DNA from: Rhizobium leguminosarum bv. trifolii WSM2297 | GTDB lineage: Bacteria; Pseudomonadota; Alphaproteobacteria; Rhizobiales; Rhizobiaceae | Assembly (NCBI RefSeq): GCF_000271845.1 | Contig: NZ_JH719395.1 | Span: forward strand, 1,260,466 to 1,324,465 | Reading direction: 5' to 3' | DNA length: 64,000 bases | In this document: positions 1 to 64,000 of the stretch, in pieces | How the letters are laid out: each line of letters begins with the position of its first letter | Position numbering within the stretch: the first letter of the stretch is position 1 | Notes under the pieces: model-generated | What the model saw: only the letters and a program-made list of their open reading frames with translations | Database searches by the model: none | Told to the model about the DNA's origin: nothing | Position numbers and translations under genes: made by a program

Positions 1-187
1 CGATCTGCTGCGACCAATCGATCTCCGGCAGCGGATGCACCGGATAGGGCTTGAATTTCTCAGTCTCGACGATCGCCTTAGGTGCGCTAGCCGCCGAAAG
101 CAGCGCGATATGCGCCTCCTTGCCGACGCCCTGACAGGTGACGATGCCAATGCCGGTGATGACGACGTCGTTTGCAGCCTTGCTCAT
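1..187 (-). CDS. fabF2XL: Beta-ketoacyl-ACP synthase, N-terminal part (cut by window edge)
   Basis: Only the first 62 codons are present. The product begins MSKAANDVVITGIGIVTCQG, the usual start of FabF-type condensing enzymes (VVITGxGxVT). The start codon overlaps the fabZXL stop as ATGA, so the two genes are translationally coupled. In rhizobia the order acpXL, fabZXL, fabF2XL, fabF1XL, alcohol dehydrogenase, lpxXL encodes synthesis and transfer of the 27-hydroxyoctacosanoate chain of lipid A. Position and N-terminus fit fabF2XL. The catalytic Cys-His-His residues lie outside the window, so the exact paralogue is inferred from context. Confidence 0.85.
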   Translation of the reverse strand, partial: MSKAANDVVITGIGIVTCQGVGKEAHIALLSAASAPKAIVETEKFKPYPVHPLPEIDWSQQI

Positions 188-666
188 CCAATCACTCCCT
201 GCGCCGCGATCGCTTCGAGAAGCCCGATCTCGCCGGCACGTTTCTTCACGATATCGCCGAGCGGAACCTCGCTGAACGGCATGGTGCGCAGCTTCAGTTG
301 CGCATCGCAGACCTTCTTGCCGGCGCTGGTGATTTTAGCCTTGGTGACCGCGAAACCCGAACCGTCGTGTTCGAGCACCGCCTCGATGTCGAGCACGGCC
401 TCCGGTTCGACGAAGGTACGCATCTTGGCGCCGTCGACCGTCATCAGGAAAGGCATGGCGGCAAAATCGGTGACGGCAAGCACCAGCATGCCGGAGGCCT
501 GCGCCATGGTCTCGATCAAGAGCACGCCGGGAACGAGCGGCATGCCGGGAAAATGGCCTTCGAAGACGGGGCTCTTGGCCGGCACGACGGATCGCGCCTT
601 CAGCGTGCCCTTCTTCAGGTCCACCGCTTCGACGCGGTCAATCATCTGGAAATATTCCAGCAGCAT
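184..666 (-). CDS. fabZXL: 3-hydroxyacyl-ACP dehydratase of the lipid A very-long-chain fatty acid pathway
   Basis: A 160-residue hot-dog-fold protein. The FabZ active-site signature GHFPGMPLVPGVLLIETMAQ starts near residue 37, with catalytic His38 and Glu52. It should dehydrate 3-hydroxyacyl chains carried on AcpXL in the cytoplasm. It lies downstream of acpXL on the same strand and overlaps the following ketoacyl synthase by 4 bases. Its place in this cluster, rather than beside lpxD/lpxA, marks it as the special fabZXL copy and not housekeeping fabZ. A 178-base gap with a hairpin separates it from acpXL. Confidence 0.9.
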   Translation of the reverse strand: MLLEYFQMIDRVEAVDLKKGTLKARSVVPAKSPVFEGHFPGMPLVPGVLLIETMAQASGMLVLAVTDFAAMPFLMTVDGAKMRTFVEPEAVLDIEAVLEHDGSGFAVTKAKITSAGKKVCDAQLKLRTMPFSEVPLGDIVKKRAGEIGLLEAIAAQGVIG

Positions 667-720
667 TCGGATCCTCCGGCCCGACAGGCCAGATCCGACC
701 GCCGGTGACGCCTACTTAGA

Positions 721-755
721 GCAATTCCAGGAAAAGTGCGACGCGGTTTTCCGAG
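721..755. repeat. Partial copy of the short GCAATTCC palindromic repeat
   Basis: GCAATTCC is followed by GAAAA, a short loop and GGTTTTCC, as in the complete copies at 8696-8739 and 11439-11482. The outer GGAATTGC arm is missing, so this looks like a decayed copy. It lies between acpXL and fabZXL. Confidence 0.5.
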
Positions 756-788
756 GAAGTGCGAATTTGGCCTGATCTAGGAACGAAA

Positions 789-822
789 CCGCCCGGCCGC
801 CATATTCACGGCGGCAGGGCGT
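789..822 (-). terminator. Hairpin between acpXL and fabZXL
   Basis: Arms 791-801 (GCCCGGCCGCC) and 810-820 (GGCGGCAGGGC) pair with one mismatch around an 8-base loop, just downstream of the acpXL stop on the minus strand. No long T run follows, so it may be a 3' end stabiliser or partial attenuator that gives acpXL higher expression than the enzymes downstream. Confidence 0.5.
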
Positions 823-844
823 GCAAAAAAGATTGATATGTCGC

Positions 845-1123
845 TCAGGCCTTGGCTGCTTTGAGCTCGTCGATCTTGGCGCAGAGGTTCTTCAGCACGA
901 AGTATTCTTCGGTGGAAACCTTGCCTTCGTTGACTTCCTGCGTCCACTTTTCGAGCGGAATCTTGATGCCGAATTCCTTGTCGATCGCAAAGACAATGTC
1001 GAGGAAATCGAGGCTGTCGATACCGAGGTCGTCGATCGTATGGCTCTCCGGCGTGATCGTGGCGCGATCGATCTCGCTGGTTTCTGCAATAATGTCGGCA
1101 ACTTTATCGAATGTAGCGGTCAC
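845..1123 (-). CDS. acpXL: Specialised acyl carrier protein AcpXL
   Basis: A 92-residue acidic acyl carrier protein. The phosphopantetheine motif GIDSLDFLD places the modified serine at residue 37. AcpXL carries the growing very-long-chain fatty acid that is transferred to lipid A. The frame stays open upstream to an ATG at 1186, but I choose the GTG at 1121-1123. The product then begins [15 protein letters not shown], the known AcpXL N-terminus, and an ATGAGG-type ribosome binding site lies about 9 bases upstream. It is the first gene of the lipid A acyl chain cluster and is divergent from fnrN. Confidence 0.95.
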
Positions 1124-1391
1124 GCGCTGTACCTCATGAAATGACGATTTAAACCTCCTCATAGGCAAATCCATTTCAAAAGCCAATGCTTTCGTCCGAG
1201 CGTTGCGGCAATTTGCCGATCGGGTGTTGCCTAAACAGCAATGGAATGCGGGCCTCTTGCCGTCACCGGGCTGCAGGCGATGCCACTGCGGGGATCCCGC
1301 TTCAGCGGCGGAGCGCCCAAGCCGTCCGAATCAAAACCGCGCACAGCCTCGCTTTGGCACACTCCCCGGCAGGAGCCGTGGGCACCGGCAC

Positions 1392-1405
1392 TTGATCTGG
1401 ATCAA
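1392..1405. promoter_or_regulatory. Anaerobox 1 (FNR/FixK-type site) upstream of fnrN
   Basis: TTGATCTGGATCAA matches the FNR/FixK consensus TTGAT-N4-ATCAA exactly. It lies about 157 bases upstream of the fnrN start codon. Confidence 0.9.
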
Positions 1406-1423
1406 GTCGCGATCCCCGCGAAA

Positions 1424-1437
1424 TTGATAATCATCAA
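1424..1437. promoter_or_regulatory. Anaerobox 2 (FNR/FixK-type site) upstream of fnrN
   Basis: TTGATAATCATCAA is a second perfect TTGAT-N4-ATCAA site. Its centre is 32 bases from that of box 1. Two anaeroboxes that respectively activate and repress are known for fnrN autoregulation in R. leguminosarum; this pair fits that arrangement. Confidence 0.9.
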
Positions 1438-1561
1438 GCCGCGCTGGAAGAAATCGGGATAGCCGATCCCGCAGTCGCGGCGTAATCGTTGGAGAAATGC
1501 CGGGCATGCGAGCCATGCCCAGGTATCCCCGGGTGCATCAGGATTTCGAAGGGATCAGGAT

Positions 1562-2284
1562 ATGGACGTCGCACACAGTCAGGGTCTTGAGCTTGGCGTT
1601 CCCGTCGCCTGCCGGTCCTGCCAGGCGCGGCATGGCGTCGTTTGCGGCGCCTTGTCGAGCGACCAGCTCCGTGAGCTCGGACGCCACTCGCTGCGCCGCA
1701 AGGTCGATGCCGGCAGCGAGATCGTGGCACAAGGGTCGGAAAGCTCGTTCTATTCGAACATCATGCGCGGCGTGGTGAAGCTCTGCAAGGTGATGCCGGA
1801 CGGGCGCCAGCAGATCGTCGGCCTGCAGTTCGCCCCCGATTTCGTCGGCAGGCCTTTCGTGCGCGAAAGCACGCTGTCGGCCGAAGCTGCGACCGATGCG
1901 GAGATCTGCGTCTTCCCCCGCAGCCTGCTCGACCGCATGATATCGGAGACGCCGGAACTGCAGAGGAGCCTGCACGACCAGGCGCTGAAGGAGCTGGATG
2001 CAGCGCGCGAATGGATGCTGACGCTCGGCCGGCGCACAGCCGAGGAGAAGGTCGCAAGCCTGCTCCACCTCATCGCCACGCACGCCGAACCGCAAACGGC
2101 CACGAGCACCGCCTTCGACCTGCCGCTATCGCGCGCCGAGATCGCCGATTTCCTCGGGCTGACGATCGAGACCGTCAGCCGCCAGATGACCAGGCTGCGC
2201 AAGAGCGGCGTCATCCGCATCGAGAACTTCCGGCATATCGTCGTCCCCGACATGGATGAACTGGAAAAGAAAATCAGTGCGTAA
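1562..2284 (+). CDS. fnrN: Oxygen-responsive Crp/Fnr regulator FnrN
   Basis: A 240-residue Crp/Fnr protein with cysteines at residues 17, 20 and 28 and a further one at 116, the spacing expected for an oxygen-labile iron-sulfur cluster as in FNR. FixK proteins lack this N-terminal group. A cyclic-nucleotide-binding-like beta roll follows. The C-terminal helix-turn-helix includes ETVSRQMTRLR, the E-SR recognition pattern for TTGAT half-sites. Two perfect sites of that kind lie upstream, so autoregulation is likely. Targets in rhizobia include fixNOQP and other microaerobic genes. Its last 11 bases overlap the convergent L,D-transpeptidase gene. Confidence 0.93.
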   Translation: MDVAHSQGLELGVPVACRSCQARHGVVCGALSSDQLRELGRHSLRRKVDAGSEIVAQGSESSFYSNIMRGVVKLCKVMPDGRQQIVGLQFAPDFVGRPFVRESTLSAEAATDAEICVFPRSLLDRMISETPELQRSLHDQALKELDAAREWMLTLGRRTAEEKVASLLHLIATHAEPQTATSTAFDLPLSRAEIADFLGLTIETVSRQMTRLRKSGVIRIENFRHIVVPDMDELEKKISA

Positions 2285-2702
2285 TCACCACGCGGGTATT
2301 GGCAAGGCCGGCTTGGCGCGCCAGCGAGAAGAACTGGGCCGCATTGTCCGGATGAAGGCGAACACAGCCATGCGAGGCCGGCCGGCCCAGGCGCTTCAGG
2401 TCGAAGGTGGCGTGAACAGCATAACCGCCGTTGAAGAACACGGCGTAGGGCATCGGTGCATTGTCGTATTTCCGCGAACGGTGATCGCGCGACAGCCACT
2501 TGGCGCTCCACGAACCGGTCGGGGTGACATAGCCGTTGCGTGCGGTCGAAACTTTCCAGCGATACTTGACGAAGCCGTTCTCGGAGACGGTCATCGTCTG
2601 CTTGCCGATGCTGATATTGGCAACCAGCGTCGCCGCCTCAGCGGCAACGGGAGAAAACTGCAGCAATAAACTTGCGGCCGCAGCCGCCAAAATCGTCTTC
2701 AT
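2274..2702 (-). CDS. Secreted L,D-transpeptidase (YkuD domain)
   Basis: A 142-residue protein with a cleavable signal peptide (about residues 1-23, ending AEA-A). The YkuD catalytic motif is visible as HATFDLKRLGRPASHGCVRL, with the nucleophilic cysteine in SHGC. Such enzymes form 3-3 crosslinks in peptidoglycan or attach proteins to it in the periplasm. It is a minimal single-domain member without a LysM domain. Its 3' end overlaps the fnrN 3' end by 11 bases, tail to tail. Confidence 0.9.
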   Translation of the reverse strand: MKTILAAAAASLLLQFSPVAAEAATLVANISIGKQTMTVSENGFVKYRWKVSTARNGYVTPTGSWSAKWLSRDHRSRKYDNAPMPYAVFFNGGYAVHATFDLKRLGRPASHGCVRLHPDNAAQFFSLARQAGLANTRVVITH

Positions 2703-2853
2703 GATAGCCCCTCTTCGACCGCGCGCAGATCAATTGCGCCGCCACGGAAGAGAGACTAGGGCAATACTTATTATATTGCTTTAATCCGAATGGTAATCAC
2801 AACTCTAACAAGTGAGAGCAGGAATTGGGCGCCGGGAAAGCGGCGGCACCTCT

Positions 2854-3054
2854 TCACTGAAGCTTGCGCGCCGCCGAAGGCTGCTTGAGCTGCCGGTAGG
2901 CCTTGTTCATCTTCTCGCGAATAGACGCCATCGTGCCGAGATTATGACCGCAGGCGGCACAGGTGATGATGTCGGTTTCCCGGATTTCGGCACGCTCGAA
3001 CTTCATCTTGGTGCTCTTGCACTTCGGGCACGGTAATTCAACCTGAACTGTCAT
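2854..3054 (-). CDS. Small zinc-ribbon protein, conserved hypothetical
   Basis: A 66-residue protein with two CxxC knuckles, CPKC near residue 9 and CAAC near residue 32, forming a probable four-cysteine zinc ribbon like those of transcription factor S or RNA polymerase subunits. A basic C-terminal tail follows. The frame is open further upstream, but that part runs through a palindromic repeat and is not coding; the ATG at 3052-3054 gives MTVQVELPCPKC. Function is unknown; a nucleic-acid or polymerase-binding role is only inference. Confidence 0.75.
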   Translation of the reverse strand: MTVQVELPCPKCKSTKMKFERAEIRETDIITCAACGHNLGTMASIREKMNKAYRQLKQPSAARKLQ

Positions 3055-3142
3055 TGCTCTGCTTCCGGTCTGATGAGATATGAGGCGGTTCAAATAGACG
3101 TTTGAGCGGGGGCTGTCCACCGAGACGTGGTTGCCTTGTGTT

Positions 3143-3318
3143 ACCCCCCTCTGCCCTGCCGGGCATCTCCCCCACAAGGAGGGAGATCGGATAGGCGTAA
3201 TGGCTTCCCCAAGCAACTGCCGTATATTTCTTCCGCGGCGGTAGCAAGGGAGCGATGGTCGAGCCTCTTGCCAATCTCCCTCCTTGTGGGGGAGATGTCC
3301 GGCAGGACAGAGGGGGGT
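3143..3318. repeat. RIME-like palindromic element, copy A (intergenic)
   Basis: Two 45-base inverted arms, 3143-3187 and 3274-3318, flank a core of about 86 bases. Each arm contains its own small palindrome around CTCCCCCACAAGG. The same arms occur at 13714-13864 and 15538-15715, both inside cobN. Copies A and B also share core segments (TGGCTTCCCCAAGCAAC and AGCCTCTTGCC). This fits rhizobial intergenic mosaic elements. It fills most of the 304-base gap between the zinc-ribbon gene and cobD. Confidence 0.85.
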
Positions 3319-3358
3319 GCCACACGGCACGCCCTTTCATTCCGCCCGACGGATCACC

Positions 3359-4339
3359 CTACAGAAAACACAAGAACAACCCGAAGATCACACCGGTGAA
3401 CACCATGCAGCTGGCATAAAACACCGACACGCCGTCTTCGATATCGCCGGCGGTGGCAATGTCGCGGCCGGCGTTGTTGATCATCGGCTCCGTCACGATG
3501 ACACCGCCGTAGATGCGCGGGCCGGCGAGCTGGACGTTGAGAGCGCCGGCCATCGCCGCCTCCGGGCGGCCGGAATTCGGCGAGCGGTGCAGGCCACCGT
3601 CGCGCATCGCCACGCGGATCGCCTCACGGCAGGGACTGATGCCCCGCCGGATCCAGGCGCCTGCGGCAATCAGCAGGATGGAGAGACGCGCGGCCGGCCA
3701 GTTGGCGATATCGTCGAGCCGGGCCGCGGCCCAGCCGAAATCGATGTATTTTTCCGACCTGTGGCCGATCATCGAATCCGCCGTGTTCAGCATCTTGTAG
3801 GCGAGCAAGCCTGGCAGGCCGAAGACGGCATAGCACAGCGCCGGCGCCACAACGCCGTCGGAAAAGTTTTCGGCGAGGCTTTCGATTGCCGCGCGGCAGA
3901 CAGCCGGCTCGTCGAGCGTCTCGGGATCGCGCCCGACGATCCGGGAGACGGCGACCCGGCCGCCGGCAAGCCCCTCGCCGCGCAAGGCGGTAGCGACGGC
4001 CGCGACATGATCGGCAAGGCTCTTCTGCGCCAGGAAGATCGCCACCAGACCGGCCTCCAGCACCAGGCCGGCAAGGCCGAAGAGTGCGAAGAACCGGTCG
4101 AACACGAAGCCTGCGGCGATCGACAGCAGAAGCAGCGTCAGGATCGCGGCAACGCCGTTCATCCGGCGTTGGGAGCCCGTCAGGCTTGAGGGATTGAGCT
4201 GCTGGTCGACGTAAGAGATCGCCGCGCCGAAGATGACGACGGGATGCGGCACCCGCGACCATAGCCATTGTGGATCGCCGGCAATCCGGTCGAGCAGCAG
4301 CGCCAGAAGCAGTACCAGAAGGTTTTCGTCGATCGTCAT
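3359..4339 (-). CDS. cobD: Adenosylcobinamide-phosphate synthase CobD (CbiB)
   Basis: A 326-residue integral membrane protein. The N-terminus has LLLALLLDRIAGDP followed by a hydrophobic region with HPVVIFG, both typical of CobD/CbiB. Several hydrophobic segments follow and the last residues form another membrane segment. It attaches the aminopropanol side chain to adenosylcobyric acid. It is the last gene of the overlapping cobA-cobB-cobC-cobD series and shares ATGA with cobC. Confidence 0.95.
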   Translation of the reverse strand: MTIDENLLVLLLALLLDRIAGDPQWLWSRVPHPVVIFGAAISYVDQQLNPSSLTGSQRRMNGVAAILTLLLLSIAAGFVFDRFFALFGLAGLVLEAGLVAIFLAQKSLADHVAAVATALRGEGLAGGRVAVSRIVGRDPETLDEPAVCRAAIESLAENFSDGVVAPALCYAVFGLPGLLAYKMLNTADSMIGHRSEKYIDFGWAAARLDDIANWPAARLSILLIAAGAWIRRGISPCREAIRVAMRDGGLHRSPNSGRPEAAMAGALNVQLAGPRIYGGVIVTEPMINNAGRDIATAGDIEDGVSVFYASCMVFTGVIFGLFLCFL

Positions 4340-5400
4340 CGCTCAAATCCCTGAAGGGCTTCGCCAAGCCGCCTGTCCGCCGCCGGATCGGGCGTCAACC
4401 CGAAACGCAGCCAATCCGGCGCATAATCGAACTTGCGGACGAGAATATGATGCCGGCAAAGATGCGTGTAAATGTCGCCGGCTCGCGCATCGACGACCAG
4501 GGTAAAAAGCGTCGTTCCTCCGGCTATCCGCAGCCCGGCGCCGGCCAGCACCGCAGACAGGCCGGCGCAGCGTTCATCGATACGGCCGCGGAGCGCAGAC
4601 ACCTCCGAACGCAGCAGCGAAGCGGCCAGTGACAGCGCCGGGCCTGAGACCGCCCAAGGGCCGAGCCAGTTCTCGAAACGCTCGAGAATATCGTGGGGCG
4701 CAATCGCAAAACCGAGCCGCAGGCCGGCAAGCCCGAAAAACTTGCCGAAGGAACGGAAGATGATCAGATTGGAAAGATTTTGCGCGTGTGCTGCGAGGCT
4801 CAGCGCCGGATCGGTATCACCGAAGGCCTCATCGACGACGAGAAGCCCGTCTACCGCCTTCATCCTGTCGTGCAGGGCAATCAGCGTCTCGGCCGGCCAG
4901 ACCCTGCCGTCCGGATTGTTCGGATTGACGACGACGGCCAGCCGATGCTCCGCCCCGATTGCAGCGAGATCGCCGACCGCATCGACGGCGAAACCGGCCG
5001 AGGCGAAGGCCCGCGCATATTCGCCATAAGTCGGCGACACCACGGCGATACGATCGTCCGTCACGGCAACCCTGTTGTCCGTCATGGCGATACGATCGTC
5101 CGTCTCCGCGAACTGAACTCCCTGCCGAAGCAGGCGCGGCAAAAGTTGGATCACCGATTGAGTCCCGGGCACCGGCAGCGGTAGAATCTCCCCGCTGCGG
5201 TAATGATCGCGCGCCGCAAACCTTGCCTCGTCGACGAGATGGCTGTCCGGCAGACGGTGCCAGACCCTTGCCGGGATCTCGGGCAGGGCGACGGGACACG
5301 GGTTGATGCCTGTGGAAAGGTCGAGCCAGTCTTCCGGCCTGCCGCCGAAGGCGGCGGCAACAGCGGTAATGCCGCCGCCATGGGCGATCGGCGCGCTCAT
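4336..5400 (-). CDS. cobC: Threonine-phosphate decarboxylase-type aminotransferase CobC
   Basis: A 354-residue PLP fold-type I protein. It begins with HGGGITAVAAAFGG and LDLSTGINP, as in CobC/CobD decarboxylases, and the PLP lysine lies in RSFGKFFGLAGLRLGF. It supplies the (R)-1-amino-2-propanol phosphate moiety for CobD. Residues about 99-119 are three 7-residue repeats (ETDDRIA, MTDNRVA, VTDDRIA) encoded by a 21-base tandem repeat just before VVSPTYGEYA. This insertion sits in a region that is normally a short strand. The gene overlaps both neighbours by 4 bases. Confidence 0.93.
   Translation of the reverse strand: MSAPIAHGGGITAVAAAFGGRPEDWLDLSTGINPCPVALPEIPARVWHRLPDSHLVDEARFAARDHYRSGEILPLPVPGTQSVIQLLPRLLRQGVQFAETDDRIAMTDNRVAVTDDRIAVVSPTYGEYARAFASAGFAVDAVGDLAAIGAEHRLAVVVNPNNPDGRVWPAETLIALHDRMKAVDGLLVVDEAFGDTDPALSLAAHAQNLSNLIIFRSFGKFFGLAGLRLGFAIAPHDILERFENWLGPWAVSGPALSLAASLLRSEVSALRGRIDERCAGLSAVLAGAGLRIAGGTTLFTLVVDARAGDIYTHLCRHHILVRKFDYAPDWLRFGLTPDPAADRRLGEALQGFER
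5044..5106. repeat. Three 21-base tandem repeats inside cobC
   Basis: Units 5044-5064, 5065-5085 and 5086-5106 each end in TCCGTC plus two bases. The outer two are nearly identical and the middle one has diverged. The period is a multiple of three, so the cobC frame is kept. Confidence 0.9.
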
Positions 5401-6704
5401 GCGGCCGCTCTCGCAAGATCGATCAGATGCATATAGGAGCCCGCCACCTGGCCGCGCCTAAGCCCGACGGCACCGAGATCGGTTCCGAGCGCATCTTGCG
5501 CGGCAAACAGCCGCTTTCCCTCACCCTCGGAAACGACAGTGGAATAGTGAAATTCATGCGCCGTCATCGTCCGCGCGAAGAAGGCGCCGTCGAGCGGCGT
5601 GACACGGCGATAGCCGAGATGGCGCCGGCGCTCGGCATAGCTGGTGACAACCGGCAGCAGGCCGAGCATTTCGTGGCGGTTGCCCCCCGCATCGATCAGC
5701 CCATCGCCCAGCACCATGTAGCCGCCGCACTCGCCGTAGATCCTGATGCCGCGCGCCGCCGCGTCGAGCATGCCGGCACGGAAATTCTGCGCTTGGGAGA
5801 GCCGCCCGGCATGCAGCTCGGGATAACCGCCCGGCAAATAGATCGCGTCGGCATCACCGGCCGGCACCTCGTCGGCGAGCGGCGAGAAGAACGAAATATC
5901 AGCCCCGCGGCGGCGCCAGCCGAGCAGCATATGCTCGTAGGAAAAAGCAAAGGCGACATCGCGCGCCACGGCGATGCGGGCACCGATCGGCATCAGCCGG
6001 TCGATATTGGCGGCCGACGGCCGGTTGAGCCCCTGCCGTGCGATGCGCAGCAGGAATTCGAAATTGCATTCCTCGGCAACGGCGTCCGCCGCATGGTCGA
6101 TGAAATTCTCAAGCGTCGAATGTTCACCGGCCTGGACGAGGCCGAGATGGCGCTCCGGCAAGGCAAGCGCCTTGTCGCTGCCGATCACGGCAATAACAGG
6201 CATGCGGATCGCCTCCAGCGCCTGGCGCAGCATCGCCTCATGCCGATCGCTGCCGACCTTGTTGAGGATGACCCCGGCAATGCGGACATCGGCGCGGAAA
6301 CCGGCAAAGCCTGATACCAGCGGCGCCACCGACTGCGACATGCGCGAGGCATCGACGACGAGCACCACGGAAAGGCCAAGCTGGGCGGCAAGATCGGCCG
6401 CCGTTCCCTTTCCGTCGGCGGCTCCGTCAAAGAGACCCATCATTGCCTCGATGACCAAAATGCGGTCGCCGAAGCGGTGAAGGGCGGCATTGGCCGAGAT
6501 CAATTCCCCACGCATCGCCCAGGGATCGAAATTCAGGCAAGGCGTGCCGCTCGCTGCCGCATGAAAGGCCGGATCGATGTAATCGGGGCCGGCCTTGCCG
6601 GGTGCCACCGGGACGCCGCGCCGGCGAAGCGCCCTCAGCAGCCCGAGCGTCACCGTCGTCTTGCCGGCGCCGGAGGAAGGGGCTGCGATCAGGAGGCCGC
6701 TCAT
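5397..6704 (-). CDS. cobB: Hydrogenobyrinate/cobyrinate a,c-diamide synthase CobB
   Basis: A 435-residue ATP- and glutamine-dependent amidotransferase. The N-terminal dethiobiotin-synthetase-like domain has the P-loop APSSGAGKTT near residue 8. The C-terminal class I glutaminase domain carries the catalytic cysteine in IYGECGGYMVLG. It amidates the a and c side chains of the corrin ring. It overlaps cobA and cobC by 4 bases each. Confidence 0.95.
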   Translation of the reverse strand: MSGLLIAAPSSGAGKTTVTLGLLRALRRRGVPVAPGKAGPDYIDPAFHAAASGTPCLNFDPWAMRGELISANAALHRFGDRILVIEAMMGLFDGAADGKGTAADLAAQLGLSVVLVVDASRMSQSVAPLVSGFAGFRADVRIAGVILNKVGSDRHEAMLRQALEAIRMPVIAVIGSDKALALPERHLGLVQAGEHSTLENFIDHAADAVAEECNFEFLLRIARQGLNRPSAANIDRLMPIGARIAVARDVAFAFSYEHMLLGWRRRGADISFFSPLADEVPAGDADAIYLPGGYPELHAGRLSQAQNFRAGMLDAAARGIRIYGECGGYMVLGDGLIDAGGNRHEMLGLLPVVTSYAERRRHLGYRRVTPLDGAFFARTMTAHEFHYSTVVSEGEGKRLFAAQDALGTDLGAVGLRRGQVAGSYMHLIDLARAAA

Positions 6705-7540
6705 ATCAGCACCTTGCCGGACCGGCGGAACGGATCGGGTTGAAGGCGCCGGCCCGCCAGCGCGCCGAGCCAGTCGAGCGAGGCTCTGAGCCGTACCACC
6801 TCGCCGACGACAACCACAGCCGGCGGCTCGAGCCCGGAGGCGGCGACCGTCTGGGGCGCGTCGCCAAGCGTCGTTTCCAGGACTTGCTGCCGGCCGGTAG
6901 CGGCATTGCAGACGAAGGCGACGGGTTCGGAGGGCAGCCGGCCGGCGGCGATCAGGCGCCTGCTGATCTCGGTGATGTGTTTCATCGCCATATACATGAC
7001 GATAACGGGCGAGCCGCGGCCGATTGCTTCCCAGTTGATCCTGTCGGGCACGATTCCGGAGGAATCATGGCCGGTAAGGAAGGTGACGGCATGGTTGATG
7101 TCGCGATGGGTCACCGGGATGCCGGCATAGGCAAGCCCGCCGATGCCGGCGGTGATGCCGGGCACGATGCGAAAGGGGATATTGTGCTCGACCAGCGTCA
7201 GCGCCTCCTCGCCGCCGCGGCCGAAGACGAAGGGATCGCCGCCTTTCAACCGCAGCACCCGCTTGCCGGCCAGCGCCAGTTCCACCAGCCGCAGCGAAAT
7301 ATCGCGCTGTTTCGCCGAAGGCTTGCCGCCGCGTTTTCCCGCATATTCCACCAGCGTTTCCGGCCGCGCCAGCGCCAGGCATTCCTCGTTGACGAGTGCG
7401 TCGTGCACGATGACATCAGCCTCGGAAAGTCCCTTGGCAGCCAGCAGCGTCAACAGCCCGGGATCGCCGGGGCCGGCCCCGACAAGCCAGACGCTGCCCG
7501 GCTCCAGTGCGGGAAGATGGGAGAATGCGGCATCGATCAT
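6701..7540 (-). CDS. cobA: Uroporphyrinogen-III C-methyltransferase CobA
   Basis: A 279-residue SAM-dependent methyltransferase. Signature motifs are VWLVGAGPGDPGLLTLLA near residue 18 and LKGGDPFVFGRGGEE near residue 98. It makes precorrin-2 by methylating uroporphyrinogen III at C2 and C7, the entry step to the corrin branch. It is a stand-alone SUMT, not fused to CysG or HemD domains. It is the first gene of the overlapping cobABCD group; the 190 bases upstream show no B12 riboswitch core. Confidence 0.95.
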   Translation of the reverse strand: MIDAAFSHLPALEPGSVWLVGAGPGDPGLLTLLAAKGLSEADVIVHDALVNEECLALARPETLVEYAGKRGGKPSAKQRDISLRLVELALAGKRVLRLKGGDPFVFGRGGEEALTLVEHNIPFRIVPGITAGIGGLAYAGIPVTHRDINHAVTFLTGHDSSGIVPDRINWEAIGRGSPVIVMYMAMKHITEISRRLIAAGRLPSEPVAFVCNAATGRQQVLETTLGDAPQTVAASGLEPPAVVVVGEVVRLRASLDWLGALAGRRLQPDPFRRSGKVLI

Positions 7541-7730
7541 CCCGCTGATCTAGGCCCCGCACGGGGCAAGGTCAACGCCGCGCGACCCACCTCACCTGAA
7601 GTTGCTGAGATCACCATGACTCACTTTGCAAAGAAGCGGATTCGAATTCTCCGAATTCCAGCACAACAATATGAATATTCTATCATATTCCATCGAAGGC
7701 CGACCGCAATGCAGCCAGCCTTGCATGCGG

Positions 7731-8681
7731 TCAGCCACGAAGAAGCGTATTGCGGATGAGGTCGATGACCTTCTCCGATTCGATGCCGGTGCAGACGATC
7801 TGACTCGGCAGGCCATCCCAGTCGCCCGGCGGGAAATGGCGACCGTCCCGCTTGACGATCGTCTGGCCGTCGGCGATGCCGCCGCAGACGACGCGCACTG
7901 TGCCCGATATCGAGGAAAACAGTTCAGGCGCCACCACATAGACCGAGGCGCAGCTGTCATGCACCATCATGCCGTCCTCGACCGCATGCTTGTAGAAATC
8001 GATGTAGGACTGCGACAGTGCGTCGAGTAGCTTCACCGCTCCGTCTCCCCTGGCCGCCATCTCGCCGAGATAGCTGCGGCTCATGGTGGTGACCGACGTG
8101 ACGTCGAGGCCGATGACGGTCACCTTCCAGGGTGCTGTCATGACGATGTCGGCAGCTTCGGGATCGCCGTGAATATTGGCCTCGGCGACCGGCGAGACAT
8201 TGCCCGGCACATAGAAATTGCCGCCCATAATGACGACGTCCTTGACCAGGCCCGCAATCTCCGGGTCTTCCTTCAGCGCCCTCGCCAGATTGGTCATCCG
8301 CCCGACGGCCACCAGCCTGACTTCGCCGGGGTTGGCGCGCACGGTGTCGATGATGAAGCGATGCGCCGGGCGTGGATCAAGCGGCAGGTCGATCGTGCGA
8401 GGCACCTCGATATCGCCGAGGCCGTTGTCGCCATGCACCATGGCCGGCCATTCCCGCTCGGCGCGCAAGGGATCGATGGTGACGCTGGCGCCCTTGGCAA
8501 CAGGCGCTGCAATGCTCCATTCGCGCTTGAGGAAGAGCGCATTGCGCGTCGTCGTCTCGACTGAGGCATTGCCGAAAACGGTGGTGATGCCGATCAGATC
8601 GATTTCGGGATGGCGGTGCAGGAAGAGAAGCGCCATGGCGTCATCGACGCCCGGATCCGTGTCATAAATGACCTTGTGCAT
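7731..8681 (-). CDS. Inosine-uridine-preferring nucleoside hydrolase
   Basis: A 316-residue protein of the IUNH family. The N-terminal calcium- and ribose-binding motif DTDPGVDDA starts at residue 7, and a family VMGGNFYVPGNVSPVAEAN region lies near residue 150. It hydrolyses the N-glycosidic bond of nucleosides in purine/pyrimidine salvage. It lies between cobA and cobE on the same strand but has no obvious cobalamin role, and may have interrupted an older cobE-cobA arrangement. Substrate preference cannot be read from the sequence. Confidence 0.92.
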   Translation of the reverse strand: MHKVIYDTDPGVDDAMALLFLHRHPEIDLIGITTVFGNASVETTTRNALFLKREWSIAAPVAKGASVTIDPLRAEREWPAMVHGDNGLGDIEVPRTIDLPLDPRPAHRFIIDTVRANPGEVRLVAVGRMTNLARALKEDPEIAGLVKDVVIMGGNFYVPGNVSPVAEANIHGDPEAADIVMTAPWKVTVIGLDVTSVTTMSRSYLGEMAARGDGAVKLLDALSQSYIDFYKHAVEDGMMVHDSCASVYVVAPELFSSISGTVRVVCGGIADGQTIVKRDGRHFPPGDWDGLPSQIVCTGIESEKVIDLIRNTLLRG

Positions 8682-8695
8682 GTGTATCCTCTAGG

Positions 8696-8739
8696 GCAAT
8701 TCCAGCAAAACTGTGTAGCGGTTTTGCGTCCGGAATTGC
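8696..8739. repeat. Short palindromic repeat (GCAATTCC family)
   Basis: Outer arms GCAATTCC and GGAATTGC enclose an inner hairpin GCAAAAC...GGTTTTGC. A similar element lies at 11439-11482 and a partial one at 721-755. It sits between cobE and the nucleoside hydrolase. Confidence 0.75.
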
Positions 8740-8806
8740 GTTAAAACAAGATGTGAATCGCGAGGCTGCCGAACGGCGCCGCAAATTGCCGCCACCATAA
8801 CGCCCG

Positions 8807-9226
8807 TCAGGCTTTCTGCAACCCGATGCGGGCAATCGATGCTGTCGCATGCGCGGATTTGATCTTGCCGAGCAACAACTCCGCATCCGGGCCGATAGCC
8901 GCAAGGGCGGCCGATTCGGCCACGCCATGGCAGCCGACGCGGGCAAAGACGATCTCGGAGGGATTTTTGAGCCGCGGTGTTTCCTCTTCCAGCCGCGGCG
9001 CATCGAAGAAGACCGCGGGTACGGCAAAGTGCCTGGCGACGGCAAGGATTGCCGCCTCGTCGCGACGGCTGCTGATCGAGGCGATGGCCGCAAGCTCCGC
9101 CGTGTCGATACCGGCCGCCCCTAGCGCGGCCATGGCCAGCGACAGCACTTCGGCGGGCGGCGTCCCGCGCTCGCAGCCGAGCCCGAGCACATGGCGCCGT
9201 GTCGTATCTAAGGGAATGTCACTCAT
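8807..9226 (-). CDS. cobE: Cobalamin biosynthesis protein CobE (CbiG C-terminal type)
   Basis: A 139-residue protein beginning MSDIPLDTTRRHVLGLGCER, followed by GTPPAEVLSLAMAAL, the (G)xGCxRGT pattern of CobE and the CbiG C-terminal domain. In the aerobic pathway CobE acts together with the precorrin methylation steps; its exact biochemical role is not settled. The frame is open far upstream because it shadows the opposite-strand permease gene; the ATG at 9224-9226 gives the family N-terminus and length. It is divergent from the TSUP permease. Confidence 0.88.
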   Translation of the reverse strand: MSDIPLDTTRRHVLGLGCERGTPPAEVLSLAMAALGAAGIDTAELAAIASISSRRDEAAILAVARHFAVPAVFFDAPRLEEETPRLKNPSEIVFARVGCHGVAESAALAAIGPDAELLLGKIKSAHATASIARIGLQKA

Positions 9227-9322
9227 GGAAGCCGTCGAATGCGCGCTGCTATTTCCTTGCAGCCATTGCAGTCCGAGGCGGGAAATGCAAGAAGGCTGCC
9301 CCAAACCCCTCGGAATACAATC

Positions 9323-10108
9323 TTGCCTGACATCACCTTCCATCTGCTTCTGTTGCTCTGCGCGGCGGCCTTCTTTGCCGGTTTCGTCGATTCGATTGCC
9401 GGCGGCGGCGGTCTCATCAGCGTTCCCGCCATGCTGATCGCCGGCATTCCGCCGCTGCAGACGCTCGGCACCAACAAGGTGCAGTCGATCTTCGGCGCAG
9501 CCTCGGCAACACTCGCCTATGCTCGCAAGGGCCACGTGGAGCTTCACGAACAATTGCCGATGGCGCTGATGGCGGTCATGGGCGGGGCGCTCGGCGCCGC
9601 TCTTGCAACGATCGTGCCCGGACAAATGCTGCAGGCGATCATGCCGGTGTTGCTGCTGTCGATCGCGATCTTCTTTGCCGTCAAGCCGAACCTCAACGAC
9701 GTCGATACCCATCGCCGCATCACGCCCTTCGCATTCGGTCTGACGCTGGTCCCGGCCATCGGCTTTTACGACGGCGTCTTCGGCCCCGGCACCGGCTCTT
9801 TCTTCATGCTCGCCTTCGTTACGCTCGCCGGCTTCGGCGTGCTGAAGGCAACCGCCCATACCAAACTTCTCAATCTCGGCTCGAATTTCGGCGCGCTGAT
9901 CGTCTTCGCAAGTTTCGGCGCGATACTCTGGAAGATCGGCCTGTTGATGGGCGTCTGCCAATTCCTCGGCGCGCAGCTGGGTTCGCGGCTGGCCATGCGC
10001 ATCGGCGCAAAGCTGATCAAGCCGCTGCTCGTCATCGTCTGCGTCGCCCTTGCGGTCAAACTGCTCGCCGATCCGGCAAATCCGCTGCGCACCTGGCTCG
10101 GCATTTAG
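9323..10108 (+). CDS. TSUP (TauE/SafE) family membrane permease
   Basis: A protein of about 261 residues with roughly eight hydrophobic segments. The N-terminal motif GFVDSIAGGGGLISVPAML and an internal second half with GFYDGVFGPGTGSFF are the paired TSUP repeats. Members move sulfite, sulfoacetate or other small organic anions across the inner membrane. The start is uncertain: TTG at 9323 gives the usual short N-terminus and length, while an ATG at 9239 would add 28 residues and overlap the divergent cobE 5' end. Substrate unknown. Confidence 0.85.
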   Translation: MPDITFHLLLLLCAAAFFAGFVDSIAGGGGLISVPAMLIAGIPPLQTLGTNKVQSIFGAASATLAYARKGHVELHEQLPMALMAVMGGALGAALATIVPGQMLQAIMPVLLLSIAIFFAVKPNLNDVDTHRRITPFAFGLTLVPAIGFYDGVFGPGTGSFFMLAFVTLAGFGVLKATAHTKLLNLGSNFGALIVFASFGAILWKIGLLMGVCQFLGAQLGSRLAMRIGAKLIKPLLVIVCVALAVKLLADPANPLRTWLGI

Positions 10109-10219
10109 CCTAAATACTTGACCGGCCCTCATTACCTCTGACGTAATTGATAGGCAGCATCGGCTTCCCGCATGATCGCACTGCCTGGAATGGACGGGCG
10201 ATCAAAAGGAGATGACCCA

Positions 10220-10585
10220 ATGAACGACGCAAACAGCAATGCAGAGCGCTACCTCGCCGTCTGGAACGAGACGGATGCCGCTCGCCGCCGCGCTCTGATC
10301 GCCGAGAGCTGGGCGGAGGCCGCAACCTACATCGATCCGCTGATGCGCGGCGAAGGCCATGAGCAGATCAATTCGCTGGTCGAGGCCGTGCAGAACCGCT
10401 TCCCCGGTTTCCGTTTCGAACTGATCGGCACAGCTGACGGCTATGGCGACAATCTGCGCTTCTCCTGGGGCCTCGGGCCTGCCAATGGCGAAGCACTGAT
10501 CAAGGGCACGGATTTTGCCGAACTCGAGGGCGGCAAGCTGAAATCCGTCCGTGGCTTCATCGATCAACTCCCGGAAGCCGCCTGA
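10220..10585 (+). CDS. NTF2-like/SnoaL-like small protein
   Basis: A 121-residue cone-shaped (NTF2-like) fold candidate with an N-terminal helix ERYLAVWNETDAARRRALI and a strand-rich C-terminal half including FRFELIGTADGYGDNLRFSW. An AAGGAGATG ribosome binding site precedes the ATG at 10220. The stop overlaps the start of the XRE gene as TGATG, so they are one transcriptional unit. Members include isomerases and ligand carriers; no specific reaction can be assigned. Confidence 0.8.
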   Translation: MNDANSNAERYLAVWNETDAARRRALIAESWAEAATYIDPLMRGEGHEQINSLVEAVQNRFPGFRFELIGTADGYGDNLRFSWGLGPANGEALIKGTDFAELEGGKLKSVRGFIDQLPEAA

Positions 10586-11378
10586 TGCCGTCGACCGCCC
10601 GCCCTCTTGGAGATCACCTGCGCGAATGGCGCCAGCGCCGCCGGATGAGCCAACTCGACCTGGCGCTGGAGGCCGATATTTCGCAGCGGCATCTGAGCTT
10701 CATCGAGAGCGGGCGAGCGACGCCGAGCCGCGACATGCTGCTGCATCTTGCCGAACGCCTCGGCGTGCCGCTGCGCGACCGCAACCCGCTGCTGCTGGCG
10801 GCGGGTTTCGCCCCCGTCTTTGCCGAGCGCACACTCGACGATCCCGCTCTGGAACCGGCCCGCCGCGCCATCGACATGGTGTTGAAAGCTCATCAGCCCT
10901 TCCCAGCACTCGCGATCGACCGCCACTGGACGCTGGTTGCCGCCAATGCGGCGCTGGCGCCGCTGATCTCGGGCATTGCCGAACCCTCCCTGCTGGAACC
11001 GCCGGTCAATGTGCTGCGCCTCAGCCTGCACCCGCAAGGACTGGCGCCCCGGATTGCAAACCTCTCGGAATGGCGCGCCCATCTTATTGACCGACTGCGT
11101 CAGCAAATATCGGTCTCGGGCGATCCAGTGTTGGAAAGGCTGCTGAAAGAGCTGTTGTCCTACCCGGCACCCGAAGCTGCGAACGCCCACATGCCGACCA
11201 CGCCGGCATCGCCATTCCGCTGACGCTTTCGACCAAGGCCGGTCGGCTATCGCTGATCTCGACGACCACCGTCTTCGGCACGCCCGTCGATATCACGCTG
11301 TCGGAACTGGCCGTGGAATCCTTCTTCCCGGCGGATGAGGAAACGGCGGCGATCCTGCGCGCTCTTGCAATGAACTGA
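10585..11378 (+). pseudogene. XRE/MmyB-type transcriptional regulator, frameshifted near 11190
   Basis: The N-terminus has a helix-turn-helix (GDHLREWRQRRRMSQLDLAL, then ISQRHLSFIESGRATPSRDM) followed by the MmyB-like ligand-binding domain. The intact frame ends at 11223 after an unrelated tail (AHMPTTPASPFR). The family C-terminus continues in another frame, DHAGIAIPLTLSTKAGRLSL through ITLSELAVESFFPADEE, to a stop at 11376-11378. One deleted base near 11170-11195 explains this. Either the gene is a recent pseudogene or the base was missed in sequencing. It is coupled to the NTF2-like gene. Confidence 0.8.
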
Positions 11379-11384
11379 GAGTTT

Positions 11385-11432
11385 AGAGCGGTTCAGGTTT
11401 TCACGGAAGCGCAGAACCGCTCTAACCTTTTG
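11385..11432 (+). terminator. Rho-independent-like terminator after the XRE gene
   Basis: Ten-base arms AGAGCGGTTC (11385-11394) and GAACCGCTCT (11414-11423) are followed by AACCTTTTG. It lies 7 bases after the repaired XRE stop, which supports 11378 as the original gene end. Confidence 0.65.
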
Positions 11433-11438
11433 TTTTAC

Positions 11439-11482
11439 GCAATTCCGGACGGAAAACCGCTTCGCACTTCTCCCGGAATTGC
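11439..11482. repeat. Short palindromic repeat (GCAATTCC family)
   Basis: GCAATTCC and GGAATTGC arms enclose a GGAAAACCGC...GCAC core. It resembles 8696-8739 and abuts the 3' end of cobO. Confidence 0.75.
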
Positions 11483-11483
11483 T

Positions 11484-12119
11484 TTAGAACTCCACGCCCG
11501 GTTGCCCCTTGATGCCGGAGCGGAAGGGATGTTTGACGAGCTCCATCTCGGTGACCAGATCGGCGATCTCGATCAGTTCCTCCTTGGCGTTGCGCCCCGT
11601 CAGCACGACATGGGTCATGGCGGGCTTCTCGGTCTTCAGGAATTCCACCACTTCGTTGATATCGAGATAGTCGTAGCGCAGCGCGATGTTGATCTCGTCG
11701 AGCAGCACCATGGAATTACGCTCGTCGCGGATCAGCTCCTTGGCCTTTTCCCAGGCGGCCGAGGCTGCTGCGACGTCGCGGGCACGGTCCTGCGTCTCCC
11801 AGGTGAAACCCTCGCCCATGGTATGGAACTGGCAGAGATCGGAGAAATGCTTCTCGATCAAATCGCGTTCGCCGGTCCACATCGCGCCCTTGATGAACTG
11901 CACGACGGCCGAAGGTTTGCCATGGGCGATGTGACGGAAAATCATGCCGAAGGCGGAAGACGACTTGCCCTTGCCCTTGCCGGTATGGACGATGATCAGC
12001 CCCTTGCCATCGGTCTTGGTCGCCATGATCTTGTCGCGGGCGGCCTTCTTCTTCGCCATCTTCTCGGCGTGGCGCGCATCATCCTTGCCGGTTTCGTTTT
12101 CCGGGGTCTCGTCGTTCAT
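11484..12119 (-). CDS. cobO: Cob(I)yrinic acid a,c-diamide adenosyltransferase CobO
   Basis: A 211-residue CobA/CobO/BtuR-type adenosyltransferase. The P-loop is IVHTGKGKGKSSSAFG near residue 43. Further family motifs are VQFIKGAMWTGERDLIEKH and NSMVLLDEINIALRYDYLD. It transfers the adenosyl group to the cobalt of the reduced corrinoid. It is the last gene of the cobP-cobW-cobN-cobO series and is separated from cobN by a 67-base gap carrying a short palindromic repeat. Confidence 0.95.
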   Translation of the reverse strand: MNDETPENETGKDDARHAEKMAKKKAARDKIMATKTDGKGLIIVHTGKGKGKSSSAFGMIFRHIAHGKPSAVVQFIKGAMWTGERDLIEKHFSDLCQFHTMGEGFTWETQDRARDVAAASAAWEKAKELIRDERNSMVLLDEINIALRYDYLDINEVVEFLKTEKPAMTHVVLTGRNAKEELIEIADLVTEMELVKHPFRSGIKGQPGVEF

Positions 12120-12148
12120 GGCTTTACCTCATTTTGTTGTTTGCCAGA

Positions 12149-12192
12149 GCATGATGCCGAAAAGTGTGGGCGGTTTTCGGAAAACATCATGC
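12149..12192. repeat. Short palindromic repeat (GCATGATG family)
   Basis: GCATGATG at 12149 and CATCATGC ending at 12192 pair around CCGAAAAG...CGGTTTTCGG. It lies between cobN and cobO and overlaps the last codons of cobN. Confidence 0.7.
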
Positions 12193-15100
12193 CCTCGTTC
12201 TTTGATTAAGCTCGAACCGGGCCGAATTGCTGCGCGGCGTCCAGAGGCTGCGGTCGATCGCCTCGCTGAGCCGCGCGGTCATCTCGTCGAATGCCGCCGG
12301 GTTCTTCTCCATCATGAAGCTGCGCACGGCGGGATCGGCGACGAAAGCCTGGTAGACCGCCTCGAAATGATGCGCGCCGACAGCATTCGTCGTCGCCGCG
12401 AAAGCGAAGAGATAATCGACGGTGGCGGCGATCTCGGCCGCACCCTTGTAGCCGTGGCGCATGACGCCAGCGATCCATTTCGGATTGACGACGCGCCCGC
12501 GCACGACGCGGCCGATCTCCTCCTCCAGCGAACGGATCACCGGCCGCTCCGGTCTGGAATGGTCGTTATGATAGATCGAAGGGCGCGCACCGGTCAGCTG
12601 TTCAGCCGCCGCCGCCATGCCGCCCTCGAACTGGTAGTAGTCGTCACTGTCGAGCAGGTCGTGCTCGCGATTGTCCTGGTTCTGGATCACCGCCTGCACT
12701 GAGCGCAGCCGCTCCTCGAACAGGCTGCGTTCGGCTTTGCCTTCCTCGCCGGCGCCATAGGCATAAGAGCCCCAGACCAGATAGGCCTCTGCAAGATCGG
12801 CGCGCCGCTCCCAGCCCTTTTCGTCGATCAATGCCTGCAAGCCGGCGCCGTAGGCTCCGGGTTTCGAGCCGAAGACCCGGTAGCCGGCCCGGCGTTTCGC
12901 CGTGGCGGCGTCGAGACCGGCAACGGCCAGCCTTGCCGCCTCGCCGCGCATGCGCGCTGCGATCGGGTTGTCGGCCTCGTCCTCCTCAAGCGCGCCGACA
13001 GCGCGGACCGCCTTGTCGAACAAGGCGATCTGCTCGGGAAAAGCATCGCGGAAGAAACCGGAGATCCTGAGCGTCACATCGACACGCGGCCGCCCGAGCA
13101 TTGCTTGCGGGATGATCTCGTAGCCGGTGACGCGGCGCGAACTCATGTCCCAGAGCGGTTTGACGCCGATCAGTGCTAAGGCCTGGGCGATATCGTCGCC
13201 GCCGGTGCGCATATTCGACGTGCCCCAGGCTGTCAGGCCGAAGGAGACTGGCCATTCGCCGTGATCCTGCACATAACGGCGCACCAACAGCTCGGCCGAT
13301 TTTTTGCCGAGCTCGAAGGCCGCCGGCGTCGGCACCGCGCGGCTGTCGACCGAATAGAAATTGCGGCCGGTGGGCAAAACGTCGGGCCGCCCGCGCGTCG
13401 GGGCACCCGATGGGCCGGGCGCCACGAAGCGGCCGTCGAGTCCGGCAAACAGGCCCGCGATTTCCGCCGGGCCGCAGGCAAGGATTGAAGGCTTGAGACG
13501 GGTCTCGATCTCGGCAAGCACCGCCCGCGTCGCCGTCCATTCCGCAGGGCATCCGATCGCGCCTGCGACCAGCTTGGCCGCCAGCAATTCGACACGTTCG
13601 ACGGTATCGCCGTTGGTGCGCCAGGGGGCGTCGAGAAGGTCGGCGAGGATAGCGGGACGTTGGCCGGCCCAGGAGGCGGCCATGTCGCAATCGAGGGGAT
13701 CGAAGGTGGGGATACCCCCCTCTGTCCTGCCGGAAATCTCCCCCACAAGGGGGGAGATTGAATCGTGGCACTGGCTTCCCCAAGCAACCGACGTGGAATT
13801 GCGGTCTAGCCTCTTGCCGATCTCCCCCCTTGTGGGGGAGATGTCCGGCAGGACAGAGGAGGGTGCCACAAGCACACTGCCCACCCCCGCATCCCCCGCT
13901 ATCGCCCGCTGCAAACTCGCATCCCCGCCCTCACCCAGCCCCCGCGGCACCCGCGCCAGCGCCACGGTCAAATCCGTCAGCAGCCGCCCCTCCGGCGACA
14001 CGCCGAACACATGCAGCCCATCGCGGATCTGCATTTCCTTGAGGTCGCAGAGATAGGCGTCGAGCTTTTTCAGCGCCTCGCCTTCGCTTTCGCCGCTCGT
14101 TATCCCGGCATCCCGATCAAGGCCGATATCGGTGACGAGATCGAGGATCTGCCGGCTGAGGAGGCGGATGCGGCGGGGATCGCCGCCGGAGGCCTCGTAA
14201 TATTCGTCGACCAGCGCTTCCAGATCCTTGAGCGGCCCGTAACTCTCGGCCCGCGTCAAAGGCGGCGTCAGGTGGTCGATGATGACGGCCGCAGTTCGGC
14301 GTTTGGCCTGGGTGCCCTCGCCGGGATCGTTGACGATGAAAGGATAAAGATGCGGCAGCGGCCCGAGGATCGCTTCCGGATAACATGTCTCCGACAGCGC
14401 CAGCGCCTTGCCCGGCAGCCATTCGAGATTGCCGTGTTTGCCCATGTGGATGACGGCATCTGCGCCGAATTCCCGCCGCAGGAAAGCATAGAAAGCAAGA
14501 TAACCGTGCGGCGGCACGAGATCCGGCGAATGATAGCTCTCCTTCGGATCGATATTGTAGCCGCGCGCCGGCTGGATGCCGACGAGAACGCCGCCGAAGC
14601 GCGCAAAAGGCAGGGCGAAGGCGCCATCGCGAAAATATGCATCGCCTTCGGGATCGCCCCAGCGGGCTCTCACTTCATCCTGAATCTGATCGGGAAGAGT
14701 TTGCAGGAAGCTGTTGTAGCGACTCAGCGAAAGCGTCTCGCGGATGAGCCTGCCGTCACGTCCTGAATTGGTCGGCCCCTCCATCAGATGGCGGATCAGC
14801 GCGTCGCCGTCGGCTGGAATATCGGCAGCGGGATAACCCGCTGCTGCCATCGCGCGAAGCACTTCGATGCTGCCGGCCGGCGTATCGAGGCCGACGCCAT
14901 TGCCGAGCCGGCCGTCGCGGTTCGGATAGTTCGCCATGACCAACGCGATGCGCCGGTCCCGTGCCGACGTAATCCTCAGCCGCGCCCAATTGGCGGCAAG
15001 CGCGGCGGTATAATGCACCCGGCCGGGGTCGGCCTGGCTGGAAACGATGTTGGTCTCGACGACAGCGTCATAGCGCGCCGCCGTTTTGAACGAGACCGCC

Positions 15101-16338
15101 CGCGCCAACACCCTTCCGTCGACTTCCGGCAGCGCCACATTCATGCCGAGATCGCGTGCCGACAGGCCTTGCGAGGAGGCGGACCATGCCTCCCGCGACG
15201 AGGCCGACAGGATCGCCTGCAGCACCACCGCCCCACTCGCCTCCAGCACCGTCGGCTGCCGGTCCGCCCCCGGTGCAGAGACCGCAAAGCCGGTGGTATT
15301 GATGACGACATCGGGTTTCAGCGCCGAGAACACGCTCTCGAGAATGCCGGTGGAAACGGGATCCTTGAGGCTGTAGGCAAAGACCGGCAAGGGCCGGAGG
15401 CCAAGCGACTGCAAGGCGTCGATCAGCGCCTCGATCGGCCCGGTCTCGCCGCTTTGGACGAGGGCGCGGTAAAAGCTGATGGCGACGACGGGGGAAACCG
15501 TAGGTTCGAATTCGACCTCTTCTGTCGAGCGTGGGGCACCCCCCTCTGTCCTGCCGGACATCTCCCCCACAAGGGGGGAGATCGGCAAGTCGCCTGGGCT
15601 TCCAACAAAAGAAACGTTTGAAGATGCCGCGCTTTCGGCTGAAGAGATGGAGCAAGGCCTCTCATCCCTGATCTCCCCCCTTGTGGGGGAGATGTCCGGC
15701 AGGACAGAGGGGGGTATCCCACGCTCGACGGATGAAGGTGGCGCAATACGCGAACTAGCAACCCGCCGCCACTCCTCGACCCCGATCAGCCCTCGCCCCG
15801 GCCACCAGATGCCAGCTTTCATCAAAGGCGCAGCCGGCGCCGGCTTCTCCGCCCCCGACAGCATCGCTTCGGCATAATCGAGAAAGGCCCGCGCGTTGCT
15901 ATCGCCGCCCTCGATCAGATAGGCCCAGAGCGCATTCAGATCATCGAGATCGACATTCGAAAAAGGCACAAGCCCCGCATCCGGCCTGGCATCGCCCGGC
16001 AGCACCGCGATCAACGCTCCCTTGCGGGAAGCTGCCGCGTGCAGCGCCTCCAGCGCATAGTGGAAATAGCTGGCGCCGCCGAGCGCGCGCACGATGATCA
16101 GCCTGGCGTGCCGCACTGTCCGCTCGACATAGGTGTCGACCGACATCGGATGCTTGAGGCTCATCAGGCTCGCAAGCCTCAGCGAATACGGCCCGCCGCC
16201 CGAACGATGGGCGGCCGCGATCGCCGCAAGCTCGCTGTCGGCGGCCGACAGGAACAGGATATCGCCCGGCGTCTGCCCGAGATCGATCGCCTCCTCACCG
16301 TCACTGATCGTTCCCTGCTGGGCCTGAAGCAGATGCAT
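12187..16338 (-). CDS. cobN: Cobaltochelatase large subunit CobN, with two repeat-encoded insertions
   Basis: A 1383-residue CobN/BchH-type chelatase subunit that, with CobS and CobT (not in this window), inserts cobalt into hydrogenobyrinic acid a,c-diamide using ATP. Family features include MGKHGNLEWLPGKALALS and FIVNDPGEGTQAKRR in the middle and NPKWIAGVMRHGYKGAAEIA near the C-terminus. Residues about 209-267 and 826-876 are translated palindromic repeats (both contain VLPDISPTRGEI and SGRTEGG). Removing them leaves about 1273 residues, the usual CobN length. The frame is intact through both insertions. The gene starts 4 bases after cobW. Confidence 0.95.
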   Translation of the reverse strand: MHLLQAQQGTISDGEEAIDLGQTPGDILFLSAADSELAAIAAAHRSGGGPYSLRLASLMSLKHPMSVDTYVERTVRHARLIIVRALGGASYFHYALEALHAAASRKGALIAVLPGDARPDAGLVPFSNVDLDDLNALWAYLIEGGDSNARAFLDYAEAMLSGAEKPAPAAPLMKAGIWWPGRGLIGVEEWRRVASSRIAPPSSVERGIPPSVLPDISPTRGEIRDERPCSISSAESAASSNVSFVGSPGDLPISPLVGEMSGRTEGGAPRSTEEVEFEPTVSPVVAISFYRALVQSGETGPIEALIDALQSLGLRPLPVFAYSLKDPVSTGILESVFSALKPDVVINTTGFAVSAPGADRQPTVLEASGAVVLQAILSASSREAWSASSQGLSARDLGMNVALPEVDGRVLARAVSFKTAARYDAVVETNIVSSQADPGRVHYTAALAANWARLRITSARDRRIALVMANYPNRDGRLGNGVGLDTPAGSIEVLRAMAAAGYPAADIPADGDALIRHLMEGPTNSGRDGRLIRETLSLSRYNSFLQTLPDQIQDEVRARWGDPEGDAYFRDGAFALPFARFGGVLVGIQPARGYNIDPKESYHSPDLVPPHGYLAFYAFLRREFGADAVIHMGKHGNLEWLPGKALALSETCYPEAILGPLPHLYPFIVNDPGEGTQAKRRTAAVIIDHLTPPLTRAESYGPLKDLEALVDEYYEASGGDPRRIRLLSRQILDLVTDIGLDRDAGITSGESEGEALKKLDAYLCDLKEMQIRDGLHVFGVSPEGRLLTDLTVALARVPRGLGEGGDASLQRAIAGDAGVGSVLVAPSSVLPDISPTRGEIGKRLDRNSTSVAWGSQCHDSISPLVGEISGRTEGGIPTFDPLDCDMAASWAGQRPAILADLLDAPWRTNGDTVERVELLAAKLVAGAIGCPAEWTATRAVLAEIETRLKPSILACGPAEIAGLFAGLDGRFVAPGPSGAPTRGRPDVLPTGRNFYSVDSRAVPTPAAFELGKKSAELLVRRYVQDHGEWPVSFGLTAWGTSNMRTGGDDIAQALALIGVKPLWDMSSRRVTGYEIIPQAMLGRPRVDVTLRISGFFRDAFPEQIALFDKAVRAVGALEEDEADNPIAARMRGEAARLAVAGLDAATAKRRAGYRVFGSKPGAYGAGLQALIDEKGWERRADLAEAYLVWGSYAYGAGEEGKAERSLFEERLRSVQAVIQNQDNREHDLLDSDDYYQFEGGMAAAAEQLTGARPSIYHNDHSRPERPVIRSLEEEIGRVVRGRVVNPKWIAGVMRHGYKGAAEIAATVDYLFAFAATTNAVGAHHFEAVYQAFVADPAVRSFMMEKNPAAFDEMTARLSEAIDRSLWTPRSNSARFELNQRTRA
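13714..13864. repeat. RIME-like palindromic element, copy B, in frame inside cobN
   Basis: Arms 13714-13758 and 13820-13864 are inverted copies of each other and near-identical to those of copy A. The core shares TGGCTTCCCCAAGCAAC with copy A. Read in the cobN frame it encodes residues about 826-876 without a stop. Confidence 0.92.
15538..15715. repeat. RIME-like palindromic element, copy C, in frame inside cobN
   Basis: Arms 15538-15582 and 15671-15715 match those of copies A and B, but the core is largely different. The inverted symmetry extends outside the arms (TCGAGCGTGGG before, CCCACGCTCGA after). It encodes CobN residues about 209-267 with no stop codon. Confidence 0.92.
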
Positions 16339-16342
16339 GGGT

Positions 16343-17392
16343 CTATGCCAGCGCCTCGATCGCCGCCCTCACCGCGCCCTCATCCATCTCGTGCAGGCCG
16401 ATGACAACGAGACGTGTGGCGCGCGTTTCCCCCGGTGCCCAGGCACGGTCGAAATAGTGGTCGATGCGGCTGCCGACCGCTTGGAGCTGCAGGCGCATCG
16501 GCTTGCCCGAAACATCGACGAAGCCCTTGAGGCGCAGCACGTCATGGGTTGATATGATCGTCTTCAGCTGTTCGACGAAGCCGGCAGTGTCGGCGACCGG
16601 GCCGAGTTCGACGACGAAGCTGTCGAATTCGTCGTGGTCGTGCGGCGCGCCGTCCTCATGCTCCAGCTCGTGATGCGACTTGCGGTTGGCGATATCATCC
16701 TCCGTGCCAATGCCGAGGCCTAGCAGGATGCCGGCCGGCACCTCACCGTTTTTCGCCTCGATCATGACAGGCTTGCGCAGAGTGCGGGAGGCGACCTCGT
16801 CGCGCACGCGGCCAAGGCCGGCGACGTCGATCAGGTCGGTCTTGTTGAGCACAATGAGATCGGCGCACGTCAGCTGATCCTCGAAGAGCTCCTCGATCGG
16901 GCTCTCGTGGTCAAGCGATTCATCCTCGGCGCGGCGTGCATCAACGGCATCATGGTCGTCGGCGAAACGGCCTGCGGCCACAGCCGCGCTGTCGACCACG
17001 GTGATGACGCCGTCGACGGTCACCTGCGTGCGGATATCGGGCCAGTTGAAGGCGGCGACCAGCGGCTGCGGCAAGGCAAGGCCCGAGGTCTCGATGACGA
17101 TATGATCGGGCCGCTGTTCGCGCTCGAGCAGCTTCGTCATCGTCGGAATGAAGTCGTCGGCGACGGTGCAGCAGATGCAGCCATTGGTGAGCTCGATGAT
17201 GTCGTCCTCGGTGCAATTCTCCGCGCCGCAGCCCTTCAGCACATCGCCATCGACGCCGAGGTCGCCGAACTCGTTGATGATCAGTGCGATCTTCTTGCCG
17301 CCGGCATTGGTGAGCAGGTTGCGGATCATCGTCGTCTTGCCGGCGCCGAGGAAGCCGGTGATGACGGTGGCGGGAATCTTCTGCTGGTTCAT
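16343..17392 (-). CDS. cobW: CobW-type G3E GTPase metallochaperone
   Basis: A 349-residue COG0523 protein. The Walker A is VITGFLGAGKTT near residue 10. The metal-binding motif of the family, CxCC, is present as GCICCTV near residue 73. The GTP specificity motif is NKTD in LIVLNKTDLIDVAG, and a histidine/acid-rich loop (HHELEHEDGAPHDHDEFD) lies between the domains. It is thought to deliver cobalt for CobN chelation. It lies 4 bases from cobP upstream and 4 bases from cobN downstream, fitting that role. Confidence 0.95.
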   Translation of the reverse strand: MNQQKIPATVITGFLGAGKTTMIRNLLTNAGGKKIALIINEFGDLGVDGDVLKGCGAENCTEDDIIELTNGCICCTVADDFIPTMTKLLEREQRPDHIVIETSGLALPQPLVAAFNWPDIRTQVTVDGVITVVDSAAVAAGRFADDHDAVDARRAEDESLDHESPIEELFEDQLTCADLIVLNKTDLIDVAGLGRVRDEVASRTLRKPVMIEAKNGEVPAGILLGLGIGTEDDIANRKSHHELEHEDGAPHDHDEFDSFVVELGPVADTAGFVEQLKTIISTHDVLRLKGFVDVSGKPMRLQLQAVGSRIDHYFDRAWAPGETRATRLVVIGLHEMDEGAVRAAIEALA

Positions 17393-17396
17393 AGAC

Positions 17397-17909
17397 TTAA
17401 CCCTTCATTTTCAGCGGCAGGCCCGCCGCGATAAAATAGACTTCGGCGGCCTTCGCCGCGATTGACTGATGCAGCCGGCCGGCATGATCACGAAAATCCC
17501 GCGCCATGCGATTGTCGGGCACGATACCGAGGCCGACCTCGTTTGAAACGAAAACGAGCTGCGCCTTCGCCCGCGGCAGGAAATCGACAAGCGCCAAGAA
17601 TTCCCCTGCCATATCGCGCTCCTCCATCATCAGATTGGTGACCCAGAGCGTCAGGCAATCAATCAGCACGACGCGGCCCTCGCCGTCGATGGCAGTTAGC
17701 TTGCCGACGAGATCAAGCGGCTCCTCATGCGTCGTCCAGCTCGGACCGCGGTCGGCCTTGTGCTGGTTTATGCGCGCTTGCATCTCATCGTCCCATGCGC
17801 GCCCGGTCGCGATGTAGTGGCGTTCGAGGCCGGTCGCGACGACGAGGGATTCGGCGAAGTGCGATTTGCCGGAGCGCGCGCCGCCGAGGATGAGGGTGGT
17901 TCCAGTCAT
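17397..17909 (-). CDS. cobP: Adenosylcobinamide kinase/guanylyltransferase CobP
   Basis: A 170-residue CobU/CobP protein with the P-loop [16 protein letters not shown] near residue 4 and the [10 protein letters not shown] motif near residue 87. It phosphorylates adenosylcobinamide and transfers GMP to it during nucleotide-loop assembly. I chose the ATG at 17907-17909: a GGAGG lies 10 bases upstream of it, whereas the ATG at 17915 would be only 4 bases from it. It is the first gene after the cobalamin riboswitch and leads the cobP-cobW-cobN-cobO unit. Confidence 0.93.
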
Positions 17910-17951
17910 GCCCATGCCGCCTCCAGACGAAAGGCGCTGAGCCACCCACCA

Positions 17952-18090
17952 CCCTCATTCCTGTGGTTGTCACAGGAATCCAGCGTGCCCAAGTCCTTGG
18001 GCACGGAAGACCCATTCAACGATGGCGTAGAGTTATTCACGGCGCAGACGCGCCGTGGCTGGATTCCTGTGACGAGCACAGGAATGAGGG
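17952..18090. repeat. Palindromic repeat with ATTCCTGTG arms in the cobP leader
   Basis: Arms 17952-17984 (CCCTCATTCCTGTGGTTGTC and following) and 18058-18090 (the inverted copy, ending GAGCACAGGAATGAGGG) are 33 bases each. Each arm is itself partly palindromic (ATTCCTGTG...CACAGGAAT). The element lies between the riboswitch aptamer and cobP and would be transcribed as a long hairpin. Confidence 0.85.
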
Positions 18091-18244
18091 AGGAGAGGAA
18101 AGTGCCTCCCAGTCGCGCTCTTCGACAAGGTACCCGAAAAACACTTCCCATGCGCGCCGCACCAGGCCGCGCTGAATTCAATCGTTCAGCCAAAACAACC
18201 TCCGTGCTGGCAGCGGGCCTCTTGCCCAGGGGTGGGCTTTTCGC

Positions 18245-18610
18245 CCGGCACGAATGGCAGGTCTCCTGGCTCGCGGTTATCGGCCGCGATCGGGGCGGAC
18301 CGGAAACCGGTCGCCCCTGATCGTGCCAGCGGATCTGCCTCGCCTTCCCGGCAGCATGGAGAAAAGGTGGACGATTCGTAGATAGAGAGGCGTCCGACCC
18401 CGGTTGATCACCATGCATGTCCAGTGGCTTTTCCGGCATGTCGCCCATCCCACCCACCTGCACCATTGCAAGACGGCCCTGGATGGACTTCGATGCCGGA
18501 TGGAAGACCCTGACCGCTCTACAGTCGCGGGGTCGGCTGTGATGAAGGCGCCCGGTTTGGGTCCGCCCCGTCACATTCCCTTTTCATCCGGAAGGGCGTT
18601 ACACCGATCC
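18245..18610 (-). promoter_or_regulatory. Cobalamin (AdoCbl) riboswitch upstream of cobP
   Basis: Read on the minus strand, the leader contains GGGAATGTGACGGGG, then CCCCGCGACTGTAGAGCGG, AAGCCACTGG, GGGAAGGCG, and finally the B12 box AGCCAGGAGACCTGCC (18256-18271). These conserved blocks occur in the order of the cobalamin aptamer. The riboswitch should shut off cobP, cobW, cobN and cobO when adenosylcobalamin is plentiful. A GGGCGAAAAGCCC hairpin just downstream may be part of the expression platform. Confidence 0.93.
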
Positions 18611-18613
18611 GGA

Positions 18614-18664
18614 ACCATCCGTTATGTCAGGATGGTCATTCAACCATCCGTTAGATCGGATGGT
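18614..18664. repeat. Two tandem hairpins at the 5' side of the riboswitch
   Basis: ACCATCC...GGATGGT occurs twice, at 18614-18636 and 18643-18664, with similar loops (GTTATGTCA and GTTAGATC). It lies at or just upstream of the riboswitch 5' end and could be an operator or part of the transcript start region. Confidence 0.65.
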
Positions 18665-18892
18665 TAGGCAAGGCTGGGGGTGAAGTCAACCGGCCTTGGC
18701 GGCGGGCCAATCGCCTGCGAGGCGGCACACCCGGCAAAACACGACTTACCCTACCATAATTATCGTCATTTATCAGAGACTTACGTCATAAATATTTGAC
18801 CCGCCAGCCGGCTTTTCGCCGCAATTGCACTGCAAGCGGACTGCGTCACCGCCGCCCTTGACCGGGCCTCTCCCCGCCTAGTTGTCTTAGCC

Positions 18893-20683
18893 ATGCTTAT
18901 GAAATTGGATCGGCGCCGTCTGCGTGCGCTGCGTGTTTTCTTTGATCCGGGGCGGCTGCGTGCGCTGACCCGCCGCAGCGAGGTCGGCCTGTCTTTGGCG
19001 GGCGCCGTCGTCGGCATTGCCTCGGGGCTTGCCGTCACCGGCATGAGCTTCGTCTCCAATGAATTGCACCGGCTGATCTTCGGCATCGCCGACGACGAAA
19101 GACTGAGCTCGTCTGTCATCGAAGACAAGCTGCTGCTGCTCACCGCCCCCGTCGTCGGCGGCGTCCTGCTCGGCCTACTGCTCTTCGTACTGGCGAAACG
19201 GCGCAAGAAGCCGATGGTCGATCCGATCGAGGCCAATGCGCTGCATGGCGGCCGCCTGTCTTTGACCGACAGCATCATCGTTGCCGTGCAGAACCTGATT
19301 TCCAACGGTTTCGGCGCTTCCGTCGGGCTCGAGGCCGGTTATACCCAGCTTGCCGCCGGCCTTGCCTCGAAATTCGGCCTGAAGCTGCAGCTTCGCCGCT
19401 CCGACCTGCGCGTGCTCGTCGGCTGCGGCGCGGCCGGCGCCATCGCCGCCGCCTTTAACGCGCCGCTGACCGGCGCCTTCTATGCCTTCGAGCTGATCAT
19501 CGGCACCTATACGATCGTGTCGCTGACCCCTGTCGTCGTCTCGGCCCTCGTCTCGACGCTCATCGCAAGGCTGCTCACCGAGGGCGATTTCACCATCGAT
19601 ATCGGCAGCTTCGGCTCGGTCGTGCCGGCCGATTATATCCCGGCCCTGCTGCTCGGCGTCTTTTGCGCCGGCGTCGGCATCCTGCTCATGCAGGGCGTCG
19701 CCTTCATCGAGGAACTGGCCCGCAAGAGCGCGATCGCCCCGCCCTTCCGCCCGGCACTTGGCGGCATCATCGTCGGGCTGCTGGCGATGATCTCACCCCA
19801 GGTACTCTCGGCCGGCCACGGCGCGCTGCATCTCAATCTTTCCCGCGAGGTTGCGATCCCGGCGCTGGTCGGCCTCTTCCTGTTGAAATCGCTGGCCTCG
19901 GCGATCTCGATCGGCTCCGGCTTCAGAGGCGGCCTGTTCTTCGCCTCGCTGTTCATGGGCGCCCTGCTCGGCAAGCTCTTTGCCTATTGCGGCCCCTACT
20001 TCGCCGACGCGACGCTGACGCCTGTCATCTATGCCGTGGTCGGCATGAGTTCGCTCGCCGTCGCCGTCATCGGCGGGCCGCTGACGATGACCTTCCTGGC
20101 GCTCGAAATCACCGGCGATTTCCCGATCACCGCGCTGGTGCTCGCCGCCGTCATCACCTCTTCGCTCGTCGTGCGCTCGACCTTCGGCTACTCCTTCGCC
20201 ACGTGGCGCTTCCATCTGCGCGGCGAAAGCATCCGCAGCGCCCATGACGTCGGCTGGATCCGCAACCTGACGGTGGACAAGCTGATGCGCGCCGACGTCA
20301 AGAAGGCCAGGGCCGGCATCACGCTGGAAGACTTCAAGCAGGCCTTTCCGATCGGTTCGACCCAGCGCGTTATCCTCGTCGAGGAGAACGATAAATATGC
20401 GGGCCTCGTGCTGGTGCCGGAGATCTACGCCAACCCGACCGACGCGCAGGACGAGGGCAAGACGCTTGCCGACTTCATCCACTATCGCAACGATTTCCTG
20501 CAGCCGCAGATGAATGCCCGGCAAGCGGCGGCGATCTTCGACAAGAGCGAAAGCGAAGCGCTCGCCGTCGTCAACAACCTGATCGAACGCAAGGTGATCG
20601 GCCAGCTCAGCGAAAGCCACACGCTGCGCCGCTACAGCGAAGAGCTCGACCGGCGCCGGCGCGAGGTCTCCGGCGAGATCTGA
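18893..20683 (+). CDS. ClC-family chloride channel/antiporter with CBS region
   Basis: A 596-residue membrane protein with about ten to twelve hydrophobic segments. The filter region GASVGLEAGYTQLAAGLASK near residue 140 keeps the gating glutamate of the GxEGP motif, and the second signature appears as GSGFRGGLFFASLFMGALLG. Cytoplasmic residues after about 450 resemble a CBS pair that ends in a basic tail. Bacterial members exchange chloride or fluoride for protons. The substrate motif does not decide which. It is divergent from the cob riboswitch and convergent with the cyclase gene, 16 bases away. Confidence 0.92.
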   Translation: MLMKLDRRRLRALRVFFDPGRLRALTRRSEVGLSLAGAVVGIASGLAVTGMSFVSNELHRLIFGIADDERLSSSVIEDKLLLLTAPVVGGVLLGLLLFVLAKRRKKPMVDPIEANALHGGRLSLTDSIIVAVQNLISNGFGASVGLEAGYTQLAAGLASKFGLKLQLRRSDLRVLVGCGAAGAIAAAFNAPLTGAFYAFELIIGTYTIVSLTPVVVSALVSTLIARLLTEGDFTIDIGSFGSVVPADYIPALLLGVFCAGVGILLMQGVAFIEELARKSAIAPPFRPALGGIIVGLLAMISPQVLSAGHGALHLNLSREVAIPALVGLFLLKSLASAISIGSGFRGGLFFASLFMGALLGKLFAYCGPYFADATLTPVIYAVVGMSSLAVAVIGGPLTMTFLALEITGDFPITALVLAAVITSSLVVRSTFGYSFATWRFHLRGESIRSAHDVGWIRNLTVDKLMRADVKKARAGITLEDFKQAFPIGSTQRVILVEENDKYAGLVLVPEIYANPTDAQDEGKTLADFIHYRNDFLQPQMNARQAAAIFDKSESEALAVVNNLIERKVIGQLSESHTLRRYSEELDRRRREVSGEI

Positions 20684-20699
20684 GCCATCGGCTCGAGCC

Positions 20700-21788
20700 T
20701 CAAGACGCGGTGTCAGCGAGCTTGAATACGTCGGCCCGCTTAGAAACGCCGCGCAATTCGAACGATCCCAGATACTCGTTGGCGACAGCGCAAGTGGCCG
20801 CGAAGCTTTCCGACATCACCAGGTGCTGCCCGAGCGCGCCGCAGAGCTTTTCAAGCCGCGACGCCTCGTTGACGGCCCTGCCGATCACCGTGAAATCCAG
20901 CCTGCCGCGAGCACCGACGTTTCCATAGAAAACCTCGCCGAGATGCAGCACGACATCGACGCCGATATCAGGGCCACCCCTCTGCGTCCGCTCACGATTA
21001 AGTGCCTCATTCGCCTTCAGAACATGCTTTGCAGATGCGAGTGCAGCGATGCAGGCCTTTTGCGGGTCGTCAGCATCTGTCGGAAAGATCGCGAGCACAC
21101 TGTCGCCCATGAATTTGAGGATCTCACCGGAATTCTCCTCGACATACCCGCCGATCAGCTCGAAATGTTCGTTCAGAAAACCGACGATCTCGCTAGGATT
21201 ATACGCTTCGGTCAACGCCGTAAAATTTCTGAGGTCCGCAAGCAGGATCGCGGCATTGATGGAGCCGCCGGTTCCCCTCTGGGTTTCTCCTGCAAGAATG
21301 CGGGCGCTGGTTTTGGCACCGGTATAGACCGCAAGGATATCCGTCGCGGTCTTCGATGCCGCCACGCGGTAGCAAGCCAGTCCCAGCGCCGGCACAAGTT
21401 CTTTGACGATCGCCAGCTGATCATCCGAAAATCCGCCCGGGAGGTCGCTAGTCAGAGAGAATCCGAGCCCGCGCAACGCGACCCCTTTCGGGAATTCGAA
21501 AAGGCTGACCAGATGGTCCGTGCCTCCGGCGAGCGCGAATTGGGCAAGCTGGGGATATTCAAGACCCTCGCCCTTCTCCAATCTCCAACGCCCGGCTCTT
21601 TCGCCGCGGCTCAATAGATGGAATATCGGCGTTTGCTCGAAGTTGCGCTCTTCCACGCTGCCGTGCTCCGCATTTTCGAGAACGGTTGCGCCGCCCCGCA
21701 CAAAATTCGCCGAGACGCCGCGATACATCGGATGAAGGGACGGCATGGTAATGCTCGCCCGCCAGATGGGAAAACCATCGGCGATCAA
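20700..21788 (-). CDS. Class III adenylate/guanylate cyclase, N-terminus uncertain
   Basis: At least 362 residues. The C-terminal catalytic domain starts near residue 178 and shows the metal-binding motif AILLADLRNFTALTE, then EILKFMGDSVLAIFP and LHLGEVFYGNVGARGRLDFT. The N-terminal part resembles the sensor region of rhizobial cyclases. The only common start is a TTG at 21786-21788. The frame remains open to 21902 and encodes family-like residues (NDHIQWLIEQGIT) with no ATG or GTG. A missing base in the poly-A run near 21872-21876 would join this to an upstream frame. It may therefore be frameshifted. Confidence 0.8.
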   Translation of the reverse strand: MIADGFPIWRASITMPSLHPMYRGVSANFVRGGATVLENAEHGSVEERNFEQTPIFHLLSRGERAGRWRLEKGEGLEYPQLAQFALAGGTDHLVSLFEFPKGVALRGLGFSLTSDLPGGFSDDQLAIVKELVPALGLACYRVAASKTATDILAVYTGAKTSARILAGETQRGTGGSINAAILLADLRNFTALTEAYNPSEIVGFLNEHFELIGGYVEENSGEILKFMGDSVLAIFPTDADDPQKACIAALASAKHVLKANEALNRERTQRGGPDIGVDVVLHLGEVFYGNVGARGRLDFTVIGRAVNEASRLEKLCGALGQHLVMSESFAATCAVANEYLGSFELRGVSKRADVFKLADTAS

Positions 21789-22062
21789 CCGGTCGCATAA
21801 GCCGGCGACGAGGTCGCCGATGTGCTCGCTGGTGATTCCCTGCTCTATAAGCCACTGGATATGATCGTTAATTTTTGAATCTCCGCATGGGCCGTTGCAA
21901 TTCTAAGATCGGGAAGCAAGGGCTGACCGTTTCGGCCATCGACCCGGCAACGAGAACCGCAGGCCGGCACTGAAAGAGCGATATCGCCTATCCCGTTCAT
22001 TAGCCTGCTTCGCGTCGCAACACCACTCCCGCGCGAATGGAAGAGATGCGGAATTCGGTGCG

Positions 22063-22824
22063 TCACATCCGCACTGTCATGCCGCCATCGATGGTCAGGA
22101 CGTGACCGTTGACGAAGGAGGCCGCACCGCTTGCGAGAAACAGCGCCGCGCCGGCGATCTCGTCCGGGCGTCCCCATCGCTGGACCGGGATGCGCTGGCG
22201 CACGAAAGGCATCAATTCTTCGTTTGCGGCCATCGCCGCGTTCGTCTCAGTGGCGAACCAGCCCGGCGCGATGGCGTTGCTGGTAATGCCAAACGGGCCG
22301 AACTCGACCGCCATACCGCGCATCAGGCCGGTCAGCCCCTGCTTGGCCGCCGGATAGACGCAATCGCCGGGCAGTGCGACATGGCCACTGATGGAAGTCA
22401 CGGCGATCAGCCGGCCGTGATTGTGCCGCTTCATCAGTGCGGCAGCGTCGCGCGAAAGCGTCATCGCTGCGGCAAGGTCCGTGTGCAGCAGTTCGATGAT
22501 GGCATCATCATCGAATTCGGCCAGCGGTCGCCTGTCACGGGCGCCGACATTGTTGATCAGGATATCGAGACGGCCGTGGATCCTGTCGATATCCGCCATC
22601 AACGCGCGCTGGGCCTTGCGGTCGGCGATGTCGAAAGCAGCGGCGTCTGCCGTGCCGCCCGCGGCCCGGATGGTCTTTGTGGCCTCGTCTAGTGTCGCCG
22701 CCGTGCGTCCTGTGACGATGACATGCGCACCGGCTTCGGCAAGGGCTCGTGCCATCTCGAAACCCAGCCCGCGCCCGCCGCCGGTCACCAGCGCCACCTG
22801 ACCCGCCAATGAAAATCGATCCAT
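22063..22824 (-). CDS. Short-chain dehydrogenase/reductase
   Basis: A 253-residue classical SDR. The cofactor motif is VALVTGGGRGLGFEMARALA near residue 9, then NNVGARDRRPL and the catalytic YPAAK preceded by serine in ISGHVALPGDCVY. The C-terminus keeps the usual VNGHVLTIDGGM. It probably oxidises or reduces a sugar or polyol with NAD(P). The ATG at 22824 gives a standard length; an ATG at 22860 adds 12 residues. It lies downstream of a TetR gene on the same strand and may share its control. Confidence 0.92.
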   Translation of the reverse strand: MDRFSLAGQVALVTGGGRGLGFEMARALAEAGAHVIVTGRTAATLDEATKTIRAAGGTADAAAFDIADRKAQRALMADIDRIHGRLDILINNVGARDRRPLAEFDDDAIIELLHTDLAAAMTLSRDAAALMKRHNHGRLIAVTSISGHVALPGDCVYPAAKQGLTGLMRGMAVEFGPFGITSNAIAPGWFATETNAAMAANEELMPFVRQRIPVQRWGRPDEIAGAALFLASGAASFVNGHVLTIDGGMTVRM

Positions 22825-22941
22825 TATGCTCACGGCTTCGTCGCTCCTAACCAGGCTCATGACGCTCTAATAATGGACTCAGTCAACTAATTTTGGCAAT
22901 AGCCGGACCGTGGTTCGGCCATGCCCCCCAAACCGAAACAC

Positions 22942-23505
22942 TCACATCGCTTCTTTCCCGCCCGATAGGGATTGCCGCGTTTCCTCCAGGATCTCGTTCG
23001 ACAGTTCCTCGTCGCCGACCGCGCGAGCCATGACGAGGGCGCCGATCATGCTCGACAGGTCGGCGATGGCCTTGCGGCGATCGGACGCTCCACCTTCGGT
23101 ACTCTGCAGCTTTTCCATCTGCCGGACGCGCACGATGACATATTCGGTGACCGATCCCCGCTTCTCCCCCGGCAAGCGGGCGAGCTCCGGTCCGAGTGCA
23201 GCGATCGTGCAGCCCTCGCCGCTGGCGTCGCGATGCTCCCGCGAGAGATAGGCGGCCGCAAACTCGGCGATTGAGCCGAAGGGCGGTTCCGATTCAAGGC
23301 TTTCACGCATGGCGTGGCTGACGGCCTCGGCCGTCAGCTCGTCCTTGGATTTGAAGTGACCGTAGAACCCGCCATGCGTCAGCCCGGCCCCCTTCATCAC
23401 GGCGTCGACGCCGACCGCATGGATGCCATTTTCCCGAAACAGCTGCGCAGCCGTCTCGATTATCCGCCGCCTGTTTTCTCTTGCCTGTTCGCGTGTGGGC
23501 CGCAT
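22942..23505 (-). CDS. TetR-family repressor
   Basis: A 187-residue TetR protein. The N-terminal helix-turn-helix is MRPTREQARENRRRIIETAA followed by GVDAVMKGAGLTHGGFYGHF. It resembles the AcrR/NemR-like group that controls aldehyde- or electrophile-linked reductases. The ATG at 23503-23505 starts at the typical TetR N-terminus; the open frame upstream runs into the operator. It is divergent from the aldo-keto reductase, with two palindromic sites between them. Confidence 0.9.
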   Translation of the reverse strand: MRPTREQARENRRRIIETAAQLFRENGIHAVGVDAVMKGAGLTHGGFYGHFKSKDELTAEAVSHAMRESLESEPPFGSIAEFAAAYLSREHRDASGEGCTIAALGPELARLPGEKRGSVTEYVIVRVRQMEKLQSTEGGASDRRKAIADLSSMIGALVMARAVGDEELSNEILEETRQSLSGGKEAM

Positions 23506-23542
23506 GTTCAAAACCTCGTTCGATGCGCTCTTGACAAAATGT

Positions 23543-23581
23543 ATGACGATCGGCATTTAAAATCAACATGACGATCGTCAT
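23543..23581. promoter_or_regulatory. Probable TetR operator pair
   Basis: ATGACGATCGTCAT (23568-23581) is a perfect 14-base palindrome, and ATGACGATCGGCAT (23543-23556) is a copy with one change, both followed by TTTAAA. They lie in the 108-base gap between the divergent tetR and aldo-keto reductase genes, so they are the likely operators for both. Confidence 0.8.
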
Positions 23582-23613
23582 TTAAATTCGTACAGCGAAA
23601 GGAAGTGATCACC

Positions 23614-24648
23614 ATGCGCTACAGGATTTTCGGCCGGACGGGCCTTCGCGTTTCCACATTCGCCCTCGGCACCGGAAACTTCGGCACCGGCTGGGGTTAT
23701 GGTTCGAGCCGGCAGGAGGCAAAGGCCGTCTTCGACACCTATCGAGACGCCGGCGGGAACTTCATCGATACCGCCGACCAGTATCAGTTCGGCCAGTCGG
23801 AAACGATGATCGGCGAATTCATCGCCGGCGATCGCGACAGCGTCGTCGTCGCCACCAAGTTCTCGCTGGGCGACACTAACGGCGCCGGACTGCACCGCAC
23901 CGGCAACAGCCGCAAGGCAATGGTCCAGTCCGTCGAAGCCAGCCTCAAGAGGCTCGGCACCGACAGGATCGATCTGCTCTGGGTGCATATGCCGGATGCC
24001 GTGACGCCGATCGACGAGATCGTCCGCGGTCTTGACGATCTCGCCCGCGCCGGCAAGATCCTCTATTCCGGCCTCTCCGACTTTCCGGCGTGGCGCGTGT
24101 CAACGGCGGCGACATTGGCGGAGCTCAGGGGCTGGAACCCGGTCTCGGCGCTGCAGTTCGAATATAGCCTCGTCGAGCGCACCGCCGAACGCGAACTCCT
24201 GCCGATGGCCGCCGCTTTCGGTCTCGGAACGGTTGGATGGTCGCCACTCGGCGGCGGATTGCTGACGGGCAAATACCGCAAGGGTGAAACGGGCCGCGCC
24301 CAGGGTCTCGGCGCCGTCATCCACGGCGAAAGCGACGCGCGCAAGACCGCGACCGTCGATGCGGTTCTGGCGATATCGGAGGAGACAGGGATCCCCGCCG
24401 GCCGGGTCGCCATCGCCTGGGTCCTCGACAAGGGCACCCTGCCGATCCTCGGACCGCGGACACCGGAGCAGCTTGCCGACAACCTCGCATCGCTCGACGT
24501 CAGGCTGACCGTCGACCAGCTCGCCCGCCTCGACGCGGCAAGCGCCATCCCGCTCGGCTTCCCGCACGACGTCGTCGCCGGCAGCCGCGATACGCTTGCA
24601 GGCTCGAAGGCCGACCTGATCGACTGGCCTGCCGTGCCCGTCCGTTGA
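23614..24648 (+). CDS. Aldo/keto reductase
   Basis: A 344-residue (beta/alpha)8 NADPH reductase. The catalytic tetrad is visible as Asp and Tyr in FIDTADQYQFGQSE, Lys in VVVATKFSLG and His in DLLWVHMPD. The C-terminal cofactor region has LPILGPRTPEQLADNLASLD. An AAAGGAAG ribosome binding site is suitably spaced for the ATG at 23614; an upstream GTG at 23605 is less likely. Probable control by the divergent TetR suggests detoxification of an aldehyde or quinone, which is inference. Confidence 0.92.
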   Translation: MRYRIFGRTGLRVSTFALGTGNFGTGWGYGSSRQEAKAVFDTYRDAGGNFIDTADQYQFGQSETMIGEFIAGDRDSVVVATKFSLGDTNGAGLHRTGNSRKAMVQSVEASLKRLGTDRIDLLWVHMPDAVTPIDEIVRGLDDLARAGKILYSGLSDFPAWRVSTAATLAELRGWNPVSALQFEYSLVERTAERELLPMAAAFGLGTVGWSPLGGGLLTGKYRKGETGRAQGLGAVIHGESDARKTATVDAVLAISEETGIPAGRVAIAWVLDKGTLPILGPRTPEQLADNLASLDVRLTVDQLARLDAASAIPLGFPHDVVAGSRDTLAGSKADLIDWPAVPVR

Positions 24649-24743
24649 ACGGTTTAAACAGGGTCGAAGACAGCTTGCCTCCGACCCTGCCGCTGCGGCG
24701 CAGTGGACAGTATTGCCGGACGCGTCAGCATCGGCATCTGTCT

Positions 24744-25001
24744 TCAGACGGCACGCCTGAACGCGCGCGCGATCGCGATCAGAATGCAAGCTCCGACAAA
24801 GCCGGCGATGAGATATCCTATCCATCCCCCGAGCACGATCCCGAAGAGCGATAGGATGGCATTGGCGACGATTGCGCCGATGATGCCGAGGATGATGTTC
24901 ATCAGCACGCCCATATTGCTCTTCATGAACATTTCGGCGAGCCACCCGGCGATACCGCCAATGATGATGGCGGCGATCCAGCCGATACCTGCATTTTCCA
25001 T
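24744..25001 (-). CDS. GlsB/YeaQ/YmgE-family small membrane protein
   Basis: An 85-residue hydrophobic protein with three membrane segments and glycine-rich helices (IIIGGIAGWLAEMFMK, ILGIIGAIVANAI, LGGWIGYLIAGFVGA). This is the pattern of the transglycosylase-associated GlsB family, often induced by general stress. The molecular function is not established. Confidence 0.9.
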   Translation of the reverse strand: MENAGIGWIAAIIIGGIAGWLAEMFMKSNMGVLMNIILGIIGAIVANAILSLFGIVLGGWIGYLIAGFVGACILIAIARAFRRAV

Positions 25002-25342
25002 AGCGTGTCCCCTCCCGGTTGATATCAGGGGGAGATAGCGCTCCCGATTGTGCTTTCAATCGCCCGGGACTGTAGCGCTGCTTCCGCCCTGCCCTTCTGG
25101 CTGGAGCTGCCCGCTCCGCGCTCCCCTTACGCTGCTTTTGCTTGCGCTCAGCGCATTCGCGGCTTCGCCGCTCACCCTTCATCTGCCTGCCGGACCAATC
25201 CCATCCCCGGTTCAAGCCAAGGGGGGTGCGGTCCCGGCCGTCCGCGCCCCGCACACCAATCATCCAACAAGTTAGCGCGAAATGAACATGCAAGGGGGCC
25301 GCACGGCACTCCCTTCATTGACACCTTCCGCTTGCACTGACG
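25002..25342. other. Gap with no gene recognised
   Basis: The 341 bases between the GlsB-like gene and cobQ contain only short open frames of biased composition. I see no RNA gene or clear repeat. Short imperfect symmetries around CAAGGGGGGTGCGGTCCC suggest decayed palindromic repeat material. Confidence 0.4.
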
Positions 25343-26797
25343 CTAACCAAGCAGCCCCGCCAGCCAGCGCGGGTCGAGGTGACGTTCCAATTCCGCGGCA
25401 ACCTCATCGAGCGCCTGTTCGACGCTCTCGCGGTAATTCCTCTGTTCACCGGAAAGGCCGAAGCTGGCAAGCAGCCGGGCGCGGTAGGCATCGCTGCTGA
25501 AGAGCCCGTGCAGATAGGTGCCTATGATCCGGCCGTCGGCCGAAATCGCCCCATCTGGCGCACCGTCGATGATCGCCGAAGGCCTGATGCAATCCGGGCC
25601 GCGGGTGATGCCGAGATGGATCTGGTAGCCGGCAAGCGGCGTGTCGTATTCCGTCGAGCGGGCCGTGCTGTTGCGCACGGTCTTCTCCGGCGCCATCTCG
25701 GTCTCTACGTCGAGAAGCCCAAGCCCCGGCATCTCCAGTGTCCTTCCCTCTATGCCGAGCGGATCGTGGACCATGCGACCGAGCATCTGGTATCCGCCGC
25801 AGATGCCGATCACCCGGCCGCCGCGCCTGGCATGCGCCTGGAGATCGCGGTCCCAGCCCTCAGCCCTAAAGTCGGCGAGATCCGATATCGTCGATTTCGA
25901 GCCGGGAAGGACGACGAGGCTTGCATCCGCAGGCAGCCGCTCGCCCGATCGCACGAATACCAACTCGACATCCGGCTCGGTCCGCAGCGGGTCGAGATCG
26001 TCGAAATTGGCGATGCGCGGCAGCACCGGAACGGCGATCTTCAGGGCGCCCGCCCCGCCCTTCGCCAGCCGTTCGAGCACGACCGAATCTTCGGCCGGCA
26101 GCCGACCGGCACCCGGCAGCCAAGGCACGACCCCGAAGCATGGCCAACCGGTGAAGCCTTCGATAGCTCGGATGCCGTCGTCAAACAGCGAAACGTCGCC
26201 GCGGAACTTGTTGATGATATAGCCCGCAATCATCGCCCGGTCGCCATCATCGAGGATCGTATGAGTGCCGACCAGCGAGGCGATGACGCCGCCCCGGTCG
26301 ATATCGCCGACGAGCACGACAGGCACGCCGGCCTGCGTCGCAAAGCCCATATTGGCGATGTCGCCGGCCCTCAGATTAATTTCGGCCGGCGATCCGGCGC
26401 CCTCGACGATGACGAGGTCGGCGCCCGCAGCGACTTTTTCGAAGCTTGAGAGCACGGCGCCGAGCAGCTGCGGCTTCAGCCGCTGATAGTCGCGCCCCTT
26501 CGCCTGGCCGAACACCCTGCCCTGCACGATAATCTGGCTGCCGTTTTCCGACTGCGGCTTGAGCAGCACAGGGTTCATGTGCACCGAGGACGGCGTGCGC
26601 GCGGCCATCGACTGCAGCCACTGCGCCCGGCCGATCTCGCCGCCGTCATCGGCAACCGCTGCATTGTTCGACATATTCTGCGGTTTGAACGGCCGGACGA
26701 TCAGCCCGCGATTGGCCGCCAGCCGGCAGAGGCCCGCGACCAGCACCGTCTTGCCGACATCCGAGCCGGTTCCCTGCAGCATGATCGCTCTTGCCAT
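25343..26797 (-). CDS. cobQ: Cobyric acid synthase CobQ
   Basis: A 484-residue glutamine amidotransferase. The N-terminal P-loop domain begins MLQGTGSDVGKTVLVAGL, and the C-terminal class I glutaminase domain has the catalytic cysteine in VIGICGGYQMLGR. It amidates the b, d, e and g side chains of adenosylcobyrinic acid a,c-diamide. It stands alone here, away from the other cob genes, and the upstream region has no recognisable B12 box. Confidence 0.95.
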   Translation of the reverse strand: MARAIMLQGTGSDVGKTVLVAGLCRLAANRGLIVRPFKPQNMSNNAAVADDGGEIGRAQWLQSMAARTPSSVHMNPVLLKPQSENGSQIIVQGRVFGQAKGRDYQRLKPQLLGAVLSSFEKVAAGADLVIVEGAGSPAEINLRAGDIANMGFATQAGVPVVLVGDIDRGGVIASLVGTHTILDDGDRAMIAGYIINKFRGDVSLFDDGIRAIEGFTGWPCFGVVPWLPGAGRLPAEDSVVLERLAKGGAGALKIAVPVLPRIANFDDLDPLRTEPDVELVFVRSGERLPADASLVVLPGSKSTISDLADFRAEGWDRDLQAHARRGGRVIGICGGYQMLGRMVHDPLGIEGRTLEMPGLGLLDVETEMAPEKTVRNSTARSTEYDTPLAGYQIHLGITRGPDCIRPSAIIDGAPDGAISADGRIIGTYLHGLFSSDAYRARLLASFGLSGEQRNYRESVEQALDEVAAELERHLDPRWLAGLLG

Positions 26798-26879
26798 GGT
26801 GGCCGCCTTTCGCTGAGGCGAGGCCTACAATGGGCCGTTATACCGGGTCAAGGCTTGGTCCGGGTCTGGCGCCGCACAG

Positions 26880-27020
26880 AAACGCGAAAACCGCGCATGG
26901 CCTTGGCTCTGCGCGGTTTGCCGAAAACTCAGGCGTCTTCGCCCCTACACGGCGAAGCTCGCTTTCTCCGGTACGCACTACCTGAACCGGAGAAGCGGCG
27001 GTCATTCCCGCCACGACCCA
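26880..27020 (-). ncRNA. Candidate small RNA with three hairpins and a terminator
   Basis: Read on the minus strand there are four consecutive perfect stems: 26997-27012 (GGCGG/CCGCC), 26964-26994 (TTCTCCGGT/ACCGGAGAA), 26937-26957 (CTTCGCC/GGCGAAG), and 26888-26919 (AAACCGCGC/GCGCGGTTT) followed by TTTTCGCGTTT. The last is a good intrinsic terminator ending about 80 bases before cobQ. No open frame fits. The layout resembles the alpha-r families of small RNAs in Rhizobiales, but I cannot assign a family. It could also be a cobQ leader. Confidence 0.55.
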
Positions 27021-27194
27021 ACTGATAACGGCACATTCTTACCGGAGAGTTATTGAAGGCTTACGCAAACGTTAATTTCGATCTTTTTTGACTTTCGCGC
27101 CGAAATTTCTACCGACGATCCGTGGGCGATCGCCAAGAGCGTGCAGTCCGCTTGAAGGCGCCATTTTCGGCATATTGAGATAAATTCTTCGAAT

Positions 27195-27434
27195 TCAATC
27201 ATTTAGTCCAGCAACCATCAGCAGAAGACGGTTGATTTCTGCGAGCGAACGCGTAGGCTTCCCAAAAACGCCATTTTCGAGCCATGACCTGCGATAAGCT
27301 GCCCGAGCCGCAAGGACGAAGGCGCCCATGAACCGGAAACGTCTGTCGCGGCTCGCTCGCGAGGCATTTCTTTTCAGGCGCCGGAGAAACGTTTCGCTGA
27401 TATCCGAGCTCCGGCTGCGCGTCCGTAGATTCAA
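27195..27434 (-). CDS. Doubtful small open frame
   Basis: A 79-residue, arginine-rich frame in a relatively AT-rich stretch. The first start is TTG, with no clear ribosome binding site, and an internal ATG would give about 44 residues. No motif is recognised. It lies in the 698-base gap between cobQ and the betaine-type binding protein; the rest of that gap holds the candidate small RNA and no other gene. Confidence 0.25.
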   Translation of the reverse strand: MNLRTRSRSSDISETFLRRLKRNASRASRDRRFRFMGAFVLAARAAYRRSWLENGVFGKPTRSLAEINRLLLMVAGLND

Positions 27435-27495
27435 CGTATCACAGCATTCTTAGCGCGCCCGATAAGACGCGGCGCTGTAAAGAAGAATTCGGGGG

Positions 27496-28497
27496 ATGAC
27501 GATGAAGACGTTTCTGATTCCAGCCGTCTTTGCCGCGGCTCTTTCTACCGGTGCGCCGGCCGAAGCCGCAGAATGCGGCAAGGTTTCGATCGCCGAGATG
27601 AAATGGGCCTCGGCCGGTATTGCGGCGAATTTCGACAAGATCATCCTGGAAAAGGGCTACGGCTGCTCCGTCACCATCGTCGACGGCGACACCCTGCCGA
27701 CCTTTGCCTCGATGAACGAGAAAGGCACTCCGGACATCGCCTCTGAATATTGGATCAATTCCGTCAGGGCCTTGCTCGATCAGGCCGTCAACACCGGCCG
27801 GCTGGTGCAGGGAGCCGAGATCCTGGCCGACGGTGCGGTCGAGGGCTGGTGGATCCCGAAATTCATCGCCGACGCTAATCCCGACATCCGCTCGGTCGAA
27901 GATGCGCTGAGACATCCGGAACTCTTCCCCGCCGAGGACGATGCGTCGAAGGGCGCAGTCTACAATTGTCCCGCCGACTGGAGCTGCCAGATATCGACCA
28001 CCAACCTGTTCAAGGCGCTAGCCGCGGACAAGAAGGGTTTCGAACTCGTCGAAACCGGCAGCCCCGAACGGCTCGATGCCTCGATTGCCCGCGCCTTCGC
28101 AAACAAGGTCGGCTGGCTCGGTTATTATTGGGCGCCGACGGCCGTCCTCGGCAAATACGATATGACGCGGCTGAGCTTCGGCGTCGGTCACAACAAGACC
28201 GAGTGGGACCGATGCACAGCGGTTGCCGGCTGCACCAGGCCGGAACTCAATTCCTACCCGGTCTCGCGCGCCTTCACCTTGATGACCCGGTCTTTTGCCA
28301 GCCGGGCCGGACCTGTCACCGCCTATCTCAAAACCCGCAAATGGGACAATGCGACGATCAACCAGGTGCTTGCCTGGCAGGATGAAAACCGCGAAAGCAA
28401 CGAGGATGCCGCGATCCATTTCCTTCGCAATTACGAGGGCCTGTGGATGAAATGGGTTCCGGCCGATGTAGCCGAAAAGGTCAAGGCGAGCTTATAA
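27496..28497 (+). CDS. Glycine betaine/choline-type ABC substrate-binding protein (OpuAC)
   Basis: A 333-residue periplasmic protein. A signal peptide covers about residues 1-25, ending APAEAA. The mature part has the OpuAC/ProX lobes, including an aromatic-rich site with SEYWINSV, GAVEGWWIPKFI and KVGWLGYYWAPTAVLGKY, suiting quaternary ammonium ligands. No permease or ATPase gene lies next to it, so it works with a transporter encoded elsewhere or is an orphan. ATG at 27496 and 27502 are both possible; a GGGGG lies just upstream. Confidence 0.88.
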   Translation: MTMKTFLIPAVFAAALSTGAPAEAAECGKVSIAEMKWASAGIAANFDKIILEKGYGCSVTIVDGDTLPTFASMNEKGTPDIASEYWINSVRALLDQAVNTGRLVQGAEILADGAVEGWWIPKFIADANPDIRSVEDALRHPELFPAEDDASKGAVYNCPADWSCQISTTNLFKALAADKKGFELVETGSPERLDASIARAFANKVGWLGYYWAPTAVLGKYDMTRLSFGVGHNKTEWDRCTAVAGCTRPELNSYPVSRAFTLMTRSFASRAGPVTAYLKTRKWDNATINQVLAWQDENRESNEDAAIHFLRNYEGLWMKWVPADVAEKVKASL

Positions 28498-28515
28498 CGA
28501 CAAACAAGATCAAGC

Positions 28516-28875
28516 ATGGACGATTCGATGACCGGCAATGTTCCCTTTCCCGACCGCGATACCGTTGCGGAAAAGCTCGCGGCGCTGTCGGAGACGGACA
28601 AGTCATATCTGACGTTGCTCATGGAAAATATCGCCCAGGACGATAACCTGCTTGACGGCCTGCGTCGCCATCTCGATCTCGCCGCCGGTTCGCGTTTCTT
28701 GAACTCGCTGAAGCTCGAAAATCTCGGCCTATGGCTCGGCGCCCAAGCGCCGGATCGGCTGCAGATCCGGCTGATGGAAACCGCCCGTTCCAGCCAGCAC
28801 CCGGCCTACCAGGCCTTCCGGACCGGTCTTGACCGATCCGGCGGGCTGGAAAAGGCATATCCCCCGGCCATCTGA
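28516..28875 (+). CDS. Conserved hypothetical protein
   Basis: A 119-residue, mainly helical soluble protein with no recognised domain or signal peptide. It starts 18 bases after the betaine-type binding protein on the same strand, so the two are likely co-transcribed. The C-terminal half has the pattern QIRLMETARSSQHPAYQAF. The function is not known to me. Confidence 0.6.
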   Translation: MDDSMTGNVPFPDRDTVAEKLAALSETDKSYLTLLMENIAQDDNLLDGLRRHLDLAAGSRFLNSLKLENLGLWLGAQAPDRLQIRLMETARSSQHPAYQAFRTGLDRSGGLEKAYPPAI

Positions 28876-28914
28876 CGATAGTCCGGTGCGCCAGCTAGCA
28901 AACCTGTCTGCCGA

Positions 28915-29070
28915 TTACTTCTTTGCGGCGCGGTCTACCGAGCGGCCGGCGTCCTGCGTGGCGTTCACGGTGTTTGCGGTATCTTTTCCTATGCCGCGGA
29001 TCGTGTTGCCGCAGGAGGAAAGGGCAAGAAGAACCATCAAGGCTGCGGCGATTTTGGCCGTTGTCGTCAT
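28915..29070 (-). CDS. Entericidin-type small lipoprotein
   Basis: A 51-residue protein: MTTTAKIAAALMVLLALSSC, then GNTIRGIGKDTANTV and a basic C-terminus. The lipobox LSSC places the acylated cysteine at residue 20, followed by the entericidin motif GxGxD. Such peptides sit in the envelope and are linked to stress or stationary phase. A probable EcfG-type promoter lies 58-82 bases upstream. Confidence 0.88.
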   Translation of the reverse strand: MTTTAKIAAALMVLLALSSCGNTIRGIGKDTANTVNATQDAGRSVDRAAKK

Positions 29071-29127
29071 TTCGAATATCCTTGTTTAAAATCAACCCCG
29101 AACGCCATTTATGCCGTTCGCGCCGAT

Positions 29128-29152
29128 AACGCACAAGGGAGCAAAAGGTTCA
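29128..29152 (-). promoter_or_regulatory. Possible EcfG-type promoter for the entericidin gene
   Basis: On the minus strand TGAAC, a 16-base spacer and CGTT are found, one mismatch from the general stress consensus GGAAC-N16/17-CGTT. Confidence 0.5.
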
Positions 29153-29169
29153 ACGGCCGAACGACAACC

Positions 29170-30069
29170 TCAGGCAGCGACCGCCTTCGCTCTTTCGGCA
29201 AAGGCGCCGCGAATGCTGTCGGCCACCGTCTCGATCGGTCCCGACACCTGCAAGGCGGTCAGCAGGCGGATATCGAATGCGCCGAGTTCCGGAAGTCCTT
29301 CCTGAGGTCCGAGGATCGCCATGTCCTCGTTGACATAGGACAGCGGCAGCGGCGCAATGGCGAGATCGGAGAGCACGGCGGCGCGCTGCGCCATCGTGTG
29401 GCCGCTGAGATAGGCCACCCGATAATGCCGCTTGTTGCGTTCGAGCTGAGAGAGTGCCTCCTGGCGCCATATGCAGCCGTCCTCCCAGATCGAGATCGGC
29501 AGCGGATCGCGGCGATGCGCTGAACCGCATCTGGCGCCGGCCCAGACCAGCCGCTCGCGGAACACCACCTCGCCGCCTGTCGGGAACGGCCGCGTCGCAC
29601 AGTTGATCAAGGCAAGGTCGAGTCGTTGTTCCTCCATGCGCTTTTTCAGCCCCATGCTCATGTCGATCGTCACATCGACCATGATGCCGGGATAGCTCTC
29701 GGCGAAACTCTTCAGGATGCTCGGCAGCAGCCGCTCGCCAATATCCTCCGGCGCGCCGAGCCGCACCACGCCGCTGAGTTCCGGCATGATGAAGCGCGAC
29801 ACCGCCTCGTTCGACAGCGCCAGGATGTTGCGGGCGTAGGACAGCAGCATCTCGCCGTGGCGCGTCAGCGATACCGAGCGGGCGTCGCGCAAAAACAGCG
29901 TCGCGCCCAACTGTTCCTCGAGCTTCTTGATCTGCATCGACACCGCCGAGGGCGTGCGGAAGACCGCCTCCGCGGCGGTCGAAAAATTGCCTGTCTCGGC
30001 GATGGCGACGAAGGTACGCAGCACATCATTGTCAAGCAGCGGAATGGGACGGCGAAAGGGAATGCTCAT
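29170..30069 (-). CDS. LysR-type regulator, LsrB/VtlR-like
   Basis: A 299-residue LysR protein. The N-terminal winged helix-turn-helix is LLDNDVLRTFVAIAETGNFS followed by TPSAVSMQIKKLEEQLG. This N-terminus resembles rhizobial LsrB and Brucella VtlR, which control small proteins, small RNAs or redox genes. The ATG at 30067-30069 is preferred over the open frame above it. A 45-base block with an ATCA-N7-TGAT box lies just upstream and recurs before the small gene at 30923, suggesting autoregulation plus control of that gene. Confidence 0.88.
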   Translation of the reverse strand: MSIPFRRPIPLLDNDVLRTFVAIAETGNFSTAAEAVFRTPSAVSMQIKKLEEQLGATLFLRDARSVSLTRHGEMLLSYARNILALSNEAVSRFIMPELSGVVRLGAPEDIGERLLPSILKSFAESYPGIMVDVTIDMSMGLKKRMEEQRLDLALINCATRPFPTGGEVVFRERLVWAGARCGSAHRRDPLPISIWEDGCIWRQEALSQLERNKRHYRVAYLSGHTMAQRAAVLSDLAIAPLPLSYVNEDMAILGPQEGLPELGAFDIRLLTALQVSGPIETVADSIRGAFAERAKAVAA

Positions 30070-30080
30070 CGTCGCATCTT

Positions 30081-30125
30081 TCAATTTTTCTGATTTACAA
30101 CCCAATATCATTTTGTTTGATTGAA
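30081..30125. promoter_or_regulatory. LysR-type box, copy 1 (upstream of the lysR gene)
   Basis: A 45-base AT-rich block with TCTGATTTA and the inverted repeat ATCA-N7-TGAT. It is 38/45 identical to 30826-30870; differences avoid the palindrome arms. Confidence 0.7.
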
Positions 30126-30310
30126 TGTCAATCAAACCGGCCTCTGGACGGCGGTCATGTACGCAGCGCCCTCATTACTTCCTTTACTAAGCCGCTCGAC
30201 CAACGGACTCAAATCTCGAAAGTGCCGCTAGGTGACCCCGTTTGCTACATAGCGCTGTATCTGTCTTAATAGCAGGTCGAAGAGCAATGTTACTACCACG
30301 CCCGGTTCCC

Positions 30311-30742
30311 ATGAATATTCTCAAATTGTCAGCGTCTGCGGGCGTATTCATGTTGGTCTCCTTTGCTCACACATTCTCCGCTGAGATCAACGGTATTGAA
30401 ATATCTGTCCTAACTGGTAGTTGCAACACACTGATTGTTGGCGATGAGAATATCACCAATTTATGCGCAGTAATCCTGGTCATCACTTCCTACCCGAGCG
30501 GCAGGCGTGGCTTCTATTTTCAAACGACTGACGAAAAGGCCTTCGCATTTTCCGGCATTCATCACGCCACACCACTTGGAGGGGTGTACCTGACCAATAT
30601 CGATATATTCCTGGTTAATCTCAAGCCCCAAGCGGACACAGCGAGCTTGTCACATGCCAAAGGCTATTGCACCTACGAAGACTTCCGAGGCCGCCATCCC
30701 GTCAGTGTAAAATGCTCGGAAAAACAGAGGATGGCCGCCTAG
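30311..30742 (+). CDS. Secreted hypothetical protein
   Basis: A protein of about 143 residues with a signal peptide (MNILKLSASAGVFMLVSFAH, cleavage near FSA-E). The mature part has about five cysteines, consistent with disulfides in the periplasm. An ATG at 30287 would add 8 residues before it. Base composition is less GC-rich than the neighbours, and the gene lies between the two copies of the LysR box, so it may have been inserted there. No family is recognised. Confidence 0.6.
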   Translation: MNILKLSASAGVFMLVSFAHTFSAEINGIEISVLTGSCNTLIVGDENITNLCAVILVITSYPSGRRGFYFQTTDEKAFAFSGIHHATPLGGVYLTNIDIFLVNLKPQADTASLSHAKGYCTYEDFRGRHPVSVKCSEKQRMAA

Positions 30743-30825
30743 TCACCGGAGCGTTTACGTCGGATGGAATTCCGCCGAATTAGAAAAATCATGGCCGTTA
30801 GATACCGAGGCCCGACTTCGCAGGT

Positions 30826-30870
30826 TCATTTTTTCTGATTTATAATGCCATATCATTTCATTTGATTGAA
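30826..30870. promoter_or_regulatory. LysR-type box, copy 2 (upstream of the small gene at 30923)
   Basis: Same block as 30081-30125, 745 bases away, with ATCA-N7-TGAT conserved. It lies about 53-97 bases before the start codon of the small gene. Confidence 0.7.
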
Positions 30871-30922
30871 CCTAAAGCCCGCCCCATAGTCTCCCTATCG
30901 GAAACAGCAAAGGAGGCTCGAC

Positions 30923-31171
30923 ATGGCGCAGAAAAGCACCTGGAATATCCTAGAGGCCCTGTCCGCATTCAAATCGCGCCGGCTCAGGGATGCGAATCAC
31001 GAACATGCAATGCGGGAATTGAAGCGATTTCCGTCGCATCTGCTGGCCGATTGTCAGGGTGAAATGGACTTGCCCCTCCTGCGAGGGGCAACCAGACCCA
31101 AGCGGATTAGGATAGTGGAATCACCTGTCGCGCATAAGGCAGGGCCCTTGGCTGTCCCGCGGCCTGCTTAA
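30923..31171 (+). CDS. Small protein with DUF1127-like segment
   Basis: An 82-residue basic protein. The segment RLRDANHEHAMRELKRFPSH followed by LLADCQG resembles the R-ELxxLxDxxLxDIG pattern of DUF1127 proteins, though weakly. A perfect AAAGGAGG lies 6 bases before the ATG, so translation is likely. In Brucella the VtlR regulator controls small proteins of this kind, and the shared LysR box supports a similar link here. The C-terminal 30 residues look unrelated and may be poorly conserved. Confidence 0.65.
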   Translation: MAQKSTWNILEALSAFKSRRLRDANHEHAMRELKRFPSHLLADCQGEMDLPLLRGATRPKRIRIVESPVAHKAGPLAVPRPA

Positions 31172-31293
31172 TTGCCGCTCGACCTCAGCCACACCGCCCG
31201 GCCGATCGGCCTCACCCTGTGCGTCAACTGGATGCCACACAGGCGCGAAAGTACTATTCCTGCAGCTCGTCTCGTCCAATCTCAAAACGTCCG

Positions 31294-31902
31294 TTACATC
31301 CCGCCCAGCAGCTTAAACGCGATGATCCACATGGTGAAAGCGACGAGCGTTTCCAGCATCCGCCAGGACGAAGGCCTCGAGAAAATCGGCCGCAGCCATG
31401 TCGCGCCATATCCGAGGGAAAAGAAGAACAGAAAAGAACCTGTCACCGCGCCTGCGGCGAACGAAGCCTGCTGTCCCGGATAACGCGTCGAGATCGTGCC
31501 GAGCAGCACGACCGTATCGAGATAGACATGTGGATTTAGCCAGGTGAGCGCGAGGCAGGTTGCGAGCGTCTGCCGAAAGCTCGCTGTCTTGGCCTCCGCC
31601 GCAGTCAGGGTAGCGGAGGACCGAAAGGCGGAATAGAGGCTTTTCGCGCCATACCAGGCGAGAAACGCCGCTCCTCCATAACGCATGAGCGGGTCGAGCC
31701 AGGGCATGAACCTGGCGATCTGCTGCAGGCTGGTCACGCCGAGCACGATCAGCGCGGCATCCGACAACGCGCAGGCGAGGCAGACGGCGAAGACATGCTC
31801 GTTGCGCAGACCCTGGCGGAGGATGAAAGCGTTCTGCGCGCCGATCGCAATGATCAGACTGAGGCCCATCATCAGGCCGGTGACATAGATCGAAAAATTC
31901 AT
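31294..31902 (-). CDS. lysE: LysE/ArgO-type basic amino acid exporter
   Basis: A 202-residue membrane protein with about six hydrophobic segments. The LysE signature GLSLIIAIGAQNAFILRQGL is at the N-terminus, and CLALTWLNPHVYLDTVVLLG follows in the second half, both diagnostic for LysE/ArgO. It exports lysine or arginine when internal levels are high. It is divergent from a LysG/ArgP-type regulator, the classic partner. The ATG at 31900-31902 is chosen because it starts just before the first membrane segment. Confidence 0.93.
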   Translation of the reverse strand: MNFSIYVTGLMMGLSLIIAIGAQNAFILRQGLRNEHVFAVCLACALSDAALIVLGVTSLQQIARFMPWLDPLMRYGGAAFLAWYGAKSLYSAFRSSATLTAAEAKTASFRQTLATCLALTWLNPHVYLDTVVLLGTISTRYPGQQASFAAGAVTGSFLFFFSLGYGATWLRPIFSRPSSWRMLETLVAFTMWIIAFKLLGGM

Positions 31903-32001
31903 CGCCTTGGCAACGCCCCTCACTTCGGTGGTGGGTGGGTATCGCCCTTGTTCGAATTAGGCTAGTTAATCTGACTTACCCGAATTAAGTGAAACTAATC
32001 C

Positions 32002-32928
32002 ATGCTCGACTATCCCGCTCTCCGAGCCGTCGCAACCATTGTCCAGACAGGCAGCTTCGAAAGGGCTGCGACGGTGCTGAACGTCACCCCTTCGGCCATT
32101 TCGCAGCGGGTGAAACAGCTCGAAGAGCGTCTCGGCACCGTCCTCATCGTCAGAGGCACTCCCTGCACTGCAACCGAAAAGGGAGAATGGCTCTGTCGCC
32201 ATATGGAGAATGTCGGCATGCTTGAAGCCGAACTCTTCGGCCACCTGCCGGCTCTCGTCGATCCCGACGATCCGCGCCAAAGGGTGACGCTGCAGATCGC
32301 GACGAACGCCGACAGCCTCGGAACGTGGTTCGTGGAGGCGATGTCGAATTTCGCCAGGAATTCTTCGCATCTGCTGAACATCGCCGTCGACGACCAGGAC
32401 CACACCGCCGATTGGCTGCAGCGCGGACGGGTGATCGCCGCCGTCACCAGCCTGGAGAAACCGGTTCGCGGATGCCGGCGGTTTGCCCTCGGCGTCCTGC
32501 GCTATCAGGCCACGGCAACGCCCGACTTCGTCGCCCGCCACTTTCCGGGCGGCGTGACCGCCGAGGCCATCCGCAACGCCTCGGCTCTGACCTTCAACCA
32601 GAAAGACAGGCTGCAGAGCAGTTGGATACGCAGCGTGTTCGGACGCGATCTCGACTATCCCACCCACTGGCTGCCGTCGCCGCAAAGTTTCGTCGAGGCG
32701 AGCGTCTCGGGCATGGGATGGGGAATGAACCCGACCCAGCTGACCCGCGAACATCTTGCATCGGGAAGACTGGTGGAACTGGTTCCCGACACACCGCTCG
32801 ATGTGCCGCTATACTGGCAAATAAACCGCCTCGCCGCCGATCGGCTGGCGGAGCTGACGCGCGAAGTCATCAAGGTGGCCAAGCGTAAGCTCAGACCGGC
32901 GGATCACACTGGTTCGCCAAACCCGTGA
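32002..32928 (+). CDS. lysG: LysR-type regulator of the LysG/ArgP group
   Basis: A 308-residue LysR protein with N-terminal helix-turn-helix LDYPALRAVATIVQTGSFER and VTPSAISQRVKQLEERLG, as in ArgP/LysG. It is expected to sense lysine or arginine and activate the divergent exporter gene; the 99-base gap between them should hold the shared promoter. Length and domain layout are normal. Confidence 0.92.
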   Translation: MLDYPALRAVATIVQTGSFERAATVLNVTPSAISQRVKQLEERLGTVLIVRGTPCTATEKGEWLCRHMENVGMLEAELFGHLPALVDPDDPRQRVTLQIATNADSLGTWFVEAMSNFARNSSHLLNIAVDDQDHTADWLQRGRVIAAVTSLEKPVRGCRRFALGVLRYQATATPDFVARHFPGGVTAEAIRNASALTFNQKDRLQSSWIRSVFGRDLDYPTHWLPSPQSFVEASVSGMGWGMNPTQLTREHLASGRLVELVPDTPLDVPLYWQINRLAADRLAELTREVIKVAKRKLRPADHTGSPNP

Positions 32929-32966
32929 TGTCGGCGGCCGGACCGACTACTCCGGAACAGATGCGA

Positions 32967-33311
32967 TCACACATAGGCCGCGCGGCCGCCGAATTCGCTG
33001 GTTTCGTCGAAATTCTTCGTGCCGATGCGCTCGCTTTCGCCGGAGAGCTCCTGCGGCGCCTCGGCGGCGGGCGTCGATGAGGCAGCAGTCTTGCTGCTCT
33101 CGGACGCTTCGAGCTTGGCAATCTTGGCTTCCAGCGTCTCGATGGATTTCTCGATCGTCGCCTTCTCTTTCTCGTCCTGTGTCTGCGACAGGGCTGCCTG
33201 CTTTTCGGCAAGCTGCGCCTGTAGAGAAGCCAGTTGATCCGATGGGGAGGACGAAGTTGAAGCGGCTGAACTCAAAATGGTGGATGCAGAACTGGAAATT
33301 GCGCTGACCAT
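32967..33311 (-). CDS. FlxA-like coiled-coil protein
   Basis: A 114-residue protein. A serine/alanine-rich N-terminus (MVSAISSSASTILSSAAS) leads into a coiled coil, QLASLQAQLAEKQAALSQTQ and ATIEKSIETLEAKIAKLEAS, and a disordered C-terminus. This is the layout of FlxA-like proteins of unknown role. The ATG at 33309-33311 is favoured because the frame upstream crosses the AT-rich promoter region with twin GGTACC sites. Confidence 0.7.
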   Translation of the reverse strand: MVSAISSSASTILSSAASTSSSPSDQLASLQAQLAEKQAALSQTQDEKEKATIEKSIETLEAKIAKLEASESSKTAASSTPAAEAPQELSGESERIGTKNFDETSEFGGRAAYV

Positions 33312-33376
33312 AAGCGTGACTTTCGATGATGGGATATCATCTTCTAGGTCACGAATGGTAAATGCCCGATAAATAA

Positions 33377-33392
33377 GGTACCAATAGGTACC
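33377..33392. promoter_or_regulatory. Twin GGTACC sites upstream of the FlxA-like gene
   Basis: GGTACC occurs at 33377-33382 and 33387-33392, exactly 10 bases (one helical turn) apart in an AT-rich stretch. It may be an operator; the regulator is unknown. Confidence 0.4.
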
Positions 33393-33449
33393 ATTTTTAC
33401 GGCGATGATTGCATGTGTCCGAACCCGGCGCCATTCGGACTGTCGCGTC

Positions 33450-33956
33450 CTATGCGATAGCGATGATCTCCAGCTCCTGGCCGCCCGTTTCCACCACCTC
33501 GCCGACTGCCTTGCCCATCAGCAACCGCGCCACCGGAGACACATAGGAAATCGATCCGGCCCTGGGATCGGCTTCGTCCTCGCCGACGATCCGATAGGTC
33601 TGCACGCGCCCATCGTCACGGCCGAACGTCACCGTGCTGCCGAAGGCGACGGTGTCGGTTGACGTCGGATCAGGCATGATCTGGGCAGTGCGCAGCCTTG
33701 CCTGGAGGTAGCGCAGGTCGCGCAAGGGACCCGCCGCCTGCCGCCGTCGTTCGTTCACGTCTTCGATGGTGCTCGCCGCATCATAGGCCTCGCGCGCCTG
33801 TTGGAACTGTAATTCCAGGGCCCTCAACCCCGCTTCCGTCACCAGGTTCAGATGCGGCGAAACCGGACGATCGGGCAGCAGGGTTTCCGAAGCAGTTTCG
33901 AAACTCTCTTCCTTGGTGAAGGCGACGGCCAATTCTATACTCCGTTTTGGGGGCAT
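33450..33956 (-). CDS. GreA/GreB-family (Rnk-like) elongation factor
   Basis: A 168-residue protein. The N-terminal half is a short helical region ending in a coiled segment with LRALELQFQQAREAYDAAS. The C-terminal GreA/GreB domain has VAFGSTVTFGRDDGRVQTYR and SPVARLLMGKAVGEVVE. Such proteins bind the RNA polymerase secondary channel. It differs from housekeeping GreA in the N-terminal part. It is divergent from the mgtC unit and lies in a stress-gene cluster. The ATG at 33956 removes an unlikely arginine-rich extension. Confidence 0.87.
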   Translation of the reverse strand: MPPKRSIELAVAFTKEESFETASETLLPDRPVSPHLNLVTEAGLRALELQFQQAREAYDAASTIEDVNERRRQAAGPLRDLRYLQARLRTAQIMPDPTSTDTVAFGSTVTFGRDDGRVQTYRIVGEDEADPRAGSISYVSPVARLLMGKAVGEVVETGGQELEIIAIA

Positions 33957-34034
33957 GGCCCTTTGGTAAACCCTACATACACCGGCTGCAGCCGAACCGC
34001 CAATCTTGACCTGTCGGCGGCGACGCCGGCAACG

Positions 34035-34059
34035 GGGAACGTCCTGCGCTACATGGCGT
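34035..34059 (+). promoter_or_regulatory. EcfG-type general stress promoter upstream of mgtC
   Basis: GGAAC (34035-34039), a 16-base spacer and CGTT (34056-34059) match the alphaproteobacterial EcfG consensus exactly. The first start codon downstream is at 34096. Confidence 0.75.
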
Positions 34060-34095
34060 TTAGACCCCTGATGCATCGAGACTAAGGAGGATCGC

Positions 34096-34158
34096 ATGCC
34101 CGGCGAGCAGCGGAAAGGCCGCGACGAAGTCTGGAGCGAGACATGCCTTCATTCCTGA
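34096..34158 (+). CDS. Twenty-residue leader peptide overlapping mgtC
   Basis: A short frame MPGEQRKGRDEVWSETCLHS preceded by an excellent AAGGAGG at optimal spacing. Its stop codon (34156-34158) lies 13 bases inside mgtC, whose ATG is at 34143. The frame starts 37 bases after the EcfG promoter. It may couple translation to mgtC or act as a regulatory leader; mgtC of Salmonella also has leader peptides, though unrelated in sequence. Confidence 0.55.
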   Translation: MPGEQRKGRDEVWSETCLHS

Positions 34159-34862
34159 CCGACGCCATGCCGCTGACGCCGAGCTGGTGGGATATCGCCG
34201 CCCGCATCGCAATGACGGTGGTTGCCGGCGGTCTCATCGGCCTCGATCGCGAGCGCGGCGGCCACGCCGCGGGCTTCAGGACCACCATCCTGGTGGCGCT
34301 CGCAGCCTGCATCGCGATGGTCCAGGCAAATCTGCTTCTCTCGACCTACGGCAAAACGCTGAGTTTTTTCACGCAGATGGACGTGCTGCGCTTTCCCCTC
34401 GGCGTCCTCACAGGCGTCGGCTTCATCGGCGGCGGAGCAATCCTCAGGCGCGGCGACATGATGACCGGCGTCACCACCGCGGCAACCCTATGGTTCATGA
34501 CGGTGGTCGGCCTCTGCTTCGGCGGCGGTCAGATCGTCACCGGGACGGCGGCGACCGTGATCGCCTTCATCGTGCTGTCGCCGCTGAAACGTCTGGACAC
34601 CTGGCTGCGCTGCGAACGAAAGGCAACGCTCGTCGTCTACGGCTCGAATTCCGATATTCCCGACTTGTCGAATGTGCTGGAAGCTCTCGAATGCAGCGCA
34701 TTTTTCGTCTCGCTGGGACAGACCGGAGATGGCCGGATCGGGGTGACGTTCGAATTGCGCTGGCTGGCGAAAGATCAGGATGCGTCCGCACGCGCAATCC
34801 TTTTTGCGGTCTCCGAGACGCGCGAGGTCGCGAATTTCTCGATGCATTCGACGACGACGTGA
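34143..34862 (+). CDS. mgtC: MgtC/SapB-family membrane protein
   Basis: A 239-residue protein with four to five membrane segments and the MgtC signature GGLIGLDRERGGHAAGFRTT, then GVGFIGGGAILRRGDMMTGV. A soluble C-terminal domain of about 80 residues follows. MgtC proteins help growth in low magnesium or inside hosts, partly by affecting F1Fo ATPase. The exact EcfG promoter and the overlapping leader frame point to stress control here. Confidence 0.92.
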   Translation: MPSFLTDAMPLTPSWWDIAARIAMTVVAGGLIGLDRERGGHAAGFRTTILVALAACIAMVQANLLLSTYGKTLSFFTQMDVLRFPLGVLTGVGFIGGGAILRRGDMMTGVTTAATLWFMTVVGLCFGGGQIVTGTAATVIAFIVLSPLKRLDTWLRCERKATLVVYGSNSDIPDLSNVLEALECSAFFVSLGQTGDGRIGVTFELRWLAKDQDASARAILFAVSETREVANFSMHSTTT

Positions 34863-34899
34863 ACCGGACGGGCCGCCGTCGCGGCCCCTGTTCTTCGGC

Positions 34900-35085
34900 C
34901 TATTTGGAGGCGTGCTCCGGTTTCCCCTTTCTTTTGGTGGATGCGAACTCCTCGAGTTGCTTCTCGCTCATGGATTCCTCCATCTGCTTCGAAGCACCTT
35001 TGAGTTCCTTCTTGGGCGTCTCACCGCGCTTGGCCGAGAGTGCGGCACCCGCCGCCTTCTGCTGCGCCTTGGACTTGGCTGGCAT
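34900..35085 (-). CDS. DUF3008 small lysine-rich protein
   Basis: A 61-residue charged protein, MPAKSKAQQKAAGAALSAKR and a tail with MSEKQLEEFAST, matching the DUF3008 family. It is probably unstructured. It follows the HVA1-family gene on the same strand, 32 bases after it, and is likely in the same stress operon. Confidence 0.85.
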   Translation of the reverse strand: MPAKSKAQQKAAGAALSAKRGETPKKELKGASKQMEESMSEKQLEEFASTKRKGKPEHASK

Positions 35086-35117
35086 ATCGATCTCCTTTTC
35101 GTTGGGATCAGCCGCCC

Positions 35118-35327
35118 TCAACGCTTCCTGAGTTCATCTGGCTTGTGTGCGGCGCGTTTTCCCGATTTGTCGCTCTCGACGATATATTGCGGTTCCGCCA
35201 CCGACGCCTTCACCTTCTGACCTTTGATCTTCGTTGGGCTGGTCTGCTTCTTCACCACTCTGCCCTCGGTTTCTCCCTGGCTGGTATCCCAGCTCACTTC
35301 GTCACCCGTTTTCAACTGCTTGGACAT
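35118..35327 (-). CDS. HVA1/DUF2945 Tudor-like small protein
   Basis: A 69-residue protein with the DUF2945 pattern KTGDEVSWDTSQGETEGRV, KKQTSPTKIKGQKVKAS, and a C-terminal PQYIVESDKSGKRAAHKPDE. It forms a small beta barrel. The family often accompanies DUF3008 and DUF2171 genes in stress clusters. The start at 35325-35327 is the family start. Confidence 0.87.
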   Translation of the reverse strand: MSKQLKTGDEVSWDTSQGETEGRVVKKQTSPTKIKGQKVKASVAEPQYIVESDKSGKRAAHKPDELRKR

Positions 35328-35379
35328 GTAGGCCCCTTGCGGCGAGGAGGCTGCGGCATAGGCCGCAGCCGACCGCTCG

Positions 35380-35613
35380 TCAGTTGATGGTGGCCCACTG
35401 GCTGCGAACATCCCTGGCGTTCTTCGACAGGTGAACATGTGCATCGACGTGATCGACCCAATCGATCGGGATCAGGTGGTGCTTGCCGTCTTCCGAGTCG
35501 GTCTTCGTCAGCTTGATGCGGGTGGGACCGTCGAGATGATCGACCGTCCCCATATGGGTGCCGTCGGCAGCCCGCACTTCCATATGTTCTTGGATCTGGT
35601 CTGCGGAAATCAT
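35380..35613 (-). CDS. DUF2171 domain protein
   Basis: A 77-residue protein with ADQIQEHMEVRAADGTHMGT and RIKLTKTDSEDGKHHLIPID, the PRC-barrel-like DUF2171 pattern. An AAAGGAGG ribosome binding site precedes the ATG. An exact EcfG-type promoter lies upstream. It leads the DUF2171-HVA1-DUF3008 unit. Confidence 0.88.
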   Translation of the reverse strand: MISADQIQEHMEVRAADGTHMGTVDHLDGPTRIKLTKTDSEDGKHHLIPIDWVDHVDAHVHLSKNARDVRSQWATIN

Positions 35614-35651
35614 CGTTTCCTCCTTTGCGTCATTGTCAGCTACGAAACGGC

Positions 35652-35676
35652 AACGACGTGGCGCGGACTTGGTTCC
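35652..35676 (-). promoter_or_regulatory. EcfG-type general stress promoter for the DUF2171 unit
   Basis: On the minus strand GGAAC, a 16-base spacer and CGTT, an exact consensus match, 39 bases before the DUF2171 start codon. Confidence 0.78.
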
Positions 35677-35893
35677 GATGCTTCTTGCCGCAGCGAATTA
35701 TCGTGGCCGGGACCGGGCTCGAGATGCCACCCGACTGCCCGGCAAAGGCGCAGCGATCATTCAATATCTCTGATGTTATCCATAAGCTCTATTCGTTTGA
35801 ATGATGAGTTCCCGAGGCCCATATTAGGATCGTGGACATGGACGAACCTCCCATCAACGACCATGCCCCTGACCCTTAGAAAGGAACCGGACA

Positions 35894-36094
35894 ATGACCA
35901 CGCTCACCTATCGCGGTGGCGGCAAGCCCCTCACCTCCGGCCACGGCCATTTCGATCTGACGCATTATGCCCGCAGGCTTGTGCTCGCCTGGACACGCTG
36001 GCAGACCGCCCGTGAGATCGAAGCCATGCCCTTCGACATCCGCAAGGACATCGGCTGGCCGAGCGCGGACGATAACAAACACCGGACCGTATAA
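35894..36094 (+). CDS. DUF1127-like small protein
   Basis: A 66-residue protein. The C-terminal half, WTRWQTAREIEAMPFDIRKD followed by IGWPSADD, is close to the DUF1127 consensus (RELxxLxDxxLxDIGL). DUF1127 proteins in alphaproteobacteria affect RNA turnover and phosphate or carbon metabolism. An AAAGGAACC lies before the ATG. Confidence 0.8.
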   Translation: MTTLTYRGGGKPLTSGHGHFDLTHYARRLVLAWTRWQTAREIEAMPFDIRKDIGWPSADDNKHRTV

Positions 36095-36376
36095 TGAATG
36101 CGACATTCCTCCCGAGATGAGGGCGGCGTTTGCATCACGCAACGCCGCCTTTTTCTTGGTCTGAGCGTCCCTTCTGCGGCCGTTGTCGGCCTTGAATTTC
36201 AGTCGCCAATCAGCTTGTTCTTTGCCAAACCCGCGGCCATTCCGGCGGCTTGACCAGTCAAATCGCGGTCAATGTCGCATATTTGCTCTTCCCGGCCGCA
36301 TTTTTCCATGCCAGTGTCGCTTTCAGGACATCAGCGCGACGCATTCCGCGCAACCAATACGCATCGCCCCTCGAGC

Positions 36377-37408
36377 ATGGATTTCGCTATGAACAGGATG
36401 CAGATCAAGAAGCGTTCACTGGTCTTCTTTATGGTACCGCAATTCACCATGCTCCCCTTCTCGGCGGCCGTGGACACGTTGCGTATCGCCAATCGCATGC
36501 TCGGCTACCAGGCCTATACCTGGCGGCTTGCCTCCCTCGACGGGGAAAAGGTCTATTCCTCCTGCGGCATTGGCGTCGAGGCTAATTCCTCGCTCGCCGA
36601 AGAGCGCCGCCATCTCGGTGGCGAAAACCGGCCGGGCATGGTGCTCGTCTGTTCCGGCATCGATGTCGAGCAGTTCAATAACAAATCGGTCAATGCCTGG
36701 CTGCGCGAATGCTACAATCGCGGCGTTGCAGTCGGCAGCCTCTGTACGGGCGCGCATGTGCTGGCTCAGGCCGGGCTCCTCAACGGCAAGCGCTGCGCCA
36801 TCCACTGGGAAAACCTGCCGGGCTTCTCCGAAGCCTTTCCGCAGGCCGAGGTCTATGCCGATCTCTATGAGATCGACGGCAATCTCTATACCTGCGCCGG
36901 CGGCACCGCCTCGCTCGACATGATGCTGAACCTCGTCGGCGAGGATTTCGGCGAAAGCCTCGTCAACCGCATCTGCGAGCAGCACCTGACCGACCGCGTG
37001 CGCAACCCGCACGACCGCCAGCGCCTGCCGCTGCGCGCCCGCCTCGGCGTGCAGAACGCCAAGGTGCTATCGATCATCGAACTGATGGAAGGCAATCTGG
37101 CCGAGCCGCTGTCGCTGATCGAGATCGCCGACGGCGCCGGCCTTTCCCGCCGCCAGATCGAACGGCTGTTCCGCCAGGAGATGGGCCGCTCACCCGCCCG
37201 CTACTATCTGGAAATCCGCCTCGACCGCGCCCGCCACCTGCTGGTGCAGTCCTCGATGCCCGTCGTCGAAGTCGCGGTCGCCTGCGGCTTCGTCTCGGCT
37301 TCGCATTTCTCAAAGTGTTATCGCGAACTCTACCATCGCTCGCCGCAGCAGGAGCGCGCCGAGCGCAAGATGACTATGGCGACGGCAAGGCAGGCGGTCG
37401 CGGCCTAA
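36377..37408 (+). CDS. GlxA-type AraC-family regulator with amidotransferase-like domain
   Basis: A protein of about 343 residues. The N-terminal DJ-1/PfpI-like domain has SLVFFMVPQFTMLPFSAAVD and the conserved cysteine in GSLCTGAHVLAQAGLLNGKR. The C-terminal AraC domain has two helix-turn-helices, LSLIEIADGAGLSRRQIERL and VVEVAVACGFVSASHFSKCY. GlxA/GbdR-like proteins control betaine, carnitine or arginine use. ATG codons at 36377, 36389 and 36398 are all possible starts. It stands alone; the 282 bases before it hold nothing else recognisable. Confidence 0.9.
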   Translation: MDFAMNRMQIKKRSLVFFMVPQFTMLPFSAAVDTLRIANRMLGYQAYTWRLASLDGEKVYSSCGIGVEANSSLAEERRHLGGENRPGMVLVCSGIDVEQFNNKSVNAWLRECYNRGVAVGSLCTGAHVLAQAGLLNGKRCAIHWENLPGFSEAFPQAEVYADLYEIDGNLYTCAGGTASLDMMLNLVGEDFGESLVNRICEQHLTDRVRNPHDRQRLPLRARLGVQNAKVLSIIELMEGNLAEPLSLIEIADGAGLSRRQIERLFRQEMGRSPARYYLEIRLDRARHLLVQSSMPVVEVAVACGFVSASHFSKCYRELYHRSPQQERAERKMTMATARQAVAA

Positions 37409-37467
37409 GGGTTTGAAAGCAAGAGTGCGCCGCCTGAAGTGAAAGGGCGGCGGCTCGCCCGAACGCT

Positions 37468-38799
37468 CTACTGCGCCGCTTCTTCCGTCATCCTGGCGTC
37501 GGAATAGACCTGGTTGCGGCCTCTATGCTTGGCCATGTAGAGGAATTGGTCGGCGGCATTGAGGTAGTTCTCGAAGGTCTCGTAGCCGCCGATCTCGGCG
37601 ATGCCGATCGAAATCGTGACGCCGAGTTCCTCGTCGTCGGCGGTGACCTTCAGCCGGGAAATGTCCGAGCGGATCTCGTCGCAGAGCTTGGTTGCGGCGA
37701 GGGAATCCATCTGCGGGAAGAGGATGGCGAATTCTTCGCCGCCCAGCCGCGAGAGAAGATTGTCGCTGCCTTCGAAGATCGTGAACAGTCTGTTTGCGAC
37801 AGCCTTCAGCACCTTGTCGCCGATCTCGTGGCCATAGGTATCATTCAGCCGCTTGAAATGATCGATATCGAGAATGGCCACCGAACTCGGCACTTTCAGC
37901 CGCAGACACTCGTTCACCAGCTTCGGGCCGTTGTCGTAAAAATAGCGGCGGTTATAGAGGCCGGTCAGGTAGTCGCAGGCCGCCGCCGCCCTCAGCTGCC
38001 GCATCTGCGTCAGCGTTTCGGCATTGTTGGCGATGCGGCATTGCAGTTCCTCGGCGACGAAGGGCCGGTAGACGAAATCGCTGGCACCGGCCTTGAGAAA
38101 ACTCGCAGACAGCATGCGGTCGCTGGAGGAGGAAACACCGATGACGCGCAGCCGATCCGAACCGAAGCGATGGCGGATGCGCCGCGTCAGCTCGTAGCCG
38201 CTCATATCGGGCATGTTGTGGTCGGTGACCACGAGTTCGATATCGGTGTAGGCTTCGAGTGCTGCCAGCGCCTCGAGCCCCGAGCTTGCCTCGATGACCA
38301 GATATTGCTGTGCCTTCAAGAGGTCGACGAGCACCTGGCGCGCCGAGGCGACGTCGTCGACGACCAGCACCCGCGTCTTGCGGTTGGAGATCGCCCGCCG
38401 GACAGTGGAGACCAGGTTGTCGAGCGCGAATTCATTGTCCTTGAGGACATAATCGATGACATTGCGCTCCATGATCTTGTTGCGCGTGTTGAGATCGAAT
38501 GTCGCGGTGAAGACGATCGCCGGGATATCGTGCTCGATCGTGCAGTCGAGCGCCTCGCCATAGGGCGAATCCGGCAGGTTGAGATCGACGACGGCTATGG
38601 TGTAGCCGTGACCTTCCTCGGCAAGTTCTTCGCGAAGCGCCTTCAGCGACGGGCAGGATTTGACTGCAAGGCCGAGTTCCGTCTGGAACCGATGACAGAG
38701 CACGGCGGAAAACATCCGGGAATCCTCAACCAGAAGTAGCTTAAGCCCGCCGGAGCGCAGCCCGATGCCATCTCGCTGAAAATCCGCTTGAAAAGCCAC
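37468..38799 (-). CDS. Double-receiver diguanylate cyclase (PleD-like)
   Basis: A 443-residue response regulator: receiver 1 (about 19-140, phospho-acceptor Asp72 in VVDLNLP), receiver 2 (about 142-265, Asp in VVTDHNMPD), then a GGDEF domain with RLGGEEFAILFP. It should make cyclic di-GMP when activated. The inhibitory RxxD site is not present; the position reads EGSD. A GTG at 38797-38799 with GGGGGAG upstream is the best start. The receiver pair is clearly paralogous to the neighbouring gene at 38986. Confidence 0.9.
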   Translation of the reverse strand: MAFQADFQRDGIGLRSGGLKLLLVEDSRMFSAVLCHRFQTELGLAVKSCPSLKALREELAEEGHGYTIAVVDLNLPDSPYGEALDCTIEHDIPAIVFTATFDLNTRNKIMERNVIDYVLKDNEFALDNLVSTVRRAISNRKTRVLVVDDVASARQVLVDLLKAQQYLVIEASSGLEALAALEAYTDIELVVTDHNMPDMSGYELTRRIRHRFGSDRLRVIGVSSSSDRMLSASFLKAGASDFVYRPFVAEELQCRIANNAETLTQMRQLRAAAACDYLTGLYNRRYFYDNGPKLVNECLRLKVPSSVAILDIDHFKRLNDTYGHEIGDKVLKAVANRLFTIFEGSDNLLSRLGGEEFAILFPQMDSLAATKLCDEIRSDISRLKVTADDEELGVTISIGIAEIGGYETFENYLNAADQFLYMAKHRGRNQVYSDARMTEEAAQ

Positions 38800-38985
38800 A
38801 GCCGCTACTCCCCCATGCGCCCTCTGGCCTCGACTCGGCCCTCTCCCCGGCGGGGCGGACGATAACCGAGAGGCCTGCGCGCGTGAAGGGGACAAATGAC
38901 GGCGTTACTTATAATTGCAGAAATTCGATAACGGCCTACGACCGTCATCTCCGCCCCCCTGGCGAAGCCGATACTGGAAGGGCCG

Positions 38986-39816
38986 TCAGGCAACCGCCCG
39001 CTCCCTGCGCATCGACTGGATTTGCAAGAGCGTATCGAGGTTCTGGTTGACGCGGCAGTAGAACTCCTCGTCGATGAAGGGGCGCAGCATGAAGTCATTG
39101 CCGCCCGCCTTCAGGAACCGCGCCGAAAGCAACCGGTTCGAGGAGGAGGAAACGCCGATGATGCGCAGCTCGTGCGAACCGATGTTGGAGCGGATGCGCC
39201 GCGTCAGCTCGAAGCCGTCGATGTCGGGCATGTTGTAGTCGGTGATCATCAGGCCGATATCGCGGTTGGCTTTCAGGATCTCCAGGGCCTTGGCGCCGTT
39301 CTCGGCGACGCTGACGCGGAAATTATAACGCTTCAGCCGGCTCGACAGCAGGGCGCGCGCCGTCGCGCTATCGTCGACGATCAGCACGTGATGGCGGTGG
39401 TTGGTCAGGAACCGGCAGATCGATTCCGCCAGAAGGTCGACGGCGAAGATATTGTCCTTGAGGATATAGTCGACAATGTCCTTGGCCATCAGCTTGTCGC
39501 GCATGCCTTCCTGGAAGGTGCCGGTGAAGACGATAGTCGGGATCGAGAGGTCGACCAGATATTCGAGCGCTTCGCCGTTTTCGGCACCCGGCAGGTTGAT
39601 GTTCGAGATCGCCAGGGTGATCGGCTCGGAAGACTTGTCGTAGGAATACTGCAGATCCTCGAAGCTGCGGCAGATCTCGACCTCAATGTCGAACAGCTCC
39701 TTCAGGCGTTTGCTGATCATCGAGGTGAATACGTTGGAATCTTCCGCGACAAGAATACGCGCGCCGGCAAACATCTCCCCGGAATATTGCATCCCCGAAA
39801 TACCTAGAAACGCCAT
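38986..39816 (-). CDS. Double-receiver response regulator without output domain
   Basis: A 276-residue protein with two receiver domains and no effector. It aligns along its whole length with the receiver pair of the adjacent PleD-like protein (shared GVSSSSxRxLSAxFLKAG and KDNxFAxDxL). In receiver 1 the phospho-acceptor position is Asn72 (ISNINLP) where the paralogue has Asp72, so this domain probably cannot be phosphorylated. Receiver 2 keeps Asp in MITDYNMPD. It is upstream of the cyclase on the same strand and may be a signalling partner. Confidence 0.88.
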   Translation of the reverse strand: MAFLGISGMQYSGEMFAGARILVAEDSNVFTSMISKRLKELFDIEVEICRSFEDLQYSYDKSSEPITLAISNINLPGAENGEALEYLVDLSIPTIVFTGTFQEGMRDKLMAKDIVDYILKDNIFAVDLLAESICRFLTNHRHHVLIVDDSATARALLSSRLKRYNFRVSVAENGAKALEILKANRDIGLMITDYNMPDIDGFELTRRIRSNIGSHELRIIGVSSSSNRLLSARFLKAGGNDFMLRPFIDEEFYCRVNQNLDTLLQIQSMRRERAVA

Positions 39817-40132
39817 AGCAAACCTTTGATGTAAAATCTGTCCCCGGATCAATTTGGTACATCAATTGATTTGAGTAATTATTAATCGGCCCGCCGGGAT
39901 ATGAAACGAAGAAGCGGCTCGATGGCACCGCCTCCGATTTCTTGCAGATATGATTAAGAAATCAGGCGCGAAGCGCCGCATTCTCGGCCATCGATCGGCT
40001 TTCGCCGAAAACCGTCGCATGACAGGCCGTGCCGAGGATCTTGATCTTCAGCCCCGCCGGCCCTCGACTGGCAGAGATTAGACGAAGCGATTATAAACGA
40101 GCGATCGACCCGACCCCGCTGAGGTTCGCCCC
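39817..40132. other. Gap with a possible coding remnant
   Basis: On the minus strand 39962-40090 is open for about 42 codons and reads like the C-terminal end of a protein (LKIKILGTACHATVFGESRS, then MAENAALRA and a stop), but has no start codon and is preceded by a stop. It may be the remnant of a gene. The rest is the AT-rich promoter region of the double-receiver gene. Confidence 0.35.
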
Positions 40133-41114
40133 ATGACCCATTCCGACCCAGTGATCGAATGGCTCCTCGACTCCGATCCCTCGATCCGCTGGCAGGTGAT
40201 GCGCGACCTGCTCGACCTGCCCGCGCGGGAATGGATGACCGAGCGGGCCAGGGTGGAGAGCGATGGCTGGGGCGCCAGGCTGCTCTCCTGCCAGGATGCG
40301 GACGGACAATGGGCGGGCGGTGCCTTCATCCCCGTCGGTTTCGACGAGCAGCAGTGGCGTGAGCATGGCCAGCCCTGGACGGCCACGAGTTTTTCGCTCT
40401 CGCAACTCAGGGAATTCGGTCTCGATCCATCCTCCGAGCGGGCGAAACGCACCGTCGAACTGATCGGCGCCAACGCCCGCTGGGAGGAAGGCGGCCAGCC
40501 GTTCTGGCAAGGCGAAGTCGAAGAGTGCATCAACGGCCGGACCGTTGCCGACGGCGCTTATTTCGGCATCGACGTCTCCCCCATCGTCGACAGGCTGACC
40601 AGCGAGCGTCTTGAGGACGGCGGTTGGAACTGCGAGAGGATCAACGGCTCTCACCGCTCGTCTTTCGCCAGCACCATCAATGTGCTGGAAGGCCTGCTGG
40701 AATTCGAGAGATCGACCGGCGGCACGCCGCAATCCCGAGAGGCGCGTAGAACGGGCGAAGAGTTCCTGCTCGAGCGCCACCTCTTCCGGCGTCTCGCCAC
40801 CGGCGAGCCGGCCGACAAAAATTTCCTGCAGTTCCTGCACCCGAACCGCTGGCGCTACGACGTTCTGCGCGCCCTCGATTATTTCCGCGCCAGCGCCGTC
40901 CTGACCGCCGCCGCTCCCGATCCCCGCCTCGGTGAGGCGATCGACTATCCGCTCCCGGCGCCTTCAGGACGGTCGCTGGGCACTCGACTGGAGCCTGTCG
41001 GGGCGTGTGTGGTTCCAAGTCGACGACGGACATGGCGAGCCCTCGCGATGGATCACGCTCCGCGCGATGCGGGCGCTCAAATGGTGGGACGGTCAGCTCT
41101 CAATCGATACCTGA
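40133..41114 (+). pseudogene. Squalene-cyclase/prenyltransferase-repeat protein, frameshifted near 40950
   Basis: The product has alpha-toroid repeats with motifs such as LLSCQDADGQWAGGAF and LTSERLEDGGWNCERINGSH, as in squalene-cyclase-like proteins that lack a clear substrate. The intact frame runs into arginine/proline-rich sequence after AIDYP near 40950. The expected end lies in another frame, RSRRLQDGRWALDWSLSG through WITLRAMRALKWWDG, with its stop at 41112-41114. A two-base loss or one-base gain near 40948-40955 explains it. The unshifted frame would run on to 41203 into the convergent tetR gene. Confidence 0.78.
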
Positions 41115-41711
41115 CGCCAAGCCCAGCGCGCGCAGGAAATGCGTCTCGATCTTGCGCAGCAATTCGGCGCGATCAGCGGGTGTTTCGTCGATGGGCTGAT
41201 TGACCACGCCGTGCAGGGCATTGAACAGAAACACTGCCGTAAAGCCGGGGTCATCGACCGACCAAGCTTTTCCAGCTGCCCCGGCGGCAAGCAGTTCGCT
41301 CAGATGGTCTATCAGGATGTTGCGTGAAAGCCCTTCCCGCGTTGCGGGGGCTGTCGCCACGAAGACGAGATGATGCAGTCCGCCCGCGTCGAGATAACCC
41401 GTGGCGCACGCAGTCGACCACGCGGCGAGCTTGCCGCGCCAATCCTGGCCCTTCCTGCTTTCGACCGCCGCGACGATGCCATCCAGCACACCCTGCACGA
41501 AACGAGCGCGTAGCCCTTCCAGAACATCGGCCTTCGAAGAGAAGTGCAGGTAGAACGTGCCCTTGGCGACCCCTGCTCCCGTAGTGATCTCCTCGATCGT
41601 GGTCTGCTCCAGACCATTCTGCAGAAACAGCCATTCGGCCGAGGCCATGAGCTCGTCACGCCGCTCTTCGGCGGGCTTGGTTCTCGGCTTTGAAACGGGG
41701 TTGTCTGACAT
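41100..41711 (-). CDS. TetR-family repressor
   Basis: A 203-residue TetR protein. The N-terminal domain has RRDELMASAEWLFLQNGLEQ then TTIEEITTGAGVAKGTFYLH. The ligand domain is not diagnostic. It lies 10 bases after the DinB-family gene on the same strand, and a perfect inverted repeat upstream of that gene is a likely operator, so the pair is probably autorepressed. The 3' end overlaps the repaired squalene-cyclase-like gene by about 15 bases. Confidence 0.9.
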   Translation of the reverse strand: MSDNPVSKPRTKPAEERRDELMASAEWLFLQNGLEQTTIEEITTGAGVAKGTFYLHFSSKADVLEGLRARFVQGVLDGIVAAVESRKGQDWRGKLAAWSTACATGYLDAGGLHHLVFVATAPATREGLSRNILIDHLSELLAAGAAGKAWSVDDPGFTAVFLFNALHGVVNQPIDETPADRAELLRKIETHFLRALGLASGID

Positions 41712-41721
41712 CAGGACAGAT

Positions 41722-42231
41722 CTACTCGTGTTGACGGCGCGCCGGGTCGGTCCTGTGCAGATAGCCGGCAAACACGTCGCGCATGGCGGTGCTCTCGATA
41801 TCGGGCAGCAGACGACCGACCTCACCGCGATGATAACCGGCATGCGTCACCACATGGGCCAGCATCTCCTCGCGCGACATTCGCCCGCGCCCGCCATCGG
41901 TAAAGGTGAAATCGACGACCTCCTCCAACTCCTCGGGCGTCAGGCGTGAGGTGTAAGCCATATACCATCGGTCCGTCTCCCGGATGTCCGAAGCCAGCAG
42001 CGCCAAGGGCGGCGCCTCGCTGCTCCAGCTTGCTGCATAGGAGTGTGGCTGCCGCTGAAGATTGGCGGCGAAGATGCGGTCGACGAGATGGGCATGGTTG
42101 AGTACACGAAGAGCTGAGGAAAACGCCTCGGATCGTGCCTCCGCGCCGAGCCCGTTCAGGGCGTCGAGAAGCTCGTCGTCGGTGCTGGCTTTGTATTGAA
42201 ACAGGGAGTTCAACAGGGTCTGCGCGCTCAT
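41722..42231 (-). CDS. DinB/YfiT-family putative metalloenzyme
   Basis: A 169-residue four-helix protein. The metal-site histidines are visible as LNHAHLVDRIF near residue 45 and HVVTHAGYHRGEVGRLL near residue 125. The family includes thiol-dependent transferases such as bacillithiol or mycothiol S-transferases. The ATG at 42229-42231 (MSAQTLLNSLFQYK) is the family-like start. It leads a two-gene unit with tetR. Confidence 0.88.
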   Translation of the reverse strand: MSAQTLLNSLFQYKASTDDELLDALNGLGAEARSEAFSSALRVLNHAHLVDRIFAANLQRQPHSYAASWSSEAPPLALLASDIRETDRWYMAYTSRLTPEELEEVVDFTFTDGGRGRMSREEMLAHVVTHAGYHRGEVGRLLPDIESTAMRDVFAGYLHRTDPARRQHE

Positions 42232-42288
42232 GACGATCTCCGGGCGGTGAACGGGTGATGCCGGAATCAGGCCGGCAATCATCTCTAA

Positions 42289-42311
42289 TTGACTGACTGA
42301 TGGTCAGTCAA
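42289..42311. promoter_or_regulatory. Probable TetR operator upstream of the DinB-tetR unit
   Basis: TTGACTGAC (42289-42297) and GTCAGTCAA (42303-42311) form a perfect 9-base inverted repeat with a 5-base spacer, 58 bases before the DinB start codon. Confidence 0.82.
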
Positions 42312-42457
42312 TGCCATCTAGACGTTTCATATCGATGCACAGCGGTGCAAACGAGACCCAAGAATTGGCCCCTCCGGGCCGTGATGATATGGTGGCCGAA
42401 CTCTCTCGGCTGGCCTCGGCCTAATCTGTGTACCTGCAATCAAGGAAGGGAACTGCA

Positions 42458-43089
42458 ATGACCACAGAGCGCGTCTACAATGTGCTTTTTCTCTGCACCG
42501 CCAATTCCGCCCGCTCAATCCTCGCCGAATCCATCCTGGAGACCGAAGGCAAGGGCCGGTTCAAGGCCTATTCGGCCGGCAGCCAGCCGAAGGGCGAGGT
42601 CAACCCGCTGGCGCTGAAGGAACTGCGGGCGTTGGGTTATCCTCGGCCGGTTTCCGCTCGAAGAGCTGGGATGAATTCGCCGATCCCGACGCTCCGGAGA
42701 TGGATTTCATCTTCACCGTCTGCGACACCGCCCACGGCGAAACCTGTCCGGTCTGGATCGGTCATCCGATGACGGCCCATTGGGGCATCGAGAACCCGGC
42801 CGTGGTCGAAGGCAGCGAAGTTGAGAAGGGCCGCGCCTTCGCGCAGGCCGCCCGCTTCCTTAAGAACCGGATCATGGCCTTCCTCAGCCTGCCGCTGGCC
42901 TCAATCGACAGGATGGCTCTGCAATCGCACCTGCACCAGATCGGCGCCATGGAAGGCACGTCGGCAAAACCGGCCCGGCCGGCTGATGGCTTCGTTCGAT
43001 CTGCAGCGCTGCCGGAGACGCATAGGGGCGCCTTTGCCAAGGAAGACGGCAGGAAGGTCCTCGACGCCGATGGCAAGCGGATCGCCTGA
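42458..43089 (+). pseudogene. arsC: Arsenate reductase ArsC (low-molecular-weight phosphatase type), frameshifted near 42641
   Basis: The N-terminus has the CX5R active-site loop in [18 protein letters not shown]. The frame then changes: after LRALGYP the expected [20 protein letters not shown] continues in another frame, which carries [15 protein letters not shown] with the redox cysteines, [14 protein letters not shown], and a stop at 43087-43089. One base lost near 42641 explains it. The C-terminal 50 residues extend beyond a minimal ArsC. An ATG at 42458 with AAGGAAGGG upstream is the start. Either a real lesion or a sequence error. Confidence 0.82.
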
Positions 43090-43094
43090 TCCGC

Positions 43095-43361
43095 CTACTT
43101 GACGACGGCCGAGCCCTTGACGATGTCGATCGTCTCGCCACCGTCGAGCCCGATACGATCCCCGTCGGGCGTCGTCATGAAACAGCCGGAGGAGCAGAGG
43201 CTTTGCGAAGCGCCGGCATCGACGACGACTTCGACGCGCTGGCCGCTCTCGGTGATGACGAGCACCACGGCGGCGGGATCGGTGTTGGTGATGGATGCCG
43301 CCTCGGCCGCGGGCGCGGCAAGCAGCGGGATAAGCAAAACGGCGGCAAACCTTGCCATCAT
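43095..43361 (-). CDS. Secreted hypothetical protein
   Basis: An 88-residue protein with a signal peptide (MMARFAAVLLIPLLAAPAAE, cleavage near AEA-A). The mature part is a small beta-rich domain with two close cysteines (SLCSSGCFM). It lies tail to tail with arsC, 5 bases apart. Function unknown. Confidence 0.7.
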   Translation of the reverse strand: MMARFAAVLLIPLLAAPAAEAASITNTDPAAVVLVITESGQRVEVVVDAGASQSLCSSGCFMTTPDGDRIGLDGGETIDIVKGSAVVK

Positions 43362-43473
43362 GTGCGGCGGCGCGGACGCGCCCTCCCCTCGAACGATCGG
43401 TGCTGCCCTCGGCAGCGATCCCGATGGAGGAGATGATGCACATAGACCTGTGAATGATGGCTGAATGAGCCGT

Positions 43474-46008
43474 TCAGCTCTTCAAGCTGCCATCCGCCGT
43501 CCGCCCGCGCAGCTGCCGCACCGGCCGCTCCTCTTCTTCGACGGGCTTGTTCCTTGGGTCGTCCTGGCCGTCCGTCCGCTCCTTGACGGCATTGGCAAGG
43601 ACGGGCGCCGCATCGCGATGGATGGTGAGATCGCTCTGCGGCAGCGGGATCTCGATGCCTTCGGCCTTGAAGCGCCGGAGGATCTCGATCCTGAGATTGT
43701 TGCGCACCGTCATGCCGTCGCCCATGTCGGCAAGGAAGAAGCGCAACTCGAAATCCAGCGAATAGGGTCCGAAGCGCAGGAACTCGACATGCGGCTCGGG
43801 ATTGCGCATGACGAGCGGTATCTTGGCCGTCAGCTCCAGCAGAATGTCCATCACCTGCTGCGGATCGGCATTGTAGCTGACGGAAACCGGAATTTCCGAG
43901 CGGCCGATCTTGTTGCGGTGCGTCCAGTTGCCGACCAGGCCGTTGATCAGCTCCGAATTCGGCACGATGATCGACTGCTTGCGGAAAGTCTCGATCTCGG
44001 TGGCGCGCACCGAGATGCGTTTGACGATGCCTTCGGCCGTACCCGACACCACATGGTCGCCGACCTTGAACGGCCGCTCGACAAGCAGGATCAGGCCGGA
44101 GACGAAGTTGGAGACGATGTTCTGCAGGCCGAAACCGATGCCGACCGAGAGCGCCGAGGCGACGAGCGCGAAGCTCGACAGGTCGATACCGGCGGCCGAG
44201 ACGCCGATGATCGCCGCGATGCCGACGCCGAGATAGCCGATGCCCGTCTTGACCGAATTGCGCACACCTAGATCGACATGGCTTCTTGCCATCACATTGC
44301 CGTCGAGCCAGCGCTGCAGCCAGCGCGTCAGCAGGTAGACGCCGGCAAACAGCAGGATGCCGGTGCAGATGCCGAGCAGCGAGATGCTGATGCCGCCGAG
44401 CCTCACCTCGGTAAACAGCCGGTAGGCGATAAGCTGCAGGTCCTGTATGTGGAAGCCCCACAGCAGCAGGATCAGCGGCAGGCCGACCACCAGCGCCACC
44501 GCATAGATCGCAAGGCCGACAACCAGACCCGCCTGGTCGATCGCCACCGGCCCGAGATTGAAGCGGCGCGTCAGGAAGCGCGCGAAGAAGGTATCGCCGA
44601 AGCTCTCCTGTTTTGATATCGCTTTGCCGGAAAGCAGGCCGACATACATGGTGACGACGACCGCGCCGGTGATGATGAGCTGGGTGGCGACGAAGCGCGC
44701 TAGCCCGACGTAACCCGTCAGCGCAGCGATGATCAGGCCAGCGCCGACGACGCGCAGGATGATCGCCATGCCGCGCGGCCAATGCCGGCCCGGCGCATCC
44801 GGATCGCCGTTCTTTGCCAGCATCGGCTTACCGAAGGACGCTGAGATCAAAATGATGCCGATGATCAACGCAGCGATCAGACTTCTGACCACGGTCAGCA
44901 CCAGGGGCGAACCCATCGCCTCGCTGACCGTGCTGAAGAGATAGTCGAGCGCATTGACGATCGCCATCGCCAGCAGGCAGTAGCCGATCGAGCGCGCGCC
45001 GAGATTGGAAAGATGCACCAGCCGCCAGCGCGGTTCGTTTGGCGCGAAGATGGCGTTGACGAAGCGGCCGACGAAATAGACGAGCCCGATCGCCGCGAAC
45101 AATGCGCCGATCACGGGCGCGATATCCGGCCGCAGCACATTGAAACCGTTGAGGAAGAAGAAGGAGGTGACGAGCAGCACCGAAAGCGCCAGCGTTCGGA
45201 TCAGCGTCGACCAGAAGGCAATCGACAGACGGCCGATATAGGACGGGTTCTCGACTGCCTCGTCGCGGCGCAGATAAGAGCCGAACAGCCGGTAGCTGCC
45301 CGAAAGCAGGATGAGGGCCGAGGCGAGCGACAGGAAGATCGCCGCAAACATCGGAAAACGCTTGAATTTCCAGACGAAGGCGGCCCAGCTCGACAAGGCT
45401 TGCGAAAATTCGCTGATCTCGTGCACGAAGGCCCTTGCCGCATCATCGAGCACCGAAACGGAGATCTCGGTGCGCCTGAAAAGCGTATCGGCAAAAAGCC
45501 GCCGCCGCATCTCGATGATTTCGTTGACGAGCTTCGTCACCGTAATCGACAGGTTTTCGGCATCACCCGTCACCGCGTTGATCTGCGCCCGCTCGGCGGC
45601 GAGCGCGTTGCGCTCCTGGGTAACGATCTCGGCTTCCGGAGGCTGCCCATCCTTCGGCGGATCGCCGATCTCGGCAAGCCGGTTCTTGATCTGGTCGAAA
45701 CGCGGCCTGAGATTGACCGAGATGGTGATCACGGCGCGGCTGAGCTCGTCGGCCTTGGTCGCAAGCCCGACCAGCGCATCGTCATTATCGGCATTCTGCT
45801 TGACGCCGTCCTGAAGCGCCGTCAGCTGGACTTTCGCCTTGTCGATCTCCTTCGCCGCCTGGTCGAGCGGCGTATCGGCAAGCGGCGCCTGCGCGGCCGC
45901 CGATGCCGGCGGCTCCTGTGCGAAGGCCGCAGCACCCTCGAATTGCGCGCCGGCGAGCGCCAGCGTCACGAAAAGAATGGTGCGAAGCAGGATGGACCTC
46001 AGCCGCAA
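43474..46008 (-). CDS. Large MscS-family mechanosensitive channel with DUF3772-type N-terminus
   Basis: An 844-residue protein. A signal peptide covers about 1-30. A periplasmic helical domain (about 40-210, DUF3772-like) is followed by about ten membrane segments. The pore-lining helix and beta domain of MscS are visible as GIGFGLQNIVSNFVSGLILL then ERPFKVGDHVVSGTAEGIVK. The cytoplasmic end is charged. It protects cells from hypo-osmotic shock by releasing solutes. It is monocistronic. Confidence 0.92.
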   Translation of the reverse strand: MRLRSILLRTILFVTLALAGAQFEGAAAFAQEPPASAAAQAPLADTPLDQAAKEIDKAKVQLTALQDGVKQNADNDDALVGLATKADELSRAVITISVNLRPRFDQIKNRLAEIGDPPKDGQPPEAEIVTQERNALAAERAQINAVTGDAENLSITVTKLVNEIIEMRRRLFADTLFRRTEISVSVLDDAARAFVHEISEFSQALSSWAAFVWKFKRFPMFAAIFLSLASALILLSGSYRLFGSYLRRDEAVENPSYIGRLSIAFWSTLIRTLALSVLLVTSFFFLNGFNVLRPDIAPVIGALFAAIGLVYFVGRFVNAIFAPNEPRWRLVHLSNLGARSIGYCLLAMAIVNALDYLFSTVSEAMGSPLVLTVVRSLIAALIIGIILISASFGKPMLAKNGDPDAPGRHWPRGMAIILRVVGAGLIIAALTGYVGLARFVATQLIITGAVVVTMYVGLLSGKAISKQESFGDTFFARFLTRRFNLGPVAIDQAGLVVGLAIYAVALVVGLPLILLLWGFHIQDLQLIAYRLFTEVRLGGISISLLGICTGILLFAGVYLLTRWLQRWLDGNVMARSHVDLGVRNSVKTGIGYLGVGIAAIIGVSAAGIDLSSFALVASALSVGIGFGLQNIVSNFVSGLILLVERPFKVGDHVVSGTAEGIVKRISVRATEIETFRKQSIIVPNSELINGLVGNWTHRNKIGRSEIPVSVSYNADPQQVMDILLELTAKIPLVMRNPEPHVEFLRFGPYSLDFELRFFLADMGDGMTVRNNLRIEILRRFKAEGIEIPLPQSDLTIHRDAAPVLANAVKERTDGQDDPRNKPVEEEERPVRQLRGRTADGSLKS

Positions 46009-46098
46009 AAGCGCCTCCGGAAAGGTTGTCGTCGGGATGGAATTCCAGCTTTTCCTAACAAAGAAAGGCGACAGAAAGGCGGAAGCGCCTGGAAAGGT

Positions 46099-46647
46099 TT
46101 AGAAGCCGGCGCCGGGTTGAGAGAGATAGTCGTATTCCACAGCCGTCGACTCCCGCCCGAGCATGACATTGCGGTGCGGAAAGCGGCCATAGGCGGCGAT
46201 CACCTCGCGATGGCGGATCGCATAATCCAGATATTCCGCATCGCCGAGGGTTGTGAACAATGCCACCGAACGTTCCTGCTCGCCAAGGTCTTCGGCATGT
46301 TCGAATGGCAAGTAGAAGAAGGTGCGGCAAGCGGTCTCGACCGCCTGGTCGGCGCCGGCGGCAAGCGCGAGCTTGGCCTCCCGAAGCGCCATCCCGTCGG
46401 TGGCGAAGGCGAGCGGCGTGCCGCGATAAATGTTGCGGGAAAACTGGTCGAGCACGATGATGGCCGCGAGCCGGCTTTCGGCATCCGCCCGCCATTCGTC
46501 GCCGACACCAGCCGCAAGCGCCAGATGCGTATCGCGGAAGCCGTCGCGGATCTCGACGTCAAGCTCCGGCGGCGGGCGGAACCACAGCTCCCGGCCGCAT
46601 CGGACAAACCAGAAATCGTAAACTTCCCGCGGCGTACAGATTGCCAT
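46099..46647 (-). CDS. DUF924 family protein
   Basis: A 182-residue protein with the DUF924 markers LDQFSRNIYRGTPLAFATD and FFYLPFEHAEDLGEQE near residues 67 and 109. The family is a helical TPR-like fold of unknown function, widespread in Proteobacteria. It lies 90 bases upstream of the MscS-type gene on the same strand. Confidence 0.9.
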   Translation of the reverse strand: MAICTPREVYDFWFVRCGRELWFRPPPELDVEIRDGFRDTHLALAAGVGDEWRADAESRLAAIIVLDQFSRNIYRGTPLAFATDGMALREAKLALAAGADQAVETACRTFFYLPFEHAEDLGEQERSVALFTTLGDAEYLDYAIRHREVIAAYGRFPHRNVMLGRESTAVEYDYLSQPGAGF

Positions 46648-46725
46648 GTTTGCTTCCCCTAGCGTTAGGCCTCTTATTTTACTTTAGTAAGTTATTGGAA
46701 AGGCCGGCGAATGGTATGTCACGAA

Positions 46726-46866
46726 GCCCCTCATCCGCCTGCCGGCACCTTCTCCCCGCATGCGGGGCGAAGGGGATTTGCCGCGACCTCTCCGTTCCTC
46801 GCCTACGTCTCGCGGGGCACGTCCCTCTCCCGTCAGAACGGGGAGAGGGTTAGGGTGACGGGCAGG
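46726..46866. repeat. RIME1-like intergenic repeat
   Basis: The sequence begins GCCCCTCATCCGCCTGCCGG and ends GAGAGGGTTAGGGTGACGGG, with internal palindromes such as CTTCTCCCCGCATGCGGGGC and CCCTCTCCCGTCAGAACGGG. This matches the rhizobial intergenic mosaic element type and is a different family from copies A-C. It occupies the gap between the DUF924 gene and the receiver-kinase gene. Confidence 0.82.
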
Positions 46867-46913
46867 CTTCTTGAATTATAGCCGCCATTTCGCGAATTAC
46901 GGTGCGCAGAATC

Positions 46914-47978
46914 CTACTTCCCCTCACACAACGAAAACACCAGCGTCGCCTTCGTCCCATCATGCCCGGGGTCATAAGCAAAATCCGACTTCAAACTTGC
47001 CGCCATGGCCGTCAGGATGCGTGTACCGAGGCCGCCTCCTCGCGCAGAGTTCGACGGATCGAACCCAGCCCCATCGTCCTCGACGACGACCCTCAACGCC
47101 TCGTCCGTCTGCTCGACGAGGACGCGGATCTCGCCCGACACGTTGTCGGGATAGGCATATTTGAAGGCATTGGTTACGAGCTCGCTGACGATCAGCCCGA
47201 GCGTTATCACCTTGTCGGTGGACAGATTGACCGGCTCAGCGGTCAACACAATGCGGTGCGGCCGCTTGTCGTCGCGCATCGAGGCTTCGAGTTCGGTAAG
47301 GAGGCTGTCCAGATATTCGTCGATCTGCACCGAACCGACCTGCCGATTGGTATAGAGTCGGCGGTGCACGCTGGCGATGGCGTTGATGCGCATCTGCGTT
47401 TCGTGCAGCGCATCGATCGCCACCTGGTCCTTGGTCATCGAGGATTGCATGCGGATCAGCGCGCCGACGAGGCCGAGACTGTTGGCGATGCGGTGATTGA
47501 CTTCGGAAAGCAGCATTTCGGCAACGTCGCGCTGCTGTCGGATCACCTCCTGCGCCCGCGCCGTCTCGCGGCGAAAGCGCGCCCGCTCCAGCGCCTGTTC
47601 GAGGGCGGCGGCGAGCAGGTCGAAATAATCGGCCGACATCCCCTTGAGCATGTAATCGTCGGCGCCGGCTTTCAGCGCCGCGACCGCGATGCTGGTATCG
47701 TCCGAGCCCGTCGCATAGATGACCGGCGGATGATCCGGCAATGCCGTGATGCAGGGCAGGATGTCGAGACCGGTTTCATCCGCCAAAAGATGATCAAGCA
47801 CGACCGCGTCGATACCGCCCTCGCCGAGCCTGGTAAGGCCGGCAGCACCGTTCTCAGCCCATTCGACCGAAAAGCCGCGCCGGCCAAGGTTCTCCTGCAT
47901 CAAGAGGGCTAGCCCCTCGTCGTCATCGATATAGAGGATGTGACTCAAAGCATCCGCATCACCGCTAGAATTGCTCAT
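46914..47978 (-). CDS. Receiver-histidine kinase fusion (HisKA_2 type)
   Basis: A 354-residue soluble protein: an N-terminal receiver (ILYIDDDEGLALLMQENLG, Asp in AVVLDHLLADETG), a coiled linker, a HisKA_2/HWE-like dimerisation domain with EVNHRIANSLGLVGALIRMQ, and an HATPase with VSELVTNAFKYAYPDN and DDGAGFDPS. No membrane segment is present, so it receives phosphoryl signals inside the cell. Kinases of this type often feed the PhyR-EcfG stress pathway; that link is inference. The ATG at 47976-47978 follows GGGAGACGG. Confidence 0.9.
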   Translation of the reverse strand: MSNSSGDADALSHILYIDDDEGLALLMQENLGRRGFSVEWAENGAAGLTRLGEGGIDAVVLDHLLADETGLDILPCITALPDHPPVIYATGSDDTSIAVAALKAGADDYMLKGMSADYFDLLAAALEQALERARFRRETARAQEVIRQQRDVAEMLLSEVNHRIANSLGLVGALIRMQSSMTKDQVAIDALHETQMRINAIASVHRRLYTNRQVGSVQIDEYLDSLLTELEASMRDDKRPHRIVLTAEPVNLSTDKVITLGLIVSELVTNAFKYAYPDNVSGEIRVLVEQTDEALRVVVEDDGAGFDPSNSARGGGLGTRILTAMAASLKSDFAYDPGHDGTKATLVFSLCEGK

Positions 47979-48248
47979 TCCGTCTCCCGGCTTTCTCTCG
48001 CAGCGACGACCGCCCGCAAGCGTCCGAGTCGTCCGCATGGCAATGTGGTATTCCATTGGCCGCCTGCGGTAAACAGCGGTTATCCCTCGCCCTTGTCGCA
48101 GGCAGCGCGGAAGAAGGAGGCCGGCATTTTCAGACCATGACTCTGGGCTGGAAGAGCATCCCATGGAAGCCGTTGAAGGAGATCGGAAACGGAAAACCTG
48201 AAATGAAATGCCGAAACGCTGAGCTGCCCGATCGGTTCCGCCGGCGGG

Positions 48249-49694
48249 CTAATTTTTCTGGAATTTCCGATGGCCGGATACTTCGGCCCCCGCCTCCGCC
48301 GGCAGTTGCAGGAAGCGCAGCGACGACATGAGGCCGATCGCGCCGACCACGACGAAAGCCCAGCGGAAGTCGGCAAGTACGGGATTGTCGGCGCCCCTGA
48401 GGGCCGATGCGATATTGAGCACGGCCGCTGCAACGGCGACGCCGAGCAGCATCGACACCTGCTGCAACATGCTCGACAGCGTCGAGGCCGAGCTTCGCTG
48501 CGCCGGACCGATATCGGCGAAGGCCAGCGTATTCAGCGCGGTGAACTCCATCGACCGCGACAGGCCAGCGAGAAAAAGCAGCGCATGGATGAGAAACTGC
48601 GGCGTCCCAGGCTCAAGGAAACCGCAGGCGGCGATCGAAAATGCCGCGATCAGCCCGTTCAGCACAAGCACCGTGCGAAAACCGACGAAGCGCAGAAGCG
48701 GCGTCGTCACCGTCTTCATGCCGAGATTGCCAAGGAAATAGACGAGCAGATAGGTGCCGGCGGCAATAGAACTCAGCCCGAAGCCGAGCTGGAACAACAG
48801 CGGCAGCAGGAACGGCGTCGCATTGATCGCCACCCTACAGGCGGTGCCCGCCGACAGCGTCGACATCGAGAAGGTCTGGACGCGGAAGGCCGAAAGGTCG
48901 AGCAGCGGATTGTCGACGGCGAGGAAATGCCGCGTCGCCATCACAGACAGCACGATGCCGGCTGCCAGCATCGATATGACCGGCAAAAACCCACCGTCCC
49001 ATTTGACCGAAAGCTCCAGGGCGGCAAGCAGGAAGGTCAGACCCGCAGCACTCAGGACGAAGCCGGCGAAATCCAACCGGCCGGGATCGATCTCGCGCTG
49101 CTCCGGCACGAAACGCAGCACCAGTCCCATGCCGAGAATGCCGATCGGGATGTTGATGAGGAAATTCCAGTGCCAGCTGGCATAGGTGGTGATGAAGCCG
49201 CCGAGCACCGGGCCGATCACCGGCGCCGTCAGCGCCGGCCACGTGATCAGCGCGATCGCCTGGACGAGTTCGGATTTGCGGGCGTTCTTCAGCACGATGA
49301 TGCGCCCGACGGGCGTCATCAGCGCGCTTCCCGCGCCCTGGACGGCGCGCCACAGCACGAATTCCGTAAGGCTGTCGGAAAGCCCGCAGAACAGCGATGC
49401 GGCGGTAAAGACGGCGATCGACATCAGGAAGATACGGCGCGCACCGAACCGGTCGCCGAGCCAGCCTGACAGCGGAATGAAGGCGGCCATCGTTAGCATG
49501 TAGACAGTGATGCCAATGCTCATCGACACCGGCTGCACGTTGAAGCTTGCCGCCATCTGCGGCAGCGAGGTCGCGACGATCGTGCCGTCGAGGATCTGCA
49601 TGAAGAAGGAAACGGCAACGACCAGCGCTACGATCTTCGCCTGGCGACCGCTCGCCGCCTCTTGCCCATTCTCGCTCGTCTCTGCCGTGGTCAT
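48249..49694 (-). CDS. DHA2-type MFS multidrug exporter
   Basis: A 481-residue membrane protein with about 14 hydrophobic segments. DHA2 signatures are FFMQILDGTIVATSLPQMAA in helix 1, GWLGDRFGARRIF after helix 2, and WRAVQGAGSALMTPVGRIIV. It exports drugs or other amphipathic compounds with proton uptake. No membrane-fusion partner gene is adjacent. It is divergent from the ABC/Dha operon. The ATG at 49692-49694 gives a family-like N-terminus. Confidence 0.92.
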   Translation of the reverse strand: MTTAETSENGQEAASGRQAKIVALVVAVSFFMQILDGTIVATSLPQMAASFNVQPVSMSIGITVYMLTMAAFIPLSGWLGDRFGARRIFLMSIAVFTAASLFCGLSDSLTEFVLWRAVQGAGSALMTPVGRIIVLKNARKSELVQAIALITWPALTAPVIGPVLGGFITTYASWHWNFLINIPIGILGMGLVLRFVPEQREIDPGRLDFAGFVLSAAGLTFLLAALELSVKWDGGFLPVISMLAAGIVLSVMATRHFLAVDNPLLDLSAFRVQTFSMSTLSAGTACRVAINATPFLLPLLFQLGFGLSSIAAGTYLLVYFLGNLGMKTVTTPLLRFVGFRTVLVLNGLIAAFSIAACGFLEPGTPQFLIHALLFLAGLSRSMEFTALNTLAFADIGPAQRSSASTLSSMLQQVSMLLGVAVAAAVLNIASALRGADNPVLADFRWAFVVVGAIGLMSSLRFLQLPAEAGAEVSGHRKFQKN

Positions 49695-50235
49695 CGATCC
49701 GCCAATGAAAATTCCGGATGACGCGGCAGGGAAGTGGGAAAGGAAGCCGATCGGAGATTGCCGCGCGAGGGAGCGCGATTTGGAAAACCGCGCAGTGGCT
49801 GAATACGCCGGTTGCGGCCGGCCGGAAAGGCTAAATCTCGCACTGTGCAGGAAAATTCCCAATGCGGTCAGCGGCGCGACCTGAAGAAAAAGGCCCCGCC
49901 GGAGCGAGGCCAAGTTTGAACCGCTCCCGGGAAAACAGGAGCGGCGTCGAGGTCCATAGCCTGTGGACCGTTTCGCAGCGAGGTCAGTTTTCGCCCTATC
50001 GGTACGGCTTCGCGGGAATTTCCGGGTTTTCGCGCCAAAAACCCGCCATTCGCCCTCGCCGCCTTCACGACGCGGTTGTGCACCGCAACAACGATTACGG
50101 CTTGCGTTGTTTATAAAATCATCTATCACTAAACATATTGCTAAACATGATGATTGAGGAGTTCATGTGAGCATTCTCTGACGTGGGTGAACGTGCGACG
50201 CCGGCGGGGAGCCGGCATGGTTCTGGGAGGAACTT
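49695..50235. other. Divergent intergenic region upstream of the ABC/Dha operon
   Basis: The 541 bases contain no convincing gene; a 71-codon minus-strand frame (49868-50083) has no motif. A CCGCTCC/GGAGCGG hairpin lies near 49921-49946. The AT-rich stretch 50108-50150 is the likely promoter region for the operon and carries a direct repeat. The binding protein has a GGGAGGAAC ribosome binding site at 50224. Confidence 0.5.
50129..50148. promoter_or_regulatory. Direct repeat CTAAACAT in the operon promoter region
   Basis: CTAAACAT occurs at 50129-50136 and 50141-50148, 12 bases apart, in AT-rich DNA about 90 bases before the binding-protein gene. It may be an operator. Confidence 0.4.
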
Positions 50236-51561
50236 ATGCAGAAAACATCGAAAGCCCTTTTGGGGCTGGCCTCGGCATTCCTAATGTCGTCGGCATTGCC
50301 CAATCTCGCCAAAGCCGATGAACTGACGCTGTGCTGGGCCGCCTGGGATCCTGCCAATGCGCTCGTCGAGCTGTCGAAGGATTTCACCGCCAAGACCGGC
50401 ACGCAGATGAAGTTCGAGTTCGTGCCGTGGACGAGCTATGCCGATCGCTTCCTCAACGAGCTGAATTCTCATGGCAAGCTCTGCGACCTGATCATCGGTG
50501 ACAGCCAGTGGATCGGCGGCTCGGCCGAGAACGGCCATTACGTCAAGCTCAACGACTTCTTCGACAAGGAAGGCATCAAGATGGATGACTTCGTGCCGGC
50601 GACGGTCGTCGGTTACTCGGAATGGCCGAAGAACACGCCGAACTACTGGGCGCTGCCTGCCATGGGCGATGTTGTCGGCTGGACCTACCGCAATGACTGG
50701 TTCGAGAAGCCGGAACTGCAGAAGGAATTCAAGGAGAAATACGGCCACGATCTCGCAGCTCCGAAGACTTACGATGAACTGAAGCAGATCGCCGAATTCT
50801 TCCAGAAGCGCGAGATCGACGGCAAGACCGTCTACGGCGCCTCGATCTATACCGAGCGCGGCTCTGAGGGGATCACCATGGGCGTCACCAACGTCCTCTA
50901 CGACTGGGGCTTCCAGTACGAGAACCCGAAGAAGCCGTACGACATGGAAGGCTTCGTCAACTCGGCCGACGCGGTCAAGGGCCTCGAATTCTACAAGTCG
51001 CTTTATGATTGCTGCACACCGCCCGGCAGTTCCAACGTCTACATGGTCGAATCCGCCGACGCCTTCAAATCCGGCCAGGTCGCCATGCAGATGAATTTCG
51101 CCTTCACCTGGCCTGGCCTCTACAAGGACGAGAAGGTCGGCGGCGACAGGATCGGCTTCTTCCCCAACCCGGCTGAAAAGGCGCATTTCGCGCAGCTAGG
51201 CGGCCAGGGCATCTCGGTCGTCTCCTATTCCGACAAGCGCGATGCCGCCCTGCAATACATCAAGTGGTTCGCACAGCCAGACGTGCAGGCCAAGTGGTGG
51301 GAACTCGGCGGTTTCTCCTGCCTGAACTCCGTCGTCAACGCGCCGGACTTTGCCAAGAGCCAGCCCTATGCCCAGGCCTTCCTGGACTCGATGGCGATCG
51401 TCAAGGACTTCTGGGCTGAGCCAAGCTATGCCTCGCTGCTGCAGGCCATGCAGAAGCGCGTCCACAACTATGTGGTCGCCGGCAACGGCACCGCGAAGGA
51501 AGCGCTCGACGGTCTGGTGAAGGACTGGAGCGACGTCTTCAAGGACGACGGCAAGATCTAG
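50236..51561 (+). CDS. Sugar/polyol ABC transporter substrate-binding protein
   Basis: A 441-residue periplasmic protein of the carbohydrate family (COG1653). A signal peptide covers about 1-27, ending NLAKA-D. The mature protein begins ELTLCWAAWDPANALVELSK, and includes LIIGDSQWIGGSAENGHYVK and a long aromatic-rich binding region (SEWPKNTPNYWALPAMG). It captures the substrate imported by the permeases that follow. The ligand cannot be read directly; operon partners suggest a polyol or short ketose. First gene of the operon. Confidence 0.93.
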   Translation: MQKTSKALLGLASAFLMSSALPNLAKADELTLCWAAWDPANALVELSKDFTAKTGTQMKFEFVPWTSYADRFLNELNSHGKLCDLIIGDSQWIGGSAENGHYVKLNDFFDKEGIKMDDFVPATVVGYSEWPKNTPNYWALPAMGDVVGWTYRNDWFEKPELQKEFKEKYGHDLAAPKTYDELKQIAEFFQKREIDGKTVYGASIYTERGSEGITMGVTNVLYDWGFQYENPKKPYDMEGFVNSADAVKGLEFYKSLYDCCTPPGSSNVYMVESADAFKSGQVAMQMNFAFTWPGLYKDEKVGGDRIGFFPNPAEKAHFAQLGGQGISVVSYSDKRDAALQYIKWFAQPDVQAKWWELGGFSCLNSVVNAPDFAKSQPYAQAFLDSMAIVKDFWAEPSYASLLQAMQKRVHNYVVAGNGTAKEALDGLVKDWSDVFKDDGKI

Positions 51562-51610
51562 TGTCCGAGCGGACAGGCGGCATCCCTCTGCGCGCCATCC
51601 TGGCAAGGAT

Positions 51611-51643
51611 GGCGGCCCGGATCGGCAGCCGAGCCGGGCCGCC
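51611..51643 (+). other. Strong intercistronic hairpin between binding protein and permease
   Basis: Arms GGCGGCCCGG (51611-51620) and CCGGGCCGCC (51634-51643) pair perfectly. No T run follows, so it is more likely an mRNA stabiliser giving excess binding protein than a terminator. Confidence 0.7.
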
Positions 51644-51695
51644 GGATCCCCCATATCCAGAAAGACCTGATACCCCAAAAAGACCAGGTGAAAAC

Positions 51696-52661
51696 TTGAC
51701 CATATCCTCTTCCATTGTCGACAAGGCGGCCGATGCCACCGCAAGGGCAACGCCGATCTCGCTCGCCCGGCATGTGCGTGGCCTCTCCGACAGAGCGATC
51801 GCCTGGCTGTTCATCGCACCCGCCATCATCCTGCTTCTGGCGATCAACATCTTCCCGCTCCTCTGGGCGATCTACCTGTCCTTCACCAATTACCGCGCCA
51901 ACCGACCAAATGCGCCTGTTCAGGGCGTCGGCCTTGGTAATTACCAGCGTGTGCTCAACGATCCCGATATCTGGCAGGCGATGCAGACCACCGCGCATTT
52001 CGTCTTCTGGACGATCGTGCTGCAGACGCTGATCGGCTTTGCCCTCGCCTATCTGATCGACCGCAAATTCCGCGGCCATGCCTTCTGGACGACGATCATC
52101 CTGATCCCGATGATGCTGTCGCCGGCCGTTGTCGGCAATTTCTGGCGCTTTCTCTATGAGCCGCAGATCGGCCTCTTCGCCTATGCCGTATCGCTGATAT
52201 CGGGCATTCCGACCTCTGATATACAGATGCTCGGCAATGTCCGGCTGGCGCCCTGGGCGATCATCATCGTCGATACGTGGATGTGGACGCCCTATGTGAT
52301 GCTGATCTGCCTTGCCGGCCTGCGCTCGATCCCCGACTACATCTACGAGGCGGCCGAGGTCGACCGCGCCTCGCCGTGGCGGCAGTTCTGGTCCATCACC
52401 GTGCCGATGGCCCTGCCCTTCATCATGCTTGCCGTGCTCTTTCGGGGCATCGAGAATTTCAAGATGTTCGACATGGTGACGCTGCTCACCGGCGGCGGGC
52501 CTGGCTCCGTCACCGAGGTCGCCTCGATCACGCTGAAGCGCGCCGCCTTCGAAAGCTGGGCGACCGGCCGGGCCTCCGCCTTCGCCATCGTCCTCTTCGT
52601 CGCGGTGTTCGGCCTCGCCAACATCTACGTCAAGGCTCTGAACAAGGTGAAGCAAAGATGA
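51696..52661 (+). CDS. ABC transporter permease 1
   Basis: A 321-residue MalF-type inner membrane protein with six hydrophobic segments. The EAA loop reads YIYEAAEVDRASPWRQFWSI, the contact site for the ATPase. I choose a TTG at 51696: an AGGTG lies upstream and the N-terminus is then of normal length. The earlier start at 51561 would add a proline/arginine-rich extension read through the hairpin. It overlaps permease 2 by 4 bases. Confidence 0.92.
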   Translation: MTISSSIVDKAADATARATPISLARHVRGLSDRAIAWLFIAPAIILLLAINIFPLLWAIYLSFTNYRANRPNAPVQGVGLGNYQRVLNDPDIWQAMQTTAHFVFWTIVLQTLIGFALAYLIDRKFRGHAFWTTIILIPMMLSPAVVGNFWRFLYEPQIGLFAYAVSLISGIPTSDIQMLGNVRLAPWAIIIVDTWMWTPYVMLICLAGLRSIPDYIYEAAEVDRASPWRQFWSITVPMALPFIMLAVLFRGIENFKMFDMVTLLTGGGPGSVTEVASITLKRAAFESWATGRASAFAIVLFVAVFGLANIYVKALNKVKQR

Positions 52662-53611
52662 GCGCCGCCAACTCCGCCCATTCGGTCGTCGAACCGAGCC
52701 TTTCCAGCAAGCGTATCGCCGGCGCGATCGTCATCCTCTACGCGCTGATCACGCTGATCCCGCTCGTCTGGATCTTTCTCACCAGCATCAAGTCGCCGCC
52801 GGATTCGATCAGCTATCCCCCCAAGATCATCTTCACGCCGTCACTCGAAGGTTATTGCAATCTGTTCACCACGCGCACCCGGCAGACGCCGGACTATATC
52901 GCCTCGCTACCGGCGCCGACCGGCACCTGCGATGAGGTGACGCGCAAGCGCAACATGGTGATCGCCGGCCCGTCGAACTTCGTGCCGCGCTTCGTCAATT
53001 CGCTGGTGATCGCCTTCGGCTCTACCTTCCTTGCGGTCTTTCTAGGGACGCTTGCCGCCTACGGCTTTTCCCGCTTCAAGGTGCCGCTCGCCGATGACCT
53101 GCTGTTTTTCATCCTGTCGACGCGCATGATGCCGCCGATCGCCGTCGCCATCCCCATCTACCTGATGTACCGCGAGCTCGGGCTCTCCGACACAGCCGTT
53201 GGCATGATCCTGCTCTACACCGCCGTCAACGTCTCGCTCGCCGTCTGGCTGCTCAAGGGTTTCATCGACGAGATCCCGCGCGAATACGAGGAAGCCGCGA
53301 TGATCGACGGCTATACCCGCCTGCAGGCCTTCCGCAAGGTCGTGCTGCCGCAGGCGACCACCGGAATTGCCGCAACCGCGATCTTCTGCCTAATCTTCGC
53401 CTGGAACGAATATGCCTTCGCCGCCCTTCTGACCTCAGGCCAGGCGCAGACCGCGCCACCCTTCATTCCGACGATCATCGGCGAAGGCGGGCAGGACTGG
53501 CCGGCGGTCGCAGCCGGCACGACGATCTTCCTGATCCCGATTCTCGTCTTCACCATTCTCTTGCGCAAGCAGCTCCTGCGCGGCATCACCTTCGGAGCCG
53601 TCCGCAAATGA
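52658..53611 (+). CDS. ABC transporter permease 2
   Basis: A 317-residue MalG-type permease with six membrane segments and the EAA motif EIPREYEEAAMIDGYTRLQA. A periplasmic loop after the first segment carries two cysteines (EGYCNLF and TGTCDEV), which may form a disulfide. ATG overlaps the stop of permease 1 and its own stop overlaps the small membrane protein, so translation is coupled. Confidence 0.93.
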   Translation: MSAANSAHSVVEPSLSSKRIAGAIVILYALITLIPLVWIFLTSIKSPPDSISYPPKIIFTPSLEGYCNLFTTRTRQTPDYIASLPAPTGTCDEVTRKRNMVIAGPSNFVPRFVNSLVIAFGSTFLAVFLGTLAAYGFSRFKVPLADDLLFFILSTRMMPPIAVAIPIYLMYRELGLSDTAVGMILLYTAVNVSLAVWLLKGFIDEIPREYEEAAMIDGYTRLQAFRKVVLPQATTGIAATAIFCLIFAWNEYAFAALLTSGQAQTAPPFIPTIIGEGGQDWPAVAAGTTIFLIPILVFTILLRKQLLRGITFGAVRK

Positions 53612-53820
53612 CCCATCTGATCGAGACACCAGTCCCTGCCCGTCCGAAACGGCCGTTCTTCCTGCGCCGCGGCCCGATGGAGACCATCGCCACCGTGCTG
53701 ATCGGCGTCGGCTTCCTGATGTTGTTTCAACCTTTCCTACTGGTGCTCTACACCTATTCGCTCGTGACCCTGCTTGCAGGCACCGTCATGTTCATCATCG
53801 TCTCAAAATTCCCGGAGTGA
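53608..53820 (+). CDS. Small membrane protein of the ABC operon
   Basis: A 70-residue protein with two hydrophobic segments (METIATVLIGVGFLMLFQPF and VLYTYSLVTLLAGTVMFIIV) and a basic N-terminus. It shares ATGA with permease 2 and ends 3 bases before the first ATPase. Its place matches the small membrane gene in the R. leguminosarum glycerol ABC operon (glpU in glpSTPQUV), though sequence similarity is not proven here. It may be an accessory subunit. Confidence 0.75.
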   Translation: MTHLIETPVPARPKRPFFLRRGPMETIATVLIGVGFLMLFQPFLLVLYTYSLVTLLAGTVMFIIVSKFPE

Positions 53821-53823
53821 ACC

Positions 53824-54921
53824 ATGGCGGAGATCAAGATCGAAAATCTCCGGAAGGAGTTCGGCAGCTTCGTCGCCGTCGAGAATTCGAGCTTCACCGT
53901 CCATGACGGCGAGTTCCTGGCGCTACTCGGCCCTTCCGGCTGCGGCAAGACGACCACGCTTCGCATGATCGCCGGCCTTGAGTTGCCGACCAGCGGCGAG
54001 ATCTATCTCGACGGTGAGGACGTCACCTTCAACCGCGCCAGCGCCCGCGACATCGCCTTCGTCTTCCAGCTCTTCGCGCTCTATCCGCACATGAACGTGC
54101 GCAAGAATATCGGCTTTCCGCTACTGTCACAGGGCATGCCAAAGGCCGAGATCCGTCAGCGGGTCGAAGAGACCGCCCGCCTGCTGCAGATTGACCATAT
54201 TCTCAACCGCTCGGTATCGGGCCTTGCCGGCGGCGACCGGCAGCGGGTTGCGCTCGGCCGCGCCATCGTCCGGCGGCCGAAATGTTTCCTGATGGACGAG
54301 CCGCTCGGCACGCTCGACGCCGAGTTTCGCGAGATCATGGTCCACGAGCTGCGCGAGCTGCACAACCGCATCCACGCTACCACCGTCTACGTTACCCACG
54401 ACCAGCACGAGGCGATGGCAATGGCCGACAAGATCGCCGTCATGAACCACGGCGTCATCGAACAATTCGGCACGCCGCAGGAAATATATGCCAAGCCGGC
54501 GACCATGTATGTCGCCGATTTCATCGGCTCGCCACCGATGAACTTCATGCGCTTCACTTCGGGGCTCAAAAGCGGTGACCGCTCGATCCGGCTCGACGGC
54601 ATCGATGTCGCCGTCCCCGAGATCCATCAGGACATCGCCGAAAGCGAACTGGCGCTTGGCGTGCGGCCAGAGCATATCCGCTTCAGCGACGCCTCGGCGC
54701 TTCGCGGCGCCGTCTACGGCAGCGAATATCTCGGCACCAACCAGGTCGTGGCTGTGGAAACGCCGGGCGGCTTGATCAAGGCCCGCGTTCCCGCCAATCG
54801 CAGCTTCCAGATCGGCGAGACCGTCGGCCTCGAATTCAACCCGGCCAAACTCGCGCTCTTCGACTGCACCTCGGGCCGCGCCGTGCAGTCCTCGCTCTAT
54901 CAGGAGACCCGACATGGCTGA
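53824..54921 (+). CDS. ABC transporter ATPase 1
   Basis: A 365-residue MalK/UgpC-type ATPase. Walker A is LLGPSGCGKTTTLRMIAGLE and Walker B FLMDEPLGTLDAE, followed by the switch histidine in VYVTHDQHEAMAMADK. The signature loop reads SGLAGGDRQRVALGRA, so the usual LSGGQ is altered to LAGGD. A C-terminal TOBE region follows. It overlaps ATPase 2 by 8 bases. The presence of two different ATPases suggests a heterodimer. Confidence 0.93.
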   Translation: MAEIKIENLRKEFGSFVAVENSSFTVHDGEFLALLGPSGCGKTTTLRMIAGLELPTSGEIYLDGEDVTFNRASARDIAFVFQLFALYPHMNVRKNIGFPLLSQGMPKAEIRQRVEETARLLQIDHILNRSVSGLAGGDRQRVALGRAIVRRPKCFLMDEPLGTLDAEFREIMVHELRELHNRIHATTVYVTHDQHEAMAMADKIAVMNHGVIEQFGTPQEIYAKPATMYVADFIGSPPMNFMRFTSGLKSGDRSIRLDGIDVAVPEIHQDIAESELALGVRPEHIRFSDASALRGAVYGSEYLGTNQVVAVETPGGLIKARVPANRSFQIGETVGLEFNPAKLALFDCTSGRAVQSSLYQETRHG

Positions 54922-55921
54922 TGTTGTCCTTAGGAACCTCGCCAAGCGTTTCGGCGACACCCAGGCTCTCGCCGACCTCGATCTTTCGATCCGCGACGGC
55001 GAGTTCGTCGTGCTGCTCGGTCCCACAGGCGCCGGCAAGACCACGACGCTCAGGCTGATCGCCGGCCTCGAGAGACCCGATAGCGGCCGCATCGAGATCG
55101 GCGGTCGCAATGTCGCGGCCGAAGCGCCGGCCGGGCGCGACGTCGCCTTCGTCTTCCAGCAATATTCGCTTTATCCGCACATGACGGTCTACGAAAACCT
55201 CGCCTTTCCGCTGAAGGCGCCGGTCCGCAAGCTCAGCGCCCAGGAGATCGACCGGCGCGTCCGCGAGGTCGCACGCATGGTCCGGATCGACCACAAGCTG
55301 GAGAACCGCTCGACCAGGCTTTCCGGCGGCGAGATGCAGCGTGTCGCCATCGGCCGGGCGCTGGTGCGGCGGCCGGCGATCTACCTGATGGACGAGCCGC
55401 TGTCCTCCCTCGATGCCAAGCTGCGCGCCGAACTGCGCCTGGAACTCAAGCGCATCCAGAAAGAAATGGGCTCGACGCTGCTCTATGTCACCCACGATCA
55501 GGTGGAAGCCATGACCATGGCCGACCGCATCGGCATCGTCGCCGAGGGGCGGCTGATGCAGGTCGGAACGCCGCGCGAAATCTACGGCAATCCCGCCAAC
55601 CTGCACGTCGCAGCCCGTCTCGGCCAGCCGCACATCAACCTTCTGCCGGCCGACCTGCTTCCCGGCGGCCAGCCACCCGCCGGCACCAAAACCGTCGGCG
55701 CGCGCACCGAACATCTCGACATCATGATTGGCGAGGACGCCAATGCCGAAATCGACTGGATCGAGCATCTCGGCGACCAGAACCATCTGCACATCCGGGC
55801 GGGTAATCACAAGCTCGTCACACTTGCCGATCCATATCTGGCAATCGCGCCGGGCGATCGGATCAGCCTGACGCTACGCGATCCGCTTTATTTCGACGCG
55901 GCTGGACAGCGCCTTTCCTGA
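54914..55921 (+). CDS. ABC transporter ATPase 2
   Basis: A 335-residue ATPase with Walker A LLGPTGAGKTTTLRLIAGLE, a standard signature RLSGGEMQRVAIGRAL, Walker B YLMDEPLSSLDAKLR and VTHDQVEAMTMADR. The C-terminal TOBE domain is shorter than in ATPase 1. Together with ATPase 1 it would energise the two permeases, as GlpS and GlpT do in the rhizobial glycerol transporter. Confidence 0.93.
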   Translation: MADVVLRNLAKRFGDTQALADLDLSIRDGEFVVLLGPTGAGKTTTLRLIAGLERPDSGRIEIGGRNVAAEAPAGRDVAFVFQQYSLYPHMTVYENLAFPLKAPVRKLSAQEIDRRVREVARMVRIDHKLENRSTRLSGGEMQRVAIGRALVRRPAIYLMDEPLSSLDAKLRAELRLELKRIQKEMGSTLLYVTHDQVEAMTMADRIGIVAEGRLMQVGTPREIYGNPANLHVAARLGQPHINLLPADLLPGGQPPAGTKTVGARTEHLDIMIGEDANAEIDWIEHLGDQNHLHIRAGNHKLVTLADPYLAIAPGDRISLTLRDPLYFDAAGQRLS

Positions 55922-55973
55922 CCGGCAAACAGAATGATGATGGCATGAAAAACGAACAGACGAGTCTCAATCG

Positions 55974-57647
55974 ATGAAACATTTCTTCAACCGCAGGGAA
56001 AATATCGTCACCGAAGCCCTGGACGGTCTGCTGCTGACAAGCAGCAATGGTCGTCTTGCCCGCCTCGACAGCTTTCCCGAGATCAAGGTGATCCTGCGCG
56101 CGGACTGGGACAGGTCGAAAGTAGCGATCATCTCGGGCGGCGGCGCCGGCCATGAACCCTCGCACGCCGGCTTTGTCGGCAAAGGCATGCTGACTGCGGC
56201 CGTTTCGGGCGAAATCTTCGCCTCGCCGAGTGTCGATGCGGTGCTGACGGCGATCCGCGCGGTGGCCGGTCCGAAAGGCGCCCTGCTCATCGTCAAGAAT
56301 TATACCGGCGACCGCCTGAATTTCGGCCTCGCCGCCGAGAAGGGCCGCGCAGAAGGGTTCGATGTCGAGATGGTCATCGTCGCCGACGATATCGCCCTGC
56401 CCGAGATCAACCAGCCGCGCGGCGTCGCCGGCACGCTTTTCGTCCATAAGATTGCCGGCTATCACGCCGAAAGGGGCGAGGACCTGGAGACGGTCGCAGC
56501 CCATGCCAGAAGTGCTGCCGGCGATATCGTCTCGCTCGGCATGTCGCTTTCCACCTGCAGCGTGCCCGGCCAGGCGCATGAGGACCGCCTCGGCGCCGAT
56601 GAGGGCGAACTTGGCCTCGGCATCCATGGCGAACCCGGCGCCGAGCGCATTACCCTGCGGCCGGTCGCCGATTTCGTTGCCGCCATTGCGGTCCGCCTCT
56701 CCGCAACGCTGAAAGGTGCGGAAGACCATGCGCTGCTCATCAACAATCTCGGCGCCGTGCCACCGCTCGAAATGGCCGTGATCGCCAATGCCGTGCTGTC
56801 CTCATCACTGGCCGATCGCGTCCGGCTGATCATCGGGCCGGCGCCGATGATGACGGCGCTCAACATGAACGGCTTCTCGCTGTCCTTGATCCGGCTGGAT
56901 GCCGGTCGTGAGGCAGCCCTGACGGCTGTTGTCGAACCACATGCCTGGATGCCGGTCGTTGCACGTCACGAGATCGAGATCATCGCCGCGCCGAGAGCGG
57001 CGACGGGATTGAACGCGGCCGCGGCGGGGACCAACGGCCAAGCCCTGGTCGGGGAAGACAACCGCATCCGGCGCCTGATCACGGCGCTCTGCGAGCATCT
57101 GATCTCCCTGGAAAACGAGCTCAACCGCCTGGACGGCCGCGTCGGCGACGGCGATACCGGCTCGACGGTGGCAACGGGCGCCCGCAGCGTGCTGGCCCGT
57201 CTCGACACGCTGCCGCTCGATCGGCCGGCGGCAACACTTGCCGCGCTCGGCGATATTCTCGGCACCAGCATGGGCGGTTCGAGCGGCGTGCTTCTGTCGA
57301 TCTTCTTCACCGCTGCGGCCAAGGCGATGACCGATAAGGACGATATCCCTGCCGCCCTTCTTGCCGGGCTCGACAGGATGACGTTCTATGGCGGAGCCGG
57401 GGTCGGCGACAGGACGATGGTCGATGCGCTGGCGCCTGCGCTGCAGGCACTCGCCTCTGGCGATATCTCGGCGGCGGCAAGGGCAGCGGCATCGGGTGCC
57501 GAGTCGACGAAGGCGATGGTGAAGGCGAGAGCTGGACGCGCCTCCTATGTCGGCGAAAGAGATCTGGCCGGTGTCGCCGATCCCGGCGCAGTCGCCGTGG
57601 CCGGCGCGTTCGGCGTGGCGGCAAGGTTCGCAACCGGCATGGCATGA
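55974..57647 (+). CDS. dhaKL: Fused dihydroxyacetone-type kinase (DhaK-DhaL, ATP type)
   Basis: A 557-residue protein. The DhaK domain (about 1-330) has GGGAGHEP with His60, KNYTGDRLNF with Asp113, and the substrate-binding His218 in LGLGIHGEPG. The DhaL domain (about 355-557) has DGRVGDGDTGSTVATGARSV and MGGSSGVLLSIFF, the form seen in ATP-dependent kinases. It should phosphorylate a short ketose such as dihydroxyacetone or erythrulose with ATP. It overlaps, or lies within 45 bases of, the separate dhaL. Confidence 0.92.
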   Translation: MKHFFNRRENIVTEALDGLLLTSSNGRLARLDSFPEIKVILRADWDRSKVAIISGGGAGHEPSHAGFVGKGMLTAAVSGEIFASPSVDAVLTAIRAVAGPKGALLIVKNYTGDRLNFGLAAEKGRAEGFDVEMVIVADDIALPEINQPRGVAGTLFVHKIAGYHAERGEDLETVAAHARSAAGDIVSLGMSLSTCSVPGQAHEDRLGADEGELGLGIHGEPGAERITLRPVADFVAAIAVRLSATLKGAEDHALLINNLGAVPPLEMAVIANAVLSSSLADRVRLIIGPAPMMTALNMNGFSLSLIRLDAGREAALTAVVEPHAWMPVVARHEIEIIAAPRAATGLNAAAAGTNGQALVGEDNRIRRLITALCEHLISLENELNRLDGRVGDGDTGSTVATGARSVLARLDTLPLDRPAATLAALGDILGTSMGGSSGVLLSIFFTAAAKAMTDKDDIPAALLAGLDRMTFYGGAGVGDRTMVDALAPALQALASGDISAAARAAASGAESTKAMVKARAGRASYVGERDLAGVADPGAVAVAGAFGVAARFATGMA

Positions 57648-57691
57648 ATTGCATGGGCCGCGCGGGAGGCGCGGCGACAGGGAGGATGGCA

Positions 57692-58306
57692 GTGCAGGCG
57701 GAACCGGTTCTTTTAGCGGGACTGATCGAGGTGTGTCGCGCGACAATCGCAGCAAACAGCGATCACCTCTGCGCGCTCGATCGCGCCATCGGCGATGGTG
57801 ATCATGGAACTAACATGCGGCGCGGCTGCGAGGCCGTCAGCGCCGAAGGCGAGACCCTGTCCAGCCTGCCCTTCCCCGACGCCGTCGAGAAGATCGGCCT
57901 GACGCTGGTGATGAATGTCGGCGGTGCCGCCGGGCCACTCTACGGCACGTTGCTGATCGAGATCGGCCGAGAGCTTCGCAAACGCGAGCAGAAGGCAGAT
58001 TTTCCCGTGGTGCTGAAACAGGCGATCGATGCCGTGGCAAGGCGCGGGCGATCGCATGCCGGCGACAAGACCCTGCTCGACGTTCTCTACCCCGTCCACG
58101 CGGCGCTGGTGAAGCGGTCGCCGCTCGGTGACATCGCCCGCAAGGCCGAGCGTTCCGCCGGCCGTACCGCTGCTATGAAGGCAATGCGCGGCCGCGCTTC
58201 TTATCTCGGCGACCGCTCGATTGGCCATGTCGATCCGGGCGCATCGAGCTGCGCGCTGCTGACCACCGCGATCTGCCGTTATCTCGGGGAGCACCGCCCC
58301 CAATGA
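57692..58306 (+). CDS. dhaL: PTS-type dihydroxyacetone kinase subunit DhaL
   Basis: A protein of about 204 residues. The ADP-binding motif is LDRAIGDGDHGTNMRRG and the second loop VMNVGGAAGPLYGTLLIEIG, both in the form typical of PTS-dependent DhaL with permanently bound ADP. I use the GTG at 57692, which has GGAGG 6 bases upstream; ATG at 57644 (overlapping the previous stop) or 57686 are alternatives. It overlaps dhaM by 4 bases. Confidence 0.92.
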   Translation: MQAEPVLLAGLIEVCRATIAANSDHLCALDRAIGDGDHGTNMRRGCEAVSAEGETLSSLPFPDAVEKIGLTLVMNVGGAAGPLYGTLLIEIGRELRKREQKADFPVVLKQAIDAVARRGRSHAGDKTLLDVLYPVHAALVKRSPLGDIARKAERSAGRTAAMKAMRGRASYLGDRSIGHVDPGASSCALLTTAICRYLGEHRPQ

Positions 58307-58701
58307 ATGCAAAAACCGCAAACGTGGGTATCGTCATCGTCTCCCATTCGCCGCTGGTGGCAAGAGGGATCGCCGACATGGTGCGGCAGATGGTCGGGGA
58401 CTGCGTGCCGCTCGCCTGGTCGGGCGGCAATGTCCATGGGGAACTCGGCACCGATGCCGGCGGCATATTGCGGGCGATCGAGGCCGCCTGGTCCGATGCC
58501 GGCGTTGCCGTTTTCGTCGATCTCGGCGGCGCTGAAACCAACAGCGAAATGGCAATCGAAATGCTTGGCCTCCCCCGCGCAGCCCTCGTCGCCATTTGCA
58601 ACGCGCCTCTCGTCGAAGGCGCCGTCATCGCTGCCGCCGAGGCCTCGGGGGGCGCCTCGCTCGCCAAGGTCGTCGCCACAGCCGAGGAGCTGTCGCCCTG
58701 A
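58303..58701 (+). CDS. dhaM: Phosphotransfer subunit DhaM (EIIA-Man type)
   Basis: A 132-residue protein with the phospho-accepting His15 in VIVSHSPLVARG and the conserved AVFVDLGGAETNSEMAIE. It is the single-domain DhaM; HPr and Enzyme I domains, fused to it in E. coli, are separate genes here. It passes phosphate from HPr to the ADP on DhaL. Start and stop overlap the neighbouring genes. Confidence 0.92.
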   Translation: MNAKTANVGIVIVSHSPLVARGIADMVRQMVGDCVPLAWSGGNVHGELGTDAGGILRAIEAAWSDAGVAVFVDLGGAETNSEMAIEMLGLPRAALVAICNAPLVEGAVIAAAEASGGASLAKVVATAEELSP

Positions 58702-59057
58702 TGACCGGCCGATTGCGCATAGAGAAACAGGAGCCCGGTCCATTGCCCGAGCCATTTAAGGTGAACTGCCAGACGGAAGTGGAAGTCAAGCACGGCGTCG
58801 GGCTGCACGCTCGCCCCTCCGTCACCTTCACGCGGCTTGCCAAATCCTTCCCCTGTTCGATCGAGATCGCCGTCAATGGCAGCGATGTCTGGCTGAACGG
58901 CAAGAGCATCATCAAGATCATGGGCGCACGAATCCGCAAGGGATCGATCCTTAGGATCCGCGCCGACGGCATCCTCGCCGAAGAGGCGATCCGGGCTTTG
59001 AAGGAACTCATCGAACGCAATTTCGATGAGGAAAAGAAACATGGCCGAACCGTTTAG
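58701..59057 (+). CDS. ptsH: HPr-like phosphocarrier protein with N-terminal extension
   Basis: A 118-residue protein. The HPr site is VGLHARPSVTF with His36, and the second half has KSIIKIMGARIRKGSILRIR. About 22 residues precede the normal HPr start. The usual regulatory serine motif appears as GKSIIKIMG. It starts at the overlapping TGATG with dhaM and ends 17 bases inside the Enzyme I gene. It probably serves DhaM rather than a sugar EII. Confidence 0.9.
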   Translation: MTGRLRIEKQEPGPLPEPFKVNCQTEVEVKHGVGLHARPSVTFTRLAKSFPCSIEIAVNGSDVWLNGKSIIKIMGARIRKGSILRIRADGILAEEAIRALKELIERNFDEEKKHGRTV

Positions 59058-60642
59058 GTTAAATGCGAAGAGCGCATCCCCCGGCGTTGCATCCGGCCCC
59101 GCCTTCCTCGCGGAAGAGCCAAAGGCTGTTTCCGCCGCAGCGCCGGACATTCCCGCTGCGCCGCAAACGCCCGGCGGATACGGCGTGCTGGCGGATGCGA
59201 TCGACGTCGCCATCGGCGAACTCGAGCGTCTGGCCGAGGGAGCCGATGCCGAAAGCCGCGATATCATCGATTTCCAGATCGAGGTTCTGGGCGATCCGAC
59301 GATCGCCGAAGCGACGGGCGCGCGCATCGACGCCGGCGAAAATGTCGTCTTCGCCTGGGTCGCCACCCTCGACGCCTATATCGGCGCGCTCGAAGCGGCC
59401 GACGAGGAGCAGATGCGGGCGCGCGCCGTCGATATTCTCGACATCAAGAACCGCGTGCTCGGCGCGCTGACCGGCACTCCGGTCGCCGATTTCCCGGCCG
59501 GTTCGATCTTTATCGGCAGGGACATGGAGCCGAGCCGTTTCCTTGCCCATGACTGGTCGAAGGGCGGCGGCATTGCGCTGTTTTCAGGCAGCACCGCCGG
59601 CCATGTCGCCCTGCTCGCCCGGTCGAAAATGGTGCCTATGGTGGTTGGCACAGGGCGTTTTTCGGCCGCGGACGGAGATCCCGTCGGGGTGGATGGCGAT
59701 GCCGGCGCAGTCGTCCTGCAGGCAGGCGGTACGCCGATGCCGTCCCCACCGCCGGTTGAGAGGCCGGCGGGTGACGCGGATACTGGCGAAGGACTGCGCA
59801 CCGCAGACGGGGTGCCGATCCTGCTCTCCATCAATATCAACGATGCCGCCGAGATCGACGCGCTCGATCCTGCAACCGCAGGCGTCGGTCTGATGCGCTC
59901 GGAATTTTCCGTCCTGTCGCTCGCCGATGCCGCCAACGAGGAACGACAGTTGGCGATCTATCGCCGAGTGCTGGAGCGGGCGGGCGAAAGGCCGGTCACG
60001 ATCCGCATGCTCGATATTGGCGGCGACAAGCCGCTCGCCGGTCTTGACGATCTGCCAGCTCTTTCCGCCTCGGGCCTGCGCGGCATCCGGCTGCTGCTTG
60101 CCCGACCGGAAATCGCCCGCGTTCAGGTCCGCGCCCTGCTGCGCGCTAGCGCCTTCGGCAGGCTTTTGGTGATGCTGCCGATGGTGACCTTTCCGGACGA
60201 GATCGACGCGATGCGGCAGATATTCCGAGATGAGGCGGCGCAACTCACCCGCCGCGCCCTGCTGCATCGGATGCCGCCGATCGGCATGATGGTGGAGGTG
60301 CCGGCTGCCGCCCTGATGCTTGACACCTTCGAAGCGGCCGAATTCTTCTCGTTTGGAACCAACGATCTCACCCAATATCTCGCCGCCTGCACACGCGACG
60401 GCATCGAGGCCGATTCAGACAAGGCGGCACCGGCCGTGCTTCGGCTGCTTGCCCAGGCGGTGAAGCTTGCCGTCCGCAAGCCCGTGAGCATCTGCGGCGA
60501 CATGGCCGGCGATCCCAGCTATCTGCCGGCATTGCTCGCCGCCGGCCTCCGGCATTTTTCCGTGGCGCCGGCCCGACGTCCCGCGATAAGATCGGCGATC
60601 ATCGGCCTCAATGCCGATGGCACAAGGGCAGCCGGAGAGTAG
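59041..60642 (+). CDS. ptsI: Enzyme I-like PEP-protein phosphotransferase
   Basis: A 533-residue protein. The phosphohistidine domain has His188 in FSGSTAGHVALLARSKMVP, differing from the standard GGxTSHxAI. The PEP-binding barrel has IRMLDIGGDKPLAGLDDLPA, MMVEVPAAALMLDTFEAAEF, FFSFGTNDLTQYLAACTRDG and the catalytic cysteine in VSICGDMAGDPSYLPALLAA. It is shorter than standard Enzyme I and lacks a GAF domain, so it is not PtsP. It should charge the HPr-like protein with phosphate from PEP. Confidence 0.92.
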   Translation: MAEPFRLNAKSASPGVASGPAFLAEEPKAVSAAAPDIPAAPQTPGGYGVLADAIDVAIGELERLAEGADAESRDIIDFQIEVLGDPTIAEATGARIDAGENVVFAWVATLDAYIGALEAADEEQMRARAVDILDIKNRVLGALTGTPVADFPAGSIFIGRDMEPSRFLAHDWSKGGGIALFSGSTAGHVALLARSKMVPMVVGTGRFSAADGDPVGVDGDAGAVVLQAGGTPMPSPPPVERPAGDADTGEGLRTADGVPILLSININDAAEIDALDPATAGVGLMRSEFSVLSLADAANEERQLAIYRRVLERAGERPVTIRMLDIGGDKPLAGLDDLPALSASGLRGIRLLLARPEIARVQVRALLRASAFGRLLVMLPMVTFPDEIDAMRQIFRDEAAQLTRRALLHRMPPIGMMVEVPAAALMLDTFEAAEFFSFGTNDLTQYLAACTRDGIEADSDKAAPAVLRLLAQAVKLAVRKPVSICGDMAGDPSYLPALLAAGLRHFSVAPARRPAIRSAIIGLNADGTRAAGE

Positions 60643-60643
60643 A

Positions 60644-61054
60644 ATGGCGCGCGAAGACACCGAAGACGCCATTATCGCCTACAAGTCCATTCTGGCGCAG
60701 ATCATCGACAACAGGCCATCGGGCACACGTCAGCGCCTGGCGACGGCGCTTGGCAAACACCGCAGCTTCGTCACCCAGATCACCAGCCCGACCTATGCGA
60801 CGCCGCTGCCGGCGCGCCATCTCGCGACGATCGTCGGTGTCTGCCATTTCAGCGCCGCCGAGCAGGAGCGTTTTCTCGAAGCCTATCATGCCGCCCATCC
60901 CGGCAAGCTGCCGGACCTTGGCCATTCCGAGAAATTGCGGCACCTGTCGCTGATGGTGCCCGATTTCGGCGACGACAGAAAAAACCGGCTGCTGGAGGAG
61001 GCAATCTCCGATCTGGTGCAGAAAATCGTCGCGATTTCAGGCGGATCGGAATGA
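60644..61054 (+). CDS. Putative DNA-binding helix-turn-helix protein of the Dha operon
   Basis: A 136-residue protein. The N-terminal half has SGTRQRLATALGKHRSFVTQ and ITSPTYATPLPARHLATIVG, a lambda-repressor-like helix-turn-helix arrangement. The C-terminal half is helical with no known ligand domain. It begins one base after the Enzyme I stop with GGAG upstream, and lies before the last dhaK. It may regulate the operon, but I cannot assign a family. Confidence 0.7.
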   Translation: MAREDTEDAIIAYKSILAQIIDNRPSGTRQRLATALGKHRSFVTQITSPTYATPLPARHLATIVGVCHFSAAEQERFLEAYHAAHPGKLPDLGHSEKLRHLSLMVPDFGDDRKNRLLEEAISDLVQKIVAISGGSE

Positions 61055-61108
61055 GCGGTGACCTGAAGATTGACGTAACGTAATGACCTCGGGCTTGGGA
61101 GGGGCTTG

Positions 61109-62101
61109 ATGAAGAAGTTCATGAACTCTGCGGAAACCATGGTGGCCGAAAGCGTCGAAGGCTTCGTGCGCGCCCATGAGGCTTTCGTGGTGTTCGGGCC
61201 AGAGCGCAAATGCATCCGCCGCCGCCATCTCACCCCTGACAAGGTGGCGCTCATCTCTGGCGGCGGCGCCGGCCACGAGCCGATGCATGTCGGCTTCGTC
61301 GGCCACGGCATGCTGGATGCCGCCTGCGTCGGCCATATCTTCACCTCGCCGACGCCGAGCCAGATCATTGCTGCAATCGAAGAGACCGATACCGGCGCCG
61401 GCTGCCTGCTCGTCGTCAAGAACTATGACGGCGACCTGATGAATTTTGAAATGGCGATCGAGATGGCCGGAGACCACCACCGCATCGAGATGGTCGTCGT
61501 CAGCGACGACATCGAGACGTCGAGGATCGGCGACGGCCGCGGCCGACGCGGTGTCGCCGGCACGCTGATCGTCGAAAAGATCCTTGGCGCCGCAGCCGAA
61601 CGCGGCATGCCGCTTGCGGAATTGAAAGAGCTCGGCGAAGGATTGAACACGCGCATCCGCTCGATGGGGGTGGCGTTGAACGGCGTGACGGTGCCGCAGA
61701 CCGAGCGCTCGACGTTTTCGCTCGGACCCGACGAGATGGAAATGGGCGTCGGCATCCATGGAGAGCCTGGCCAGGACAGGCAGGCCTTTGCCGCCTCCGA
61801 CGCCATCATCGGGCACCTCTGCGACACCATATCAGGCGACATCGCGGCAGTGCCGGGCGCAAGGGCGCTACTCCTGGTCAACGGTCTCGGAGGCACGCCG
61901 CCGGCCGAACTCTACCTCGCCTATAATGCCGCCCGCCGCTTCATCGAGGAGAGCGGCATCCCGATCGAGCGTTCTCTTGTTGGAACCTACGTCACCTCGC
62001 TCGACATGCAGGGACTGTCCGTTACCCTGGCCTTACTGACTGACGAGGAGATCGCCCTCTGGGACGCGCCGGTGGCGACAGCGGCATTGCGTTGGCCCTG
62101 A
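61109..62101 (+). CDS. dhaK: Dihydroxyacetone kinase subunit DhaK (PTS type)
   Basis: A 330-residue substrate-binding subunit with His56 in GGGAGHEP, Asp109 in KNYDGDLMNF and His217 in MGVGIHGEPG; the first two numbers equal those in E. coli DhaK. It should pair with the separate DhaL and DhaM. The ATG at 61109 has GGGAGGGG upstream; the TTG at 61106 is less likely. Last gene of the operon. Substrate could be dihydroxyacetone or a related ketose. Confidence 0.93.
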   Translation: MKKFMNSAETMVAESVEGFVRAHEAFVVFGPERKCIRRRHLTPDKVALISGGGAGHEPMHVGFVGHGMLDAACVGHIFTSPTPSQIIAAIEETDTGAGCLLVVKNYDGDLMNFEMAIEMAGDHHRIEMVVVSDDIETSRIGDGRGRRGVAGTLIVEKILGAAAERGMPLAELKELGEGLNTRIRSMGVALNGVTVPQTERSTFSLGPDEMEMGVGIHGEPGQDRQAFAASDAIIGHLCDTISGDIAAVPGARALLLVNGLGGTPPAELYLAYNAARRFIEESGIPIERSLVGTYVTSLDMQGLSVTLALLTDEEIALWDAPVATAALRWP

Positions 62102-62117
62102 CCCCTGCCCAAGGGCG

Positions 62118-62846
62118 TCAGATATAAAGCGCCGCCATCTTCCGCCAGGCGCCGGCGCGGTGGGCGCGGCCATCCCAGACATGCAGTTGATGGCCGACAT
62201 TCTTTTCGGCGAGCAGCCGGCTGAGATAGCGGTTGTTATCGAGGAAAGGGTCAGCATCGCCGATGGTGAGAACGATGTCGAGCGAACGTAGCCTGTCGAG
62301 CTGCCAGTCGCTGCCGAGACCGGGCAGGAAATGTGTTGGCGTGTGGAAATAGACGCTGTCGTCATAATAGCCATCGAACAGGTCACCGAAGGATTCCACC
62401 TTCATCGTCAGGTCGTATCGCCCTGAGAAGGCGACGAGCTTGCGGAAAAGATGCGGATGGCGAAAGGCGAGGCTTGCCGCCTGGAAGGCGCCGAGGCTGC
62501 ATCCGTGCACGATGGTACAGTCATGCGGGTTCTTCGCCGCCATCAGCGGCAGCACCTCGTTGAGGATATAATCCTCGAGCGCGGCATGCCGGCGAATGCG
62601 CTCGGCCGGATGGCGGTGGAAACCATAGAGGCTCTCGGCCGCCAGCCCCTCGATGCAATAGAGCTGGAGATGGCCGGCCTGCAGCTTGTCGGCAAGCGTC
62701 GCGACCAGCCCGAGCTGTTCATACTCGAAAAAGCGCCCGTCCCGCGTCGGAAATACCAGCACCTTGGCGCCGGCATGGCCGAACACCAGTATCTCCATGT
62801 CCCGATGCAGCCGCTGACTGTACCAGCGCAGATATTCGCGATTCAT
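62118..62846 (-). CDS. Alpha/beta-hydrolase esterase-like protein
   Basis: A 242-residue protein of the putative esterase family. The nucleophile elbow is VHGCSLGAFQAASLAF near residue 113, and the likely catalytic histidine lies in WDGRAHRAGAWRKM near the C-terminus. No signal peptide. Substrate unknown. It overlaps the upstream acetylesterase gene by 4 bases and is convergent with the Dha operon. Confidence 0.85.
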   Translation of the reverse strand: MNREYLRWYSQRLHRDMEILVFGHAGAKVLVFPTRDGRFFEYEQLGLVATLADKLQAGHLQLYCIEGLAAESLYGFHRHPAERIRRHAALEDYILNEVLPLMAAKNPHDCTIVHGCSLGAFQAASLAFRHPHLFRKLVAFSGRYDLTMKVESFGDLFDGYYDDSVYFHTPTHFLPGLGSDWQLDRLRSLDIVLTIGDADPFLDNNRYLSRLLAEKNVGHQLHVWDGRAHRAGAWRKMAALYI

Positions 62847-63802
62847 GGCACCCTGAAAAACTGTCCGATCTTGTCGCGGAGAACCGCCTCTTGTTCAGCG
62901 CTTCCAGGGTAGTCGAAATGCCCGGCATCCAGGATGAAGATTTCATTAAAGTTTGGTATCGAATTGGCGACAGCGAACTGGCAGGGCGGCGCGACGGCCG
63001 GATCGAAAAGCGCCACCGCCGTCAGCATCGGCACCTTGATCCGGCAAGCGGCCGTTGCCGCATCATAGAGCCGCAGCGTCTTGAGCACGTCTCGATGTTC
63101 TACCTGATACTCCTGCACCGATTGCGCGCTGCCGACGCTCGGCAGCGTCAGCCGCAGCGGCTGGTGCCCGAAGCTCGGAAGCGCCAGATGGCCGCGATCG
63201 ATGCGCTGGTCATAGGCGATCGCCATCGCTCCGATGCCGCCGCCGAAGCTGATGCCGCTATAGCCGATATGCCCCGCGAGCCAGGGATAGAGTGTTTCAA
63301 GCGTCGAGACGGCCAGCCAGGTATCATCGACGCAGCCGCCGATAATATAGTCCTCCGGCTTGTCGATATCGTGCAGCACATGCCAGGAGGGATTCTGCGA
63401 AATCGCCGGATCGGCGCTGAGCGACAGCCCGCGGCAACAGGGAAATAGTAACGCCGTTTGCTTAACCGGCAGCTCGAAATCAGGCCCGTCCCGCCCGCCG
63501 TAACCGTGGCCGACGACCAGACCGCGCCGCACCTCGCCTTCACGCGGCAGCAACAGCCAGCCGCCGATCCGGAACTGGCCGGTCGAGAAATAAACGAGAT
63601 CGAGCACGTGCCAGTCCGGATGGGTGAGCTCGCTGCGGGAAAGCGCCGGCCGCGGATCGACCGCCAGCGCCTTGAGATAACGCGCCTCCCAGAACGCGTC
63701 GAAACCATCAGGCTCTTCCGGCGGCTTAACCGCGCGAAGTTCTTCGAGCCGCATGCCGTAGGTCGGATCGAAGGCGAAGGGATGTGTCTTGGGAATGCTC
63801 AT
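62843..63802 (-). CDS. Acetyl xylan esterase-family hydrolase (AXE1)
   Basis: A 319-residue cytoplasmic hydrolase. The N-terminal PEEPDGFDAFWEARYLKA and FRIGGWLLLPREGEVRRGLV fit AXE1/cephalosporin deacetylase proteins. The nucleophile is in IGYSGISFGGGIGAM and the catalytic histidine in ILDAGHFDYPGS. It may remove acetyl groups from sugars. The ATG at 63800-63802 is chosen as the family start. ATGA overlap with the next esterase suggests co-translation. Confidence 0.88.
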   Translation of the reverse strand: MSIPKTHPFAFDPTYGMRLEELRAVKPPEEPDGFDAFWEARYLKALAVDPRPALSRSELTHPDWHVLDLVYFSTGQFRIGGWLLLPREGEVRRGLVVGHGYGGRDGPDFELPVKQTALLFPCCRGLSLSADPAISQNPSWHVLHDIDKPEDYIIGGCVDDTWLAVSTLETLYPWLAGHIGYSGISFGGGIGAMAIAYDQRIDRGHLALPSFGHQPLRLTLPSVGSAQSVQEYQVEHRDVLKTLRLYDAATAACRIKVPMLTAVALFDPAVAPPCQFAVANSIPNFNEIFILDAGHFDYPGSAEQEAVLRDKIGQFFRVP

Positions 63803-63958
63803 CCGAAATTTGTCGCGTGAAAGGGCCGGCCGCGCAAGACTCTGCCGATGAAAGCGCCGCACAGTCTATTCACTGACGGGTCGTCCCTACGCCCGTGCTA
63901 TCTTGCCCGCGGCCGTTGCAGCCTTGTCCAAGGCGCCGGCCTCACAGGAGACAATGCC

Positions 63959-64000
63959 ATGACCATGATCGTCAAAATGCGTAACAGCGCAGGCTCGGCA
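63959..64000 (+). CDS. Start of an unidentified gene, cut by window edge
   Basis: ATG at 63959, preceded by CACAGGAGACA as ribosome binding site, opens a frame MTMIVKMRNSAGSA that continues past the window. Too short to identify. Confidence 0.55.
   Translation, partial: MTMIVKMRNSAGSA

Follow-up and report, generated by a model that had tools for sequence, protein, structure and literature searches.

An ABC importer joined to two dihydroxyacetone kinases in Rhizobium leguminosarum: a candidate operon for scavenging free dihydroxyacetone

The 64,000-nucleotide stretch of DNA analysed here (the window) comes from Rhizobium leguminosarum bv. trifolii WSM2297, a root-nodule bacterium, and contains a cluster of 13 genes that joins an ABC importer to two complete dihydroxyacetone (DHA) kinases. 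We consider it probable (about 0.65) that the cluster is one operon which scavenges free DHA by ABC import and ATP- or PEP-dependent phosphorylation, controlled by an HTH protein at a putative operator. The importer would take DHA into the cell at the cost of ATP. The fused kinase DhaKL would then phosphorylate DHA with ATP to dihydroxyacetone phosphate; by the second route the phosphate would pass from PEP through Enzyme I, HPr and DhaM to DhaL(ADP) and on to DHA bound by DhaK. The dihydroxyacetone phosphate would join central metabolism without needing another dedicated enzyme. An HTH protein of 136 aa would control the whole operon by binding a palindrome that precedes the binding-protein gene. 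E. coli DhaR reads the DhaK/DhaL state; since the HTH protein has no recognisable ligand domain, it may sense that state as well. The features are:

50108..50147, + strand: putative operator, TGTTTA-N16-TAAACA (50108-50135) with a third half-site TAAACA (50142-50147)
50236..51561, + strand: ABC solute-binding protein, 441 aa
51561..52661 as called, start probably TTG 51696, + strand: ABC permease 1
51611..51643, + strand: strong RNA stem-loop in the interval between the binding-protein and permease genes
52652..53611, + strand: ABC permease 2
53608..53820, + strand: conserved hydrophobic 70-aa protein between the permease and ATPase genes, no Pfam match
53824..54921, + strand: ABC ATPase 1, UgpC/MalK-like with TOBE
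54914..55921, + strand: ABC ATPase 2
55974..57647, + strand: DhaKL, ATP-type DHA kinase, two domains fused
57644..58306, + strand: DhaL, PTS (ADP-binding) type
58303..58701, + strand: DhaM, one EIIA-Man-like domain including its His
58698..59057, + strand: HPr, phosphorylation site HARP
59026..60642, + strand: Enzyme I (PEP-protein phosphotransferase)
60644..61054, + strand: small HTH protein, 136 aa, XRE/lambda-repressor-like model, proposed operon regulator
61106..62101, + strand: DhaK, PTS-type DHA-binding subunit

The initial annotation had described 13 closely spaced importer and Dha genes, and this description holds. All lie on the + strand between 50236 and 62101 and every one is intact; stop-to-start gaps are at most 52 bp as first called, and most of the genes overlap or touch. 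A Pfam search assigned the importer half to SBP_bac_8/1, BPD_transp_1 (twice) and ABC_tran with TOBE (twice), and the kinase half to a Dak1+Dak2 fusion, Dak2, EIIA-man, PTS-HPr, PEP-utilizers N/mobile/C and Dak1; neither the 70-aa gene nor the HTH gene gave a match at E 0.001. The gene order is repeated in Rhizobium, Mesorhizobium, Ancylobacter and other genera, and dN/dS values of 0.02-0.24 show purifying selection on the genes, so the cluster is not a chance arrangement. The 13 genes appear to form one transcript; scans for sigma-70 promoters and terminators gave matches no more frequent than in shuffled sequence. For permease 1 the probable start is TTG 51696 instead of 51561, so that about 134 bp separate it from the binding-protein gene (101 bp in two annotated relatives). 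The whole 135-nt stretch folds at −61.4 kcal/mol (z −3.7) and contains the strong stem-loop. The HTH gene probably starts at 60644, giving 136 aa, the length of most homologues among the matches listed. The called start of DhaL may be up to about 25 codons too early.

The cluster encodes an ATP-type fused DhaKL and a PEP-driven set complete with its own DhaM, HPr and Enzyme I; the proposed coupling of an importer to DHA kinases with a full PEP relay of their own is supported. The nearest solved structures are the Citrobacter ATP-type DhaKL (1un9) for DhaKL, E. coli 1oi2 for DhaK and E. coli 2btd for DhaL. Over dereplicated loci the catalytic residues are retained throughout: the His and Cys of Enzyme I (64/64), the His of DhaM and that of HPr (65/65 each), the Asp triad and DH motif of DhaL (68/68), and in DhaKL both the His56/Asp109/His220 equivalents and the ATP-type L motif GDGDTG (36/36). 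The His218 equivalent of DhaK is kept in all 51, of 64, whose sequence extends to the site, and the window DhaK has the substrate-binding His and the catalytic Asp residues. Values of dN/dS are 0.15-0.17 for DhaKL, 0.15-0.16 for DhaK and 0.19-0.24 for Enzyme I. Judged against NCBI equivalog cut-offs, DhaL (TIGR02365, ADP-binding PTS type; 191.7 bits, cut-off 138.3), DhaM (TIGR02364; 128.5 bits, cut-off 98.25) and HPr (TIGR01003; 61.9 bits, cut-off 47.9) pass. Three proteins fall below: DhaK by less than 1 bit (TIGR02363; 405.5 bits, cut-off 406.25), DhaKL (dak_ATP, TIGR02361; 540.8 bits, cut-off 574.95) and Enzyme I (TIGR01417; 276.8 bits, cut-off 341.7). The DhaQ coactivator model TIGR02362 (cut-off 413.25) is reached neither by DhaK (255.7 bits) nor by DhaKL (208.5 bits).

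The importer consists of a binding protein, two permeases and MalK/UgpC-type ATPases with TOBE domains (Pfam matches), a composition which we take to be that of a CUT1 transporter. Of 297 genomes sampled from the order that includes the source bacterium, 62 encode a DHA-type Enzyme I. The same binding protein lies in the same stretch in 45 of these 62, and two more carry some of the ABC genes where the contig ends. ABC genes do not adjoin the DHA-PTS cluster in 13 of the 62; a search of these 13 genomes found no close binding protein (best 43% identity, in genome G615; 29% in two; no match at E 1e-40 in ten). Hence the PEP kinase also functions where this importer is missing. Across the class, the binding protein was found at E 1e-60 in 22 of 385 genomes, the centre genome G001 counted. 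A DHA kinase lies behind the ABC genes in all 22: nine of PEP type, seven of ATP type, two with both and four with DhaL and DhaK but no adjoining DhaM. From this gene pairing the importer most likely carries DHA. We found no paper on a dedicated DHA transporter in the open-licence literature searched.

Relatives with the ATP kinase only or the PEP kinase only exist, and the binding protein is conserved (61-95% identity over 58 rows; dN/dS 0.02-0.03) while the two kinase types swap behind it. Some of the 152 loci are one and the same place reached twice, hence rates are given over 78 representatives, three of them (L206, L215 and L217) partial and classed by their visible part. On the best binding-protein tree of these 78 rows, kinase make-up requires 13 changes by parsimony; the well-supported branches alone require at least seven for the PEP label and likewise for the dual label. 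Descent of the window DhaKL from the ATP-only form was considered and rejected, as the 22 dual representatives form a separate branch.

The window HTH protein has no Pfam match even at E 0.1. HTH_31 is matched in 7 of 46 relatives, the alignment profile hits XRE 3f6w at E 0.0098 and the structure model is XRE/lambda-repressor-like. E. coli DhaR is a large sigma-54-type AAA+ activator; no AAA domain was found in the HTH proteins (136-147 aa), which are not DhaR-type activators by this measure. The family occurs in 60 of the 297 order genomes, all 60 with the DHA-type Enzyme I, and in 58 the HTH gene is directly 3′ of it. Of the representatives with the HTH gene, 62 of 64 carry the motif ACTAAAC no more than 300 bp from the operon start, versus 1 of 14 lacking the gene, and a palindrome score of at least 13 of 16 is seen in 44/64 versus 0/14; allowing for relatedness, this association comprises only three to four independent contrasts, with which a sign test is unable to reach 0.05. 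The exact palindrome TGTTTA-N16-TAAACA occurs in 29 of the 62 order-sample genomes with DHA-type Enzyme I (33 lack it), as a single site each and in 29/29 at the DHA operon, one of them placed there by contig identity. In the 31 genomes whose operon carries the exact palindrome no second copy was found elsewhere, and the palindrome is absent from the DHA locus in seven ATP-only genomes. As a control, the palindrome read backwards gave matches in 5/54 and 1/10 genomes, the ten being partly chosen after the motif had been seen at their loci and the 54 being the remaining genomes with DHA-type Enzyme I. Among the ABC-less clusters the palindrome is present in eight and half-sites only in L154 and L160; neither was found within 300 bp in L142 and L167, nor in L157 and L182, where no HTH gene adjoins. 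The HTH family and the palindrome co-occur both with and without ABC genes. On these genomic associations the HTH protein is very likely the operon's regulator; that it acts through the palindrome is, like the sign of its control and the signal behind it, an inference.

Another regulator might bind the palindrome, leaving the HTH protein a different role such as protein-protein control of DhaK. Three representatives (L210, L212 and L213) have the HTH gene without a good palindrome, and LacI genes adjoin L210-L212 besides the HTH gene. In Bradyrhizobium the related cluster is reported to rise when the TetR regulator blr7984 is lost (PMC5017801). The co-occurrence of the HTH family and the palindrome irrespective of ABC genes, the uniqueness of the site in 31 genomes and its absence from the ATP-only DHA loci all speak against a different binding partner, which we regard as unlikely.

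The initial annotation had suggested a C3-C4 ketose. A short ketose is supported, and within that range the evidence favours the C3 compound, DHA itself, over C4: no other catabolic gene was identified in the clusters, and a single transporter is paired with one kinase type or the other. The C4 reading, in which the imported compound would be erythrulose, threitol, erythritol or a further small polyol and a C4 ketose would be the substrate of one of the kinases, draws on the binding protein: its structure model is closest to MalE-like proteins, and these fold neighbours bind sugars and oligosaccharides larger than DHA, a comparison that does not narrow the ligand. DAK-type L-erythrulose kinases are known from mycobacterial tetritol pathways. 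In the DhaL+DhaK class a xylose-isomerase-like TIM barrel is the divergent neighbour of the importer at both loci tested (L219 and L221). Extra ORFs of at least 150 aa, however, lie inside the cluster in only four of 83 stretches (L158, L169, L186 and L190, that of L169 in the Enzyme I position), DhaL and DhaM exceed NCBI's DHA-specific cut-offs, and the two kinase types swap behind a single conserved binding protein; a C4 substrate thus seems improbable to us. We give similarly little credence to uptake of a larger sugar or polyol that enzymes encoded elsewhere would split, isomerise or oxidise to DHA for the kinases to catch. The MalE-like fold is consistent with it, as is the sister transporter of G615 (42-55% identity), which adjoins a xylose-isomerase-like barrel and a TetR regulator and beside which no kinase gene was found. 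Against it, no converting enzyme was seen inside the class-sample clusters, every one of which has a DHA kinase, the flanks being partly identified (genes named in five annotated loci and 27 scanned proteins only). The isomerase-like neighbours of L219, L221 and G615 hint at a sugar needing isomerisation, at least there, and those of L219 and L221 weaken the general claim that no further enzyme is involved. DHA may also diffuse across membranes, which lessens the need for an importer. The suggestion that no oxidation step is encoded stands for the cluster, as none of the 13 genes is a dehydrogenase. Uptake and phosphorylation of free DHA remains our preferred reading.

The cluster shares features with several known systems. 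E. coli DhaKLM uses the same PEP-driven DhaK-DhaL-DhaM chain; its DhaM is an IIA-HPr-EI′ fusion served by the general Enzyme I, and to our knowledge the E. coli system has no ABC importer. The Citrobacter ATP-dependent DhaKL (1un8/1un9) has the K and L domains fused and the same active-site motifs as the window DhaKL, which, unlike it, shares its probable operon with a second, PEP-dependent kinase. The rhizobial glycerol importer GlpSTPQUV has the same set of two ATPases, two permeases, a binding protein and a small membrane protein; here, by contrast, the small protein has no Pfam family and the partner enzymes are DHA kinases. In Bradyrhizobium diazoefficiens, blr3566-blr3577 is a published co-regulated cluster, lower in bacteroids, all 12 genes of which are reported up 4.2- to 24.3-fold (PMC5017801). 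As annotated there the order is that of the window: binding protein, two permeases, small protein, two ATPases, DhaL, EIIA-Man, HPr, EI, a hypothetical protein and DhaK. The fused ATP-type DhaKL, unlike in the window, is not in that gene list. The likeness is one of annotation, the pertinent part of PMC5017801 giving the cluster without a substrate and blr3576 as hypothetical. With reference to Barabote and Saier 2005, PMC3665714 assigns RL2903 of R. leguminosarum 3841 to a DHA PTS that is probably functional in rhizobia. RL2903 is likened to the window by naming; it was studied as an NPr candidate, and the passages on it do not discuss ABC genes or a regulator. Its deletion left colony form and amino-acid transport wild-type (PMC3665714), which, as described in those passages, we count in favour of a private relay.

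The view that the design is unusual does not hold: DHA-type Enzyme I in 62 of 297 order genomes, 45 with the same binding protein, together with the published Bradyrhizobium cluster and R. leguminosarum DHA PTS, as far as those accounts go, make it widespread and partly in print. What is new is the constant importer-kinase pairing in the sampled genomes and the HTH-palindrome association. The two complete kinases, the link between HTH gene and palindrome, and the ATP-only and PEP-only relatives go beyond the initial annotation. With confidence only just better than even, we propose a dedicated ABC importer for free DHA whose kinase partner has been repeatedly exchanged between ATP and PEP types, together with a new family of single-target, XRE-like 136-aa regulators with one palindrome per genome. 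If true, this would mean that many soil alphaproteobacteria have a way to use free DHA; it would also assign a substrate to a widespread orphan ABC transporter, explain the presence of a dedicated Enzyme I and HPr next to PTSNtr in this order, and define a regulator family, candidate binding site included.

The cluster comprises 13 intact, closely spaced open reading frames on the + strand of the window (50236 to 62101). Pfam and NCBIfam searches identified a sugar-type ABC importer and, on the kinase side, a Dak1-Dak2 fusion (DhaKL), Dak2 (DhaL), EIIA-Man scored as DhaM, HPr, a full Enzyme I (EI) and Dak1 (DhaK). With the frames intact and the families matched, the thirteen-gene set of ABC importer, dihydroxyacetone (DHA) kinases and PEP relay proposed in the initial annotation is confirmed. 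Neither a 70-residue protein nor the 136-residue HTH protein, a candidate regulator, gave a Pfam match. The cluster is flanked upstream by an MFS transporter gene and downstream by two esterase-like genes, all on the opposite strand. Three further features are referred to below.

Features within and upstream of the cluster
50108-50135, + strand, palindrome, with a third half-site at 50142-50147
51611-51643, + strand, strong stem-loop in the binding-protein/permease intergenic stretch
53608-53820, + strand, 70-residue hydrophobic protein between the permease and ATPase genes

The stem-loop probably stabilises the binding-protein mRNA. The hydrophobic protein, possibly a transporter subunit, was found in 151 of 152 loci, the sole locus without it being incomplete. 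The window binding protein shares 97–99% identity with its counterparts in 16 Rhizobium loci (L007 to L022), which points to the Rhizobium leguminosarum/phaseoli group as the probable origin of the window; DhaKL (87–89%) and EI (82–84%) have diverged further.

The fused DhaKL contains the ATP-type motif GDGDTG and its nearest relative is the ATP-dependent Citrobacter kinase 1un9. The separate DhaL, with the PTS-type motif GDGDHGTNM, has E. coli DhaL as its nearest relative, and DhaK has E. coli DhaK. Counted over dereplicated loci, the active-site residues are kept in EI (His and Cys, 64/64), DhaM (His, 65/65), HPr (His, 65/65), DhaL (Asp residues, 68/68) and DhaKL (36/36); the equivalent of DhaK His218 is kept in 51/64, these being all whose sequence extends that far. 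Between the window and four loci of the R. leguminosarum group (two other loci for DhaK), dN/dS is 0.02–0.03 for the binding protein, 0.15–0.17 for DhaKL, 0.15–0.16 for DhaK and 0.19–0.24 for EI. Neither of the two kinases appears to be a relic.

Scanning for the binding protein retrieved at least 80 loci. At a threshold of E 1e-60 the binding protein was found in 22 of 385 class-sample genomes and EI in 68 of 297 order-sample genomes. Leaving out five with open frames of 854–879 residues and one without adjacent Dha genes (G427), 62 order-sample genomes have a DHA-type EI. The binding protein lies in the same stretch in 45 of these; in two, a contig end leaves only part of the ABC set; 13 lack adjacent ABC genes; and in the remaining two the locus begins at a contig end (L142) or is divided between contigs (genome G571). 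The predicted operon for DHA uptake and phosphorylation is real, well conserved and common in the order. The design had been called unusual; this does not hold, as it is common in the order (DHA-type EI in 62/297 genomes, 45 of them with the binding protein in the same stretch) and partly in print.

The Bradyrhizobium genes blr3566–blr3577 are listed in PMC5017801 as rising jointly, by 4.2- to 24.3-fold, when blr7984 is mutated, and as having lower expression in bacteroids. By annotation their order equals that of the window, but DhaKL, present in the window, is absent from that list. RL2903 is named as part of a DHA PTS in PMC3665714, which cites Barabote and Saier 2005; a deletion mutant kept wild-type colony form and amino-acid transport, in keeping with a relay distinct from PTSNtr. 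The arrangement was therefore already known, with neither substrate nor regulator stated in the relevant parts of these two papers. No paper naming a dihydroxyacetone transporter was found in the open-licence literature searched.

Among the 152 binding-protein loci, a few of which are one place reached twice, the ABC genes are accompanied by both DhaKL and the PEP cassette (DhaL, DhaM, HPr, EI and DhaK) in 86, by the PEP cassette in 48, by ATP-type DhaKL in eight and by DhaL and DhaK only in three; seven loci are incomplete. A DHA kinase is located behind the binding-protein gene in all 22 class-sample genomes that carry this gene, the centre genome included: nine of PEP type, seven of ATP type (two near a contig end), two with both and four with DhaL and DhaK (one near a contig end, with genes for EIIA-Man and EI on a different contig of that genome). 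Mapped onto the best tree, built from 78 representative binding proteins, kinase make-up requires 13 parsimony changes; well-supported branches alone require at least seven for the PEP label and likewise for the dual label. DhaKL at the window's position is confined to a single branch of 22 representatives, and the ATP-only forms, with loci L188 and L216, occupy another. In loci L156 and L159 the ATP-type DhaKL sits at the opposite end of the operon, downstream of DhaK and not behind the ABC genes, and is a separate combination of both kinases. The two kinases have therefore been combined more than once.

Three 1.4-Mb genomes (G034, G263 and G341) have loci of 33–36% GC (L219, L220 and L221) with the same ABC importer and, as kinase genes, DhaL and DhaK only. 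DHIFN replaces DHGxN in their DhaL, and the genomes gave no EIIA-Man match above the cut-off and no PEP-utilizers_C match. L157 and L182 are DHA-PTS clusters without ABC genes or an adjacent HTH gene; oxidoreductase genes adjoin both (GFO/IDH/MocA and FAD-dependent, respectively).

The transporter is conserved (61–95% identity over 58 rows) and its partner varies between ATP kinase, PEP kinase or both. Both kinase types have DHA in common, and its phosphate requires no extra dedicated enzyme. Extra frames of at least 150 residues occur inside the cluster in four of 83 fetched stretches, one in the EI position; flanking genes were named solely in five annotated loci and 27 scanned proteins. Against DHA, the gene lying divergently beside the importer in L219 and L221 encodes a xylose-isomerase-like TIM barrel, such a barrel likewise adjoins a sister transporter in genome G615, and the binding-protein fold matches sugar and oligosaccharide binders. 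DHA is therefore the best inference for the imported substrate rather than a demonstration. The sister transporter, at L237 (contig C15 of genome G615), is 42–55% identical; besides the xylose-isomerase-like barrel it is accompanied by a TetR regulator, and no DHA kinase was found adjoining it.

A conserved block is observed upstream of the binding-protein gene in Rhizobium relatives. Of 64 representatives that carry the HTH gene, 62 have the heptamer ACTAAAC no more than 300 bp from the operon start, as does 1 of 14 without the gene; the background is 2.2% in shuffled sequence and 45/1560 in 300-bp windows drawn at random from these loci. The palindrome TGTTTAGT-N12-ACTAAACA scores at least 13 of 16 in 44/64 and 0/14, respectively. 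The called start (50129) of the divergent MFS frame (48249–50129) falls within the palindrome of the window. The real start is probably further in, thus the palindrome could face the MFS gene too.

Whole genomes were searched for the exact pattern TGTTTA-N16-TAAACA. In the window this site stands at 50108-50135, with a chance expectation there of 0.01, one mismatch allowed. The pattern is found once each in 29 of the 62 genomes with a DHA-type EI (eight from a first set of ten, partly chosen after the motif was seen, and 21 of a second set of 54) and is missing from 33. The site lies on the same contig as the EI gene, 1.4–9.1 kb upstream, in 28 of the 29; the other, in G571, is by arithmetic 101 bp before the binding-protein gene of locus L031, taking the G571 and L031 contigs, which are equal in length, as identical. 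Genomes G002 and G004 each have a single palindrome too, which precedes the binding-protein gene by 103 and 114 bp, respectively, and in eight genomes whose PEP cassette lacks adjacent ABC genes the site begins 64–115 bp upstream of the DhaL match. A reversed-pattern control matched in 1/10, 5/54 and 2/20 genomes. The 20 comparison genomes comprise seven ATP-only, three with DhaL and DhaK, four from the order without EI or HTH, and six class members defined by absence of the binding protein, irrespective of the PEP cassette; two contain the palindrome, on a contig other than that of the DHA locus (G256) or about 74 kb from it (G034). Given relatedness, the association of HTH gene and motif amounts to only 3–4 independent contrasts, which point the same way in almost every pairing. 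LacI regulators make up six of ten upstream neighbours tested, three adjoining loci that also carry the HTH gene.

Two points are new: the constant pairing of importer and kinase, which speaks for import of DHA, and a putative family of dedicated regulators together with the probable operator.
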